Assembly (NCBI GenBank): GCA_948146395.1
Contig: OX411559.1
Coordinates: 30,968,708 to 31,032,707 of the forward strand
DNA: 64,000 bases
Direction of reading: 5' to 3'
From: Fragum whitleyi
Taxonomy: Eukaryota > Mollusca > Bivalvia > Cardiida > Cardiidae
Positions 1 to 64,000 of this stretch are shown in pieces; the stretch's first letter is position 1; the number at the start of each line of letters is the position of its first letter. A program made the position numbers and the translations under genes. The notes under the pieces were generated by a model, which had not been told where the DNA came from, searched no databases, and saw only the letters and a program-made list of their open reading frames with translations.

Positions 1-465
1 TATAAAATCTAAGTAATAAAAATAACAAAGGGCAATAACTCCAAAAGTATGCAAGCAAGAGTTGTAGTTCAGAAGTATGGCACTTCTCCTCCATGAGATC
101 TATCCACCCATAAAGATTCAAGTTGATAGCTACTATACTTTAGGAGATATGCCCCAGACAAAATTTAAGTATAAAAAATAACAAAGGGCAATAACTCCAA
201 AATTATGCAAGCAAGAGTTGCAGTTCTTGTACACTGCACTTCGCCTCTATGAGATCTATCCACCCATAAAGTTTCAAGTTGATAGCTATTATACTTTAGG
301 AGATATGCTCCAGACATAATCTAAGTATCAAAAATAACAAAGGACAATAACTCCAAAATTATGCAAGCAAGAGTTGTAGTTCTTGTGCACTGCACTTCTC
401 CTCCATAAGATCTATCCACCCATGAGGTTTCAAGTTGATAGCTATTAAACTTTAGGAGATATTCT
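1..465. repeat. Tandem repeat, three units of about 156 bp
   Basis: The phrase aataacaaagggcaataact recurs near 21, 178 and 333, so the spacing is 157 then 155 bp. Each unit goes on through 'gcaagcaagagtt' and 'tatccaccca' to 'tttaggagatat'. The array enters from the left edge, so it may be longer. No coding capacity is visible. Seen directly; its parent element is unknown. Confidence 0.85.
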
Positions 466-469
466 CTGT

Positions 470-1345
470 GGTCAGATTGCAAGGACTCAAATAAGGTGTT
501 ATCTTATACAGCAAACATAAAGGTAGCAAACATTAAACCCCCTTTTTGCATGACATATTTTTAGACACAAATATCAAATACTTTATGGTAAAGGGCTTCT
601 GATTTGCTACTGAAATGTGAAATTTCATCAAATTCTGAGCATGAGACTAGTAGGAGAAATGAAAGAATAACTGAATTTTACGCGCTAGCGTAAAGGTAAC
701 AAACATTTAGCCCCCTTTCTCCATGATATTTTTTTTACGTTAATTTCAAATTGTTTATAGTAAAGGGCATCTGATTTGCTACTCAAATATGAAATTTCAC
801 TAAATTCTGACTCTAAGACTAGGAGAAATTCGGGAAAAACTGTTTTTTACCCTAAGTCCCCTTTTCCCGTGACGAGGCCTCAAATCCAAAAACCGTCACA
901 GATGCATCAACACTATATCATAGGAAGTTCACATGGTAAGTTTCATTTGATTTGTCCCAAGGGTTATGGAGAAATAGGTGGGGACGGACGGACGGACGGA
1001 CGGGCGGACGGAATTACCATTTTACATGCTAACGTAAGGTAACAAACATTTAGCCCCCTTTTTCCATGATATATAAATTTTTACGTTAATTTCAAATTGT
1101 TTATAGTAAAGGGCATCTGATTTGCTACTCAAATATGAAATTTCACTAAATTCTGACTCTTAGACTAGGAGAAATTTGGGAAAAACTGTTTTTTACCCTA
1201 AGTCCCCTTTTCCCGTGACGAGGCCTCAAATCCAAAAACCGTCACAGATGCATCATCACTATATAATAGGAAGTTCACATGGTAAGTTTCATTTGCTTTG
1301 ACCAAAGGGTTATGGAGAAATAGGTAGGGACGGACGGACGGATGG
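470..1345. repeat. Direct repeat of about 343 bp with a weaker third unit
   Basis: Units starting near 696 and 1039 share 'gtaacaaacatttagccccc', the 'agtaaagggcatctgatttg' stretch and the end 'gggttatggagaaatagg', each followed by a run of GGAC repeats. A diverged unit covers about 530-660. Open frames here are shadows of the repeat. It looks like the end of a dispersed element that was duplicated with its microsatellite tail. Confidence 0.75.
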
Positions 1346-1440
1346 ACGGACGGACGGATGGACGGACGGATGGATGGACGGACGGACGGATGGACGGACG
1401 GACGGATGGACGGACGGACGGAATTACGGACGGACGGGCA
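1325..1440. repeat. GGAC/GGAT microsatellite
   Basis: About 115 bp of 4-bp units cggacggacggatgga with scattered C/T changes. A short version lies at 982-1012, at the end of the previous repeat unit. The Pro/Ser/Arg-rich reverse frames here are translation artefacts of this repeat. Confidence 0.9.
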
Positions 1441-1620
1441 GACGAAGCGGCGGCTATATGCTCTGCCTTCGGGGAGCATAAAAATGCTTGCGAATGTTTT
1501 GAAATGATACCCCGCTTCGCATGAAAGTACAAGAGCAAAGCGGGGTAGTATACATGTACTTTTACGTTTCACACTTTTTGGTGAACGAAATTTTCGTTCA
1601 CCAGTGTTATATACCGTGTA
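1441..1620. mobile_element. Fragment of palindromic MITE
   Basis: The stretch contains 'gcgaatgttttgaaatgataccccgct' and, inverted, 'agcggggtagtata'. It ends in the short hairpin ggtgaacgaaattttcgttcacc (about 1580-1602). The same arms occur in a complete palindrome near 23.82-23.97 kb, so I read this as a partial copy of that family. Confidence 0.5.
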
Positions 1621-3331
1621 TGGAAAATCCTGTTGGATCTTAATAGGTTTTAAATAAAGCAGTACCTCTTTAGATTCAATTTAGTATATCTAGATACTTC
1701 TCTCTACAAAATCACTGTTTGTATCGTGAAATGCATGATTCTAGCATTCTCCATCAAGTGAAGATAATGAAAATTACCCTTTAAAAACACAAAAATATCT
1801 TGGAATGTCTATACGGGCGAATTTTTGATCGGCGTAAGATTGTCGAGAGTTGAGAGCAAAAACAAAGGTTGTGTCTGTACACTGTATAGACAGATACTAT
1901 GTTTTTGATTTAAACCTTCGCTATTGCAACTTGTAGTAATTTGCCGGAAATGTGTGTTTACTGAGGTCGTGAACTCTTGAACTTCTACACACCCCTGATT
2001 GGCTATACCCCACGTGACCTACTACGATTTTACCTGCCTTCTTATGAATGAAGTCTTTGCTTATAAATTACGAAAGGTCAAGTTTACAAACGAATGGAAT
2101 GTTCCTGCCGTATTTCTCCCATTAAACGCGCCCGAGCGCGATGCAAAACGTTGTGGGGGCGCTATTATTTCAGACTCTTTTACTTAATTAAAAAAAATTA
2201 CGTATTTTGGTACCTAAGAAAAGCAAACTGTTAACATGTTCGTATTTATCGATTGAAATACGAACGTTACCCAATACGCTTTTCTATTTATCTATTAAGG
2301 CTATAGATTTAAAAAATTAAATAAAATATTAGCTAATGAATTGTAATTCTGTCATTTTAAGTCATCTATCGAAATACGGTCACCCTCGACCATTAATTGC
2401 AGCTTTCAAAAGCAAGTGATTGTGTTAGCAGAAGCCGAGATTATTATTATTGTTATTATTTGTACAAGGTAGGAAGTTCCAGACGATGCAATATTCAATG
2501 TTCCGCTACCGATGGACAAAGCGGTCTAATAAATCATTACCTATTCACGTATGAAATAAATAATCCTGTATTAAATCCTAAAATTTCGTGATGTGTAAAT
2601 GCACCCGGTACATGAAATGAAAGTGTTTCGTAGTGAAAACACAAAACGTCTGGAGCTAGCTGGGTCACCGCGTGTCGGCACCCTTTGAAGTCCCCAGATT
2701 CTTGCAAGCGGCGACGTCGCTTTTGAAATAAGTCACACACGAGATTTTACGGGGTTTTTCCTATTTTAACAGTATGAATTGTGACTAGGATTTAATCATT
2801 TGACTCGGATATTTTGTATATTTGCAGAAGGTGAAATGATTTCAGAAATATTTTCGTAACAACGAAAGGGGATTTTGTTCGCATGTGACTTATGAAGAAC
2901 AACGAGAAATAGTTTTAATTTTGTGTTAAATTTTAACCTTTCGCACTTCCGGAAGTTTAGGAAGCGCTAGTTTTTCAGATGTTGAACGATCTTTTAATGA
3001 CGCAACCAGCCTTATCCTGATAGGAATTTAAGATAATTTAATCTAATGAACATTACGTCGTGGAGTAGCAGCTTTTGAATTTAAATTCGAGACCGGATTT
3101 TTCACCACGGACCATGGACGGTTGGCTGCTGTTGATCGTATAGTCAAGGGCCTGGGAATCGTATTTATGGGGGAGCGCGTTTATTAGGCAGGGCGCGTCT
3201 AAATTCTCATTGAAACATAAACAAGCACCACTTGACCGTGACCAACCTTGATATGAAATAAAATTTAAACCATTACCAGACAACTTATGTTCTCAACTAC
3301 CAAATTTACACCTCTTGCTTAAATCCCGTTT
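1621..3331. other. Intergenic stretch without recognised gene
   Basis: Only short open frames without family resemblance are present. A run of tattattattgttattatt near 2441-2460 is low-complexity. I see no repeat of this stretch elsewhere in the window, so it may be unique DNA, but nothing supports a gene. Confidence 0.5.
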
Positions 3332-4180
3332 TTAGCTCCACTGGCTGAAAGCCACTGGGGCTATTGTCATGGCGTTGTGTCCGTCGTGTCTCCGTCCGTC
3401 TGTGCGTCCGTGCGTGTGGTCGTAAACTTTTTCTTTAAAAATCTTCTCCTCAGCAACTACTGGATGGATTTCAACCAAACTTCACAGGAATGATCCTTGG
3501 GTGACCCTCTTTCAAAGTTGTTCAAGAAATTTTGATCCAATGAAAACATGGATTTAATGGGCGTGGCTAATTTCCAAATATGGTAAAAAGTGACTTTTCT
3601 CAGGTTCTAATTGATGGATACCAATTAAATTTTACATGAATGATCCTTGTGTGACTGTTTATCAGTCTACAAAAAATTATTGTGATCAGATGAAAAATAT
3701 GTATTTTATAGGCGGAAGTCGTTTTTCTATATGTTATATAGTGGAAACTTTGAAAAATCATTTTCTCAGAATCTAACAGACAGATATCAACCAAATTTTA
3801 CATGAATGATCCTTTGGTGACCCTTTATCAGTCTACCAAAGATTATTGTGATCGGATGAAAAATTTGTATTTTATGGTCGGAGGTCATTTCCACTATATG
3901 TTATATAGTGGAAACTTTGAAAATCAATTTCTCAGAATGTAACTGATGGATATTAATCAAACTTCATTAGTATGATCCTTGTGTGATCCATTATCATGCA
4001 GCCAAAAATTATTCGGAAGTCATTTCCCTATATGTTATAATAGTGGAAACTTTGAAAATCATTTCAACATCAGTAAAACCCAAAATATATAAAAAATCTA
4101 GTCAAAACTTAGATTTGCTATTACAAGAAATTCAAGCCTGTGGAGCGACACAAGCCATTCATGGCTTTCTAGTTATCTTA
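3332..4180 (+). mobile_element. Dispersed repeat, copy 1, with internal 150-166 bp sub-repeats
   Basis: The left end is a short hairpin (ccactggctgaaagccactgg) followed by a cgtccgt-rich stretch. The right end is 'gccattcatggctttctagt'. Inside, 'atgaatgatccttgggtgac' variants recur near 3490, 3635, 3800 and 3965, giving sub-repeats of 150-166 bp. A second full copy lies at 5370-6083 in the same orientation. No protein is encoded, so it is probably a non-autonomous element. The class is not recognised from the sequence. Confidence 0.7.
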
Positions 4181-5201
4181 AAGCTTGTTGTTGCATACTT
4201 GTGTAATGTAAATATCTTCGGTTACGGGTATTTTTGTATCATATTACCCAAATCCAATTTCCTGGTTTTTTTTTTCGTTTCAAACAAGGCCGGAAAACAG
4301 GGGATATAGCAATCTCGGTACGATTTACTGTTAATATATGAATGTCGTGAATAGATAAATAAATAAAAGAATCAAATGAACAAATATCCCAACACGATAG
4401 ACCTAATTTCAAATTTTAACATCGAATGGATTTTTTTTTCAAAGTACTTGACATCGTAACTACAACTGTATAGTAGCGCTTCTATCCCTCGGATGGCTCT
4501 AGAATTACCTCAATACAATCATTCATCTATTTGTTTTACCGGAAGTATGTAAAATATTACAGAAAACGAAACTTGGATTGTGAATCAATCGCCTGTGGAC
4601 TGGAGCATCTTTACCTTAATATGGAAATTGGTATTTCTCGCACCAGAACTATAATGAGCATACATCCGTACGTAGCTGCCATCTTCTACCCTCTTAGGTT
4701 TACGATTATCTGCCGTTTGGTAGGAGCAATAGAATTTAAAAAACGACTATATTTGGACAATTCATTAGCTGTACAAAATACCTTCCTACATAGATTTCAT
4801 CGAATTATTTTTTGTTTTATTTTTGTTTTGTTTTTTTAATTATTTTTTACGCAATGGCATCAGATGATTATTCTTTCACGAGACTGAATATTACCGAAAG
4901 AGACCAAAACCCTGTAATTACAATTACGAAACAGCGGTCTTTTAATTCGGAGGAGGGGGGGGGGGCATTCAGGTCGTACCAGAGCCATAGCGGATAACGC
5001 TTAAAAGTCAAAATTCAGAAAGACTGCTGTTTATTCTGCTAAAATATGGGTTCCGCATGTGGAAATTGAATTACCTTTCTGACTGCTATTTTTTTAGTTA
5101 AGAAAAGAATCATGAGTCTAGACACTATAGTTGCCTGTTTTCTTTTCTCTAGGCTTATCGCTCTCTGTCTATCGGTCTGTCTCTGTCTGTCACTCTCTCT
5201 A
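4181..5201. other. Intergenic stretch without recognised gene
   Basis: Contains a G10 homopolymer near 4957-4966 and T-rich runs. Open frames up to about 100 codons show no domain or motif. Nothing else is supported. Confidence 0.4.
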
Positions 5202-5369
5202 CCTTTCTTTTCCTCTCTTTCTCATTCTTTGAATTTAGAATTTTGACGAGACACTTTCCCTTGATTATTTTTTATATTTATAATTTCTCTTTCTTTTTTT
5301 CCTTTCTTTTCCTCTCTTTCTCATTCTTTGAATTTAGAATTTTGACGAGACACTTTCCCTTGATTATTA
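5202..5369. repeat. Local direct duplication of about 68 bp flanking AT-rich spacer
   Basis: The segment from cctttcttttcctctctttc to 'cccttgattatt' is present at 5202-5270 and again at 5301-5369. The spacer ttttttatatttataatttc between them reappears at about 6079-6100, on the far side of the dispersed repeat copy at 5370-6083. The order A-B-A-element-B suggests a tandem duplication followed by insertion. Confidence 0.7.
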
Positions 5370-6083
5370 GCTCCACTGGCTGAAAGCCACTGGGGCTATT
5401 GTCATGGCGTTGTGTCCGTCGTGCGTCCGTCCGTACGTGCGTCCGTGCGTCCGTGCGTCCGGTCGTAAACTTTTACTTTAAAAATCTTCTCCTCAGAAAC
5501 TACTGGATGGATTTCAACCAAACTTCACAGGAATGATCCTTGGGTGACCCTCTTTCAAAGTTGTTCAAGAAATTTTGATCCAATGAAAAACACGGATTTA
5601 GTGGGCGTGGCTAATTTCCAAATATGGTAAAAAGTGACTTTTCTCAGGTTCTAATCAATGGATACCAATAGAATTTTACATGAATGATCCTTGGGTGACC
5701 CTTTATCAGTCTACCAAAAATTATTGTTATCAGATGAAAAATATGTATTTTATGGGCAGAGGTCATTTCTCTATATGTCATATAGTGGAAACTTTGAAAA
5801 CCAATTTCTCAGAATGTAACAGATGGATATCAATCAAACTTCATAAGTATGAATCTTTGGTGATCCATTACCATGCAGCCAAAAATAATTTTGATTGGAT
5901 GAAAACTATGTCTTTTATGGGCGGAGGTCATTTCTCTATATGTTATAATAGTGGAAATTTTTAAAATCATCTCAACATCAGTGCAACCCAAAATATCTAA
6001 AAATCTAGTCAAAACTTAGATTTGCTATTACAAGAATTTCAAGCCTGTGGAGCGACTCAAGCCATTCATGGCTTTCTAGTTTT
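5370..6083 (+). mobile_element. Dispersed repeat, copy 2
   Basis: Same head hairpin, cgtccgt-rich stretch, internal sub-repeats and 'ggctttctagt' end as the copy at 3332-4180, with about one sub-repeat fewer. The flanks show duplicated target sequence (see 5202-5369). Confidence 0.75.
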
Positions 6084-6523
6084 TTATATTTATAATTTCT
6101 CTTTTCTCAACGAATTCAATATATCACTTTAGAATGCCAACAGATTCGTTCACCATCAGTACTTTCAGTGCTTTGATTAATCTCGGACTAGATGCATTCC
6201 AAGTATTAATGTTAAAAATGTGATTCGTTTTCGTTTGAAAAATATAATTGACCTTGACAATTATAGCGTCGTAAATTCGTATTTTGTAATTGTTCATAGA
6301 TTGATTTGTAACAGATTGATCAGCCCGTTTCTACTTTCAATTACCTTGCGTAGTAAATAAACGAGAGCCGATGCTGCCTTCGATGAAAAAGAAACAAAAC
6401 ATGCAACATATTCGATTCATCTGATCAAGATCGTAACAATAAATGGGCTCAAGTTATATTTCAACAAACTTCGGTTCGTCTTTCTTTTCTTGAAGTTCAA
6501 CACATTTTTAATTATATGACTAC

Positions 6524-6967
6524 TTACAGCTAATTACATCGTCAAATTGACATTCCACTCAATCAAAACCATTCTACATCGCTCACTCAGCGCTCCATTC
6601 AATCATTCCAAACACTCACTCAAATCGATCAAAAACGCTCCAAACTCACTGAAAAACATATAACAACAGCTTCGTTCATAATAAAAATAGCTGGGAAAGA
6701 AATCGCGATTTCACTTATCTAATTGAAATCTTAAGCGTCTGATAGGTTCTTGAAGAAAAATGGAGCTATATAAAGAACTTGTATGCATATTTTATTAAAG
6801 GGAGGTAATCAATATTGCAAATTTTGTTCATCCTGAACAAAATTTGCAATAGTTGATTACTTCCCATTAAATTCACTCAAAACTCGCTCCACACACTCAT
6901 TCAATTTCATTCCTAAATCATTCTATAACCATTCACCTTGTCAATTATACGATGTTGTTAACTGTAA
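6524..6967 (+). mobile_element. MITE family A, complete copy
   Basis: About 440 bp. The ends are inverted versions of TTACAGTTAACAACATCGTG (here slightly diverged), followed on both sides by attcaattt/ctcactcagcgctccattca-type sequence. The middle is a hairpin of ggaggtaatcaatattgcaa against its complement, around 6800-6868. It has no coding capacity. It is the commonest element of this window, with more than ten copies, mostly in introns of the gene at 36-54 kb. It is probably mobilised by a transposase encoded elsewhere. Confidence 0.8.
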
Positions 6968-7006
6968 ACTAGGCGAAATCGCCGCGATAACGATCGGGAC
7001 CTCATT

Positions 7007-7157
7007 AAGGTAGTGGACCCGTAATAGTTCCATAACATTTCTGAACTCATGATCTTTCACAATGTTGACCGAGGTTTCCTAATGAAAAATCATTAGGAAA
7101 CCTCGGTTAACATTGTTAAATTTCATCACTTCCAAAACATTACGGGTCCACTACCTA
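7007..7157. mobile_element. MITE family B, hairpin element
   Basis: A 151-bp near-palindrome. Its ends are aaggtagtggacccgtaat and the inverse, and its centre is ggtttcctaatgaaaaatca followed by its complement. Other copies lie at 10373-10540, 38824-38990 and, as a fragment, 49888-49955. Non-coding. Confidence 0.8.
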
Positions 7158-7589
7158 AAACAATGCTAGAAATTAGAAAGTCACGTCACCATGACAGTTT
7201 CACATCACGTGATCTATGACACCATGTTTGTTTCCAAATTGTGCAGGTGCGCATTGATATATATCATGTTAATAAGCATTCCATTCATTACTTGAATTTG
7301 TACGCATAAAATGAAGCTAACAGGTGTTAGGTAGTTATTAATCGATGTAATTTGGAGTCTTGCACTGTTTGCAAATTGTAAACTTACAATGCACAGAAAA
7401 TTGGAGTTGTATGTGTAAAGGCTGAGGACAACACACGTATTTCTAACTTATTTATGAAGGAAACCCTGTGTTGTAGGTTTAAATTCTAAGTCGAAAAGGG
7501 GGATAATTTGCATAAAATTCATTCACAGTTATCCCCCGTGGTAGTACTGCTTGCTTTTTTTTGTTAGTGAACATATGTGCCATACACAT

Positions 7590-7760
7590 TCGGCGCGATT
7601 ACTGCCCTACGTTCAGAATGAAAATTTCGCTAAACATTGAAAAGGTCTACTCCGCTTTGAACGTGTTCACAAATACAAAGCAAGGTACAATTTCTAAACG
7701 TTCACAAGTGTTTTCGTATCCTCAACGCAGAACTGGTTCATTCTCGAGGAAGCGGAATCG
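7590..7760. mobile_element. Diverged palindromic MITE
   Basis: The arms 'ccctacgttcagaatgaaaa' and the later 'ttttcgtatcctcaacgcag' are roughly inverted. The centre has 'aacgtgttcac'. It resembles the palindrome at 23.82-23.97 kb and the stretches near 17.60-17.76 and 20.42-20.53 kb. Weakly supported. Confidence 0.4.
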
Positions 7761-7769
7761 AGATAGATT

Positions 7770-8210
7770 AATTTAAGCTATATGAACTTACATTAACATT
7801 ATATCTGTTAAAAAAGGGCAGCATTTTGGTAAGCGTTAAATGCTATTTAAAAGCAAAGGACATCTGGACGCCTTAATTGACTAAAATTGCATTGAAATAT
7901 CTTTTTTAAGAAGGGCCTTTGTTAAATGGGCGTATCCTTTGATACGATAATTTTATCCACCCATACTCAAATCGCAACAAAGCTAGTGAACATATCAACC
8001 CTTTTCTTCTTTGAGGAACAAATCAATTTCATGCAACATAAAATAATGAAATAGGAACAAAAAAAAAAAACTGTCAACTTTGTATCATATGAAACTGCTA
8101 TATTTGCGAAAGGTTGTCTTTTTTATTCGGAAAGAAGCTTAAAATAAGAAACATAGAAGATATTTAGACAGAATTTACTTGTTTTCATCAGAACAAAGTA
8201 AATAGAATAA
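7770..8210. other. Stretch without recognised feature
   Basis: AT-rich non-coding DNA with an A-run near 8059-8070. No repeat partner was noticed in the window. Confidence 0.35.
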
Positions 8211-8212
8211 GT

Positions 8213-8768
8213 GTGACGCGTAACGCGAAAAGGGACTATCTGTAAACTTCGTAAAAATTAAAATTTGAAAAAGAGATTGGTTCTAGAACAGGCCAACCAG
8301 CGGTCGCATTTCGAAAATTCCTTCAAAGGAAGGTAGATTAATTATTCTAGATGGTTCTAGAACAGGCCAACCAGCGGTCGCATTTCGAAAATTCTTTCAA
8401 AGGAAGGTAGATTAATTATTCTAGATGGTTCTAGAACAGGCCAACCAGCAGTCGCATTTCGAAAATTCTTTCAAATGAAGGTAGATTAATTATTCTAGAT
8501 GGTTCTAGAACAGGCCAACCAGCGGTCGCATTTCGAATATTCTTTCAAAGGAAGGTAGATTAATTATTCTAGATGGTTCTAGAACAGGCCAACCAGCGGT
8601 CACAATTCGAAAATTCTTTCAAAGGAAGGTAGATTAATTATTCTAGATTCAGAAAATTAGTAAAGCGCGAAAAGTTTCGATCATAGTCAGTCTTCGCAAT
8701 CCGCACAGACTGACAAGGGTCGACACTTTACGCTCTACCTAGATGTTCCCTTTTTCGCGTGACAGGTC
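8213..8768. mobile_element. MITE family C with internally amplified 74-bp unit
   Basis: The ends carry inverted GCGAAAAGGGAC / GTTCCCTTTTTCGC. Inside are the 5 x 74 bp array and then a small hairpin (gtcagtct ... cagactgac). The copy at 19430-19680, on the other strand, has the same ends and the same order but only one 74-bp unit, so the array grew within this copy. Divergent relatives lie at 22376-22500, 54640-54850 and 56335-56530. Confidence 0.75.
8279..8648. repeat. Tandem array, 5 x 74 bp
   Basis: Unit starts are at 8279, 8353, 8427, 8501 and 8575, exactly 74 bp apart. Each unit begins ggttctagaacaggccaacc and ends attaattattctagat. The units differ by only a few bases, which points to recent amplification. 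Part of the family C MITE. Confidence 0.95.
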
Positions 8769-9611
8769 ATAATTATAGTATTAGCCCTTATCGTACTGTT
8801 CAGGACATATGCCTGCTTTACACCAAGTTTTTGAAGACAGTATCGAAGCTACAGATTGAGGGGGGTTTTGGATTTAAAATTAGATATTTTCAACTATACT
8901 TGCACAAAGTCTATGTTGTGGGTACCCACTGGAATTGTCTAGTCAAGACGATTCTAATGAGTACCCAAAACATAGGGTTTCAATGAGAAATAAAGATTTT
9001 AGACTGGCTTTACCCCTTCTCATCCTTTCCTCTGCAGTTAAAGATAGAAACATTCTGCATAGGCGTGCAGCCTGGACTTATCATATACCGCTTTCTTTTT
9101 CAAACATACTATGGGCAATATTTGAGCCAAACTTGGTTGAAAATAAAAATCAAATTAAGCTGGAAAAGGGTTAATATCTTAATACTTTCCCGTACAGTCT
9201 CGTAACTTTTCACAGTGAATTTCTCGTGATTTTCCCAAGTTTTATACCACGATTTCTTCACAAAACAAAACAAAAAAAAAAAAACAACAACAAAAAAACT
9301 CATTTTCTTTATTAAATTTCAACTGCAACCATTTTGAACTTGGACTAGTCTTAAATTTTGAAGAAAAAAAGAGATAAATATTACACAAATGTATTGGTAA
9401 AGAAACAGTATTAAAAGTAAGGAAATACCTTCCTAACATAATGAATGTCAAATTTACATCGTTAAAACATACATTGTCTGTCCTAACTTACATCTTTGTG
9501 TTACAAAAATGACATTTACAATTGAAATAAATAACAACCTTTAATGTATGAGAATTATGAACGTTAGTAGGAATGATTTGTTGAATAAAGTACCGACAAA
9601 TTTTGTGTGTT

Positions 9612-9885
9612 TTTTATGGGGTTTACGCCGCTTTTAACATTTTTTCAGATATATCGCAGCGAGTGGAGCACTTAAAAATGGATTCCTGGTATTTCTCACA
9701 CCAGTAATACCATCAAATACTTTCCTAGCCTCCAGCTGCTATCCCACATTGGTCTACGATTAGCGACCCATTGGTGGAAGACATATAGTCGGAAAGATTG
9801 AGTGCCGCCGGCGGGGATCGAACCCGGGACCTCTATATTAACTGTCCGACGCGTTACCAACTAAGCTATGACGGCGGCTACTACC
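9612..9885 (-). mobile_element. tRNA-derived SINE (family 1), nearly complete
   Basis: Read on the minus strand it starts with a tRNA-like head: an A-box-like 'tagcttagttggtaac' and a B-box 'gggttcgatcccc'. The shared body (ggttgataatcgtagacc-type, 'ggaggctaggaaag', 'accaggaatcca') follows, and the tail is 'gcggcgtaaa'. More than ten copies of this family occur in the window. Pol III promoter function is known for such heads; activity of this copy is not shown. Confidence 0.85.
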
Positions 9886-9969
9886 GAAAAATGCATACTT
9901 CAACTATATGCAAAGCAACTGATAAATCAAAAATACCCCCATTTTGTATGTACTTATTGGAATAGTCTT

Positions 9970-10258
9970 ATCAACCGGGACCTGTAGATTGACAGTTGGT
10001 AGCGCGTCTGACTGTCAATCTACAGGTCCCGGGTTTAATCCTCGAAGGCGGCACCCAGCCTTTCCGACTAGTTGTCTCTCACCAATGGGTTGATAATCGT
10101 AGACCTATTTGAGATAGCAGCTGGAGGCTAGGAAAGGATGCAATGGTAGTACTGGTGTGAGAAATACCAGGAATCCATTGTTAGGTGCTCAAACCGCCGC
10201 GATATAACTGAAAAAATTGTTGAAAGCAGCGTTAAACTCCATTCAATCAATCAATCAA
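9970..10258 (+). mobile_element. tRNA-derived SINE (family 1) with fold-back head
   Basis: Body and tail match the family. The first part of the tRNA-like head is replaced by an inverted copy of its own downstream part: the 22 bases at 9975-9996 are the exact reverse complement of 10011-10032, with 'tggtagcgcgtctg' between them. The tail ends in caatcaatcaatcaat. With the minus-strand copy at 9612-9885 it forms an inverted SINE pair. Confidence 0.85.
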
Positions 10259-10296
10259 TTTAATTTTACGTCCTGAGTGAGAGGAGAAATTACGAG

Positions 10297-10372
10297 GGAT
10301 AGCAACTGAAGGCTAGGAAAGGATGTTATGGTAGTACTGGTGTGAGATATACCAGGAATCCATTGTTAAGGT
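10297..10372 (+). mobile_element. SINE family 1 fragment
   Basis: About 75 bp of the SINE body (gatagcaactgaaggctagg ... accaggaatccattgtta), truncated at both ends and directly abutting a family B MITE. Confidence 0.7.
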
Positions 10373-10540
10373 AGTGTGGACCCGTAAAAGTTCCGCAACA
10401 TCCCGGAAAGCATGATCTTTCACAATGTTAACCGAGTCATCCTAATGAAAATCATTAAGAAACCTTGGTCAACACTTTTAAAGTTCATTACTTCCAAAAC
10501 GTTGCAGAACTATTACGGGTCCTTTTGCTTAAGTGCTCCA
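10373..10540. mobile_element. MITE family B, hairpin element
   Basis: It begins aaggtagtgtggacccgtaa, has the inverted centre cctaatgaaaatcattaag, and ends 'tattacgggtccttttgctt'. It matches the copies at 7007 and 38824. It sits inside or beside a SINE fragment. Confidence 0.75.
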
Positions 10541-10734
10541 GCCGTCGCGGTATAACAGAAAGCATGTTGAAATAGTACGTTTTTGGATAACGGCCAAGTA
10601 TTTTTAATATACCAGACCTCTGTTTATTTAGAAAGTCCATTATCGCCGATTATCCTGACCAAAACACTCAATTATACCACTCCTTTGCGTTTTTACATTA
10701 AATGTACACACGCATTGGAGTGGTTAAATAGTGT

Positions 10735-10826
10735 TTAAACCCAATAAATTGGAAAGAATCCATCTTACATTAAGAAATTTTCTTAATGGAAAATGGATTC
10801 CTCTCAATTAATTGGGTTTAATAACT
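10735..10826. mobile_element. Hairpin (MITE-like)
   Basis: gtttaaacccaataaattgg is followed by an inverted ccaatt/attgggttta arm, with the centre aagaaattttctt. The arms are about 40 bp with a few mismatches. No second copy was noticed, so the family is unknown. Confidence 0.55.
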
Positions 10827-10876
10827 CTTTCAACATCATTTCAATTCTTTTGCTAAGGTTGGGGGATGGAGTAAGT

Positions 10877-10998
10877 AAATGTTGATTTCACTGAGGTATG
10901 AAACTAAACATCTGTTCGCACGGTATGAAAGGCAAAGCGGATTCATTCATGAGCGAGATTATGTCTTTTTCGTTTCATACCTCCATGAAATCAACAAA
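10877..10998. mobile_element. Short MITE with 25-bp inverted ends
   Basis: The left end tgttgatttcactgaggtat and the right end atacctccatgaaatcaaca are inverted repeats with one mismatch. The interior of about 70 bp is non-coding. Confidence 0.65.
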
Positions 10999-10999
10999 A

Positions 11000-12058
11000 A
11001 TAGCTTCATATCGTATAATTTAAAATATCAAAGCAAAAATATGAAGATTTCTAAATAACTACAAAGATTGTTTATGGACTATTTTCCGCGGAAGCTAACA
11101 AATGCGTTATAAAATTAGTTTTGATTTAGTTAGGAAACCATTTTCCAGCCAATCAGAATGAATGGATCTTCGTAAACACAATTGGAATTAACTTATATAA
11201 ATATAACATAACGATCATTAGGTCCACTGTCAGTCCATATCTCTCTCCGGCGCACCAACTTTTGCTAAGCCACTGATGAGACAATTGAGCATACCGCAAA
11301 GCACTTTTGTCAAAAACCGCAAATAGTTTTGTTCGAATCCCAAACCCCTGACATTTTTCGCCCTATCAAGATAATCGTAGTCAAGCTCCTTTTATGGTAT
11401 TTTGAAAATACCTGATCTTGGCCGTTTGGAGATATCAAGATTATTTTAGAGATTTGAACTTGATACCGCTGAATTGAAAGGACAGGTGTTCATTAGTATC
11501 GTCAAATAAGATAAATCATTCAAATGGAATTACCAAATGTAGACAGAAGAAATATTTCATCAACAAATTACGCGAATAAAATAGGTTTGGTTCGGAAATA
11601 AATTGTTTGGCAATGTTTATAAAGGAAGAACATTCCTAATCCATTATTTATCGAACAAGTATGCTAACAGAATGTCTGGTTTATTTTTGTTTTTAATTTC
11701 GAGTTTCGAAATTTCAGTTGATTTATTCGTCTAACTTGAATCAATGCAAAACACATTTTATTGAATCTATAGTACTTTCAACGATCACAGACTTTCGTCA
11801 AGTAAAAACTCATATTAGCATCTGCTTTCGAACAGTCTGATCTGAGTCTTAATTCTAAGCTCTGTAGAGAGATACTAACACAATATCTTCTTTAAATGAC
11901 ACTCATTGGTTTCTAGAGCTACAGCTTAAAAAAGGTACGCATTTATAAGGTACCCCCTCCATAGGATCAAATGACCACGATTTGTAATACGAGTGCAAAA
12001 ATGTCAAAGACGACAACGACGTAAGATAATTAACCGACGACGAAAATGCATCTTTTCT
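11000..12058. other. Intergenic stretch without recognised gene
   Basis: No open frame of note and no repeat partner was noticed. The tetranucleotide-poor, AT-rich sequence looks like ordinary intergenic DNA, or the far intron of the BMP-like gene whose transcript runs leftward from 14.4 kb. Confidence 0.4.
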
Positions 12059-12473
12059 TTACAATTAACAACAATGTGAAATTGACAAGATAAATGATTT
12101 TAGAACGATTTCGGAATGATATTGAATGAGTGTGTGAAGCGATTTATGAATGAAATTAAAGAGAGATAATTCAAATTGGACGAAGTAAGCGATATTTATT
12201 ACCCCCTTAAAAAAATCACGTTCTTTCCAATTTGCGTATCTTCAATTCCAATTAGATTTTAAATTCCACCGCAAACAATAAAAATTGTGGATTAATTTTA
12301 TAAATTTCAATTTTAATGTTGACAGTTTAGGACGATTTCGATTTTTTAAACAATTTCAGAGCGTTTTTGAGATTTGAGTAAGCGTTAAGGATAAACGAAC
12401 GGAGCGCTTAGTGAGCGATTTAGAACGGTTTTGACCGATGTGAATGTCAATTACAAGATGTTACTAACTGTAG
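12059..12473 (-). mobile_element. MITE family A, complete copy
   Basis: It begins ttacaattaacaacaatgtg and ends 'tgttactaactgta', both diverged forms of the family's terminal inverted repeat, with 'gaatgagtgtgtgaagcg' and 'gagcgcttagtgagcgattt' inside. Orientation is opposite to the copy at 6524. Confidence 0.75.
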
Positions 12474-12961
12474 CCGAGTAAAGAAAATAATATTTATATA
12501 TTTCTGTAGTATTAGCGAGTGTCTGCGTATGTATGGAACATAATCTTTCGTTTCATTAATCAAAGATCAAAGTACTCATGCTAAATCCTCATTAAGTTTT
12601 ATGTGTTTTTCCACAAATGATCTTCGTCTGTGTGTTGAATTACAGAGTACAATTAGGACCAATGATTGTTCGTTCGCGATACTCAATTGGTGTATTTCGA
12701 AATGGTCAAAAAGTCATATTCAAACTTTCTATTATATAAGCATATACATTGTAGATACTCCGAACTTTTAACAAACTTTTTTTTGTTATGGAGTTAAAGT
12801 ATATTTTGACTTGTCTCCAATTTTTGGGCGAGGGTTGATAGTAAAACTTTCAAAATTTGATATAAATTGTGTTTGCTACACACTTGTTCTAGGTCTACAA
12901 TCATTTGCGTAGGACGACTTGTATCGAGTCTGCAAGGGCTCTGATAATATTTATTTGTTCG

Positions 12962-13155
12962 TTTGAATGAGTTTTACGCCGCTTTCTACGATCTTGCAGT
13001 CATTTCGATGCGGCCTGAGCACCCAACGATAGATTTCTGATTATTTTTTGCACCAGTAATACCTAAATATCCTTTCCTAGCCTAAAGCTGTTATCGAACC
13101 CGGGGCCTCTAGATTCTGAGTTATTCGCGCTACTAACTGCGCTATGACGGTCTTT
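12962..13155 (-). mobile_element. SINE family 1, internally deleted
   Basis: It starts gtttgaatgagttttacgcc (tail, reverse) and ends 'gcgctatgacggtc' (head). The body between 'ctaaagctgttatc' and the tRNA-like part is shortened compared with other copies. Confidence 0.75.
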
Positions 13156-13159
13156 GAGA

Positions 13160-14035
13160 ATGATCTTGTGGAAACCGACATAAATGTTTCGTATAAAGCT
13201 TCCACTAGTTTGCTTCATATGTAATATGAGTGACATATATAAGTGACAGTTTATGTCAAAATTAATCCATAAGTGAAACCCACGATCTCTATCTATTTAG
13301 GACTCGTATTTGTGTTTGATATTGGGGAGTCATTGACTCCTCACCTCAGAAATCCAGGGGGTCAAATCTGAATTTAAAGGGGTCAAAACGCCAGAAAAAG
13401 CAAATCTAAAGTAGAATTTGTATATTTCAAAGTCACCTTGACATTTTCTTGTTATGTTATGGAACAACTAATTAATTTGTAGAACTTAAGATGGTAATCT
13501 ATAAAAATCGTAAGTATAAAACCATGTTCTGACTCTTAGTAATTCCTGTAAGGGGTCAAAATGTATTCCTTCGGAGAAATTTCTAGGGGTCAAATTAAGA
13601 TATCTTCAGATTTTTTATTTTATTTTTTTAGGGGGGGGGGGGAAGTGTCAAAACCCCGGTTTAAGAGTCAAACACGAGCCCTGCTATCTATATGAAATTT
13701 TAAAAATTGACCTTGACCCAGGACCTTACATGAAATATTCAAAATAAATGAGTTGTAAGATACTTCAATCTGCGCACAGTCTCATAATTAAAGAACCATA
13801 CTGTCGAGTTTATTTTGATATATATTTGTAAATACCCCAGCTGTGCGCTCTGAGTACAATAAGCTGACAGGTCAAGGTCAAAGTCAAATGTTAAAATTGA
13901 GGACTTCAATTTTCTAATTTGACCTTGACCTGTAAGTATATGTAAATTGTAAAATACTCATATTTTCAATATCAAATGTTAAAATTGAGAAACCCAATTT
14001 GAACATTTGACCTCGATCTTAATAATTTTGTCGTA
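13160..14035. other. Probable intron 1 of the BMP-like gene, no other feature
   Basis: This lies just downstream (minus strand) of the splice donor of the BMP-like exon. It holds a G12 run near 13631-13642, repeated 'ggggtcaaa' phrases at about 13330-13670, and inverted 'caaggtcaaatgttaaaattgag' phrases at 13870-13990. No second BMP exon is visible here. Confidence 0.45.
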
Positions 14036-14040
14036 CTCAC

Positions 14041-14428
14041 CGTGATTAATGAAACTTCGTATGACGTCTGTGCTGCTTAATTCTATAGATTGTCCAATCG
14101 TGAGATTCACTGTGGTGTGAAAAGTAGCATCATCGGCTGATTCGTCATCACCGTCTCCGCTATTCGCTTGTAACGATTTATACAAGTCTATCATGTATCT
14201 AGGGGCCGAATTATCATACCCATGTTTCACTGATCGCGGACGTTGATGTAATCCTAATAATTCCAAAATTTCCAGCTGGACCCGGGTTTGTCTGCGCGGA
14301 TCGTTTTTGTCTATGAGAACTGTTTGGTGGAGTCCGTTGTCGGCCCAAAACTCGGAGCCAGCAATGAATGATATAGTTTTGAGACAGATGAATGAAAATA
14401 GAACACACGTGATAGAAGTTGCTGCCAT
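14041..14428 (-). CDS. BMP5-8/60A-like TGF-beta ligand, first coding exon (partial gene)
   Basis: The exon encodes 129 residues plus one base. A signal peptide (hydrophobic residues about 7-24) is followed by a prodomain segment in which 'EILELLGLHQRPR' and 'SAPRYMIDLYKSL' are typical of BMP5/6/7/8 and fly Gbb proregions. The end 'VIRSFINH' matches the family position 'MSFVNL', where vertebrate BMP5/7 exon 1 also ends. The donor is G|gtgagt (bases 14040-14035 on the minus strand), so the longer open frame to 13979 is intron read-through. Secreted growth-factor precursors of this family dimerise and signal through BMP receptors; the mature cystine-knot domain is not in the window. The start is the only Met before the signal peptide. 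Remaining exons must lie farther left, beyond visible evidence or outside the window. Confidence 0.85.
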
Positions 14429-14462
14429 GTTGATGCGAAGTTTGTGATGGATTGCCGTAGGT

Positions 14463-14470
14463 CTTTTATA
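14463..14470 (-). promoter_or_regulatory. TATA box upstream of the BMP-like exon
   Basis: TATAAAAG on the minus strand, about 35 bp before the start codon at 14428. If used, the 5' leader would be only about 10-15 nt, so an alternative upstream start with an untranslated exon is possible. Confidence 0.5.
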
Positions 14471-14479
14471 TCCACAAAA

Positions 14480-14980
14480 ACCGCCTACATCTTGAATTTA
14501 ATTGACTGAAATGTAATAAATCAACATAATAATTACTAGTTTATAAATGAAGGTACTGAATTTAAGCACACATTTCATAATATAAGAACACTTGTCATAA
14601 TTTTATTCGGATATACTACAGTAAAACTTGTTTTAAGCAACCACTTATAGAACCAAACACACACACATGGCCGCTTTATATACGTTTTGTTTTCAAATAA
14701 GAAAAAATAATTTTTTGACTTGAAAATGGGTATAATTGCGAAATTTAAAATGACCCTATGTTGTTAAAACTCAATAGAATCGTCTCAGACGATTCTGATG
14801 AGTTTAAACAAGAAAGAATTCTTTTTCAATAATCTCTATCTACTTTTTAAGATATTTGATTTAAAAGAGGGAATTTTGAAAAAGAGCGTTTTTTCTTTAA
14901 AAAATGATCGCGTAATAGAAGTGGTCGCTGAAGCAAGATTAGCTGTACTCGTCCCTAGGATGCATAAAGCATATTTCATT
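14480..14980. other. Upstream region of the BMP-like gene
   Basis: Non-coding. It contains a nine-bp hairpin agaatcgtctcagacgattc at about 14777-14796. No other element is recognised. Confidence 0.35.
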
Positions 14981-14983
14981 AAT

Positions 14984-15377
14984 GTTTTTCGGCCGGTTAT
15001 CGAGAAATAACGGTAGATTATCATATGATAAACCGCTAAACCAAAGAAATGAACAAATGGTTATAACCGGCTTTCGGTCATTTTATGACGTAATCTATGT
15101 GGGACACAATAAATGACGTCATCATGAACGCTGTCTAGTTATCACTTGCAAAATGACGCGCTTTATGAGAAAGTATCCCAAAGAGTTCACATTTTATCTC
15201 AATTTTGCATTTAAGATACTAGTATATTTAAGAAATCGTCTGTTTATCGAGTAAGAAGATTAATAATTCATTTCGTTAACAGCAAAAGCTATATTTTCAC
15301 AAGTGAAAATATAGCTTCTCTTTTCCCGAAATGAAATACAAATCAATCTTACACTGAAACAAACGATTATTCTCTGT
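14984..15377. mobile_element. MITE family D, complete copy
   Basis: About 390 bp. One end has cggttatcgagaaataacgg plus a small hairpin. The other end is a long palindrome (aaaagctatattttcacaag and its inverse) followed by 'acactgaaacaaacgattat'. Matching copies are at 44098-44520 and, interrupted, at 26248-27780. Non-coding. Confidence 0.75.
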
Positions 15378-15489
15378 ATTTTTAACAATGTTTCCAAACC
15401 ATAGTCTTAGTACATAAAATTACTAACGCATATACAAAAGTGGAAAATGTGAAACGATGTAATTCCTCCTCTCACTCAGGGCTTTTAAA

Positions 15490-15716
15490 CTGATTGATTG
15501 AATGAATGGAGTTTTACGCTGCTTTCATCAATTTTTCAGCAAATCGCGGCGGCTTGAATCCTAACAATGGATTCCTGGTATTTCTCTCACCAGTATTATC
15601 ATTACATCCTTTCCTAGCCTCTAGCTGCCATCTCACATAGGTCTACGATTATCGACCAATTGGTGAAAGACAAATAGTCGGAAAGAATGAGTGCCACCGT
15701 TGGGGATCGAACCAGC
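15490..15716 (-). mobile_element. SINE family 1, head-truncated
   Basis: The tail (gattgattgaatgaatggag, 'acgctgctttca') and body are present. The copy stops at 'ggggatcgaacc', inside the B-box, so most of the tRNA-like head is missing. Confidence 0.75.
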
Positions 15717-16155
15717 AGTTTGGGAGAAATCAAGACTTAGAAACAGAGACGCTCGCATTGAAATACTTTGCGATGGAAAAAAACAACAACAAACAATAAC
15801 AACAACAACAGCAGCTGATAAATAGTAATATATGAGCAGCCACACTCATAAGTGTACACATTATCAAATTAAATAATTAAAATTTATCAAAATGACAAAG
15901 GTGTTAATTTTTAAAGATTTATCCCTACGTTTGATCCATTCAGGATATGAAGGCGAATCAAAATTAATGTTACCTGATTGAGATGACTATAAGCGGCGGT
16001 TATCAGAATAATGACCTTGTCAAGCGAATTCAAGAACGAATGAGTATGATTCTTACATTTCTTTCACTTCTGGGTATTCAAGAATTCGAAGAATTTCTTG
16101 TTTGTGTGTGTATGCTTTTCATGTAAATAGACACACTTTACTTGCGTATGCAATA
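15717..16155. other. Stretch without recognised feature
   Basis: Contains a low-complexity aacaacaac run near 15780-15810. No gene or repeat partner was noticed. Confidence 0.35.
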
Positions 16156-16156
16156 A

Positions 16157-16719
16157 ACAAGAGGACCATGATGAGCCTAGATCGCTCACCTGAGTCTCTT
16201 TGACCCCTGAGACATCACATTAATTCAATAGGCAGATGTCAACAAGGAGATAATTTCTACATAAGATCAATATCATGGAATGTTTTTAGCCAAAAGCAAG
16301 AAAACAATGCCTTTTCACTCTCTGATTCTATATGAAAGGGATACACCCAGTCAGAGCCCAAATGTGACCCCAGGGTCTTGATATGAAAAATCTTGGTAGA
16401 GGTTCCCTAGATGATGCTACATACTAAATGTGAAAGCTGTCTGCTTTCTGGTTTCAGAGAAGAAGATTTTTGAAGATTTTCAAATTTTAACCCTATTTGT
16501 TAAGGATAAAGGGTAAGTTAAGAGTGGATTTCACTTATTTGAACAACTTTGGTAGATCTTGACCCAAGGATCATCCCTGTCAAGTTGAATCAAAATTGGC
16601 CCACTGGTTTAGGAGAAGATGTTTAAAGAAATTGTGGACGACGCACGACGCACGACTGACGCCGGACATTGTACGATCACAATAGCTCACCTTGAGCACT
16701 TCGTGCTCAGGTTAGCTAA
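16157..16719 (+). mobile_element. Dispersed repeat with terminal 'gctcacc..ggttagct' palindrome
   Basis: It starts 'gaggaccatgatgagcctag' and ends in the hairpin tagctcaccttgagcacttc / gtgctcaggttagcta. The interior phrases ('gatcttgacccaaggatcat', 'tgtggacgacgcacgacgca') resemble those at about 34.5-35.2 kb. Repeats with this ending are, from general knowledge, common in bivalve genomes. Non-coding. Confidence 0.6.
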
Positions 16720-17189
16720 AAATCATATTTTTTTCTTTGTAGCTCCACCGCTCATAAAAAATATATAGCTTCTATCATTCACTCAATGACATTTCGCTTA
16801 TAATATAACTAACGATTATCCCCTGTCACAGTTTCTAATTTCAAACCAAGATTTAGAAAAGATAGAAGGATTATGATTTTATCTCTTTTCATCAAATAGT
16901 CATTGGGCAACCGAGTTTTCCGCTGTCTACTACTGCAGTTTAAATATTGCAAATAACCCTTATCTTGCTAAATTTAAAATCTGTTAGGAAAAAAATGCCA
17001 ATATTCAGGATATTTCAAACATTCTGGCGTTAGTGTTAAATGGAAAACAGACAGTGTAGATTAAGATCAGACTACACGTCAGTGCAGTCTGATCTGGAGC
17101 TTAACTGTCTTCAATAGTTTTATGTGCAACAGAAATGTGTCATGAACTTGCCAGCATGTTAATCGGGTTAATCCCAGTTTAGTTTAATC
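16720..17189. other. Stretch without recognised feature
   Basis: No coding potential and no repeat partner was noticed. A 14-bp inverted pair around 'cagtctgatctgg' / 'gatcagactacacgtcagtg' at 17066-17097 is the only structure. Confidence 0.3.
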
Positions 17190-17403
17190 TTACGCGGCAC
17201 TCATCCTTTCATACTGTTTGTCTTTCACTAATCGGTTGATAATCGTAGACCTATGTGACCTATATATCAGCTGGAGGCTAGGAAAGGATGTGATGGTTGT
17301 ACTGATGTGAAAAAAGACCCGGAATCCATTGTTATGTGCTCCAGCCGCCGCGATATAACTGAAATGCTGTTGAAAGCGGCGTAAGAGCCCATTCAAACAA
17401 ACA
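17190..17403 (+). mobile_element. SINE family 1, 5'-truncated
   Basis: Lacks the tRNA-like head. It begins at 'cgcggcactcatcctttc' and runs through the complete body to the 'gcggcgtaagagcccattca' tail with aaacaaacaca. Confidence 0.8.
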
Positions 17404-17589
17404 CACTAACGTTTAATCTTATCGAATTTCACTAAACACAAAACTTAGGCTGAAATGCTACTAAATAGTTACGTGGAGCCATTGGAAAACATTTAGACAA
17501 ACAGAAAAGAAAGGACCTTTGCTTGTAACACAATTTTATCTTCGATAGTAATGTTTCTTGATCTAACTTGAAGACTTCGTGTTTACCTA

Positions 17590-17770
17590 TTTCAAATTTC
17601 AGACAGATTTTGAATGTTCGCTGCGTGCAGGATGAATACGTTTGCGAAGTTTCGGTTTTAAAACATGGTACCCAGCTTTGAACCTACACACTTAGATGAC
17701 AACAATTTTTGAACGTTCGCGAATGTTTTATCCTTCTAAACGCAAGGTCTATTCCGCCGTCTGCAACTAC
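17590..17770. mobile_element. Diverged palindromic MITE
   Basis: Arms of the 'gcgtgcaggatgaatacgtt' type face 'atccttctaaacgcaaggtc', as in the palindrome at 23.82 kb. Weak match, non-coding. Confidence 0.4.
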
Positions 17771-18058
17771 CGATTTACCTTCCCTTTTCTTTCTTAATAG
17801 TTTAGGTTCTCTTTCAGTCTAATGAATTAGTTCTGAATGAGAGCCGAATTATCTTCCTATCCTAGTTGATTATTTTGTCAAACGATTTCTGCCGAAAGAC
17901 ATGTTGAAAGTAAAACACTTTGTGCAAGGGGGGGGGGGTAAGTATTAACCCTTTCCTGTTTTACAAAATTTTGGACCTATCCACATTCAAAGGTTTTGCA
18001 GACGAAAATTTAAAGTAGATTTAATTAGAAAAATAACCATTCAGTAGGGTAGAAAATA

Positions 18059-18112
18059 ATGTGGAAAAAGAAGAAATTGCTTGTCAGAAGCAATTTCTTC
18101 TTTTTTCACAAT
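18059..18112. repeat. Perfect hairpin
   Basis: The arm gaaaaagaagaaattgctt (from about 18062) pairs with aagcaatttcttcttttttc, with a loop of about five bases (gtcag). No second copy was seen. Confidence 0.65.
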
Positions 18113-18119
18113 GTTTTCT

Positions 18120-19428
18120 CAAGCATAAAATCGCAGACACGTAAAAAGCAGGGATCTAAAAACCAAGGGTTCAACGTCAAATCATCAGTTAACGGACAGT
18201 CATTTATGACAACTAGACTTGGTATAGATTTACAATTATTTGGTGCCGAAATATTGTATCGGAAGGTCTCTTTCAGATAAAGGTACATGTCGGTAGCTCA
18301 CAGTCCGTTTCTAGAGGCAATGACTTTTCATACGAAAGACCATCCGTGAAATGCGGAAAGTGTCGGCTTTGATCAGACTGCGAATTGCGCAGGCTGACAG
18401 TGACGAGTCAAGATCGAAATTATTCAACAATTTAATACCAGTTCTAAGTACAGATTTCAAAACTATTTTACAGAAAGTCTATCTATGCAAGTCGTGAAAC
18501 ATATTCGAAGCTAAACATACAACTTTCAATAACTTCAAGATCTAACAAAACTTTCAAACATTTCAACAAACACAAAACGAAACTGAAGTATTTTCATATC
18601 CCATGTGAATAGCCAAGCTACGATCCTTTTGATATCACGTTATCTTTGAAAAATCCAGATTTAATATCAATTTGTTAAACTTTTGATAAAACCACCTGTT
18701 TTTGACTGTTATTTAATGATCCTTCACGTTTAAATGTGAACTGCACCAAAAGAATGTAATTACACACAAAGAAAATCACGGTGTATACAAAATACGAGAG
18801 GCGCCCAAAGGGATTTACCTGTCTGAGGCTATTTTTAGTAACATACGAATAACCTACGGAGTGGGCTAGTGCATTAAAGTCATATATGAGAAGACGGAAT
18901 GTTATGTGCTTACATGGATTTTCCATTAATTATCTGTAGCCCACAATCAATCCAAAATTCACTCATCACACAAATCTACTCGCACTGAAAAAATCGAATT
19001 GCAAAACCGTCTAAACGTTTAGAAGAAAACATATTTTAACGAAATTCAGACCGTGACGAACATAGCTAAGTACTTGGTAAAAAGAAAACGTATTATGATG
19101 AAATTCAGCGACTAAGCGGCCAGATGGATTCAAAATATCAGAAAAAAATGTCATCTTCAGCTTTCAGATTCACAATGCGTCCCGGCTTGAGGTCAATACG
19201 TGGCCTGCGTTCAGGATTGCGTTATGCGAATGATTTATGAAAATTGTATTCCATGTTGTACGTATGTATTCTGCGGGCATTGCGGGGATTCGCAAAACTT
19301 TTCACGAACGCCAGGCCGTTTTCACCCCGAACGCAGGGAACGTATACCTCGGCATAGATCAACCTATATTCAAGGACGTCAGAACCCACAGCTCCTCCCA
19401 GCCAAAAGAATATATTTGTGACCCGACA
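18120..19428. other. Intergenic stretch without recognised gene
   Basis: It contains a family C-like hairpin phrase near 18360-18410 ('gtgtcggctttgatcagact' ... 'caggctgac') and a palindrome-derived segment near 19250-19330. Open frames of 70-100 codons carry no recognisable domain. Confidence 0.4.
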
Positions 19429-19429
19429 C

Positions 19430-19680
19430 CAAAAAAAGGACCATCTGAGTAGTGCGTAAAGTGTCGACCTAGTCAGACTGCGCGGACTGCACAGACTGAC
19501 TGGGGTCGAAACTTTTCGCACTTCACCAATTTTCTGAATCTAGAATAATCCATCTGCCATATATTGAAAGATTTTTTTCAAATGCGACATGAGGTTGGTC
19601 TGTACTAGAACCAATCCCTTTTCAAATGATAATTATACGGAGTTCTCAAATGGTCCCTTTTCGCGGGACTGATCACATTT
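19430..19680 (-). mobile_element. MITE family C, single-unit copy
   Basis: On the minus strand it runs from GCGAAAAGGGACCATTTGAG through one copy of the 74-bp unit (diverged) and the 'cagtcagtctgtgcagtccg' hairpin to 'caggtcctttttttggtgtc'. It shows the ancestral form of the element at 8213-8768. Confidence 0.7.
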
Positions 19681-19699
19681 ATGTAAAAAGCAAAATTCT

Positions 19700-21430
19700 A
19701 TGGCAAATTAATATTCAAGTCAAAACTTGGAGTCAAAGATGCATTTGGGATCGCACATTTGACCTTTAAATTAATCAGAGGAAACTTAGAAAAATAAGTA
19801 TCAAACCAGTGGTTAACTGTCCTAAATTAAGTTGAAGTGATTGAGTCAATACACAATACTGATTTAGGATGAGATAAAATCAGATAACAATCCTGACCTT
19901 TAACCAACGGATTCAATTTTTTTCTTTTTATTTGTACACGAGTCAGTGCGTTACATTCAGTCTAAAAAGCCAATAACCATTACCGATGTTTGTTAAAAAA
20001 AAAAAAAAAAAAAAGAAAAAGAAAAAAGAAAAAAAACATGAACAAAACTTTGATATGCCTATCATATCAATCATTTACAACGTAAGAACTAAGCTTACGT
20101 ACGGCGTTTTGCAAAATCTTTGAAAGATGACCGACTTCAAACGTCGTCACAGTTAACCCGTCGCCCACCACCCGGATTGCCTTACGTCTGTATCTGTGGA
20201 ACTTGATAATGATGTACCGTATGTGTCCAAAAGCTACTTAAAGTCGTGCAAAGTTAAAAAGAGACGTTCGTCCCTAAATATATCGTCGCATCCGGAAATT
20301 TTATGAATGAGCGTTTAAAATGTTGACGTGTACCCATACCCTATGATAATGAATGAATACAACCGACCTTCTTTTTGAACATACACCTGTATACATCATC
20401 AGTTTTAGGGGTGCGCCTCCAGATTTATCGTTGAAAACGTTCGCGAAACGTTAACAAAATTCTACTCCGTTTTGAACGTAAACTTACGTTCAAAGCGGGA
20501 TAAATGTTCTACTGATCAAATACGTTTTGCGTCATGACCACAGCGCCGTTGACGAATAAGAGTAAGAGTTTCAGATAGAAAAAGCTGTAACCCTTTTATA
20601 TTTTTGTGTATCCTTTTAGTTCACCAAGGTAATCCATAATGTTTGCCCTGGCGGGATGAAGCCTGATAAAAGGGTCACAATAATTGCTGAGATTTATCTT
20701 TTAAGTATGGACATTAACAAACACGCAATAATAATAGGTTTGAAGCTCGTTCATTTGACGTCGTGAGATCATTTAGGGGCCAATCCCTTTTCTACCCCTT
20801 TCGACCTGTCAAAATCAGTATTCTGAATTTACAACCGATTTTTACGAAAAAAGTTTAATTTAGAAAGTTCATGAACGCTCTAGCAAGTCGTCTTATTTCC
20901 GTTCACATTCAAACATAATAACCGACCCGAAACGCTTTCTATTTCGTGATTGTTCAGATTTGACGTTCCTATTCCATTTTATTATTTCTAAATAAATAGT
21001 TTTTCTCAAAACTTTGTCCGGTGACCCATGCTGATCTTTAGCTATATTGTAGCGAAATAATTATGCTTTATATTTATCAAATAAAAATGATAAGTCTCCG
21101 GGTTTTTTCGTTCAATTCGATTTTATGAAGTTGATGCATTATCCTTCGTTGAATTCGAAGTCGCACCAAGCCATCGTTACAATGCTTATTTGACGCCAAT
21201 CTTCGAACAATAAAAATCTAACATATTTCATATTGAGTTTTATTGTAAAATATAGATTTTGGACGTATTAAGTCTGAATGAGATTTTTAGAAAAATAAAA
21301 AAGAAAAATCACTATTTTCTTATCCGATTAAAAAGAGAGCTTTTGTGAACATTTGACGCGACGTTGAAGTATGCTTTCTTTTGAGCTATATTCGCGGAAT
21401 CAAATTTTACAAAAAAAATCTAACCCGTAG
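19700..21430. other. Intergenic stretch without recognised gene
   Basis: A-rich run at 19997-20038, and a palindrome-like segment near 20425-20530 ('cgttcgcgaaacgttaac', 'acgtaaacttacgttc'). No gene is supported. Confidence 0.4.
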
Positions 21431-21431
21431 A

Positions 21432-21680
21432 CATATGAGCCTGTGCATGACATTTCCAACAATTTCACCTTTGTGCAACGTTGAGACTCAGATCACCCTG
21501 TGCACCCACACAGTCTGACCATAGTCTTCACTACACACTTTATAGATTGCTGCGGACCAAAAGTGTCTGCTCACAATCTAAGAATAATTTTAATACTTTG
21601 CGAGATCGTTGTGGCTACTCAACATCTTTCCATCAGGCACACATGAAATTGTTGGAAATGTCACGCACAGGCTCATATAA
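21432..21680. mobile_element. MITE with 34-bp terminal inverted repeats
   Basis: The left end atatgagcctgtgcatgaca (continuing 'tttccaacaatttca') faces 'tgaaattgttggaaatgtca' ... 'gcacaggctcatat' on the right. About 249 bp in total. A separate short hairpin (catgctgaa ... ttcagcatg) follows at 21700-21742. The 94-codon frame across it is not credible. Confidence 0.7.
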
Positions 21681-21744
21681 TATTTATTTTAAAAATTTCC
21701 ATGCTGAATGGTTTGGCAGTAACATATATAAATTTCAGCATGGG

Positions 21745-22375
21745 TCACCGAACAAATTTTCGTGAAAAATGTTTATATTTACAGTAACTGTACTCGAAAA
21801 CAATTACGCAAAAGGCATAAACTCTTAATACACTACACCTTATTGCATTACACATGCATGTATATCTTCATATAAATCAAAGCTCAATCCCAGACTTCTC
21901 TTAATGAAGCAAATAACGTTTAAGGGATAAAGATCGGTAAATTATATCCGCAAAAAATTGTTAATTTCTGAATTTGGTCCTTTAAAAGGGGATCGGCCAG
22001 TTGATGACGTCATGACGTCAACGCTATGTTATGAAATTCCCATTTGTGACAGATAAATGAAAGCAGATAAGTTCAGTTTTATGCATTAGGCAAGAGTTTC
22101 GGTCATTTTGAAGTTTGGACATACAATGCCTCGCGTTGTGTCCGCAGTAACCTTACGGTAAGGTGAAACAGCTTTCGTAATAGTAATACTCACTCATCAG
22201 AGAAAATTGCAAGCAAACTTTTGAAAAAACCCTGAAATATTGAAAAGTTAATTCGCCAAATCACGCCACGGCTAAATCACACCCTCTCAGTTGAATAATA
22301 ATGCAGAATACTAAACGATATGTATGAATCACGCTATGCTAAAAAAGCTATCTCTATTCTGAGTATATGTGACCC
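21745..22375. other. Stretch without recognised feature
   Basis: Non-coding and AT-rich, with a tgacgtcatgacgtca palindrome at about 22005-22020. No repeat partner was noticed. Confidence 0.35.
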
Positions 22376-22500
22376 GTCAGGCGAAAAGCGACATCATGGG
22401 CAGTACGTAAAAGATTTTGACCCAGTCAGACTGTGCCGGCTTACAAGAGTCTTTCGGATTTTCTGAATCTAGAATGGTCATTCTAGTAAAATCCAAGCTC
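22376..22500. mobile_element. MITE family C fragment
   Basis: 'caggcgaaaagcgacatcat', the cagtcagactgtgccgg hairpin part and 'ttttctgaatctagaatggtc' correspond to one end of family C. The rest is missing or too diverged. Confidence 0.5.
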
Positions 22501-22852
22501 CTCTTAATCTCTTCTGGAAACAATGTTTCAAATATTCACGATGGCGTAAATCGCATTTATGAAATGTACAAGAAATAACATATTATTAAGATTCGCAATA
22601 AAATTCACATGTTATGTGTATTACTGCTTACATAGATAGCTCCACACCCATTTACGATACTTAACGTTATCATTCAGCGGGAACACTGATGCTTTTGATG
22701 TCATATAGCCAACGTGCTAAATCACGCGCTTCGTTTCTGTGAAATTCCCCCAACTTCAAATTCATTACATTTTCATTAATTTTACAACCAGAAAGTGTAA
22801 TAAAAAATCATACACCCAGAAAGGGGATATAGAACTAATTCTAGATGTGTGA

Positions 22853-23035
22853 TCGTGTCATAATGGTTATAATTTCATTTTCACGTTGATGTGTCCATGA
22901 ATAAAGTATGATGAGATGTGTGTGTTTGTGTGTGTGTGGGGGGGGGAGGGTTCAATGCAAAGCAAAATCCACGGGCGACCTTTTGTGCACAACTCTTCTT
23001 CAATCAGGCTTGATTCATGGACACATCAAATCTAA
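22853..23035. mobile_element. MITE family F, copy 1
   Basis: The ends ttgatgtgtccatgaat and attcatggacacatcaaat are inverted repeats. The interior has a GT microsatellite and a G run (22916-22950). A second copy lies at 32556-32707. Confidence 0.7.
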
Positions 23036-23399
23036 ACTAAAATAATTTTATAATATAAGGGAGTTTCCAGAAGGCCCATTATCGCCTGATGTATTAATAT
23101 AAATCACCATCCGTATGATAGCTTACCTAAGAACGATAAATATACTTCACTTTATTTATTCATTCTCGAGTTTTGTCCCATTATATACTGGCGTCAATAA
23201 AAACGCCTCAGTCATATAGAAAGGACAGTAAATTACAAACGACACGTTTCAAGTTAAAAAATCTCTCATCATAATGAAGACTAATTCATTGCAGTTCATA
23301 ACACACAAGAACTGTTTTTCAATCGAAAGATGTACAGTAGTTATCCAGCTTCAAACTATTCGTAACATCGCTCATATTTTTCCGTAGAAAGTACCTCGG

Positions 23400-23765
23400 A
23401 AGTAAATGTAGTAATTTTTGTCATTTTTAGGTTATTCGGCTCCTGACGGTACTTTGGCTAACACGCTTGAAGACAAGCAAATTCCTTTAATGCTTTCATA
23501 TCGTCTATGGAAATCATTTTGGCATATTATGATTTGAAAGCAAAACGCAGTAAAACACTGCGTTTTGTTTTTAAATCATAATATGCCCAATTTTTTTACC
23601 GAAAGGCCTACGTTGATTTTGTTTTTCGCAGCGTCATCCTCAGCTTTGTTTGTGACGTCATATAAACCCACGTACGAAATGACGCGCTTTCATGGATGTG
23701 CCCGTATTATTCCCGAGGTCTATTCCGTAGAATCGTCGAGGGTTCCCGAATGGCTTCAAACGTGA
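23400..23765 (+). mobile_element. MITE family G, copy 1
   Basis: Contains the hairpin tttgaaagcaaaacgcagta / cactgcgttttgttttt and the stretch 'gcgtcatcctcagctttgtt ... gacgtcatataaaccca ... gaggtctattccg'. The same order occurs inverted at 25050-25400, so the two copies form an inverted pair about 1.3 kb apart. Confidence 0.65.
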
Positions 23766-23817
23766 AAACCCCTTATTTGGAGGCAACAACCGTAGTGACC
23801 ACACGGCCTGGTAACCA

Positions 23818-23965
23818 AAGCATCAGCCCTGCGTTCAGGATGAAAACGTTAGCGAAGCGTTTTCGAAATGATACCCCGCTTTGCACGTATGTGCACGTGC
23901 AAAGCAGGGTATCATCTCAAAGCGCTCGCGAAATGCTTTTACATCCTGAACAGGGCAGGTTTATG
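23818..23965. mobile_element. Palindromic MITE, best-preserved copy
   Basis: Arms of about 65 bp: ccctgcgttcaggatgaaaa ... gataccccgctttgcacgt and the inverse acgtgcaaagcagggtatca ... tttacatcctgaacagggca. Relatives with weaker arms are at 1441-1620, 7590-7760 and 17590-17770. Confidence 0.75.
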
Positions 23966-24002
23966 TTACTCAGTGAACAATGAAAATTGCACAGAGGCAA
24001 GG

Positions 24003-24260
24003 TAAGTGCCTCGGTGACCTAGTGGTAATTGAACTCGACTCGTGACCTGGAGGTCCGTGGTTCGAGCCCAATCGTCGCCGGGTTGTGCAAAACACTTAAT
24101 AGCCAGTCCCAAATTACCCAGCTGTAAAATTGGGTAGCAGTGGGCTTAGAATACTGCCTCTCTCAGAGTCGTAAAAATTTCAAGATTGAGTTTTCGAGAG
24201 CGACCATATAAACTTTAGTTTTCGTCGCAATCGATCTGAAATAAATTAGTATAAACTAAA
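24003..24260 (+). mobile_element. tRNA-derived SINE (family 2)
   Basis: The tRNA-like head has 'gacctagtggtaattgaact' (A-box region) and 'ggttcgagccca' (B-box). A body unlike family 1 follows ('ttacccagctgtaaaattgg', 'cagagtcgtaaaaatttcaa'), and the tail is taaactaaactaagg. Only one copy was seen in the window. Confidence 0.65.
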
Positions 24261-24264
24261 CTAA

Positions 24265-25045
24265 GGTAAGGTAGAATGACGCTTATCTATTCTGAAAGAA
24301 AACGTTATCCATAAGGCGAAGCGCACGGGTTTTCTTTGATAACGAACCAGAATAGAAGCTGATAAGGGTGTAGTGTTGGCTCAATATTTCGTGAAAAACT
24401 CTCCAGTAACAAGTGACATGAACGAATGTGATTTATACTCAAGAAAGAAGAGACAATGGCGTTCATGTAAAGATGTGCCCAATATGGACAATGGGGCTTA
24501 ACCGATCTTGAGACACCTAAATCTCCAATACGATTTCTAAAAAAATATTTCGACTCACTGATTGTCCATAAGCCACAATATCTTTTTTGTGCCAAAGGTT
24601 GATAGTTGTCTATCGGAAACTGGTCATGAAGACAAGAAACTTGAACCCAAGTTGGAACTACTTTTTTGAAAAGCTATTGACATCTGACTAGATTTTTCTC
24701 GCACACTTATACTGGTAGACAGAAAAGCGTCCACCAAAAATCGTTTTTACAGGATCGACCCTATTTCAAGAGCCCAAAGCTACAGTACCAATAATCGTAA
24801 TAGTGGCCTTGCAACAAAAGAAGTAATATTATGGGGATGAGAGTCTTTTTCACTGCGTTTATTGGGGTATAAAGTGCAATTGCCTTAGCACATGGCAAAT
24901 AACGCCCGTTGTGAATGGAGTTTTATAAAAGCTAGTCTGTTTTTTGATCTGTGTAAAATGCCTACCAGAAAAGAAATGAAAATTTTTCACTGAAGTTTTT
25001 TTTTTTTGACATCATTATTTCGCACGATGACGACGACAACGACAC
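24265..25045. other. Stretch without recognised feature
   Basis: Open frames of up to 96 codons show no domain. No repeat partner was noticed. Confidence 0.3.
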
Positions 25046-25049
25046 CAAT

Positions 25050-25400
25050 GCTTACACTCGGGACCCTCGGTGATTCTGCGGTATAGACCTCGGGAATGAT
25101 AAGGGCGCAGCCATGAAAGCGTGTTATATCGCACGTGGATTTATATGACGTCACTAACAAACCTAAGGATGACGTTGCGAAAAATAAAATCAACCGTAAG
25201 GTTAGAATTGGGCATATTATTATTTGAAAACAAAAACGCAGTGTATTACTGCGTTTTGTTTTCAAATTATAACATGCTAAAATGATCTCCACAGACGATC
25301 GGAAAACATTAAAGGAATAAACTATTATTCAAGCGTATAAACCAAAGTACCACCAGGAGCCAAATTACCGAAAAAATGACCAAAATTACTACACTTACGT
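25050..25400 (-). mobile_element. MITE family G, copy 2 (inverted)
   Basis: The reverse complement of the 23400-23765 element, including its hairpin (aaaacaaaaacgcagtgtat / tactgcgttttgttttc at 25228-25266). Moderate divergence. Confidence 0.6.
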
Positions 25401-25404
25401 CCGA

Positions 25405-26245
25405 AGTACTTTCTAGTTTACGGAAAAGTCCGAGCGATGTTCCGAATGCAATGCTTATACTTACCTCGTGCTTTTGTCTACCTCGGATTTTCTCCGAGAT
25501 CAGCCGAGCTTAAAATCACAGTTTTACCTCGAAACCTGCATCTGCTTTGATTTTTGACCAGTTTAAAAGTTAAAAACCTCGTCGTCTAGACATGGGTTAA
25601 AGAATTTCCGGATGGCTCCTTTTGGCGTATGGAACTGGTCTAGTCACTATCAATAACTCCGTGATAAACATCGTTCATTTGTTCCTGGTTGGAGCTATTT
25701 AATCTTAAAATATTGATCAAATATATTTGTTGCTAAAGCTTTCAAAGCAGGGATCGTCCGAGAATGAGGAAACTATTTCTGACTAGTTCGATAACTTAAA
25801 TTTAATACGCTTTTTTTGTAAAACTTTTATTTAAAAAAAAAAGTTGGAACAGGAAGTATCATAAACCCCAAAAATCTAGATTTTAAATAATTTTGAATTT
25901 TAAATGCTTTGATACAAATTGCACCGGAATTAAAATATCATATCGTAGAATTTCTAGTTAAAAAAAGAAATGCTTTAAAATGGAAGTATGATTATATTTT
26001 TACTACAGAACAATAGCAATAACTATTGGGTAAGGACAAATTCCCTCCTGGACATAATCCCTCCCGGAAATACCCCCCCCCTCCCCGGACAAAAGCCCTC
26101 CGGACATAATCTATAACGAAAATCAACCCACCCGGACAAAAGCCCTTCCTACATATTGATTGTATTTATAAGTTTATTTTTTATGTCTTTATTTTTATTA
26201 TCTTATAAATAATTTAGATTATGTATCAATGATAAGTAATATATA
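25405..26245. other. Stretch without recognised feature
   Basis: Short local repeats of the type cctccggacataat / ctcctggacataatccctcc at 26040-26150, with a C8 run. No gene. Confidence 0.35.
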
Positions 26246-26247
26246 TA

Positions 26248-27780
26248 GAGGATAATCGTTTGCTTCAGTGTAAGATCGATTTATATTCATTGAGTGAACA
26301 ACAAAAGCTATATTTTCACGAGTGGTGGAGCCACGAGTGAAAATATAGCTTTTGCTGTTCACGAAATGAAATATTAATCGATCTTACTCGAAAAACAAAC
26401 GATTATTCTATTTCTTTATTGCAAAAATGAGACAAAATGTAACATTTCTAGGACATATTTTCGAAAAGCGCGTCACTTTGCGCGTGATTGCTATGCAACG
26501 TTCATTGTGACGTCACTTATTTCGCCCCGCATAGATAACGTCAGATGGGATGAAATGCACAAAGTAGGGTATAGAGTAGATCCGGGTAATTCCGTACATG
26601 CGGGAAATTCCGTACACTTGAATTAATTACGTATTTCTTATAAAATGCATTTCAAATTATTTTAAAAATAAACCTGGTTTTAAAAAAGCCAATATACCTC
26701 AAACCATATATAGGATAATTACCACGCAATCGTAACCTTATGTTTTGCTCATCGCCGATTTAAGGCGGCACTACCTGAGTCACTCCCTAATTCTCAAATA
26801 CCCAGTCAGATAAGTACGAAAAGGTCACTCGGTACCATCTGTCCAAATGTTTGTATATATACCCAATGCTTACGTGAATTGTGAATCATAGTTTAACTTA
26901 TTGAAGAATAAGAAATACTTTTCACTCTCCTGGTAATATTTTTTGTGAAACCTAGTCCTTTGTAGATGAAATGAGATTTTTCATACGGTACGGAATTAGC
27001 CCACATTGAGAAAACTACAATTGTAGGGGGAGGCTAATTTCGTACAGGCCAATATTATTTTACCCATCAAGATCATAACAAATGATGATTGACATTATAT
27101 ATTTGTTTAGGATAATCAAAACCTTGTAACTGCAGGTTGAAAAGGCTTGACTAACGTGCATTTGCCCAGCGGTCCCAGACCAATTAGTTTTTCTTCGAGA
27201 AACAGTTTAGCCGAATGAAGCAGTAGTTACAGTGTTTTGATCGCCCACTAACGTTTAAAATTTTCTCAGTGGATGCGCAAATCCATCTACCAAGCATGAG
27301 GAGGTCCAATTATTCCCTCATAGGCTCGCCAGACTTAATACTTAGAAGCCCATGATTGCCTTTTAGGAACATGTTAAACTGTCTAAATTATGAATATGCC
27401 CCATCCACCAAACTAAGCTATTACTTTTACCGCCCCGTTATTCATAACCGATTTTCCCGACGAAGCGTACGAATTAACCCGCTTATGTACGGAATTGGCC
27501 GGTATCAACTACGGGCCTTTATGGTTATTTTTCTAAACATATGACATAGTTTTAAGAGTTAAATAAGGAGTATTCGCTAGAAGAAATATAATAGCATTAA
27601 GAAAGTATGTTATTATGATCGTCCTAAAAGAGACGCTCTCAAAATAATCGAAACTATCCAAATCCGTACGGAATTACCCGGACCGACTCTAAGTTTTTGA
27701 TAATTTCACTACTTTTGCGGTGAGATAATCAAGTGTTAATCTACCGTTATTTCTCGATAAACCACCGAAAAGCATTAAAG
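26248..27780. mobile_element. MITE family D, interrupted copy
   Basis: The first part (26248-26573) has the long ctatattttcacgagtgg palindrome and 'gcgcgtcactttgcgcgtga'. The second part (27690-27780) has 'gataatttcactacttttgc' and the cgttatttctcgataaacc end. The copies at 14984 and 44098 run through this point without a break, so the 1.1-kb sequence between is an insertion. Confidence 0.75.
26574..27689. mobile_element. 1.1-kb DNA element with TA target duplication
   Basis: The terminal inverted repeats are GAGTAGATCCGGGTAATTCC(GTAC) on the left and the inverse of GAGTCGGTCCGGGTAATTCC(GTAC) on the right. TA is duplicated at 26572-26573 and 27690-27691. The interior has further copies of the end motif in both orientations (near 26607, 26987, 27040, 27460 and 27485). 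No transposase frame is recognisable. TA duplication suggests a Tc1/mariner-type enzyme supplied elsewhere; that is inference. Confidence 0.8.
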
Positions 27781-27876
27781 AAATATAAACGTTTTGGTTG
27801 CTGATATTCTAAAAGTCGAAATAAGGTGACATAATAACCTTCTCAACACACACATACATGTATATATATATATATA

Positions 27877-28022
27877 GAGAATAGATGGTTGGTGACTTGA
27901 GATGGAAAAGTTTATCGGGCAAGGCGTAGGAATTTATCTGGTGAGCCGGAGGCGAACCGGATAAATTCCGCAGCCGAGCCCGATAAACTTTTCCATCTCA
28001 AGTCACCAACCATCTATTCTAT
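27877..28022. mobile_element. Near-perfect palindromic element
   Basis: The arms are about 43 bp (agaatagatggttggtgact ... aaagtttatcgggc and the exact inverse), with an inner cggaatttatcc/ggataaattccg pair. About 146 bp in total. It lies beside a short TATATA tract (27860-27875). No second copy was noticed. Confidence 0.75.
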
Positions 28023-28029
28023 TTATCCT

Positions 28030-28810
28030 GTTACAAGTGTTTAAAGTCTATTCGTTATTTGTTTACGAAAAATTAATCTGATCCCGATTTACAACTCCGA
28101 TACTCGGCGAGTCCTCAGGGTGAACGCGTGAAAGATTGGGGTGATCGCTTACGGCTAAAGAACTCGAACATTGAGAGGATTTCAAATGCTGCAGCAAGAA
28201 AAAAATCAACAAAAGAAAACTTGAGAAATACGTACATACCTTAATGATTAAGAAGATATGAACCGGGTGATTTTCGGAATCTCAAACGTCCTTTTTTCTC
28301 TGAAGATTTGATGTCATGCAGCTAAAAGCAAATCTCAATTCAATGCCTTCCTTGCTATTAATCAGAGGATGGACATAGATTGAGATCAGATGCAAAGCTA
28401 CTGTATTCGAAATCCTCCTCGGTCGAATAATCCTGCGTTAAATCCATTCAGATAAATGTTTTAAAATCCTGACAGTTTTACGAGGTGGAATGTAAACACC
28501 GACATAAGCTTCGTCACAATATTATAGATTACGTCATCAGTCATGAATTACGTCATCGATATGGTCGCGATTTGATTTTAAAAGATATATGAGAATCGAG
28601 TGAAATATTTTTATCTGGAAAAGATACTCAAATCAAAAAGAGAAAAAATGTTAGAGAGAACTGTTTTCAGACCTAATAGCCGAAAAAAAGAAGATCCGGC
28701 AGACCACGTGACCAAGTGACATGATAAAGCTGTCACGTGATCAATTGACCTGATATCAACAAGTTTATCATACCCCCTTTTATCAGGCAATATTTATAGC
28801 TAGTGACAGG
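28030..28810. other. Stretch without recognised gene
   Basis: Non-coding. Near 28705-28745 there is a loose inverted pair of cacgtgac/gtcacgtg. Nothing further is supported. Confidence 0.35.

Positions 28811-28816
<6 letters not shown>

Positions 28817-28893
<77 letters not shown>
28817..28893. repeat. (TA)n tract, left of Penelope-like element
   Basis: About 77 bp of pure TA. With the much longer tract at 31313-31580 it brackets the retroelement, so the element appears to have inserted into, or carried, a TA microsatellite. Confidence 0.95.
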
Positions 28894-28900
<7 letters not shown>

Positions 28901-28966
28901 ATCCAAGTAACCAGAACAAGAATTATATAAATAAAACAAAAAACGACACTAGAAATCAATTTTAAT

Positions 28967-29008
28967 AACGTGCCAACCGGTTTCGCTGCTGCTCATCAGG
29001 GCGACGTT
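28967..29008 (-). ncRNA. Hammerhead ribozyme (type I, minimal), 3' terminal repeat
   Basis: On the minus strand: stem I AACGTCGCC with GGCACGTT (one bulged C), core CTGATGA, stem II GC-AGCA-GC, core GAAA, then CCGG-T and the cleavage-site T before GGC. Stem III is only A-CC/GG-U without a loop. Known Penelope-type hammerheads have such tiny stems and work best as dimers. It lies just after the stop codon of the RT frame. Confidence 0.85.
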
Positions 29009-29074
29009 AATAATTTAATGAAACGACGTTACCAACGTAACAACGTCACAACGTCAACGTCAAAACAAACATTG

Positions 29075-31072
29075 TCATATAACATTCAGTTTAGGACAAA
29101 ATATATTTATAAAGTATTTTTCTTTTGTTAATCTAGTGGAAACATCATTAATTTTGAATTTATAAAACGGGAATATTAAGAATTTTGGGTCTTTTTTTGA
29201 ACAGTTATCCAAATGTGAACTTAAAGGTAGCTGTCGTATTGATGGGTCCCTAATTTGTTGCTTGTGTATTGTAACCCTATTTCTCAATTTATCCCCAGTT
29301 TGTCCTATGTAAAATTCAGTACATCCATTACACATTAACACATACAAACAATTACTAATTGTACAATCCATGTTTTCTTTTGCATGAAAAATTTTATCTT
29401 TTATTTTAAAAACCTCTCCCTCAAAGATATATTTACAAAGTCCACAACGTGGTTCATTACATTTTTTTACACAAGGTTTTGAATGTGTATCTCTGTATTC
29501 CGACTTGATCAAAATCTGTTTAAGATTGGGTAATTGCCTTTTACACTTGATTACTTTATTTTCTCTTAGAATTTTTGACATTGTTTTGTCATTTTGCAAA
29601 ATTTCAAAATTATTCTTAACAATCCCGTATAGCTCTCTATTGCGGGGGTTGAATGTCGAAATATAGGGTAAAACTGTATTTTCTTCTTTTTCATTTACTT
29701 TTAAAAGAGAACTCCTTGGTATTTTTATAGCTTTATCTATTCCTGCCTCTATTACTCCTATTGGATATTTTCTTTCAATTAAGATGTCTTTGAGTTCATT
29801 TAACCTGCATTGCAAAATAGCCTTATCGGATACAATCATACAAATTCTTCGAGCCAATGAGAAGGGGATATTAATTTTGCAATGCTTTGGGTGACAAGAC
29901 TTGAAATTTAAATACTGTTTTGAGTCTGTTGATTTAAAATATATATCTGTCGTTATCTCAGTACCATTTTTTAATATCAGCACATCAAGAAAGGGCATTT
30001 TAATAGAACTTGTGTCTATTTTAAACTTTATGTCTTTATGTAAAGAATTCAAAATTCTGTGAAAATCAGATAATTCTTCTAATGAGTATATCCAGAAAAT
30101 AAAACAATCATCAAGAAATCTTTTCCATTGATTGTAAACATAGTTCGCAAATTCTTCATTCTTAAATTGTCGAATTATTGTGTACATTCTATCTTCTAAA
30201 AATCCTAGTACTAAAGTAGCGTATGTCGGCGCAACCTTTGTCCCCATGGCTGTACCTTTGCATTGATTATAATATGCCGAATTAAAACTAAAATTGTTAT
30301 TTTCTAAAACTATTTTTAACCCTTCTAAAATAAAGAGTTTATTAAATCTGCTATGAATTAGCATGGGATATTTATCTAGCCAATACGTAATAGCTTCATA
30401 ACCTAGTTCATGTGGTATATTTGTATATAGACTTACAATGTCAAACGATACCAGAACAGTATCAATTTTTACAGAACTGGGGATAAAGTTTAAAAAGTCA
30501 ACATCATCTCTAAGATAGCTTTGCACTTTTGTAGTAAAAGGTTTTAAAAGTAAGTCTAAAAGACAACTCAGGCGACTAGTTTCGCAAGAAGGACCTGCTA
30601 CAATCGGTCTCATTTTCAAATCTAATGGATCAACTTTTTCAATATATTCGTTATTAGAAGTTTCACATATATTTTGAATAATTGAACTTTTGTGAATTTT
30701 CGGAAGTCCATAAAAAGTACTAGTTTTGTATTCAAATTTCAATAAAAAATCTTTTTCCTGTTTGGTAATCTTTTCGTTACTTTTAATCAAATTTGTTATT
30801 GAATTTAAAATTTGTGCTGAATCTGCATGAGGTATAGATTTATAATAGATTGCATCTGAAAGCATTTCATTAATCTTCTTTTTGTAAAATTCTTTATTCA
30901 TAATGACTATTCCGCCTCCTTTGTCTGCTTCTTTAATAATAATAGATGAATCATCTGTTAGAGATTTGATTGATTTACGTTGATTAAGTGAAATATTTTG
31001 TTTTGTTTTATTATCATGAATTAATACATTACAACATAAAGATTTTGTGGTAGAAATATAATCATCAAGGTT
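29075..31072 (-). pseudogene. Penelope-like reverse transcriptase with GIY-YIG endonuclease, 5'-truncated
   Basis: From the first Met (30901) the frame has 608 residues. It is open upstream for about 57 more codons, including the typical 'KEADKGG' start of the RT core, until the inversion junction. RT motifs: A with 'FDIVSLYTNIP' (152-163), B with 'GTAMGTKVAP' (216-225), C with 'RFLDD' (261-265). A Cys-rich linker 'CVKKCNEPRCGLC' precedes a C-terminal GIY-YIG nuclease ('LYVLM', 'FYIGQTGDKLRNR', about residues 505-600). In this family the RT copies the element RNA, primed at a nick made by the nuclease. The reading frame is otherwise intact, suggesting a fairly young copy, but it lacks the N-terminus. 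Confidence 0.9.
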
Positions 31073-31230
31073 TTTATAAATTCAAAATTAATGATGTTTC
31101 CACTAGATTAACAAAAGAAAAATACTTTATAAATATATTTTGTCCTAAACTGAATGTTATATGACAATGTTTGTTTTGACGTTGACGTTGTGACGTTGTT
31201 ACGTTGGTAACGTCGTTTCATTAAATTATT

Positions 31231-31272
31231 AACGTCGCCCTGATGAGCAGCAGCGAAACCGGTTGGCACGTT
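31231..31272 (+). ncRNA. Hammerhead ribozyme (type I, minimal), inverted terminal repeat
   Basis: The identical motif in the inverted copy: stem I 31231-31239 with 31265-31272, CTGATGA 31240-31246, stem II 31247-31254, GAAA 31255-31258, CCGG 31259-31262, predicted cleavage after 31264. It faces the opposite way to the copy at 28967-29008. Confidence 0.85.
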
Positions 31273-31312
31273 ATTAAAATTGATTTCTAGTGTCGTTTTT
31301 TGTTTTATTTAT

Positions 31313-31582
<270 letters not shown>

Positions 31583-31589
31583 CCCAATA

Positions 31590-31848
31590 TCTATGGAAAG
31601 TTCCCTATGCATTTAAGAACCTATCAGGCGTTTACAATTTCAATTAAATAAGTGAAATACCGATTTTTTCTCAGCTTTTTTTAATTGAATGAAGTTGTTG
31701 TTATATGTTTTTCAGTGAGTTTGGAGCGGGTTTGAATGGTTTGAGTGAGTGTTTGGAATGAATTAATGGATCGATGAGGGAATGGTTTGGAATGGTTTTG
31801 ATCCAGATGAATGTCAATTTCACGATTTAATGCACAATGTGAGATGAA
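31590..31848 (-). mobile_element. MITE family A, truncated copy
   Basis: It begins at 'gcatttaagaacctatcagg' (mid-element), right after the TA tract, and ends 'gtcaatttcacgatttaa'. The missing half suggests that the TA tract and retroelement were inserted in it or recombined with it. Confidence 0.7.
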
Positions 31849-31849
31849 T

Positions 31850-32300
31850 AGAAATATTTGGTAAAAGTTTCATCCAAATCTATCCATAACTGAAGCGGGA
31901 ATTACGTTCACAAAATTGGGACGTACGCGAGGTCGAACGTATTGACGTCAGGACGGACTGATAGACGTCGTAGATGATACCATTTTACGTCCACATTAGG
32001 ATGCGTATCAAAACGGAATAAATAATCGAACATACAAACAAACAGACAGACAAACAAACTAAGACACGGAAAGAAGCAACCCAAAAACGAAAAAATCAAA
32101 CATAACAAAACGAATCAGAATAGCTCACATGAAAACAATCGAACACACTCTAACGCAAGAAAGCAAGGGAAACGACTGGTTGATCATATGATCATAGATT
32201 ATAGCTCTTTTAATGATTTATCCACTGCGCAATGAACCTACCCCTTTAACGTAAGGGAAATGATAAAATGGATTCAGGAAGTTTGAAACTAATAATTACA
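31850..32300. other. Stretch without recognised feature
   Basis: Purine-rich 'acaaacaaacagacagacaaac' low-complexity near 32033-32060. No gene. Confidence 0.35.
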
Positions 32301-32399
32301 ATAAATGGAGTATTGTGTTATCAAACAAGATGATTTGATACATGTAGAGCTGAAGTTACAAGGTTTTAATCATCAACTGACGTATAGTGAAATATTGTC

Positions 32400-32533
32400 T
32401 TTAAAAAGGAAACCGTTGTCTACTACAGGTCGATGGTTGAGCGCGAAACCATTTGTAACTCCCTATATGTTTATAGGGAGTTACAACCGTTTCGAGCTGA
32501 GCCATCGAGATGTGACAACCTACGTCGAAAAAG
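32400..32533. mobile_element. Palindromic element (MITE-like)
   Basis: gttgtctactacaggtcgat ... 'gtaactccctata' / 'tatagggagttac' ... 'gagccatcgagatgtgacaac' form an imperfect palindrome. A partial relative is near 48563-48625 ('cgatgactcgccggaac' ... 'cgggctgagtcatc'). Confidence 0.6.
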
Positions 32534-32555
32534 CTTGACCTAAGAAATAATTTAT

Positions 32556-32707
32556 TTTCGTGTTGATGTGTCAATGATAAAAGTCTGATGGGGTAGGAGT
32601 TTTATGCAAAAGGTATAACCCGAATGCGGAGCCCGGGGATTTTGTCTTGTATATAACTCCTTCCCCCAAACAGACTTAATTCGTGGACACATCAACGCGA
32701 AAATGAA
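32556..32707. mobile_element. MITE family F, copy 2
   Basis: The ends ttttcgtgttgatgtgtcaa and gtggacacatcaacgcgaaa are inverted repeats, matching the copy at 22853-23035. Confidence 0.75.
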
Positions 32708-32840
32708 ATGACATGTATATCCATTATGTATATCCATAATTCTGTAATTAAAGGGGCGAAGCTGTCTGTGTACACAGAAAACTCATTAAGGAAGCACCTG
32801 TCTTAAGCAAGCCCTTTTTGAATATCTCCCCCTTTTTTGT

Positions 32841-33116
32841 TTGAATGGGTTTTTTACGCCGCTTCCATCAATCCTTCAGTAATATCGCGGCGACTTGAGC
32901 ACCTAACGATGTATTCCTCGTATTTCTGTCACCGGTACGGGTACTACCATTACATCCTATTCTAGCTTCCAGCTGCTATCTCACATAAGTCTACGATTAT
33001 CAACCCATTGGTAAGAGACAAATAGTCGGAAAGCATGAGTACCGCCGTCGGAGATCGAACTCGGGACCTCTAAATTGACAGTCCGACGCTCTACCAACTG
33101 CGCTATGACGGCGGCG
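32841..33116 (-). mobile_element. SINE family 1, complete copy
   Basis: Full structure on the minus strand: head 'catagcgcagttggtagagc' with B-box 'gagttcgatctcc', body and 'gcggcgtaaaaaacccattc' tail. One of the best copies for a consensus. Confidence 0.9.
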
Positions 33117-33398
33117 AATATCCCTTTGGTGTTTGTTTAAAGCAGGTTTGACTATATGCGTTTTACGCAATCATGTTATGATATTGGATAGTTGTCATTT
33201 GAGCGGGATATACGACAAAATGTCGAAAATGTATCGACAGTATTACACGATTCAATATATGTGTTTATCATTTGGTAATGGTAAATATTTCTATATCACT
33301 AGAGCTGAAAACAGTTCGCCACAACTTTTTTTTAACGACCAGATTAACTGTTGCAGATCTAACCAAACTAAGTGGAGCTATTAGACAAATACGACGTA

Positions 33399-33846
33399 CT
33401 TACCTCACTTAATTACAACGTGAAATTGACATTTAACTCTATCAAAACCATTCTAAATCGCTCACTCAGCGCTCCATTCATCCATTCCAGACACTCAATC
33501 CAACCGTTCAAAAACGCTCCAAATTCACTGAAAAACATTAAACAACAACTTCGTTCAAAATAAAAATAGTTTGGGGAAAAATCGGGATGTCATTTACTTA
33601 ATTGAAAATCTAAGCTTCCGATAGGTTCTTGAAGAAATAGGGAGCTATCTATAGATCTTTTATGTATATTTTATTAAAGGGAGGTAATCAATATTGCTAA
33701 TTTTTTCATCCTGAACAAAATTTGCAATACCGGATTACCTCCCATTAGATTCACTCAAAAGTCGCTCAACACATTCATTCAATTTCATTCCTTAATTATT
33801 CCATAATCATCCACCTTGCCAATTTCACGATGTTCTTTACGGTAAC
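33399..33846 (+). mobile_element. MITE family A, complete copy
   Basis: Starts 'aattacaacgtgaaattgac', has the central hairpin around gggaggtaatcaatattgct (33680-33745), and ends 'cacgatgttctttacggta'. Confidence 0.8.
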
Positions 33847-33849
33847 GAT

Positions 33850-34495
33850 GAGTTGTTCTAAGGTCCCAGACGGGCAACTAGTAACCTTTTTGGACAGTTC
33901 CTCAAAAATACTTACAAACGAGCGAAAAGCCTGGCATTCAAATTAAATAAAAGCTTGCGTAATCATGCGACTGATGACGTAATGGATGGCGTATTAGGTT
34001 GTCGCCATTGTGTCAGTTACATTTTATTTCATCAGTTATCTTTCAGGGTCTGCTAGTATAATAGATAACTCTAAGTTTTATTTTAGCCGGATATAAATTT
34101 CAACTAATCAGGGTTGTCGTTTCAGTTGTACCAACTTAAACAACAACCTGATTGGCTAAATCTAATTTCCGTTTAAAATTGAATCAATGGTTATTTTTTT
34201 TCAACTGGTACAGGAATATTCAATTTTAACAAACGAAAAATAAAATGGGGGGGGGGACACTTTGGTTATCATTGCCAATATCATCAAATTCATGCATATG
34301 TATATGTAATGGTTAGGTTCGGAAGGAACGCACGTCTGGGACTAACAATTAGTGTTGCCAGGACACTCAAAAGACCCCTCGAAAAATCAATTTCAAAACA
34401 GAATTCAATACTGTTTGAAACGGTCTTCAAAATTTCCTAAAGTTGAGCCCAAAGTATTATTGTCAAACTAAAACCCTATGTGTACCAATTGTAGA
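33850..34495. other. Stretch without recognised gene
   Basis: Contains a G8 run near 34249 and no credible frame or repeat partner. Confidence 0.3.
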
Positions 34496-34499
34496 CCGG

Positions 34500-35182
34500 A
34501 TGTTGACAATCAACGTTAGGAAAGGACTTTTCATAGTGGAAAAAGGCCCTACCGCGCCATACTCTTTTATATGGGTCGGTCAGAATTTCGTGATTTTCTT
34601 TTGAAAAGAGTCACCCAAGGAACACTCTTGCAATTTTTTTTTGAAATTGGTCCATTGGTTCATGTGAGATATCATTCAGAGATAATAGAGAAAAAAGCTC
34701 TGGCCTACCACGCCCTTATTTATGGGCTAATGAGATTTTCTCAAACGATTCTTAAAAAATGTTACCCAGGAAACGGTCTGGCAAGGTTTCATTGAAATTT
34801 GCCAAGTGGTTGCGGAAAAGATGTCGTTAAAAAATTTCTGGGTGAAAAAAAAAAAAAATAAAAAAATCGCACTCGCAAATCAAAATTTCAATAACAATTT
34901 TTAAAAGGATCACCAAAGGTATGTTCTGGGAAAACTTCATTGAAAGGCTCTATGGTTAAGGATGCAATAAAGTTAAAAAAAATTCATATCCAAAAAAGGG
35001 CACCACCATACCACGTCCTTATTCATTGGTCAAAAAGAATTTCGCGAACAAGCTTTGGAAATGGTCATCTAAGGAATATCACAGGGAAATTTCATTGGAA
35101 TTGGCCCTGCAATCTACGAACAAAAGAAGTTATAATACAGTTAATGACAGACGACACACTACGGACGCAGTGTGATCCTTAA
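34500..35182 (+). mobile_element. Dispersed repeat (related to the one at 16.2-16.7 kb)
   Basis: Phrases such as 'ccaccataccacgtccttattcattggtc' and 'agacgacacactacggacgc' resemble the end of the repeat at 16157-16719, and similar phrases recur within this stretch. The boundaries are estimates. Non-coding. Confidence 0.4.
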
Positions 35183-35282
35183 AGTTTCACCTGAAAAACG
35201 TTGTGTTCAAAAAGTATTAATGTAAAGAGATATGAAGAGCAAAGAAATTTATCTTTCTATATTGGGATTAACCCAAGTATTC

Positions 35283-35662
35283 TGCGTAATAAATGAACTG
35301 GCAGGGCGGGGCTTAAGCGTGACGTAATTTGGCGAGTTTACTTTTCAATACGTTGGGTTCTGTTAAATTTTAGTCGGTAATCATCGTTAACGCGTGCAAA
35401 TAACTGTATCCTAGAACCTAAAGGAGTCACGTGCTTTGAGAGAGTGAACACATTTCATCGTTTGGTTACCAAATCCTTGTAACTTCAGCTTGATTAAGCT
35501 GAAGTTACGAGGATTTGGTTACCAATCTACGATTTAAGGTCTCGAGTTATTAATGTCGACTCTCTTAAGAAGTAGGTTATTTTAGATAAAAGCTGATTTC
35601 CCTTAACCTTAAGTGCAACGACCCGTTACTTAGGCTCCGCCCTGCCAGGGCATTAATTATGG
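35283..35662. mobile_element. MITE with GGCAGGGCGG ends and central perfect hairpin
   Basis: The outer ends 'aactggcagggcggggctta' and 'aggctccgccctgccagggc' are inverted. The centre is a 29-bp perfect arm: ggttaccaaatccttgtaac ... 'cttcagctt' and its inverse (35464-35523). It lies less than 400 bp upstream of the TATA box of the CUB-like gene, so it is part of that gene's upstream region. Confidence 0.7.
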
Positions 35663-36003
35663 ATAATACTAAAGTTGAGGACGCGATATGGATAAAACTG
35701 GATAAACAATCATAGCGTTGTCCGATGTACGTGTATTGTAGTTTTTTCTATCATGACATGTTTTTTTTTTGCTATTGAAACGCGGATGCGCGAGTGTTTC
35801 AAAGATAGGACATCCATTTTGTTCTGAAATGGTTTAATTTTGTTTTTTTTTTTTATCCAAAAATTGAAATCTAACGAAAAAATATTTGTAAAAGTAAAAT
35901 AAGACTTTTTTTTTATTAGAAAAAAACATTTTAAAGATTGTGTTTAAGTTTATAGACACGATAATTCCACGACAACCAGAACGATTTCACGTCTCTTTGA
36001 TGT

Positions 36004-36012
36004 TATAAAAAG
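36004..36012 (+). promoter_or_regulatory. TATA box of the CUB-like membrane protein gene
   Basis: TATAAAAAG lies 46 bp before the first in-frame Met (36058) and 61 bp before the second (36073). Transcription would start near 36034, leaving a 25-40 nt leader. An in-frame stop at 36055-36057 closes the frame upstream. Confidence 0.6.
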
Positions 36013-36057
36013 AAGGCCAATCAAGAAATCTTGCACATACGTTACGTCTATGGATAA

Positions 36058-36148
36058 ATGTTTGAATATGTGATGAAGCTACTCGCAGAAAGAATTGCGA
36101 CGTTTATTCGGATATGTATAGTCTTTGTGATTACCGTGATAGCAATTG
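36058..36148 (+). CDS. Exon 1: signal peptide
   Basis: Met at 36058 or 36073, then 'LLAERIATFIR' and the hydrophobic run 'ICIVFVITVIAI'. It ends ATT G|gtaaag (phase 1), exactly the phase needed for the exon at 38678. A signal-anchor is the alternative reading, but the downstream Cys-rich ectodomain and second hydrophobic helix favour a cleaved signal. Confidence 0.75.
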
Positions 36149-39100
36149 GTAAAGTATGACAGACTATGTTACTGTCACTTTCTACTTGCGAATTCATATT
36201 ATCTCATAACTATACCAATTTCTGTATGATAACATCCCGTATGATATTTTTTATGATATCACATAGTTATTTTTAGAACAAAGATATAATGCAGTTAATT
36301 GTAGAAAATTGCATTTCAGTTGGAAACATAGACGAAAACAAGACAAAAAAGGTTATAAGATTAATATAATACGTACTAAGTGCATTGTATGAAAAAAATA
36401 TCTAACTCGGTTGTGAGAGTTGATAATTGTCTCGACAGAGCCTCGACAATGATCAATTCTCCCAACCTCGTTAGATATTTTTTCTCATACAAAACACTTA
36501 GTACGTATTATATATATCCCAAAGCGTACATTGCTCAAGATCACGTTTGCCACTTGGACAAATATTTCAGAAGTGCTGTTGTTGTAAATGGCAAAAAATC
36601 GGACTGGTTCCCGATTAGACAAAGTATCAGACAAGGCGGATCAGCCTCTGGGTTCATGTATCTAGTCTTCATTGATAATTTATTGTCAAAACTACATGAT
36701 AGCGATCTAGCAGCAAAAGTATGTAATATCGACGCAGGCTGTCCAGCACTCGCCGATGACATAACACTTACCGCATTAAACCCTTCAAATATGCAAAGTT
36801 TGATATCTATCGCCGAAAAATATGCGAGCCAATGGGGGTTCGAATTTAACACAGAAAAAACAGTCGGTATAGTTTTCAAAGCAAAGCCCTCAAAGCAATT
36901 CATACATCCGAGATATACCCTAAATGGAAATGAAATCCAAATGTGCTAAACAGTTACCCACCTCGGGATAATTCTCACATCTAATCGTAAAAACTCTGAG
37001 ACCGTTAGAGAATCGGTTAAAAAGGGGAGATCATCCTTCTTTTGCTACAACACTGTTGGGTTGAGACCAAAGGGAGTTAACCCAATAGTCTCTCGATCCC
37101 TTTATCAAAAAGTTGTTATACCGACTACCTTGTATGGCTGCGAATTATGGTCAAATCTATCGAATGATGATATAAAATATATCAACAAATTTCAACACTT
37201 CGTGGTGAAGAATATTCAAGACCACCCTCGACAAACCAGATCAATTATGACAGAATCCATGCTAGGGCTTTATCCACTAAGCACGGCCATAGATAGTAGG
37301 AAATTGGGCTTTTTACAGAAACTCATATCCCTCCCGCCCACTTCTACCGTTAAACAAATATTTTTAAAAACGCTCTACTTCTTCATTGAAAGGCCACTAT
37401 TTTGCCGCGGTTTTGCCCCAGACATCTATAAATGCCTCTTAAAGTATGGGTTAGAATATGAAATTCAATCGTTTTTAACACATAAAACATTTCATAACAA
37501 AATACAGTCACTGTGGAAAACAATTGTCAAGAATGGAATAATCGGGTACGAAAGTCACAATTTACAACAAGCGTGCCATAACGACCCCGACTTTTCGAGA
37601 TTCCGAACTATTCATTCATGTTGTAAGAACGCGATAGTCTGGAAGATCGCCACAACTACGTACGAATTAAACAATGCGTATATTGTATCGAAGTTATGGG
37701 TTCAACCACCAATTTACAACATTGATAATGTATGCACCCTATGCAACTGCAATATAAACGTTGAAAATCTAATCCACTGGCTAACAACCTGCTCTGTCAC
37801 ATCTCCAATACGAAACAACTTCCTCCGAACCATAAGATTACAGTGTGGTGATAACATTTACTTTGAACTATTGAACGAACAGAACAGCGAAATTGTATAC
37901 CAGAAACTTCTCGCAAAACCTCCGATCTCTTGGATACCCTCCTCGAAGACATTTCATCAAATATGTCATACTTATATCGCAACAATTTATAGACATTATA
38001 TGACAGTATTAACTATACAACAGTAACCGATAACTAAAAACGTTGGTGTGATTCAACGTCGTAATTGCAGCCCGGTTATAGCTGTGGTTATGAGGTTTCG
38101 ATAACACACCAACCAAAAAATAAATTGAACGGGCATCCGTATGTGAAAAAATGTCGTCGTTGGACGAGTGAGTGTCGTAAATGCAGCCTTAATGGGCTGT
38201 ACTTGCGACGTTTCGATCACCCAACGACATAAGTTCGTACCATGCAGTAAAATAAAAGCACTGTGATATACGCAGACTCAACTATAAAGTCATGTATATT
38301 CTTGATTGTGTACCATCATTCTGTTTGTTTGTTTGTATGTTGTTTGTATGCTCTTTGTATGTTTGTCCATGTCTACCTTGTCCTGGTATAAATATGTTTG
38401 TTGCTTATCTCCGCATAGTCGGGGGAATTAAGATAAAATAAATAAAAATAAAGACATACTACATTCTAATATTTTGCATAATCATAGATTGTCTAATAAA
38501 ACAATACACATATAATCTAATTGTGGGAAAATTGACAAAGATGGAAAACAAGAATAATAGAAAAAATAAATTAGTTGAAAAATAAAACGAATAAAAAATT
38601 AAGAAATTAAAAAAAGAAAGAAATCAAAGTCAAACGGTATTAAGCAGTTTGATTTTATAGTGTTTCTATATTTCTAGGTTGTGTTACAGCAAGATGTGCA
38701 GACGATCCCTTTATGGGTAAGTCTGAAAATAAACACAAAATGAAATTCAATCAACTGTAATCAATGCTGTGGCTTTAGATTTATATCGAAGCCATCTAAA
38801 CTTAAAGCTCGAAAATTATTGCTTAAGGTAGTGTAACCGTAATAGATCCGCAATATTTCGGAACTTATGATCTTTCACAATGTTCACCGAGGTTTCCTAA
38901 TGAAATTCATTAGGAAACCTTGGTAAACATTGTTAAAGTTCATTACTTCCAAATATTGTGGAACTATTACGGGTCAACTACATTAATAATGTTTAAGATG
39001 CAAGTGTTGGTTGAGTTCTGATAACCTGTTCACTTGGTAGATAGCGAAATCCAAATTCACCGAAAAATTCTCAGGGAAAGCAATTTATCCTGCATAAGAA

Positions 39101-42100
39101 CATCGGTAACCTTTATTTCAAAATCAACATTGGTGGGGCAGGGTAAATTTAACAAATTCGCCTAATTTACGCAAAAGGACGACTTGATTATTTTTTTTTA
39201 CGTTTTTGTAGTCAGCTACCTTAAAGGATAGTGATTTTTAAACAAAATAACAGTATTTCATCGACTGAAATTTGAAAAATCCCTGCATTTTACGAGTTTT
39301 GTGACTTTTTCAAAGCAGGGTTGATAAAACGAATTTATATATCTGTTAGGCGATATACAGTTTGTTGTCTACCCACAACCTATCATTTCTAAATCGCATA
39401 CTTGTACGTCTCTCGGTCTTTTAAGCTTTAAAATTCTAATACACAGTTTGTAACGGCAGAAAATTACCCTAAATAGAGTGGTAACTTTTTAGTTCAACAT
39501 TTCGCCTGGAAGCCCTTTCAAGGGTTTAAACTTTATCTGCATAGATTTCGATCTTCTCTCAAAAACTATTTTAAGTTTATTCATTTAACAGAGATTTCGG
39601 TAAATGTTTTTTTTTTAAAATTCAGAAAGCTGTCTACAAAGGAAGGCTTTTGGAATAGGCCTACAAACGTCCTTGAATCTACCAATAACGTTTTTGACGA
39701 TAACTGAGTGTAAAATAGGAAACGCGAGTGGATTGTTCGTCTTACTGGACGTTTACGTTTGCGTTGGCAATGTCACTTCACTACAGATATCAGGTAAGCT
39801 AGAACACTGTTAACTCATTCTACTTTTTTATAGTTATCGACATCGTGAAAGTGACAAGATGAATAATTTAAATAGGAATAATTTTGGTATGAAATTCAAT
39901 GAGTGCATGGATCTAATTTTGAGTGAAATTCAAGGGAGGTAGTCCATTATAGCTAATTGCGTTAAAGATACTTATTACCGTCCTTTATATAGATATGCTC
40001 ACAAGTTCTATGAATAGCTTTATGTCTCCATGTACCCATCCTACTCTCACGAAATCCAATTATGTGAGTGAAATCGTTTATTTTATCGACCGATGTTTGT
40101 TTTCAATGTATACTCACGAGCATTGAAACTGAATTTTTTCTCAAATATTTATTTAATGTACCAAAACTTCAGACATGAATATTACCAATCTAAATAAATC
40201 TGTAATGGAGCATTTACTAAACAAAAATGTTAGAGTAAGCTGAGAAACGGTCGAAGGTTTTTGAACCTATGACTTAAGAGAAAAGTTAAAAATCGCTAAT
40301 CTTATATCTGCAAAGTAGGTTTGCAAACCCTTTCCGTCGCTCGATTTTTTTGGCAACATAACTTCTTACTCAGTACACAACGCCGTTGTGGAACGGTTAC
40401 CATAGTCTAGACAGTTGATTGGTGCATAGGCTAACGCTCATTTATTTCTAGGTTTTCACCGTACCCTCTGCGTCCCTGATGGACCTAACCATATCGTTTT
40501 GAATCACTCGAAAACACGAGTACAAAATGTTATTTACGATTCTTTGATTTTCATGAAAAAATGCCTTCTGTTCTCTGTTGATCCCATACCACACGCAAGT
40601 TGAGATCGCTTTATTGCTTTTTGCTTAGAACAAATGAGAATTCTAATACTGTATATTCATACAAGAAACAGTTCTTTTAATTATTTAATTTAAAACTTGT
40701 TTCAAAAGTACAATTAAATGATCAAACCAAAAAGGCCCTTTTTAATGACCAACAAACAAACAGCGACGTCTTATGGTTGATGTTAAGACATGCGATGTAT
40801 ACATGTTACTTTATGGGTTGAAAAACGATTAATAGTAGTTGATTGAAAATTTTGAAATTCGGGGCCGTTTGTGCAAGTTTTTAGGGTGGTGAGTTTTCAA
40901 TGCGCTTGAGTGTAGTTATTAATCTCATTTTTTAGTGATTTTGGAGAGTTTTTGAATAGTTTGAGTGAGTGTTTGGAATGAATGAATGGAGCCCTGATTG
41001 AGCGATTTAGAATGGTTTCGATTGGAATGACCGTCAATTTACGATGCTACTAATTGTACTAAATGATCTTGAATTCCATTTTGATGCAGTTAACAACATA
41101 GTGTTGTTGATAAGTTTGGTGATTTGGAATGCTTTTGGAATGATATTGAATGAGTTTGTGGAACGAGTGTTGAATAAAATTCAAGGAAGATGATATGATA
41201 TAACTTTCTTTCGTTATATTGGACTAAGAATATAAGATCATTCCTATTTGTGTATCTTCACGAACGAATCGGACATTTAAAAGTCCATAGTGGGCAATAA
41301 AATTGTAAAATAATTTGATTAATTTCAATAAAATGTTGATCGTTTTGAACGCTTCGAATTGTTGAGCGATTTTGGGGCGGTTTTGAGTGATATGAGAGAT
41401 TATTTTGCATGAATGAATGGAGTGACGAGTGAGTGATTCAGAATGGTTGTGAGCGGCATGAGTGTCAATTTCACGATGTATCAAACTGTATGAAATGATA
41501 TGAAATGTATCGAAATCTATTTTTTTCATATTTTACGTCAAACGATTTTATTTTCCCCGTGTCGCGTCGGTTATTTTCTGCTATTCTTCAAATGCGGACT
41601 ATTTGATCGTGATACAATCATCGGAGAATGTCGTGATAGCGACTACAGTTAACAACATCGTGAAATTTACAAGGTGAATGATTGTGGAATGATTTAGGAA
41701 TGAAATTGAATGAGTATGTGGAGCGAGTTTTGAGTCAATTTAATGGGAGGTAATCCAGTATTGCAAATTTTGTTCAGGATGAACAAAATTAGCAATATTG
41801 ATTACCTCCCTTTAATAAAATTTGCATACAAGTTTTATAGATAGCTCCCCATTTCTTCAAAAACCTATCAGACGCGTACAATTTCAATTACTTGAGTGAA
41901 ATCCCGATTTTTTTCCCCATCTATTTTTATTTTGAACGAAGTTGTTGTTATATGTTTTTCAGTGAGTTTGGAGCGTTTTTGAATGGTTTGAGAGAGTGTT
42001 TTGAATGAATTAAAGGAGCGATGAGTGAGTGATTTAGAGTGGTTTTGATTGAGTTTAATGTCAATTTCACGATGTAATTAACTGTATGTGTTTGAAAACC

Positions 42101-45100
42101 ATGTCACATAATCTGCATTCCTTACAGCAAACCTTACAGCGGCTGGTTGCAAGCCAAACACACGTTTAGTCAAACAGTTTAGAAAGGACTTAACGGGGTA
42201 CCCAAGAACGAGTAATCATCCGGTGCAACTTAGTCATTTTGGTGTGACATCCAAGACGGGTTATATTGTACTAGAATATACATGTATTCCTAGTCGTACG
42301 TATAGTTAAAAATTTACAAGGCCCGATTGTATAACAAATGTTTGTTGGTAACCTCGTGGTCAGTCATAATGGTAAGAGTTAAGAACATCGTTAAATTTAC
42401 TGTCATTCCAATCAAAACCATTCTTATTCGCTCACTAAGCGCTCCATTCATCCATTCTTAACACACTCTAATCATTCACAAACGCTCCAAAACACTAAAA
42501 TAGGTAAGATGACCACATACAGTCAAAATTAAAATCGCTAGAAAAAATCCACGATTTCACTGACTTGATTGAATTTTGTAAGCGAATGGTGGATTCTTAA
42601 AGACATAGAGCTATTCAAAAAACCTATATGAATGTTATATTAAAGGGAGATAACATTGATCGCTTATTTTGTTCATCTTGAACAAAATTAGCGATAACGG
42701 ATTACACACCACGAATTTCACTCAAAACTCCTCCTCCTACTCATTCAATTTCATTAAAGAATCATTCCATAAACATTCATTTTGTAATTTCTACGATGTT
42801 TTTAGCTGTTATCCTTAGGTTACCACTTAATTATTGTTATTTTATCGGGCCCGAATTGGCGTCACGCTTAAAAAAGAAAAATAATTAAATAGAACAAATG
42901 GGAAAAAAATACATATCTATCAAACTGGAAGAATAGTATTTTTCTACCTTTTTTATTTTTATTTTTATATGAGATCAAATGAGAATAATTTAAAAATGAT
43001 CCACATCGCTATAATCACACAAAAGCCTAGAAAATTGAAGGACAGGTCCACTTAAGATATCGCCAAGACTACCTTTAAAGGATTATGATACGTTTGCTGA
43101 ATGATAAAAGACATACATTAATAAGTTTTTTTCGAAATTTGAACAGCGTAAAGCATAATTTGTATCCAGTATGTGTTCATTTTATGATTCCAGTTCTAGA
43201 TCAACAACAAACACTCCTAATTCCACAATGTCCAAGGACAATCAATGGAAGTGAGATTCAAATCCAAAACCAAGGGTTTCCAAACACTGGAATCTATGTT
43301 AATGGGGAGAAAAAGAACTGCAATTGTACAATAAAAACACCAGGAAGTGAACTAAATATAACGGTTTATTACATGGATCTAACAATCAACCAAAGTGTAA
43401 CAATATTGGATGGTGCAAATGTCATGTACATGTCGAAGAACTTGTCTTTCGATAGTGTGATGGGGTCGTATTCTGTTGCGGTTACTAGACCCCTATCTCT
43501 CCAACTGGTTAACAACGAGCATGTAAGAACCAGCTCAAAGTTCTGGATACAGTTAGAAGGTTCGTAAATAAATATTGCATATTTGGTAGAGTAGTTTTTT
43601 TCATTTGCAGTTTTCGTAATATGAGTAAAAAGAAACGAAAACAAAACAACAACAAAATAGGCCCTTTAAAAATGTGGCACTCTGATGTATTTTAGTAAGG
43701 ACGATGGAATTGGGACTGGGGTTTTTCAAAGCATATTATTTGAGACAAGCTGGAGTTAACTGAGTCTAGAATTGAAAAGTTATTAAGCGAGCACGAGCTT
43801 AACATTTTTTTTCTACTCCAGACGAGAGTAAGATCAGCTTTTCTCAAATAAAAATCGAGTTTTCTCACATAAACATCAAATTTTACTTTAAATAATATTT
43901 TTGAAAAGCTCTGATGACAGAGTTAGACTTGCTGACGTCCTTTAGAATATGAGCTAACACATGTGCAAGACAATGATATCTCTGATGGAATCTTTATAGA
44001 AGACAAGGGAAGCTTTCTTACTAAATGATGGAATAAAACCTATCTTTTACTTAGAATTTTTCACCCCACTGATTACAAAGCCAATGGTGCGTTTTTCTTT
44101 ACTGCTTTTCGGTGATTTATCGAGAAATATCGGCAGATTATCACTTGATAATCTCACCGCAAAAGCAGTGAAATAATCAAAAACTTATACCCTGCTTTTG
44201 TGCATTTCATCCTATCTGACGTCATCTATGCGGGGCGAAGTAAGTGAAGTCACAATGAACGTTGCAAAGCAATCACGTGCAAAATGAAGCGCTTTACGAA
44301 AATATGTCCTAGAAATTTCACATTTTCTCTCAGTTTTGCAATAAAGAAATAGAATAATCGTTTGTTTTTCGAGTAAGATCGATTAATATTTCATTTCGTG
44401 AACAACCAAAGCTATATTTTCACTCGTGGCTCTGCCACTCGTGAAAATACAGCATTTGTTGTTCACTCGATGAAATATAAATCGATCTTACACTGAAACA
44501 AACAATTATCCTCTATGTAATGTAACCTATTTTTTACAGCCGACGGAAAAGACATTGCGATCTCTTGTAACGCATTGGAAACCACGACAGCTATTACAAG
44601 CAGTCCAACACCTATTACAACGAAAGATGTAAACCCAATAATCAACGTCACACAAGAGACACTGGCAAAAATAGAAATATCATCAACACCAATATTTGCG
44701 TTATCTAGTGCTTCAACAAGACGTATAGCCGAACATATCTCCCCTTCAAAATCTATTGACAGCTCGAGGGGCACAATAGTAGAAGTAGTCATACTTTCAT
44801 CTGTAACATTTACCACGTCTAAGACTACAAGAGATACTGAATCATTTTCAGATGGTCGTAAGTACTTTTATCTTATATCTATACAAATATCCGTGTGATA
44901 ACAGCCCATATGATATTGTTTATGATATCACATGGATATTTCTAGAACAATGATATAATGAAGTCATTTTAGAAACTTGTATTTCTATTAGAAACATCTA
45001 CGAAAACAAGGTACATAGATGTTATAAGATAAATATAATACGTACTTAGTGAATTGTGTGAAAAAAATATCCAACTCGGTCGTGGGAATTGATATTTGTC

Positions 45101-48100
45101 TCGGCAAAGCCTCGCCAATTATCAATCCCCCCTCTAGCGCAGTTGGTTAGGCATAAGACTTCCAATCTGGAAGTCGTGGGTTCGATCCCCGGTGGCGACA
45201 AATATCCTTTCCGACGTTTGTCTCTCACCAATGGGTAGATAATCGTAAACCTTTGTGAGATAGCAGTCGGAGGCTAGGAAAGGGTGTAATGGTAGTACAG
45301 GTGTAAGAAATACCAGGAATCCATTGTTAGGTGCTCTGGCCGCCGCGATATAACTGCGAAATTGTTGAAAGCGGCGTAAAACCCATTCAAACAAACAAAT
45401 CGATCCCCCCAACCTCGATAGATATTTCTTTCATATAAAAAGTACGTATTGTATCTACGACCCGTTGAGCAGAACATGACCGTCTAGGAACCAAATAACA
45501 TATATGTTTGAAAATGAATTTGATATCATTAAAGATCAACCATACGTCGTATTTAGATAAAGGTAGAATGAAATTTTTAGATTGAAAGTATAAGCAAATT
45601 GCCAAAATTTTCGACCCTTGTCTAGCTGCATTTTGTAAGAGGTTGACACTTAACAGAATGCAGCTAGACTAGGACCGAACATTTTGGCAATTTGCTAATA
45701 ATAAAAAAAATCATTCTACCTTATTAGTTAAGATTTGTATGACAAAGTTCGTGCTCTCTGTTTAGCTGAATAAAATGTTCTATTGAATATGTACTTAGCA
45801 ACAACAACAAAAAAAAAAACCACCAGCAACAACAACAAACCAGTTTACAATTCTTTTGTGTGCTTTGAGTGACTCACATAGACTGTATGCCAATTTTATT
45901 GGAATGTTCAAATTGAGCGACCTATAGACATTTACAAGATTTTGGGCATTTGCATATCACCCGGGCTCCTTCTTTTTTTTTCTTATACTCCTGTTGAGCT
46001 ACCCATGGTTAATTTCCAGTGCTTTTTTTTGTTGATCAATTCCTTACTAGTGGCACAAATTAAAGCAAAAAAAAAAAAAAAAAAAAAACAAAAAACAAAC
46101 GAACAAATTAGTTCGCACATTTTTATTAAAACAAGTATGCAGCAACATTTCGAAAAAAAAGGACAGAAAGAAGACTTTCGGCATGCTTAGAGCTTGCATG
46201 TTTTTATTTAATCACGCCAGCACCCAGTTTGGATATTCAGGGCAGACTATTCAAAATTTAACATCTCAGTTTAGGACCGCCGAGTCCGTTTAGCTCAGTC
46301 GGCAATGCGTCTAGATCTCAATCCTGGAGGAGTGGGTTCGATACCCGACTCGGCCAACTTTCACTTTGCGAAAGTCATTGTGACTCATTTGTGAGTCATT
46401 TTTCTCTCACAACTACGTAAATAATGTAAAATTTGATTCGGAACCGCCTGAGACTTCAGTCAAGATTAGATAGGATCGGTGGCTGGAAGACAATTGGGAG
46501 TTTTCGGTCCTTGGTCAAAAAAGATATTGAAACGACTTCATGGACGTAAGAAAAGATACTTCAACAAAACCTTTTTTATTTCTTTGAATGTGATTTTTGA
46601 AACCGATTCTTTTGTCCCTTGATCATCAATAAGGCTTTCCTTTTACAGAAAATAGTTAAAAAGTTGTCAAATGTGAAATAATAATAATTAGAAATAAATA
46701 ATTAGAAATCGTAGTATTGTTCCCGAGTAAGCGAGCAAAATTCATTTTTGTACAATCTGTACATACGAAATCTTGCTCGCGCATGGGGACGATAGAACTT
46801 TTTCGTGTAAGAAAGCTACTTATTCGGTTAGAACTTCCCCGCCTCTCCCCGCTTAGAAGAAATTTTTGATCCGTGCTTGTTGAAAATGTAGTTTTTAGAT
46901 AAACATACCTAGACTATAAATGCAGTTAATTTCATCAAACCCATTCAATATAATCCACCCAAAACTCAATTCATTCATTCAAAAACATTTTGCAATCGTT
47001 CAAATCTATCAACATTAAATTCAAATCAATCAAATTATTTGATATTTTTATTGGCTTGTGTAGAATTTAAAGTGTCTGGTTGGTCCAAGAATACAAACAA
47101 ACAGAAAATTAGGTATATTTTTATAAGGCGATGAAAAAATATCGCTAATTTTATTCAATCTGAACCAAAATAGCAATATTGGATGACCACCTTTGAATTT
47201 CACTCAAAACGTGCTCCACACACACATTCAATTTCATTCCAAAATTATTCCAAAATCGTTTATCTTTTCAACTGCCCGATGTTCTTAACTGTATTAAAGC
47301 AGAGGTAAACTAATGTTCAACAAATGTACATTAATGTTTTTTCAGGGAACAGTAAACTTCAAGTTATCATAGGAATTATTGTTGGACTGGCTATTTTGGT
47401 TGCCGTATTAGTAATTGTATTTGTGGTTAGAAAACGATTGAAGAAATCAAAGGAAAAGGTAAGTCATCTTTTTAACAGTCTGTCAATTTATCGCTCGTCT
47501 CAACAACAGGGAACATACATATTGTGAAACATTGTTGACCTGTCGCTCATTTAATATTCCTGTTGACCTTCATTGATATTCGGTACCCACTACCATATAT
47601 AGATTAAAAATACGCGAACAGTACATTCAAATACTAAAATATACCCAATTTTGGTAAATAACCGTATACAGCTAAAGTGTAAGGTTAGGAACTTGAAAAG
47701 CAGAGGTCCAAGGATCGAATCTCATTCTCGTCTTAACTTTTTTTATTTATTTATTTTTTTTTTTTTAATTTTGAAAATACGATGTTACCTTCAATTGCTG
47801 TAATTCAAATCTTTGATATAAAAAAGCACGGCACAGTTTACTTAATTTGGTTCATCGTTCTGTGTGGGTGATCCGTTTGATATTCTGCATCAAATGATTT
47901 CCTATTGCTCAGTAGCATAAGCACATTTTTTTGGAAAAATACAGGATAAAATTATCACACTCCTCAATATAGAATAAAAAAAGGATAAAGAATACCGTTA
48001 ACAGAATTAACAGAAGTAACGGCAAGCAATAAAATGCATCGCACGTTCAGAAAATTGTTAATAATATCATATGCATCAAATATCATGAACGAAAGAAGAT

Positions 48101-51100
48101 AACTCGATTCAGTCGCTTAGGTGCTGCGTTAGAAAAACTAACTTAACTTTCAAAAGCCTCGTGACCTCAGCTTGAATAAGTGACAACAGCTTATTGATTC
48201 CATGAAAATAAAGTAATGATAGATTTGAAATATGAAAATAGGGAAACAACTGCGAATAAAGAATATTACAAACAAGAAATTTAAGAGACAATAAAACTGT
48301 TCCTTTATTTAATACTAAAAATAAAGTAAAACAAATTGGGACAAAGATTACTGCATCCGACGGCGTGCGTATTCGAACCAGGTCTGGTCAGTTCAATGAC
48401 TCTAAATGGCTAACGGTTTAGACCACTGCGCTACGGACCTAATTATAACAATTGAAGTTTTTATTCGACCTTAAAATAAAATTCTTTTGATAACCTCGCG
48501 GATAATAACGAAAGTTTACGAAAATTAATGAGTGACAGGTTAACAATGTTTCACAATATGTATCGATGACTCGCCGGAACATATAGGAAGTTATAACTGC
48601 TTCGGGCTGAGTCATCAATTTGGGAGGGGCGACAAATAAGACCCTGGTCAAAGTTTTTGGTCTGCATACGCTGACTGTGATAGAGACTCTTCGATTGACC
48701 CTTTTTGTATCTCAATGTTGGAGCTATTTCATCCAAAATCGGAATATCTGCGCACGGTCGCAAAATCTTTTCTTTTTTTGGATTATTTACGTATAATTGT
48801 TTCAATATTTGTATATTTATCAATCGGAATCCAGGTTCTTAAACTTGTCATTTGGCATTTGTAAGCACAATTATAATAGAGGAGTTTTTTTTACATTTAC
48901 AAAAACTTCACTTGAGAAAATTAACTTGTTTGTTTGAATGAGGTTTTACGCCGCTTTCAACTATCTTTCAGTAATATCGCGGCTGGAGCGCCTAACAATG
49001 GGTTTTTGGCATTTTTCACACCCGTACTAACATAGCATCTTTCCCTAGCCTCAAGCTGCTATCCAACATAGGGATACGGTTATCAACCCACTGGTGAGAG
49101 ACAAAAAGTCGGAAAGAATGAGTGCTGCCGTCGGGGATCGAAACCATGACTTTTAAGTTGACGGTCCAACGCGCTACGACAGTGGCTCGTTGAAGAAATA
49201 AACATTTTACCTACAAACAAAACTCTGTTTCATGTCTTTGTGCCTACATCATATCTATGTTCGTACGTACGCACGTACAAACCCCCGGGGCACGTATTAC
49301 TAAAGTTCTTACGGAATAATTAATCGTAAGTCAAAATTAAAAATCGTACCTGGTGTTTTCATTCATTGTTATATTCTGCCTTATAATATCTCGGATATAT
49401 AATATCCGAGATGATGCTCGGCAGAATTCCATATTTAGTAACTACTGTAGAAGCAACTGTAATTTTTGACTTACGCAAAAAAAAAAATGATCGTAAGATG
49501 TTTAGTAAAACAGGTCCTTGGATTTCTTTTGCCAAACTCCAAAGATTTGTTCGAGTGCGTTTATGTGTAAACATATTCCTTTTCATAGAATTAACGCAGA
49601 AACCCCAAGATTATATTTTTTCAGAGTTTTTACAGATGAGGTAGGCAGAATGTCTACACACGGCGTTTCTGCGACCGTACGCAGACACTCCGTACAAGGA
49701 TGAGGTATTACCTGGGTAATGAAAACTGTAACATCGCATATATAATTTATTAACACCTAGCGAATCGTGTAGCGAATAGCTGCTATATACACATTCACTC
49801 TATCGGGCCCCAGCAAGGAAATGCATTTTTGAAATTCCGAGCACAGTCCATTATCAGGTCATTTACTGCTTCAAACACACAATACTTAAGGTAGTGGACC
49901 CGTAATATCTCCGCAACATTTCGGAACTCATAATCTTTCATAAGAAAACCTCGATAAGCTATGGTCACATTTACAGCAATTGTCGTAGTCAGTCGTGCTT
50001 CATCCTAACCGCAGATAACTGTGTCAATACGATTAACTCAATTGAAGTAAGTCAAGGTAGACGAAAGTACGTCCGAATGGAAACATCTGAGAAGAACTGC
50101 GTAAAAATTAGTAGTTTAATCAGAGTAATTATCATATTTAGATAACGTAAAATCGCAATCTAATTGTTGCCGAAGCCCTGCTATCTCTTGTATGTAACAC
50201 TATAGATAAGAAACACCATCTTTATATATACTGAACAACAAAAATAACGCATCGCTTTATTTTTGAGATATAACTTTGTTCATAATATAAAGGTTGAAAG
50301 AATGGTTTTATCAAAATAAACGTTGACCAATTATTGATTTGTGAAAAAAAGGTCGACAACGTATACACACGCATTGAAAAGTTACACACTCATAAAGGCG
50401 ACAACCCCAAAAATGAAAAAAAAAGAAATAAGAGAAGGTTTCCATTGCTCAGTAAAAGTCACTAGCGCGTGAATCCATGTGCAAAATTGCACTCAAAGAA
50501 TGTCTGACACGTGGATTTCTGAATTTTATCAAGACTTACTCCCAAAATGGCTATCCATTAACTGTGCGTGCTGCCGCAGTCTGACTCAAAACCTTTGGTT
50601 TTCGTGCTCTTTTTTGACTCTCATTGCAAGCTCGTATTTGACGTGCTGGATCTTTAGATAAGTCCAGTCGGTGAAAATTATACATTAGTATCACTTAAAA
50701 AAGGTGTTTGCGAAGAAAGTCCATAGTTGCATGAGCTGAATGGACCATAACATTGACTTGCATGGGGTGTTACATATGGCTATAGTTACTGAAGGATTAG
50801 ATTATCTGCTCAAATTCATAATTTTTGTGTTTCACCATCGTCAATAGTCTACTAAAACCTGAAAACTGTGACACAGAGAGTAAGTATTTCCGGTCATATC
50901 ACCTTATAATGCAGCCTCCTCATCGTGTCAGCATCCAAAGTATGGCATCGAGAGCTGTTGAAATCGATTTTTTAGCCTTACAAAAGGCCAGTTATTGTCC
51001 CTCAAGGCATTTGCAAGGGTCCTTGATTTAATGAATCAGGGCAATATGACTATGCGCGATGGCGTTCCGAAATTCAATTTTTCGCTACCGCCAAACTCGA

Positions 51101-54100
51101 AGACTTTGCTTGATCTGATAAATGTGTACACTGTTTCTCATTACAACATTTATTTGCTGTAATATTCGACCAACTTTAATGTCGTTAGATGTCCTCGATC
51201 TATTGCACGAGCAGATCACATGTTTATCGCATTCAAGTGTCTTTACTCAACTGAGTATGAGTTCAGGAATAAATTTCATCACAATTGAGTACCTAGTTGC
51301 CGGCCTAACTAAAGTAATGTCATATCAGTAAATTGGTCGAATTCAGGGTAAAATTATTTGTCATTGTAAAGTGATGCGTTATTTTTGGTGTTCAGTATAT
51401 AAGGTTTCGAACCGAGTATTTCAATCAACTATATTCAGGTAAAATCATCTTTTGAAAAAAACACCCGAGGTTCAAACTAATGATTTCACTTCATGATTGA
51501 TTTTATCAATTTATTCGTACTCCGAACTTTGTCCAACCCTTCTGTTTCCTTAGTTGGTCGTAGTTTCAATTTGGACAGATGTTTTTGTACATAAAACAGG
51601 TCTGTGTGCATTAGTTCAAACAAAATATTATGCCAGGTTTCGATTCTTATTTTGTGTAATTATTTAGGAAAAGGAAATAGGAAAACCACCAGAAGATACC
51701 GATGAGGCTACAAATGTCAAGCCAGAAGAAAATGGGTCCTTCACCGAAACAACCAATGAACCATTGAATACAAAATTCCGTATGTCTACCATGGTAAGAA
51801 GTTTGTTAGGATCCTTGCTTGGTAGAAACATTGGGGAAACAGAAAACTTTCCCAGGCCTTTGATTTTTGGAGCATTGAAGGCCTGTTTGTGTGACAATAT
51901 TAAGCTGTCTGCGGAAAAGCGAAGGTGCATTTTCTGGTTTTATCGGTTTCATTCGTAAAGAATCATTTTTTTTCTGCAAATATTCGCCGAAATAGCGCAG
52001 TTGGTAGCGCGTCCGACTGTCAATTTAGAGTTCCAGGGTCCGATCCCCGACGACGGCACTCATCCTTTCCGACTATTTGTCTCTCACCAATGGGTTGATA
52101 ATCGTAGACCTATGTGGGATAGTTGGAGGCTAGGAAAGGATGTGATGGTAGTACTAGTGTGAGAAATACCATGTTTCAATTATTAGATGCACCAACCGCC
52201 GAGATATGACTGAAATAATGTTATGGTTCACGTAAAGAGTTTTTGAGCCAATTTAATGCTGCGTCTATTCACAAAAAAGAAAAAAAAGTTTGCCCAGCTA
52301 AACAATATATCAAATTGAAGCTGTAGATGACAACAGGCATTTGCTCAATATTAGAGGCCCCATCTCATAACAGAATTGTCAAACTATCATGTAAAAGGGA
52401 TGTTTTGTTCAAAATCAACAACTTCAATACGGTTGGATAAACTTTGTCTAGATTTGAACAGAATGTAGACAAATGTCCCTACTAGGTACTACTACAACCT
52501 TAGATATAAAACTCAGTCCTTCAAGGCTCTTTTGAAACAACCAATTTCCATTTATTTTGACAACATACATTAAAAACCGGTTTGGTCTGTTTTTAAAATT
52601 AACGTTAGGTATGGTGCAACATCATACCATAATATCGTAAAATATTTTCTGCGATTTATTTCAAATTGTATCTACACATTTACAAAAAAATGACATATAT
52701 GGCATATTTGTTTATAAAATAAGTCAAAATAAATTGGCTTGAATAACTTCGTTATGGGTCCGAGTTTTACACCAACGATTGTGGTAGAACTTGGATAGTA
52801 CTTTTGACTGTATTTTATCCATCCGTCATGCAGATGCTTGTCCTGTACAAAACGACACTTTTCCAAAATGTTTTGGCTATACTGCTATAACTATGGCTGT
52901 CTTATGTTGGTTATTTAATTGTGCTCATAAATAGCTTCATTTTGATATATGATATTCCTAGACATACTGCTTTTTCTTGGCAAATGAAATGCCCTTAATA
53001 TTGGGTCTCAAACACTTTACATGAACCTTTAAAGCGGCGTAAAACCCTATTCAAACAAACAAATCTTTCTCAATTAAGTGTATTAAAATTTTCAAAAGTC
53101 TGTGAGTCAAATTATGAAAGCTTATGTCAACTCTTGTTTTAAACAGTTAACGCGTGCATATGTACATTGTATTTGACGCAGCTTTCAAGAATCTTAACCG
53201 AACGCAACCATTAAGCTACTCCCGAGATTCAGACGAAATTAGAGATTATTTATTACCTCATTTTAACGATACTCAAACCTCGCTCATTGCACTCATTCAA
53301 TTTCATTCCAAATTAATTGAAAAAAAAAAAAGCATATACCTCGCTAATTACATGATATTCGTATTGATATATTTCACGTACCTTTGCAGCTCAATTTGAA
53401 AGGAGTTCTACGCCGCTTTCAGACATCTTTCAGCTATATTGCGGCGCTGGAGCACCTAACAATTGATTCTTGGTAATTTTCTCATCAGTCCTACTTTCTA
53501 GCCTCCAGCTGCTATCCCACATTGGTCTACGATTTATCGACCCATTGGTGAGAGAAAATTAGTCGGAAAGGATGATTGCCGCTGTAGGAGATCGAACCCG
53601 GGACCTATAGAATGACAATTCGACTTGCACCTTAAGATATCGTATTCAGAGTATTTGGCTATGCGTAGTTTACAGTAAGTTACATCGTGAAATTGACATT
53701 CATATCAATCAAAACCATTTTAAATCGCTCACTCAGCGCTCCATTCATTCATTCTAAACACTCACTCAAATCTCAAAAAGGCTCTAAAATGACTAAATAA
53801 AGATAAAATCAAGTTACATTCAAAACATTCAAAATGAATAAAACATAAAAAAACACGAGATTTTACTAGCATAATTGAAAATGTAACGGCCTGATTGGTT
53901 CTTGAAGGAATAGGAAGCCATTTATAGAACTTGTATGCATGTTTTATTACAGGAAGATGATTAATATAGCTATTTCTTATTCATCTTGAACAAAATTAGC
54001 GATATTGGATTACCTCCCATTATATTTACCCAAACCTCGCTCTACACTCTCGTTCAACTTCAGTCCAATATCATTCCAAAATCATTCATCTTATCAATTT

Positions 54101-54404
54101 GATGGCGTTGTTAACTGTAATCATTTTGACTTTGTTTCACACGGTTCCGGCTCCTCTTTTCCCTCCAATCCAAAAGGAATTCAACACAGCTGATAGCACA
54201 AAGGATGAGAAAAATACGGAATTCGGCGAAGGCGTCGAAGAAAAGGCAAAAAGAACGAAGAAGAAGAAGAAGAAAAAGAAGAAGAAACACAGAAATTCCG
54301 TCTTTCCAGAAGAAACTCTTGTTACGGTTTCTGGAGACATCGAAAAAATTGGGTTGGATAACATAAACGACACAAAAACAAATACAGCTTATTCAGATGT
54401 TTGA
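36058..54404 (+). CDS. Predicted CUB-like single-pass membrane protein, seven exons
   Basis: Exons: 36058-36148, 38678-38716, 43194-43559, 44540-44857, 47346-47458, 51668-51793, 54177-54404. Phases are 1,1,1,1,0,0; the sum is divisible by three and gives 426 residues (421 from the Met at 36073). All introns are GT-AG. Protein order: signal peptide, short Cys-containing linker, CUB-like domain, Ser/Thr-rich stalk, membrane helix, charged tail with a poly-Lys run, C-terminal S-D-V (class I PDZ-ligand pattern). CUB domains are extracellular binding modules; the ligand is unknown. I recognise no named orthologue. The model rests on phase agreement and domain logic, not on transcripts; exon 7 is the least certain. 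An alternative last exon is at 55832-56107. Confidence 0.75.
36220..36511. mobile_element. MITE family J in intron 1
   Basis: The last 146 bp (36366-36511) are a palindrome with ends ataatacgtac(t/a)aag and gtacgtattat and a cgacagagcctcg centre. The preceding 145 bp ('gtatgatattttttatgata' onward) are shared with the copy at 44880-45452. Both copies start shortly after a splice donor of the CUB-like gene. Confidence 0.65.
36512..38450 (+). pseudogene. 5'-truncated non-LTR (LINE) reverse transcriptase fragment
   Basis: One frame from about 36512 to 38026, broken by TAA at 36947-36949. It starts within the RT core: 'IRQSIRQGGSASGFMY' (motif B region), 'ALADDITL' (the catalytic -ADD- motif C) and 'GFEFNTEKT'. 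The downstream part has the 'LYGCELW' thumb-side motif and a Cys-His cluster 'CTLCNCNINVENLIHWLTTC' as in CR1/jockey-like LINEs. The endonuclease half is absent. The 3' region ends in a 'gataaaataaataaaaataa' tail near 38450. Dead on arrival or later decayed; it lies in intron 1 of the CUB-like gene, same strand. Confidence 0.8.
38042..38228 (+). other. Two related stem-loop structures in LINE 3' region
   Basis: Hairpin 1 (38042-38113): outer stem GTTGGTGTG/CACACCAAC and an inner 12-bp stem with G-U pairs. Hairpin 2 (38156-38228): outer stem GTCGTTGG/CCAACGAC and inner stem gtcgtaaatgcagcc with ggctgtacttgcgac. Both keep GTTTCGATMA on the 3' side of the internal loop. The stems differ in sequence but stay paired, suggesting a conserved RNA fold in the LINE transcript. 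Confidence 0.65.
38678..38716 (+). CDS. Exon 2: 39-bp microexon
   Basis: The acceptor is tttctatatttctag and the donor ATG G|gtaagt. It encodes 'CVTARCADDPFM' with phase 1 at both ends, so skipping would keep the frame and remove 13 residues including two cysteines. It lies 2.5 kb after exon 1, just beyond the LINE fragment. Confidence 0.7.
38824..38990. mobile_element. MITE family B, hairpin element
   Basis: ttaaggtagtgtaaccgtaa at the left, ggtttcctaatgaaattcat at the centre and 'ttacgggtcaactacatt' at the right. It lies 108 bp after exon 2 of the CUB-like gene. Confidence 0.75.
39000..39829. other. Intron 2, no further feature
   Basis: AT-rich intronic DNA between the family B and family A MITEs. 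No conserved frame was seen. Confidence 0.4.
39830..40080 (-). mobile_element. MITE family A, partial copy
   Basis: Begins 'tatcgacatcgtgaaagtga' and runs past the 'caagggaggtagtcca' half-hairpin to 'gtgagtgaaatcg'; the other end is missing. Confidence 0.6.
40085..40904. other. Intron 2, no further feature
   Basis: No repeat partner or coding signal was noticed. Confidence 0.35.
40905..41062 (-). mobile_element. MITE family A, half copy
   Basis: Starts 'ttagtgattttggagagttt' and ends 'cgatgctactaattgtac', the terminal half of the family. Confidence 0.65.
41086..41500 (-). mobile_element. MITE family A, diverged complete copy
   Basis: The ends 'gcagttaacaacatagtg' and 'cacgatgtatcaaactgta' are inverted. 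The middle is changed and lacks most of the central hairpin. Confidence 0.65.
41645..42087 (-). mobile_element. MITE family A, best-preserved copy
   Basis: The ends tacagttaacaacatcgtga and cacgatgtaattaactgta are inverted repeats. The central hairpin is gggaggtaatccagtattgc ... caatattgattacctccc (41750-41812). Useful as a family reference. Confidence 0.85.
42375..42812 (+). mobile_element. MITE family A, complete copy
   Basis: Starts 'gagttaagaacatcgttaaa' and ends 'tacgatgtttttagctgtta'. Inverted relative to the neighbour at 41645. Confidence 0.75.
43194..43559 (+). CDS. Exon 3: CUB-like domain
   Basis: 122 residues after the acceptor tgattccag. 'CPRTINGSEIQIQNQGFPNTG' followed by 'CNCTIKTPGSELNITVYYMDL' fits the CUB pattern (Cys, GFP, Tyr/Gly turn, Cys-x-hydrophobic, P-G, alternating hydrophobic strand). 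Several N-x-S/T sites ('NGS', 'NIT', 'NQS', 'NLS'). The donor GAA G|gttcgt is weaker than the others. The open frame reaching back to 43085 is intron. Confidence 0.8.
43562..44097. other. Intron 3, no further feature
   Basis: Non-coding sequence between exon 3 and a family D MITE; no repeat partner was noticed. Confidence 0.4.
44098..44520. mobile_element. MITE family D, complete copy in intron 3
   Basis: It has the atttatcgagaaatatcggc end with its small hairpin, 'cctgcttttgtgcatttcat', and the long palindrome ctatattttcactcgtggct / gccactcgtgaaaatacagc. Its end is only about 20 bp before the exon 4 acceptor. Confidence 0.8.
44540..44857 (+). CDS. Exon 4: Ser/Thr-rich stalk
   Basis: The acceptor is ctattttttacag and the donor GGT C|gtaagt, phase 1 at both ends. 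106 residues with many Ser, Thr, Pro and Ile ('ETTTAITSSPTPITT', 'STPIFALSSASTRR', 'TFTTSKTTRDTESFS'), as in O-glycosylated stalks. No domain recognised. Confidence 0.75.
44880..45452. mobile_element. MITE family J in intron 4, interrupted by a SINE
   Basis: It has the same left part as the copy at 36220 ('gatattgtttatgatatcac') and the palindrome ends ataatacgtacttagtg (45035) and agtacgtattgtat (45452). The palindrome centre is split by a SINE at 45133-45398. Confidence 0.75.
45133..45398 (+). mobile_element. SINE family 1, complete, with 12-bp target duplication
   Basis: The head 'tctagcgcagttggttaggc' with B-box 'gggttcgatccccgg', the body, and the 'gcggcgtaaaacccattcaa' tail with aacaaacaa. 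It is flanked by ATCAATCCCCCC (45121-45132) and ATCGATCCCCCC (45399-45410), a target duplication with one mismatch. This defines the exact element ends and puts its insertion after that of the MITE. Confidence 0.9.
45558..45724. mobile_element. MITE family K, hairpin element
   Basis: The ends aaggtagaatgaaatttt and aatcattctacctt, with inner arms gcaaattgccaaaattttcg ... 'cattttggcaatttgc' and tctagctgcattttgt / agaatgcagctaga, form a long imperfect palindrome. Confidence 0.75.
45730..46270. other. Intron 4, low-complexity stretch
   Basis: A run of 20 A's around 46070-46088 and aacaacaac runs; no other feature. Confidence 0.4.
46275..46550 (+). mobile_element. tRNA-derived SINE (family 3)
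   Basis: The head has a 7-bp acceptor-like stem (gccgagt ... actcggc), 'tttagctcagtcggcaatgc' and 'gggttcgatacccg'. Its D-stem pairing is imperfect, so it is not a normal tRNA gene. The body continues 'gattcggaaccgcctgagac' ... 'gatattgaaacgacttcatg'. Confidence 0.65.
46915..47293 (+). mobile_element. MITE family A, diverged copy
   Basis: Starts 'tgcagttaatttcatcaaac' and ends 'cccgatgttcttaactgta'. It lies about 50 bp before the exon 5 acceptor. Confidence 0.6.
47346..47458 (+). CDS. Exon 5: membrane helix
   Basis: The acceptor is gttttttcag and the donor GAA AAG|gtaagt. It encodes 'VIIGIIVGLAILVAVLVIVFVV' followed by 'RKRLKKSKEK', a clear transmembrane segment with a basic stop-transfer, so the C-terminus should be cytoplasmic. 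The phase changes from 1 to 0. Confidence 0.85.
47460..48350. other. Intron 5, no further feature
   Basis: T-rich run at 47740-47768 next to a weak tRNA-like fragment ('gtccaaggatcgaatctcat' at 47707-47726). No gene. Confidence 0.35.
48354..48441 (-). mobile_element. tRNA-like sequence (SINE head or tRNA pseudogene)
   Basis: On the minus strand 'gtccgtagcgcagtggtcta' (A-box) and 'acctggttcgaatacgca' (B-box) are spaced as in a class II tRNA. The closing stem is poor. No SINE body known from the window follows, so it may be a separate family. Confidence 0.5.
48929..49187 (-). mobile_element. SINE family 1
   Basis: The tail 'gtttgtttgaatgaggtttt', the body, and a head ending 'cgcgctacgacagtggc'; the A-box region has a small deletion. 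Confidence 0.8.
49290..49515. mobile_element. MITE with TTACTAAA ends and central 27-bp palindrome
   Basis: 'ttactaaagttcttacgg' at the left faces 'tcgtaagatgtttagtaa' at the right. 'gtaagtcaaaattaaaaat' faces 'atttttgacttac'. The centre is atctcggatatataatatccgagat at 49388-49412. Confidence 0.7.
49520..50224. other. Intron 5, mostly unique sequence
   Basis: A family B MITE fragment (ttaaggtagtggacccgtaa ... ttcggaactcataatctttc) at 49888-49955 is the only repeat noticed. Confidence 0.5.
50227..51399 (-). mobile_element. Tc1/mariner-like DNA transposon, decayed
   Basis: 1173 bp. The terminal inverted repeats are TATACTGAAC followed by A(A/C)CAAAAATAACGCATC on both sides (about 30 of 32 positions match). 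TA is duplicated at 50225-50226 and 51400-51401. Minus-strand translation shows broken transposase traces such as 'HATMDFLRKH' and 'DWTYLKIQHVKYE', resembling the family's 'TMDFLRQ' and 'DWPALSPDLNPIEH' region, with stops and frameshifts. Inactive; it lies in intron 5. Confidence 0.8.
51402..51667. other. End of intron 5
   Basis: Unique-looking intron end leading to the exon 6 acceptor; nothing else seen. Confidence 0.3.
51668..51793 (+). CDS. Exon 6: acidic juxtamembrane tail
   Basis: The acceptor is gtaattatttag and the donor ACC ATG|gtaaga. 42 residues, Glu/Lys/Thr-rich ('EKEIGKPPEDTDEATNVKPEE'). Phase 0 at both ends, so it can be skipped without breaking the frame. It lies just right of the Tc1/mariner-like remnant. 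Confidence 0.7.
51987..52240 (+). mobile_element. SINE family 1
   Basis: The head 'atagcgcagttggtagcgcg' with B-box 'gggtccgatcccc', the full body, and a degraded tail ('atgttatggttcacgtaaag'). Confidence 0.85.
52245..53025. other. Intron 6, no further feature
   Basis: No repeat partner or coding signal was noticed. Confidence 0.35.
53026..53068 (+). mobile_element. SINE family 1 tail fragment
   Basis: tttaaagcggcgtaaaaccc followed by tattcaaacaaacaa: only the last 40 bp of the family. Confidence 0.6.
53397..53628 (-). mobile_element. SINE family 1, head-truncated
   Basis: Starts 'gaaaggagttctacgccgct' and ends within the tRNA-like head ('cgaacccgggacctatagaa'). Confidence 0.8.
53674..54118 (+). 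mobile_element. MITE family A, complete copy at the 3' end of intron 6
   Basis: Starts 'agttacatcgtgaaattgac' and ends 'gatggcgttgttaactgta' only about 60 bp before the exon 7a acceptor. Its end therefore contributes to the acceptor region and encodes the first residues of the misleading long frame starting at 54099. Confidence 0.75.
54177..54404 (+). CDS. Exon 7a: terminal exon, copy in tandem unit 1
   Basis: 75 residues: acidic start, a run of 11-12 Lys encoded by (aag)n, then 'HRNSVFPEETLVTVSGDIEK' and a 'DTKTNTAYSDV' end. AATAAA follows at 54446-54451. The acceptor (ctcctcttttccctccaatccaaaag) is the only AG after the pyrimidine tract. The homologous site is lost in exon 7b. Family A MITE sequence ends about 60 bp upstream. 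Confidence 0.6.
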   Translation, partial: EFNTADSTKDEKNTEFGEGVEEKAKRTKKKKKKKKKKHRNSVFPEETLVTVSGDIEKIGLDNINDTKTNTAYSDV

Positions 54405-54639
54405 TATAAATATGCATATATAGTAATGATAATAATAATAATAATAATAAAAATAATAGATCTATCTTTATTTAACGAAGGTTGTTATCATTAAGCCACC
54501 ATTACAAAACAACATCACAATGATTAACTTATTTACAATAAGGCCTTCAAACAACATTCAATATATATGCGAACCGTCACCCTGAAACGGACCAGCCGGG
54601 AACTCCCCAAAATAAATATTTGAAAAAAAAAATAAATAA

Positions 54640-54850
54640 ATAAATGAAAATGATTGGCTGTAGTAGAGGTCAACCAGAGGTCGCATTTCAAAAAAGTCTA
54701 AAACAAGCAGGTAAAACGATCGTTCTTGATTCATAAAATCGGTTGAGTGCCAAAATTATGGACCCTAGTCAGGTTTCACAGCCTGACAAGTGTTGACACT
54801 TGACACATGTACATTTTCGCCCAACGAGTCACTTTTTTGAACTAGATTAA
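54640..54850. mobile_element. Diverged family C MITE, unit 1
   Basis: 'gattggctgtagtagaggtc' 'aaccagaggtcgcatttcaa' and the caggtttcacagcctgac hairpin parallel the 8213 element. It is repeated in unit 2 at 56335-56530. Confidence 0.55.
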
Positions 54851-54906
54851 TACAGTTAAAACATAGTGAAATTGACACTCATTCCGATCAAAATCATTCA
54901 CTCGGC

Positions 54907-54998
54907 GCCCCATTCATTCATTCATTCATTCTTTCTTTCTTTCATTCATTCATTCATTCATTCATTCATTCATTCATTCATTCATTCATTCATTCCAA
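54907..54998. repeat. (ATTC)n microsatellite
   Basis: About 90 bp of attcattc with an interruption (ctttctttctttc). A shorter tract is at the equivalent place in unit 2 (56597-56637). Confidence 0.9.
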
Positions 54999-55831
54999 CT
55001 AATCGCTTAGATCGATCAACAACACTTCGAAATCATGAGAAAACATTTATAATCGTTAAAGAAGATATAGGTGTATTTTCAAAACTGAGCTCTGACCTAG
55101 GCGTTGAGTCCATTACCATAGGTTAATGAATAAACCTTAAGATCTAAGACAAGCACTAAGTTTCACTTGAAAGGTAATTTGTATCTTTATTATGTCTGTT
55201 TTATCTATTTTGAAAGAAAAGCACGGAAATTTAACCGTTAAAGGTAGATTTTACAGCTCACCGCACAAAATCCACCTATACACTTTTGATTCAAAGTTTG
55301 CATGAATGTTTTGAATGAATCAAGCGGTGATTGAGCGATTTAGAATGATTAAGGTAGCAATGGACACACGTCTTCTTTTTTTCTTCCCAATGAATTTTTT
55401 TCTTGGTCACATATGTTGTAGATTAACATTGTGTAGTCATTATATCAAAATCTGAAGGTACCTTTCCACGCTCGTTTTCATGCTAGAGTTATCTGTCCTT
55501 GAGTGGTATAGGCCATTTTTCAGTAAAACGGTTATATTCGTTTTTGGTCTAGTAAAAACCCTGTACTAAGTTATAGCTATAAAACACATATATTTTGATA
55601 GACCAAGCCTTTTATAGAACTTGTATGTATGTTTTATTACAGGGAGGTGATTTATATAGCTAATTTTTTCATCTTGAACAAAATTAGCGATATCGGATAT
55701 CCTCCCATTAAATTTACCCAAAACTCGCTCCACACTCTCGTTCAACTTCAGTCCAATATCATTCCAAAATCATTCATCTTATCAATTTGATGGCGTTGTT
55801 AACTGTAATCATTTTGACTTTGTTTCACAAG

Positions 55832-56107
55832 GTTCCGGCTACCCTTTTCCCTCCAATCCAAAAAGAATTAAACACAGCTGATAGCACAAAGAATGAGAAC
55901 ATTACGGAATTCGACGAAGGCGTCGAAGAAAATGCAGAAGGAAGGATGAAGAAGAAAAAGAAGAAGAAAAAGAAGAAGAAGAAGAAGAAACACAGACATT
56001 CCGTCTTTCCAGAAGAAACTCCTGTTACGGTTTCTGGAGACATCGAAAAAAATGGTTTGGATAACATAAACGACACAAAAACAAATACAGATTATTCAGA
56101 TGTTTGA
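55832..56107 (+). CDS. Exon 7b: alternative terminal exon, copy in tandem unit 2
   Basis: 91 residues plus stop. It is homologous to exon 7a but 11 residues longer at its start and with a longer Lys run from (aag)n. It keeps the S-D-V end and has AATAAA at 56123-56128. The acceptor here is gactttgtttcacaag|GTT, phase 0 and in frame with exon 6. In unit 1 the same site reads cacacg and is dead. Conversely, the 7a acceptor site reads caaaaa here. Use of 7b would give a 442-residue protein (from the Met at 36058). Confidence 0.55.
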   Translation, partial: VPATLFPPIQKELNTADSTKNENITEFDEGVEENAEGRMKKKKKKKKKKKKKKHRHSVFPEETPVTVSGDIEKNGLDNINDTKTNTDYSDV

Positions 56108-56334
56108 TATAAATATGCATTTAATAAAAATGATAATGATAATAATAATATCTTTATTTAACGAAGGTTATTTTATTAAGACACCATTACAAAACAACAT
56201 CACAATTATTAACTTATTCACAATAAGGCCTTCAAACAACATTCAATATATATGCGAACCGTCACCCTGAAACGGACCAGCCGGGAACTCCGCAAAATAA
56301 ATATTTGAAAAAAAATTTAAATAAATAAATGAAA

Positions 56335-56530
56335 ATGATTGGCTGTAGTAGAGGTCAACCAGAGGTCGCATTTCAAAAAAGTCTAAAACAAGCAGGTAAA
56401 ACGATCGTTCTTGATTCCTAAAATCGGTTGAGTGCCAAAATTATGGACCCTAGTCAGGTTTCACAGCCTGACAAGTGTTGACACTTGACACATGTACATT
56501 TTCGCCCAACGAGTCACTTTTTTGAACTAG
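56335..56530. mobile_element. Diverged family C MITE, unit 2
   Basis: The duplicate of the 54640-54850 element, nearly identical to it, as expected for a recent tandem duplication. Confidence 0.55.
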
Positions 56531-56963
56531 ATTAATACAGTTTAAACATCGTGAAATTGACACTCATCCCGATCAAAATCATTCAATCGGCGCCCCATTC
56601 ATTCATTCATTCATTCTTTCATTCATTCATTCATTCCAACTAATCGCTTAGATCGATCAACAACACTTCGAAATCATGAGAAAACATTTATAATCGTTAA
56701 AGAAGATACACTTTTGATTCAAAGTTTGCGTGAATGTTTTGAATGAATCAAGCGGTGATTGAGCGATTTAGAATGATTAAGGTAGCAATGGACACACGTC
56801 TTCTTTTTTTCTTCCCAATGAATTTTTTTCTTGGTCACATATGTTGTAGATTAACATTGTGTAGTCATTATATCAAAATCTGAAGGTACCTTTCCACGCT
56901 CGTTTTCATGCTAGAGTTATCTGCCCTTGAGTGGTATAGGCCATTTTTCAGTAAAACGGTTAT

Positions 56964-57435
56964 GGTTACACTCCTGTCTGTTTTGGCCGTGTTAAATTAT
57001 ATAGTAAATTGGCACATTTTGACAGTCTGTAGCTCTTTTAAAAAACTAATTTGGGCTAAATAACTTAGTGTGGCTTAAAGAGCAATATATGTTCTTGCAT
57101 ATCAGCCCCAGAAAACAGTACCTTGCAGGATAACTTTTTTCACAATTTTTCATTGCGCACAACTACCCTCAAAATTCTCTTGGTACGAAAGTGTATGTCA
57201 ACTCTGGTACCTCCATCAAAGGTCAGGCTCCAAGAAAAAGTAGTTCGCAACTAAATTCATTTAATCCTATGCATGAAATGTAGCAGAGGTCTGGCACTTA
57301 GCTGAACCTCATTTCAAGCCCTTTACTGTTATTTAAACATTAAAACGGTGTGGCAAAAGGAGCATATCATTTTTTCTAACCGGACTATTTGAGGGTACAA
57401 CGACCTAGGAAGTAAATTGTGACCGGAGCGGATCC
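56964..57435 (+). repeat. Left direct terminal repeat, 472 bp
   Basis: I find no difference from the right copy reading base by base. Starts ggttacactcctgtctgttt, ends gaccggagcggatcc. Non-coding. Its right flank is TAAA, not TTAT, so it is not an independent insertion with its own duplication. Confidence 0.9.
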
Positions 57436-58343
57436 TAAATATCAAACTTTTTTTTTTCAATTTTGACAAAAATGCCCCCATTTGAAGCGCATATGTATTA
57501 CAACATTCCCCGTTTTTAAATTTTCCAAAAATATCACTTAGAAGAAAAATGGCAGTAGAATTAGTACAAGGCCTATATTTCTGAAATTAGGGCCAAAAAG
57601 GAGTAGTTTCAGTTTCCCTCACCTGATGGTTAGAAATTGCCATAACTTTTGTAAAAAGTCATCAATTTTCATAAAATAAAAAGTCCCTTGCAGAAAAATT
57701 ACTCTTCTTCACTTTGAACCCTTTCCCAGATGTCTATGCTAAAATGAAATGCTTTAAAAAATAGCATTTAAAAAAAAAAGTGAATTTAAATTTTAAAAAA
57801 AAGTTCAATTATTGTATAGAAATTTCAATACAATGAACACAAAACCTCATGAATGGGTGATTCTAAAAAATATAATATGTTTACACTAAGTTAGAGTAAA
57901 AAAACACCTAGGAAAAAGGAAAATACACTTAATTTGACAGTGTTGAAAAGGGTAAGGTGAACTGTAAATGGGCATTAGGTCTTTAGAGCAAAATAGTGGT
58001 GGTGTTTATCTTTTGTCTATTATGTTAAATCTTAAGTTCTATTTTTTTTTTTTTTACTTTTACCATTTTGATCAAAGAGGCTTCTGTATCAAAATACAAG
58101 GATATTGGTGAAACAAAGAGAATGGGCTCTAACAGGATATATCCATACAGGGGCTAGGGTCTGGAAGCTGATTATCTTAATATCAAGTGGTCACTTTGAA
58201 TGCCAACCAATCCAATTAGTGCCGTCATATGACACTGACATTGCTGGGTAGGTATAAAAGAAGATGCAAAAGCCTTTCAATACCATAACCAGCTACTCAT
58301 TCATTATAGAGAAATCTTAAAATAAATAAAATATTTTTTCGAC
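57436..58343 (+). other. 5' internal region of the transposon
   Basis: Non-coding leader between the left terminal repeat and the transposase. AT-rich with several A and T runs. The TATA box lies at its end. Confidence 0.5.
58253..58260 (+). promoter_or_regulatory. TATA box of the transposase
   Basis: TATAAAAG, 84 bp before the start codon at 58344; predicted start of transcription near 58283. It lies inside the element, so each copy carries its own promoter. Confidence 0.6.
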
Positions 58344-60212
58344 ATGGTTAAACGCAGCAGATCAAACTATTTTCAAAAAGGGAATACATATCATTTATTG
58401 AGAAGTAACCAACCAGGACCCTCCAGTCAAACCGGTGAAGAAAATGGTTCTATTTCAACTACCGACAACACCCTTTCTGGGGATCGCACCTGTAACCTGC
58501 GACAACGTGACACAGATCAAGATGCCTTCAAGGGAAACCGTATTGTGAGCATGAGCAAGTTAGTATTTTCTATAAATCAACTGGTGAAAAGCCACAACAG
58601 GACAAGATGCAGGGCTCCTCAGATCACCTTTGCAAATGAGGTGAAAGCAGGACTTGGAATAAAACTACAATTTAAATGCAACTCATGTGGCTATCTGTCA
58701 GATTTTTTCAAAATGTATGAGGAAATTAAGGATACCAGAGGCGCGGCGGTACTCAATACGAATCTTGCTGTGGCACTGATGGATAGCCCCATGGGTGTAT
58801 CCAGAGCTGAGGACTTATTCACACAACTTGACCTGCCTTTTCCAGCAGCAAGCCATATGCATGAACTCTGCAAGCAGGTCAGCAAGAAGATTGTAAAGAT
58901 AAACAGTGATGATATGGCAGAGAAACGTGAAATTGTGACAAAACACAACATTTCTATTGGCTCAAAGGATCCAAAGCAGTTAGACCTTTCAATTGATGCT
59001 AGATATAATAGCCAGAGAATGATTTCCTCCTACAAACCAGGGCAAAGCTCATCTCAGGCATATACTATAGCGACCGAGAATCATACATAATACAAGTTCA
59101 TTGTCGCGATGTCGGTTGAAAACAAGCTCTGTATGACAGGGGCCTCCCTCAGATACAAAGGACTGGATGTATTCTGCCCTGGTGGTCATGCAGGTTGCTC
59201 TGCAGACTTAGAATACTTCACACCACACTCAGAAAGAAAAATGGCTTACAATGTGGCTGAAGACTTATACAAAGACGGGTTCTTGGTTCGAACGCTAACC
59301 ACGGATGGCGACACAAAGTCTCAGCTCGGCATGCAGGACTTTTACAGAACTCTCGATGACGTGTGGAATGTGACAAGGCAGGCCGACCCGAATCATTTAT
59401 CCGTTTGCCAAGAGAGGAAAGTACGTAACGTTAACTTTAGTGAAAAAATGTTCCCGTTCAATACGAAGCGTGACAGACAGACCGCACAGGGGAAGCTGGG
59501 AAATGACATAAGAATGCGGTGTAATGCTATAATTGAAGAAATGGCAAGAAGGGGACAGGGGGACATAACCAAAATGTTGAAAGACTTACCCTCAATAAGA
59601 TCATCTACTGTGGACTGTTATGCTGGAAATTGTAGTAACTGTGCCAACCATTCACTTGTATGTGATGGCGTTTCAACTTGGTGGCACAATTCTAAAGTAC
59701 TAGGCCCTGCGAACATAACATATCTGCGTATGACTGAGAACGACAAGGCGCTGTTGGAAGTTATTTTGCAGATGAGACTTAGTGAAGGTGCAATCTACAG
59801 TGTGAGTTCAAGGACATCCACACAGAAGTGTGAAGCATTTAATAGGGCAGCATCTGCAACCTTAAGCAAAAATATAAACTACAGCAGGACTTTCACTGGA
59901 AGACTTTCAGCCCAAATATTGCGTTCTAACAATACTCTGGACATAGCAGTCAGAAAGAAACTTTGGAAAATATCGGGGACCGGGCTTGGAGTTTGGGCCA
60001 AAAAGCGACTCCAGCAAATTTCTTTAAAAAGAATTAAGGACAAATTGTACAGAAAAACCGACACTTTTAAAAGGAACCGCCTTAGAAGAAGAGCTCTTAT
60101 GGAATTTCAACACCGCGAGGTTAAGAAAAAACGAAACGTAAACGAAATACAGGACTACATTAAAGGCGTGGCCAATGATGACATACATAATTATGCGCAG
60201 ACTGTCCACTAA
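58344..60212 (+). pseudogene. Mutator-like DDE transposase, one in-frame stop
   Basis: One frame of 622 codons broken by TAA at 59088-59090. The first part (248 residues) has a basic N-terminus, a 'CNSCGY' knuckle and the first catalytic Asp in 'LSIDARYNS' (residue 218). The second part (367 residues from the next Met) has 'NKLCMTGASLRYKG', 'CPGGHAGCSADL', the second Asp in 'TTDGDTKSQ' (residue 66), a Cys cluster 'CYAGNCSNC', 'WWHNSK', and the likely catalytic Glu in 'TSTQKCEAFNRA' (residue 242), ending in a basic tail. These are the hallmarks of the Mutator-like transposase domain of molluscs and cnidarians. Such enzymes cut and paste DNA. The stop may inactivate this copy; read-through cannot be excluded. 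Confidence 0.85.
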
Positions 60213-60722
60213 TAGGGAAATAGATGAGACAGAGATTTACGGGACCAAATCACAAATAAGATGAGATGAGACAGGATGAGACAATCTCTGTCTGGTGTAG
60301 AGCAACACCACTGATGAGGCTTGATGCTAGCCGAAACAGAGCAAATTCATACAAAAGGGGCGTTTAAGGGGCTCATGTCCCAAGGTTTAGGGGTTAATCC
60401 AAATCTTTTTTTGATGTAAATTCAAGTTGTTTACAGTTAAAAAGTCTGGTTCAGGTGATCAATGGTGCAGACAGCTTGTTATGACATCATGTGAAAAAGG
60501 CCAAAGCATTCCAATTGGAATCAAAGTACTTAAAAGGGATAAAATTGACATTTTAATATTTTTTTAAAAAAATCAAATTCAAATTTCAATTAAATTGTAG
60601 GAATATTATTAAAATCCAATTCTTGAACATATTTACTAGTGCACAGTGACATTTTGAGCCCAAAATCTACGAAAAGAACATTACAAGCGTTATTTTTGTG
60701 TGACCCCCCCCATCTTGATATA
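60213..60722 (+). other. 3' internal region of the transposon
   Basis: Non-coding. It holds the hammerhead ribozyme 70 bp after the transposase stop, then AT-rich DNA with a C run (60704-60710) up to the right terminal repeat. Confidence 0.6.
60286..60341 (+). ncRNA. Hammerhead ribozyme (type III) in the transposase 3' region
   Basis: All parts are present. Stem III is CTCTGT (60286-60291) with ACAGAG (60336-60341). The cleavage site is C60292 in GTC. Stem I is TGGTGT (60293-60298) with ACACCA (60305-60310), loop AGAGCA. The core CTGATGA is 60311-60317. Stem II is GGCT (60318-60321) with AGCC (60329-60332), loop TGATGCT. GAAA is 60333-60336. Every stem is perfectly paired and every core base fits. 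It is on the transposase strand and would cut the transcript 80 nt after the stop codon. Hammerheads are known in retroelements and satellites; I know of none in a Mutator-like transposon. Confidence 0.92.
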
Positions 60723-61194
60723 GGTTACACTCCTGTCTGTTTTGGCCGTGTTAAATTATATAGTAAATTGGCACATTTTGACAGTCTGTAGCTCTTTTAA
60801 AAAACTAATTTGGGCTAAATAACTTAGTGTGGCTTAAAGAGCAATATATGTTCTTGCATATCAGCCCCAGAAAACAGTACCTTGCAGGATAACTTTTTTC
60901 ACAATTTTTCATTGCGCACAACTACCCTCAAAATTCTCTTGGTACGAAAGTGTATGTCAACTCTGGTACCTCCATCAAAGGTCAGGCTCCAAGAAAAAGT
61001 AGTTCGCAACTAAATTCATTTAATCCTATGCATGAAATGTAGCAGAGGTCTGGCACTTAGCTGAACCTCATTTCAAGCCCTTTACTGTTATTTAAACATT
61101 AAAACGGTGTGGCAAAAGGAGCATATCATTTTTTCTAACCGGACTATTTGAGGGTACAACGACCTAGGAAGTAAATTGTGACCGGAGCGGATCC
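60723..61194 (+). repeat. Right direct terminal repeat, 472 bp
   Basis: The same as 56964-57435. It is followed by the TTAT duplication and the continuation of tandem unit 2 ('attcgtttttggtctagtaa'). Confidence 0.9.
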
Positions 61195-61421
61195 TTATAT
61201 TCGTTTTTGGTCTAGTAAAAACCCTGTACTAAGTTATAGCTATAAAACACATACATTTTGATAGACCAAGCCTTTTATAGAACTTGTATGTATGTTTTAT
61301 TACAGGGAGGTGATTTATATAGCTAATTTTTTCATCTTGAACAAAATTAGCGATATCGGATATCCTCCCATTAAATTTACCCAAAACTCGCTCCACACTC
61401 TCGTTCAACTTCAGTCCAATA

Positions 61422-61970
61422 CGTTATATATAAACTATAAATAAACCTAATGGTATTTACCATGTCTATTTTTAGAATTAGTCTGGGGATTTTCCAATAT
61501 CTCTTGACACTTTAAGGTAATGTATGTAGAAGAGTTTAGATCTTTCTAGAAAGGCCTTTTGGGAGGTGATTCAGACTCTAGAGTATTCTTATGTTCTATA
61601 CTATTCCAGATTGTTCTATAGTATTATATAAAGGGGTTCCTACAGCATTCTTGGTTCACTTGTTTTAGACTTATGGTTTCATTTAGTAGTACAGTGTTAA
61701 ACCAAAAGGGGATTTCTCGTTATCTTAAAAGTGTGTTTGAGAGCGTGTTTAATTTTAAATTCTGATATTATTGGACTTATTATTTGTGGACCAGGAACTT
61801 AATTAAATTGGATCTAAAATTAAAACTTTAGGATTAAACATTCAAGGTATTGTAAATTGTTTTTGTATTAATTTCATATTGTCAATAATTCTGGTATTAT
61901 TGTCAATAAATATTGTTAATTGTAAAGTTTGTTGCTGGCTTCTTTGTTCGTGTTACATTGGCACGTAACA
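61422..61970 (+). mobile_element. 5' LTR of gypsy-type retrotransposon
   Basis: The left end is placed where tandem unit 3 stops matching units 1 and 2 (after 'cttcagtccaata'). The right end is GTAACA, 3 bp before the primer-binding site. TATATAAAGG at 61625-61634 and AATAAA at 61905-61910 suit U3 and R. The left end does not show the expected TG, so it is diverged or misplaced by a few bases. Confidence 0.75.
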
Positions 61971-61973
61971 AAT

Positions 61974-61991
61974 TGGGGGCTCGTCCGGGAT
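61974..61991 (+). promoter_or_regulatory. Primer-binding site, tRNA-Pro type
   Basis: TGGGGGCTCGTCCGGGAT, complementary to the 3' end of tRNA-Pro and identical to the site known from murine gammaretroviruses. It lies 3 bp after the LTR, where minus-strand DNA synthesis begins. Confidence 0.9.
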
Positions 61992-62166
61992 ACAAACAAG
62001 CAAACATACAAAAAAAAACAAATCAAACAAATTCTGTATTTAAATCTGCTGTTCAAAATTATTTAAGAAATTAATTTCATATTTCAATTTTGATAAATTT
62101 AGAGTGTACTTTCACTATTATTTATCAAAATCTTACATTCTTATTTGAATACAGCAACAAGCTACC

Positions 62167-63672
62167 ATGTCTTTTGACTTGGAAAAATTTACGCACGAAC
62201 CTTCCGTGGAGCTATTGAATTTGGGTAAAAAGTCTTATTTGCTCAATCTTGCCAAGCATTATTAATTAAAAGAAGTCAAGTCCTCATTGCGAAAGCATGA
62301 AATTAAAAATATTTCGATTCAATATTTTGTTTATGAGGACATTTTTGATGAAAAGGCTCTATCTCTCATTGTTGATGTTCCATCAGTTGCAAGCTCAAGA
62401 GAGCTTGAACTGTTAAAACTTCAACAAAGGGAGAAGGAATTGGAAATTGAAAGAGAAAGAGCACAATTAGAAATTGAAGAGAAAGAAAGAGAAAGGCAAT
62501 TTCAAAGAGAAAGGGAAGAGCGAGAAAGAGAAGAAAGAGAACGAGAAGAAGAGAGAGCAGAGAGAGAGCGAGAAAAAGAACGAGAATTTCAATTACGATT
62601 AAAAGAATTAGAAATTCAAGATAGCGCAAATCAGCCCAGATATATGTATAATGACCATTTTGATGTAACAAAACATTTTAGGCTTGTTCCTCAATTTCAA
62701 GAAAATGAAGTTGATACATATTTCGAACATTTTGAAAAAGTTGCAAATAACTTGAAATGGCCAAAGGAGCAATGGACCTTACTTCTCCAAAGTGTCTTAG
62801 TAGGAAAAGCTCGCAATATTTATTCGCAACTTAGAACAGAACAAAGCAATGATTATGATACTATAAAAGAACTCATTCTCAAAGATTATGAGCTGGTTCC
62901 AGAAGCATACAGACAACAATTTAGAAGTTGTAGAAAAGAATCTGGCCAGACTCACGTTGAATTTGCAAGAAATGAAGAAAAATTATTTGACAGGTGGTGC
63001 TATTCTAAGAAAATAGACCAAAATTATGATAATCTTAGACAACTTATATTAATTGAACAATTCAAAAATTGCATTCAATCTGACATTAAGTCACATTTAG
63101 ATGAAAAAAATGTTGAAACTATACATGAAGCAGCTCGTTTAGCTGATGATTACTACCTTACACACAAAAATTCTTTCGTTTATAAAGCAAAACCTGCTTC
63201 CTCACATCCCCAAAATAAATCTATGTCTGGTGATTCATCTAGCATGTCTAGTCAATCGAATTCACCTAAACCAAAGTCTACTGGTGAAACCAATGTTCAA
63301 AATCCCTTATCTCGAGTACATTGTACTTTTTGTAAAAAACCAGGTCACCTTATTTCGGAATGTTTTAGATTAAAAAGGAAGAAGGAACTGAGTGCAGGCA
63401 AACCTACAGGGCTCACCAGCCTTCAGCCTAAATCACAGCCTTCTTTTGAGTTAAATTCAATTGTTAAGGCAGAGCCAAATTCTGATTCCTGTATGGAGAT
63501 TTTTGAACCGTTCATGTTAGATGGTTTTGTATCACTTTCAGGTGATATGTGCCCACCTACCCCTATCAAAGTTTTAAGAGACACAGGAGCTTCTCAATCT
63601 CTTATTTTAGCAGATGTTCTGCCTTTTCTGGGAAGACTTCCTCTGGTACTAGTGTCCTTATTCAGGGTGTAG
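62167..63672 (+). pseudogene. Gag and protease of gypsy-type retrotransposon, broken
   Basis: The likely true start is ATG 62167 (context taccATGt), but TAA at 62263-62265 stops it after 32 codons. The same frame reopens (Met at 62287) for 461 residues. From that Met: a Glu/Arg-rich coiled coil (about 36-110), a retrotransposon Gag domain (about 128-295), a CCHC zinc knuckle C346-C349-H354-C359, and the aspartic protease motif DTGA (432-435). The frame is then lost in a T run at 63624-63627, one base short of continuity with the downstream pol frame. Gag forms the particle; the protease cuts the polyprotein. This copy cannot make the full product as read. Confidence 0.85.
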
Positions 63673-64000
63673 AGTGTGGTGTTATTAATGTTACTCTTCA
63701 TAAGGTTAATTTGTCCTCAGATTTGGTTACTGGTTCTGTGGTTGTTGGTGTTAAACATTCTTTACCATTTAAAGGTGTACATTTATTGCTAGGCAATGAC
63801 TTAGCTGGAGATAAGGTTGTTGTTAATCCTCTTGTAACTGACACACCTAATGTAGGTCAAACAGATGATCCTATTTTGCAGGAAATACCTGATTTGTACC
63901 CTTCATGTGCAGTAACTCGGGGTATGGCTAAAAAAGCTTCCTTAAAAAAATCAAATGATATTGACTTAACTGATACTTTTGTTGGTCAATATTTCAATGA
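63627..64000 (+). pseudogene. Protease C-terminal part and start of pol, runs off the window
   Basis: The frame shifted relative to gag is open to the window end. 'GVHLLLGNDLAG' is the conserved protease-side motif of gypsy pol, followed by a linker with 'YPSCAVTRGMAKK'. Reverse transcriptase, RNase H and integrase should follow to the right. Confidence 0.8.

What the first reader, a model, noticed from the sequence alone, without database searches (positions are those of the whole stretch)
60286..60341. Complete type III hammerhead ribozyme inside a Mutator-like DNA transposon
All three stems are perfectly paired, the CTGATGA...GAAA core is complete, and the GTC cleavage site is in place. 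It lies on the transposase strand 70 nt after the stop codon. Hammerheads are established in retrozymes, Penelope-like elements and satellites, but I know of none tied to a DDE transposase. Self-cleavage there could remove the poly(A) tail, limit transposase expression or free a defined RNA end. The function is inference; the motif is seen directly.
Basis: partly seen in the sequence, partly recalled or inferred. Interest (0 to 1): 0.92.

Follow-up and report, generated by a model that had tools for sequence, protein, structure and literature searches.

The report
Self-cutting RNA in a DNA transposon
Directly behind the transposase gene of a cut-and-paste DNA transposon sits a complete hammerhead ribozyme motif whose paired stems have changed together between distantly related families of the element, so the transposon's own messenger RNA is predicted to cut itself there and likely lose its tail, a trick I found described for RNA-copying elements but for no DNA transposon.

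Summary
Window 60286-60341 is a complete type III hammerhead (Rfam RF00008, 43.0 bits, E 4.6e-07; below the curated cut-off of 48.5). The element is a KolobokP composite-like DNA transposon (56964-61194), not a Mutator element: two identical 472-bp terminal direct repeats, 4-bp target duplications, head-to-tail arrays, as described in 2022 (PMC9587614), whose main text never mentions a ribozyme. All 74 of 74 distinct copies examined carry the motif; 317 places in the genome match its 35-nt 3' part within 3 mismatches. New here: two further KolobokP families, with transposases 45-50% identical to this one, carry a related hammerhead at the same place. All 144 of 144 pair cells are kept, 10 of 16 pairs changed on both sides; a model built from this family alone finds them at E about 6e-11. 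A fourth family has none. An upstream strand pairs with the same strand as stem III, ending exactly at the cleavage base, so the 3' UTR may be bistable. Most likely the ribozyme trims the poly(A) tail off the transposase mRNA and throttles it; this is inferred. Cleavage was not tested.

The parts
56964..61194 (+). whole KolobokP-type element, LTDR-INT-LTDR
   Evidence: direct repeats and a paralogous empty site at 55278-55758
56960..56963 (.). target site duplication TTAT, left
61195..61198 (.). target site duplication TTAT, right
56964..57435 (+). left long terminal direct repeat, 472 bp, ends GGTTACACTCC...GGAGCGGATCC (imperfect inverted ends, 11 of 15)
60723..61194 (+). right long terminal direct repeat, identical to the left one
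58253..58258 (+). TATAAA, candidate promoter box upstream of the ORF
   Evidence: string match only
58344..60212 (+). DDE transposase frame (PF20700), broken in this copy by TAA at 59088-59090; 622 aa and open in other copies
60228..60237 (+). upstream strand GACAGAGATT, complementary to 60283-60292 (10 bp); competes with stem III and ends at the cleavage base
60286..60341 (+). type III hammerhead ribozyme motif
60286..60291 (+). stem III 5' strand CTCTGT (pairs with 60336-60341, or alternatively with the upstream strand)
60292..60292 (+). predicted cleavage nucleotide C17 of the GUC site
   Evidence: position in the hammerhead fold; cleavage not tested
60299..60304 (+). loop I AGAGCA (A..GCA kept in the other families)
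60322..60328 (+). loop II TGATGCT (TGATGCC in most copies of the second type)
60589..60613 (+). two ATTAAA candidate poly(A) signals, both downstream of the ribozyme
   Evidence: string match only

Best explanation
A type III hammerhead motif, kept as a pairing pattern across distant families, lies directly behind the transposase gene of a KolobokP DNA transposon and is predicted to cut the transposase transcript 80 nt after the stop codon, which would remove the poly(A) tail and likely holds transposase production down. Shown: the motif, its place in three families, its conservation with pair-preserving changes, and its position between the stop codon and the first downstream ATTAAA signals in the window's family. 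Inferred: that it cuts in cells; that the 5' product then closes its new end by pairing AATCTCTGTC with the upstream GACAGAGATT, a 10-bp hairpin ending exactly at the cut, which would block re-ligation; and that the same upstream strand, made first and more stable on paper, gates cleavage by competing for stem III, so that the 3' UTR works as a two-state switch. In head-to-tail arrays the same cut would also separate read-through transcripts into units.
For: Motif: RF00008 E 4.6e-07. Presence: 59 of 59 distinct copies with the ORF end and at least 150 nt downstream, 54 of them found without the motif in the query, and 15 of 15 further ends. In these 74 copies the motif shows 6 different substitutions, 4 in loops and 2 turning a pair into a G-U type pair, none in the core (chance of 6 of 6 compatible 0.002-0.006). 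317 places match its 35-nt 3' part within 3 mismatches, reversed-pattern control 0. Deep conservation: hammerheads at the same place in families at C3 (L073, cut 75 nt after the stop) and C9 (L075), and in remnants L091, L092 and L093. Pair counts: 16 pairs, 144 of 144 cells paired, 10 pairs changed on both sides, slid controls 32-56% paired. Not circular: a model from the window's family alone finds the others at E 1.6e-11 to 7e-09 (rough E-values), while an unrelated hammerhead (L100) gets only E 0.025. Between L073 and L075 the 68 nt around the ribozyme are 97% identical, the coding region 75%. Loop I A..GCA is invariant and loop II TGATGC largely kept while stem I is wholly replaced, as a loop-loop contact would ask. 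Alternative upstream pairing: 10 bp in the window family (17 of 5,000 base shuffles as good), 9 bp in L076 (31), 10 bp in L075 (0), 7 bp in L073 (168) and L093 (189); the upstream strand changes along with stem III (ACAGAG to ACAGGA). The first downstream ATTAAA signals lie behind the ribozyme.
Against: No cleavage data and no transcript data. Rfam score under the gathering cut-off, and Rfam does not list the second type in L073-L075 or L091-L093, which has one extra U between A9 and stem II. The predicted lowest-energy fold is the upstream hairpin, not the ribozyme (-23.0 against -17.3 kcal/mol for the listed helices; best fold overall -30.0, best with the ribozyme forced -18.9), so the ribozyme could be mostly off. 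The upstream pairing is absent or weak in L091 (4 bp, 4,680 of 5,000 shuffles as good) and L092 (6 bp, 284). Family 3 has an AATAAA overlapping its stop codon, upstream of the cut, so tail removal may not apply there. Family 2 (L072, two units) shows no hammerhead and is also intact and tandem, so the ribozyme is not needed for the KolobokP life cycle. The covariation rests on essentially one deep split, and two of its measures do not stand out from shuffles (pairs changed on both sides 30 of 500, pair types 360 of 500). Throttling one's own transposase is not an obvious gain for the element.
Confidence: 0.55

Rival explanations
1. Retrozyme-like role: the ribozyme cuts transcripts of the head-to-tail arrays into unit-length RNAs of about 3.75 kb that are circularised and spread by someone else's reverse transcriptase.
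For: Arrays of 3,740-3,760-bp units (46 of 62 successive spacings among the listed rows on C1, C5 and C11) with one ribozyme per unit; plant retrozymes carry type III hammerheads and spread via circRNA (passages of PMC7229834).
Against: Insertions have DNA-transposon ends, 4-bp duplications in 3 of 3 single insertions of which I held both ends, and repeat-loss junctions with small differences (6 distinct INT-INT junctions, 3 sequence variants). The ribozyme lies outside the direct repeats, unlike in plant retrozymes. No reverse transcriptase frame is among the frames of 100 aa or more in the element. The upstream hairpin would oppose ligation.
Confidence: 0.15
2. 3'-end maturation: the cut makes a stable, tail-less transposase mRNA capped by the terminal hairpin, a positive rather than a limiting step.
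For: The 10-bp hairpin ends exactly at the cleavage base in two families and is the predicted fold of the 5' product.
Against: Hairpin weak or absent in L091 and L092; candidate poly(A) signals exist downstream; no RNA data.
Confidence: 0.2
3. A passenger: a hammerhead captured from a retroelement, carried along without use.
For: The genome holds other hammerheads (L094, L095, L100), and family 2 does without one.
Against: Same place and related sequence in families with 45-50% identical transposases, 10 of 16 pairs changed on both sides with none broken, core intact in the 74 copies examined.
Confidence: 0.07
4. Chance motif.
For: About 0.02 such arrangements expected per 64-kb window with loose loops.
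Confidence: 0.01

Closest known systems
KolobokP composite-like DNA transposons (Kojima and Bao 2022, PMC9587614)
   Same: LTDR-INT-LTDR, LTDR about 450 bp with short inverted ends, RR...YY termini, 3-5-bp duplications, shared-LTDR multimers, LTDR excision with small deletions, transposase with CCHC and DxxH motifs
   Different: The paper's main text has 0 occurrences of 'hammerhead' or 'ribozyme' (supplements not read). The window's family has a ribozyme and no match to a His-Me finger endonuclease; family 4 (L075) has both; family 2 (L072) only the endonuclease.
Plant LTR retrozymes
   Same: type III hammerhead in a repeat-flanked mobile element
   Different: there the ribozymes are in the LTRs of non-autonomous retroelements (passages); here one lies behind a transposase gene, outside the repeats
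Penelope-like elements, Terminons and animal retrozymes
   Same: hammerheads in animal mobile elements, often in tandem
   Different: those are type I and tied to reverse transcription (passages of PMC7229834 and PMC7761336)
Clec2 discontinuous hammerhead in mammalian 3' UTRs (Martick 2008, via a passage of PMC6155905)
   Same: type III hammerhead in the 3' UTR of a protein-coding mRNA
   Different: host gene, very large helix I; not a mobile element

Membership tests
Type III hammerhead ribozyme | core CUGANGA / GAAA and NUH cleavage site | tested here: met
   CTGATGA, GAAA, GTC
Type III hammerhead ribozyme | three helices, helix III open | tested here: met
   stems I, II, III of 6, 4 and 6 bp, all paired
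Type III hammerhead ribozyme | Rfam gathering score for RF00008 | tested here: not met
   43.0 against 48.5 bits, E 4.6e-07; I file it as a hammerhead motif on core, fold and covariation, not on this cut-off
Type III hammerhead ribozyme | self-cleavage; loop I-loop II contact | not testable with these tools
   needs in vitro transcription; loops are largely conserved
KolobokP | two direct repeats of about 450 (or 660) bp with short inverted ends, RR...YY termini | tested here: met
   472 bp identical, GG...CC, 11 of 15
KolobokP | 3-5-bp target duplications | tested here: met
   TTAT, AGTG, ATTT in 3 of 3 single insertions of which both ends were held
KolobokP | multimers sharing repeats; loss of repeats with small deletions | tested here: met
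KolobokP | DDE transposase with CCHC finger after the first D and C/DxxH motif | tested here: met
   C263, C278, H282, C285 and D348, H351 invariant in A1 (assignment to the paper's motifs is mine); best PDB fold match P element transposase, E 4.7e-04
KolobokP | antisense His-Me finger endonuclease | tested here: not met
   no match in the window's element, found in L072 and L075; the paper says most, not all, families have it, so it is not required for membership
Mutator (MuDR) | 8-11-bp target duplications (recalled) | tested here: not met
   4 bp; only the Pfam domain name points there
LTR retrozyme | hammerhead inside the LTRs of a non-autonomous retroelement | tested here: not met
   60286-60341 lies outside 56964-57435 and 60723-61194; a 622-aa transposase gene is present in open copies
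Penelope-like element | reverse transcriptase | tested here: not met
   the frames of 100 aa or more inside the element are the two transposase pieces and one antisense frame overlapping them

The most novel reading that the evidence does not exclude
The first ribozyme that belongs to a DNA (class II) transposon: in one ancient clade of KolobokP the transposase mRNA carries a bistable 3' UTR in which one strand chooses between an upstream partner (uncut, tailed, translated) and the hammerhead (cut, tail-less), all three strands changing together, so that an RNA switch without any protein sets how often a cut-and-paste element jumps.
Probability: 0.3. Interest if true: 0.9.

Novelty: new variant of a known kind. 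Interest (0 to 1): 0.78.

Why it matters
In the papers seen here, self-cleaving ribozymes of mobile elements are described for retroelements, satellites and circular RNA agents, where RNA is the thing copied. A conserved one in an element that moves as DNA is hard to explain by RNA replication, so it points to control of the transposase message. It gives a directly testable system: about sixty nucleotides, an exact predicted cut site, natural variants with replaced stems, a family without it, and a candidate built-in competitor strand. It also puts type III hammerheads, mostly reported from plants, in an animal genome in some 300 places (317 matches to part of the motif).

Tried and rejected
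Rejected: chance; Mutator superfamily (4-bp duplications); a separate insertion carrying the ribozyme (74 of 74 distinct copies have it); my first idea that the direct repeats are LTRs of a retrozyme or pseudo-LTRs of a Penelope-like element (KolobokP explains them); the idea that ribozyme and endonuclease exclude each other (L075 has both).

Led nowhere: relatives of the transposase in viral contigs and genome contigs (none confirmed); the loop-based hammerhead pattern in genome contigs and viral contigs (29 stretches, 0 of 29 with a full six-pair stem I); RF00008 as a family search of the whole genome (3 weak hits, and it missed the window's own copy, so it says nothing on absence); solved structures by sequence (none); P0020 and P0004 as queries of the genome (no new family). 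My strict hammerhead scans missed the second type because of its extra U; I saw it by eye.

Full report
Observation. Rfam scores it 43.0 bits, E 4.6e-07, under the curated cut-off of 48.5; the gathering scan of the window therefore lists nothing. The alignment shows five inserted bases in the stem I loop against the family consensus. A loose scan of shuffled sequence gives about 0.02 equal arrangements per window.

The element. Two identical 472-bp direct repeats (56964-57435, 60723-61194) flank a 3,287-bp internal part with one transposase frame. A second copy of the flank in the window shows the empty site and a TTAT duplication; two other single insertions show AGTG and ATTT. The frame is interrupted at 59088 in this copy and open in others (622 aa from its ATG). 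The genome (1.22 Gb, 38 contigs, unnamed; the many large contigs, some 19 as far as seen, and the KolobokP load suggest a bivalve, an inference) holds long head-to-tail arrays: of 62 successive spacings among the listed ribozyme rows on C1, C5 and C11, 46 are 3,740-3,760 bp, 7 are 3,270-3,280 bp and 9 are other (from the 100 rows listed). Units of the short kind lack one direct repeat: 6 distinct junctions were read, with 3 sequence variants at the joint. Each of these traits is described for KolobokP by Kojima and Bao (PMC9587614; I read parts 1-4 of 6 of the text, and passages; not the supplements). The protein fits too: residues that match the paper's CCHC and DxxH motifs are invariant in an alignment of 38 sequences, and the predicted structure (mean pLDDT 82.6) matches the Drosophila P element transposase best (E 4.7e-04; the only match at E below 0.001), a superfamily which that paper groups with Kolobok by a shared signature.

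Is the ribozyme part of the element? One search found the core behind 64 of 64 ORF-end occurrences with at least 150 nt downstream; these are 59 distinct copies, 59 of 59 with the motif, and 54 of the 59 were brought in by a query without the motif. Fifteen more ends fetched from protein and domain hits have it 15 of 15. These are well-preserved copies, since the searches list the best matches only. Over the 74 the motif has 6 different substitutions: four in loops, two turning a pair into a G-U type pair, none in the core; the flanks have 16 over 153 sites against 6 over 58, so the motif is not spared change, only harmful change. If changes fell at random, 6 of 6 compatible has a chance of 0.002-0.006. 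Genome-wide, 317 places match 28 fixed positions of the 35-nt 3' part within 3 mismatches, reversed control 0; the 100 rows listed all have 0 mismatches, the rest were not shown.

Other families. Protein queries taken from homologues brought out family 2 (C11, L072) and families 3 and 4 (C3, L073; C9, L075). Family 2 has a His-Me finger endonuclease on the other strand (PF05551, E 7.3e-13) and no hammerhead by Rfam or by a model of my own (best 9.9 bits, E 0.26). Family 3 has a hammerhead 75 nt behind its stop and no endonuclease match; family 4 has both. A genome pattern then gave 14 places, of which 8 are this second hammerhead type (C3 four times, C7, C9 twice, C12) and 6 I judged spurious by eye; reversed control 0 and 0. 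Three of the new ones were fetched (L091-L093), and all three lie next to transposase remnants of the family-3/4 kind. They were found by their intact core, so their core says nothing on conservation; L073 and L075 were not found that way.

Covariation. Aligned over 11 sequences (9 distinct), every one of 144 cells is paired; 10 of 16 pairs have changed on both sides, stem I entirely. Slid controls pair 32-56%. None of 500 shuffles reaches the observed pairing, the cells changed on both sides or the covariation score; the number of pairs changed on both sides is reached by 30 of 500, and the number of pair types by 360 of 500. This is essentially one deep split between two ribozyme types, so it counts as one strong comparison, not ten. 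A model from the window's family alone finds the other type at E 1.6e-11 to 7e-09 (rough values) and ranks an unrelated hammerhead of the genome far below (E 0.025). Loop I A..GCA is invariant, loop II TGATGC is kept in most rows. The second type has an extra U between A9 and stem II in every copy aligned; a viroid hammerhead with an extra nucleotide there is recalled from memory (the listing did not show it, and I read none of its papers for this). In the transposase tree the ribozyme families fall in one clade of 23 rows (support 88/85), with family 2 in the neighbouring clade of 7; the DNA behind the database rows could not be read, so their ribozyme status is unknown.

A competing strand. 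GACAGAGATT (60228-60237) pairs with AATCTCTGTC, whose last base is the cleavage nucleotide. The equivalent is 9 bp in L076, 10 bp in L075 and 7 bp in L073 and L093, but 4 and 6 bp in the remnants L091 and L092. It uses the same strand as stem III, and its sequence follows the stem III change between families. On paper it is stronger than the ribozyme fold. Shuffles as good, of 5,000: window family 17, L076 31, L075 0, L073 168, L093 189, L092 284, L091 4,680; the region is rich in GACA-like words, which these shuffles do not keep.

Mechanism. The ribozyme lies between the stop codon and the first downstream ATTAAA signals in the window's family. I take it to cut the transposase mRNA there, remove the tail and limit expression, with the upstream strand as gate and trap. 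Cutting, gating and limiting are all inferred. Family 3's AATAAA at the stop codon and family 2's lack of a ribozyme are the main points against a general need.

Literature. In the held open-access library, hammerhead + Kolobok and ribozyme + Kolobok give 0 papers, and KolobokP gives 1. The listings for hammerhead with DNA transposon, transposase, Mutator or Penelope-like (14, 20 and 44 listed only the best 25 of 53, 15 of 27 and 15 of 23) and for type III hammerheads in animals showed no such case in the titles and abstract beginnings seen. Six papers I saw in part or by passages: PMC9587614 (parts 1-4), PMC7229834, PMC6431247, PMC8490949 (its authors found no complete transposase frame in their hammerhead-bearing repeats), PMC7761336 and PMC6155905. 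Subscription papers and bioRxiv preprints are not covered.

Noticed in passing
L094, L095 (C1:53865242, C2:97713611) and further places: A second hammerhead-like family, CTGATGAGTTCTAATTTGAACGAAAC with a very short stem III, makes up 46 of the 74 places (reversed control 18), in head-to-tail runs of about 1,725 and 4,558 bp; it looks like the minimal hammerheads of Penelope-like elements (Rfam HH9, E 2.4e-04 in L095).
   Followed up: partly
L100:56-110 (C12:48469330): An unrelated type III hammerhead (RF00008 42.8 bits, E 3.4e-07), context not examined.
   Followed up: no
L096, L097, L098 (C4:55626353, C6:68181735, C3:31883307): Three places share CTGATGAGCC...GGCGAAACG followed by a GGTTTTAT stretch; core halves of a hammerhead without a clear full fold.
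   Followed up: no
L072:3207-3665 and L075:551-937: Open antisense His-Me finger endonuclease frames of two KolobokP families, 46% identical to each other.
   Followed up: partly
L035, L019, L033, L030, L026, L029: INT-INT junctions lacking a direct repeat, in three sequence variants, as described for KolobokP repeat excision.
   Followed up: yes
L073, L075, L091, L092, L093: An extra U between A9 and stem II in every aligned copy of the second ribozyme type.
   Followed up: partly
window 62266-63672: gag-like frame with a SCAN match (PF02023, E 2.9e-13) and a zinc-knuckle-like stretch below cut-off, next to a stretch near 61975 that looks to the eye like a primer binding site; the KolobokP copy sits in a repeat beside it.
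   Followed up: partly
window 53915-56963: About 1.69-kb sequence present twice head to tail, 82-99% identical by piece.
   Followed up: no
P0037: A KolobokP-like transposase is named as from a Candidatus Thiodiazotropha genome bin (a clam symbiont, recalled); likely host contamination.
   Followed up: no
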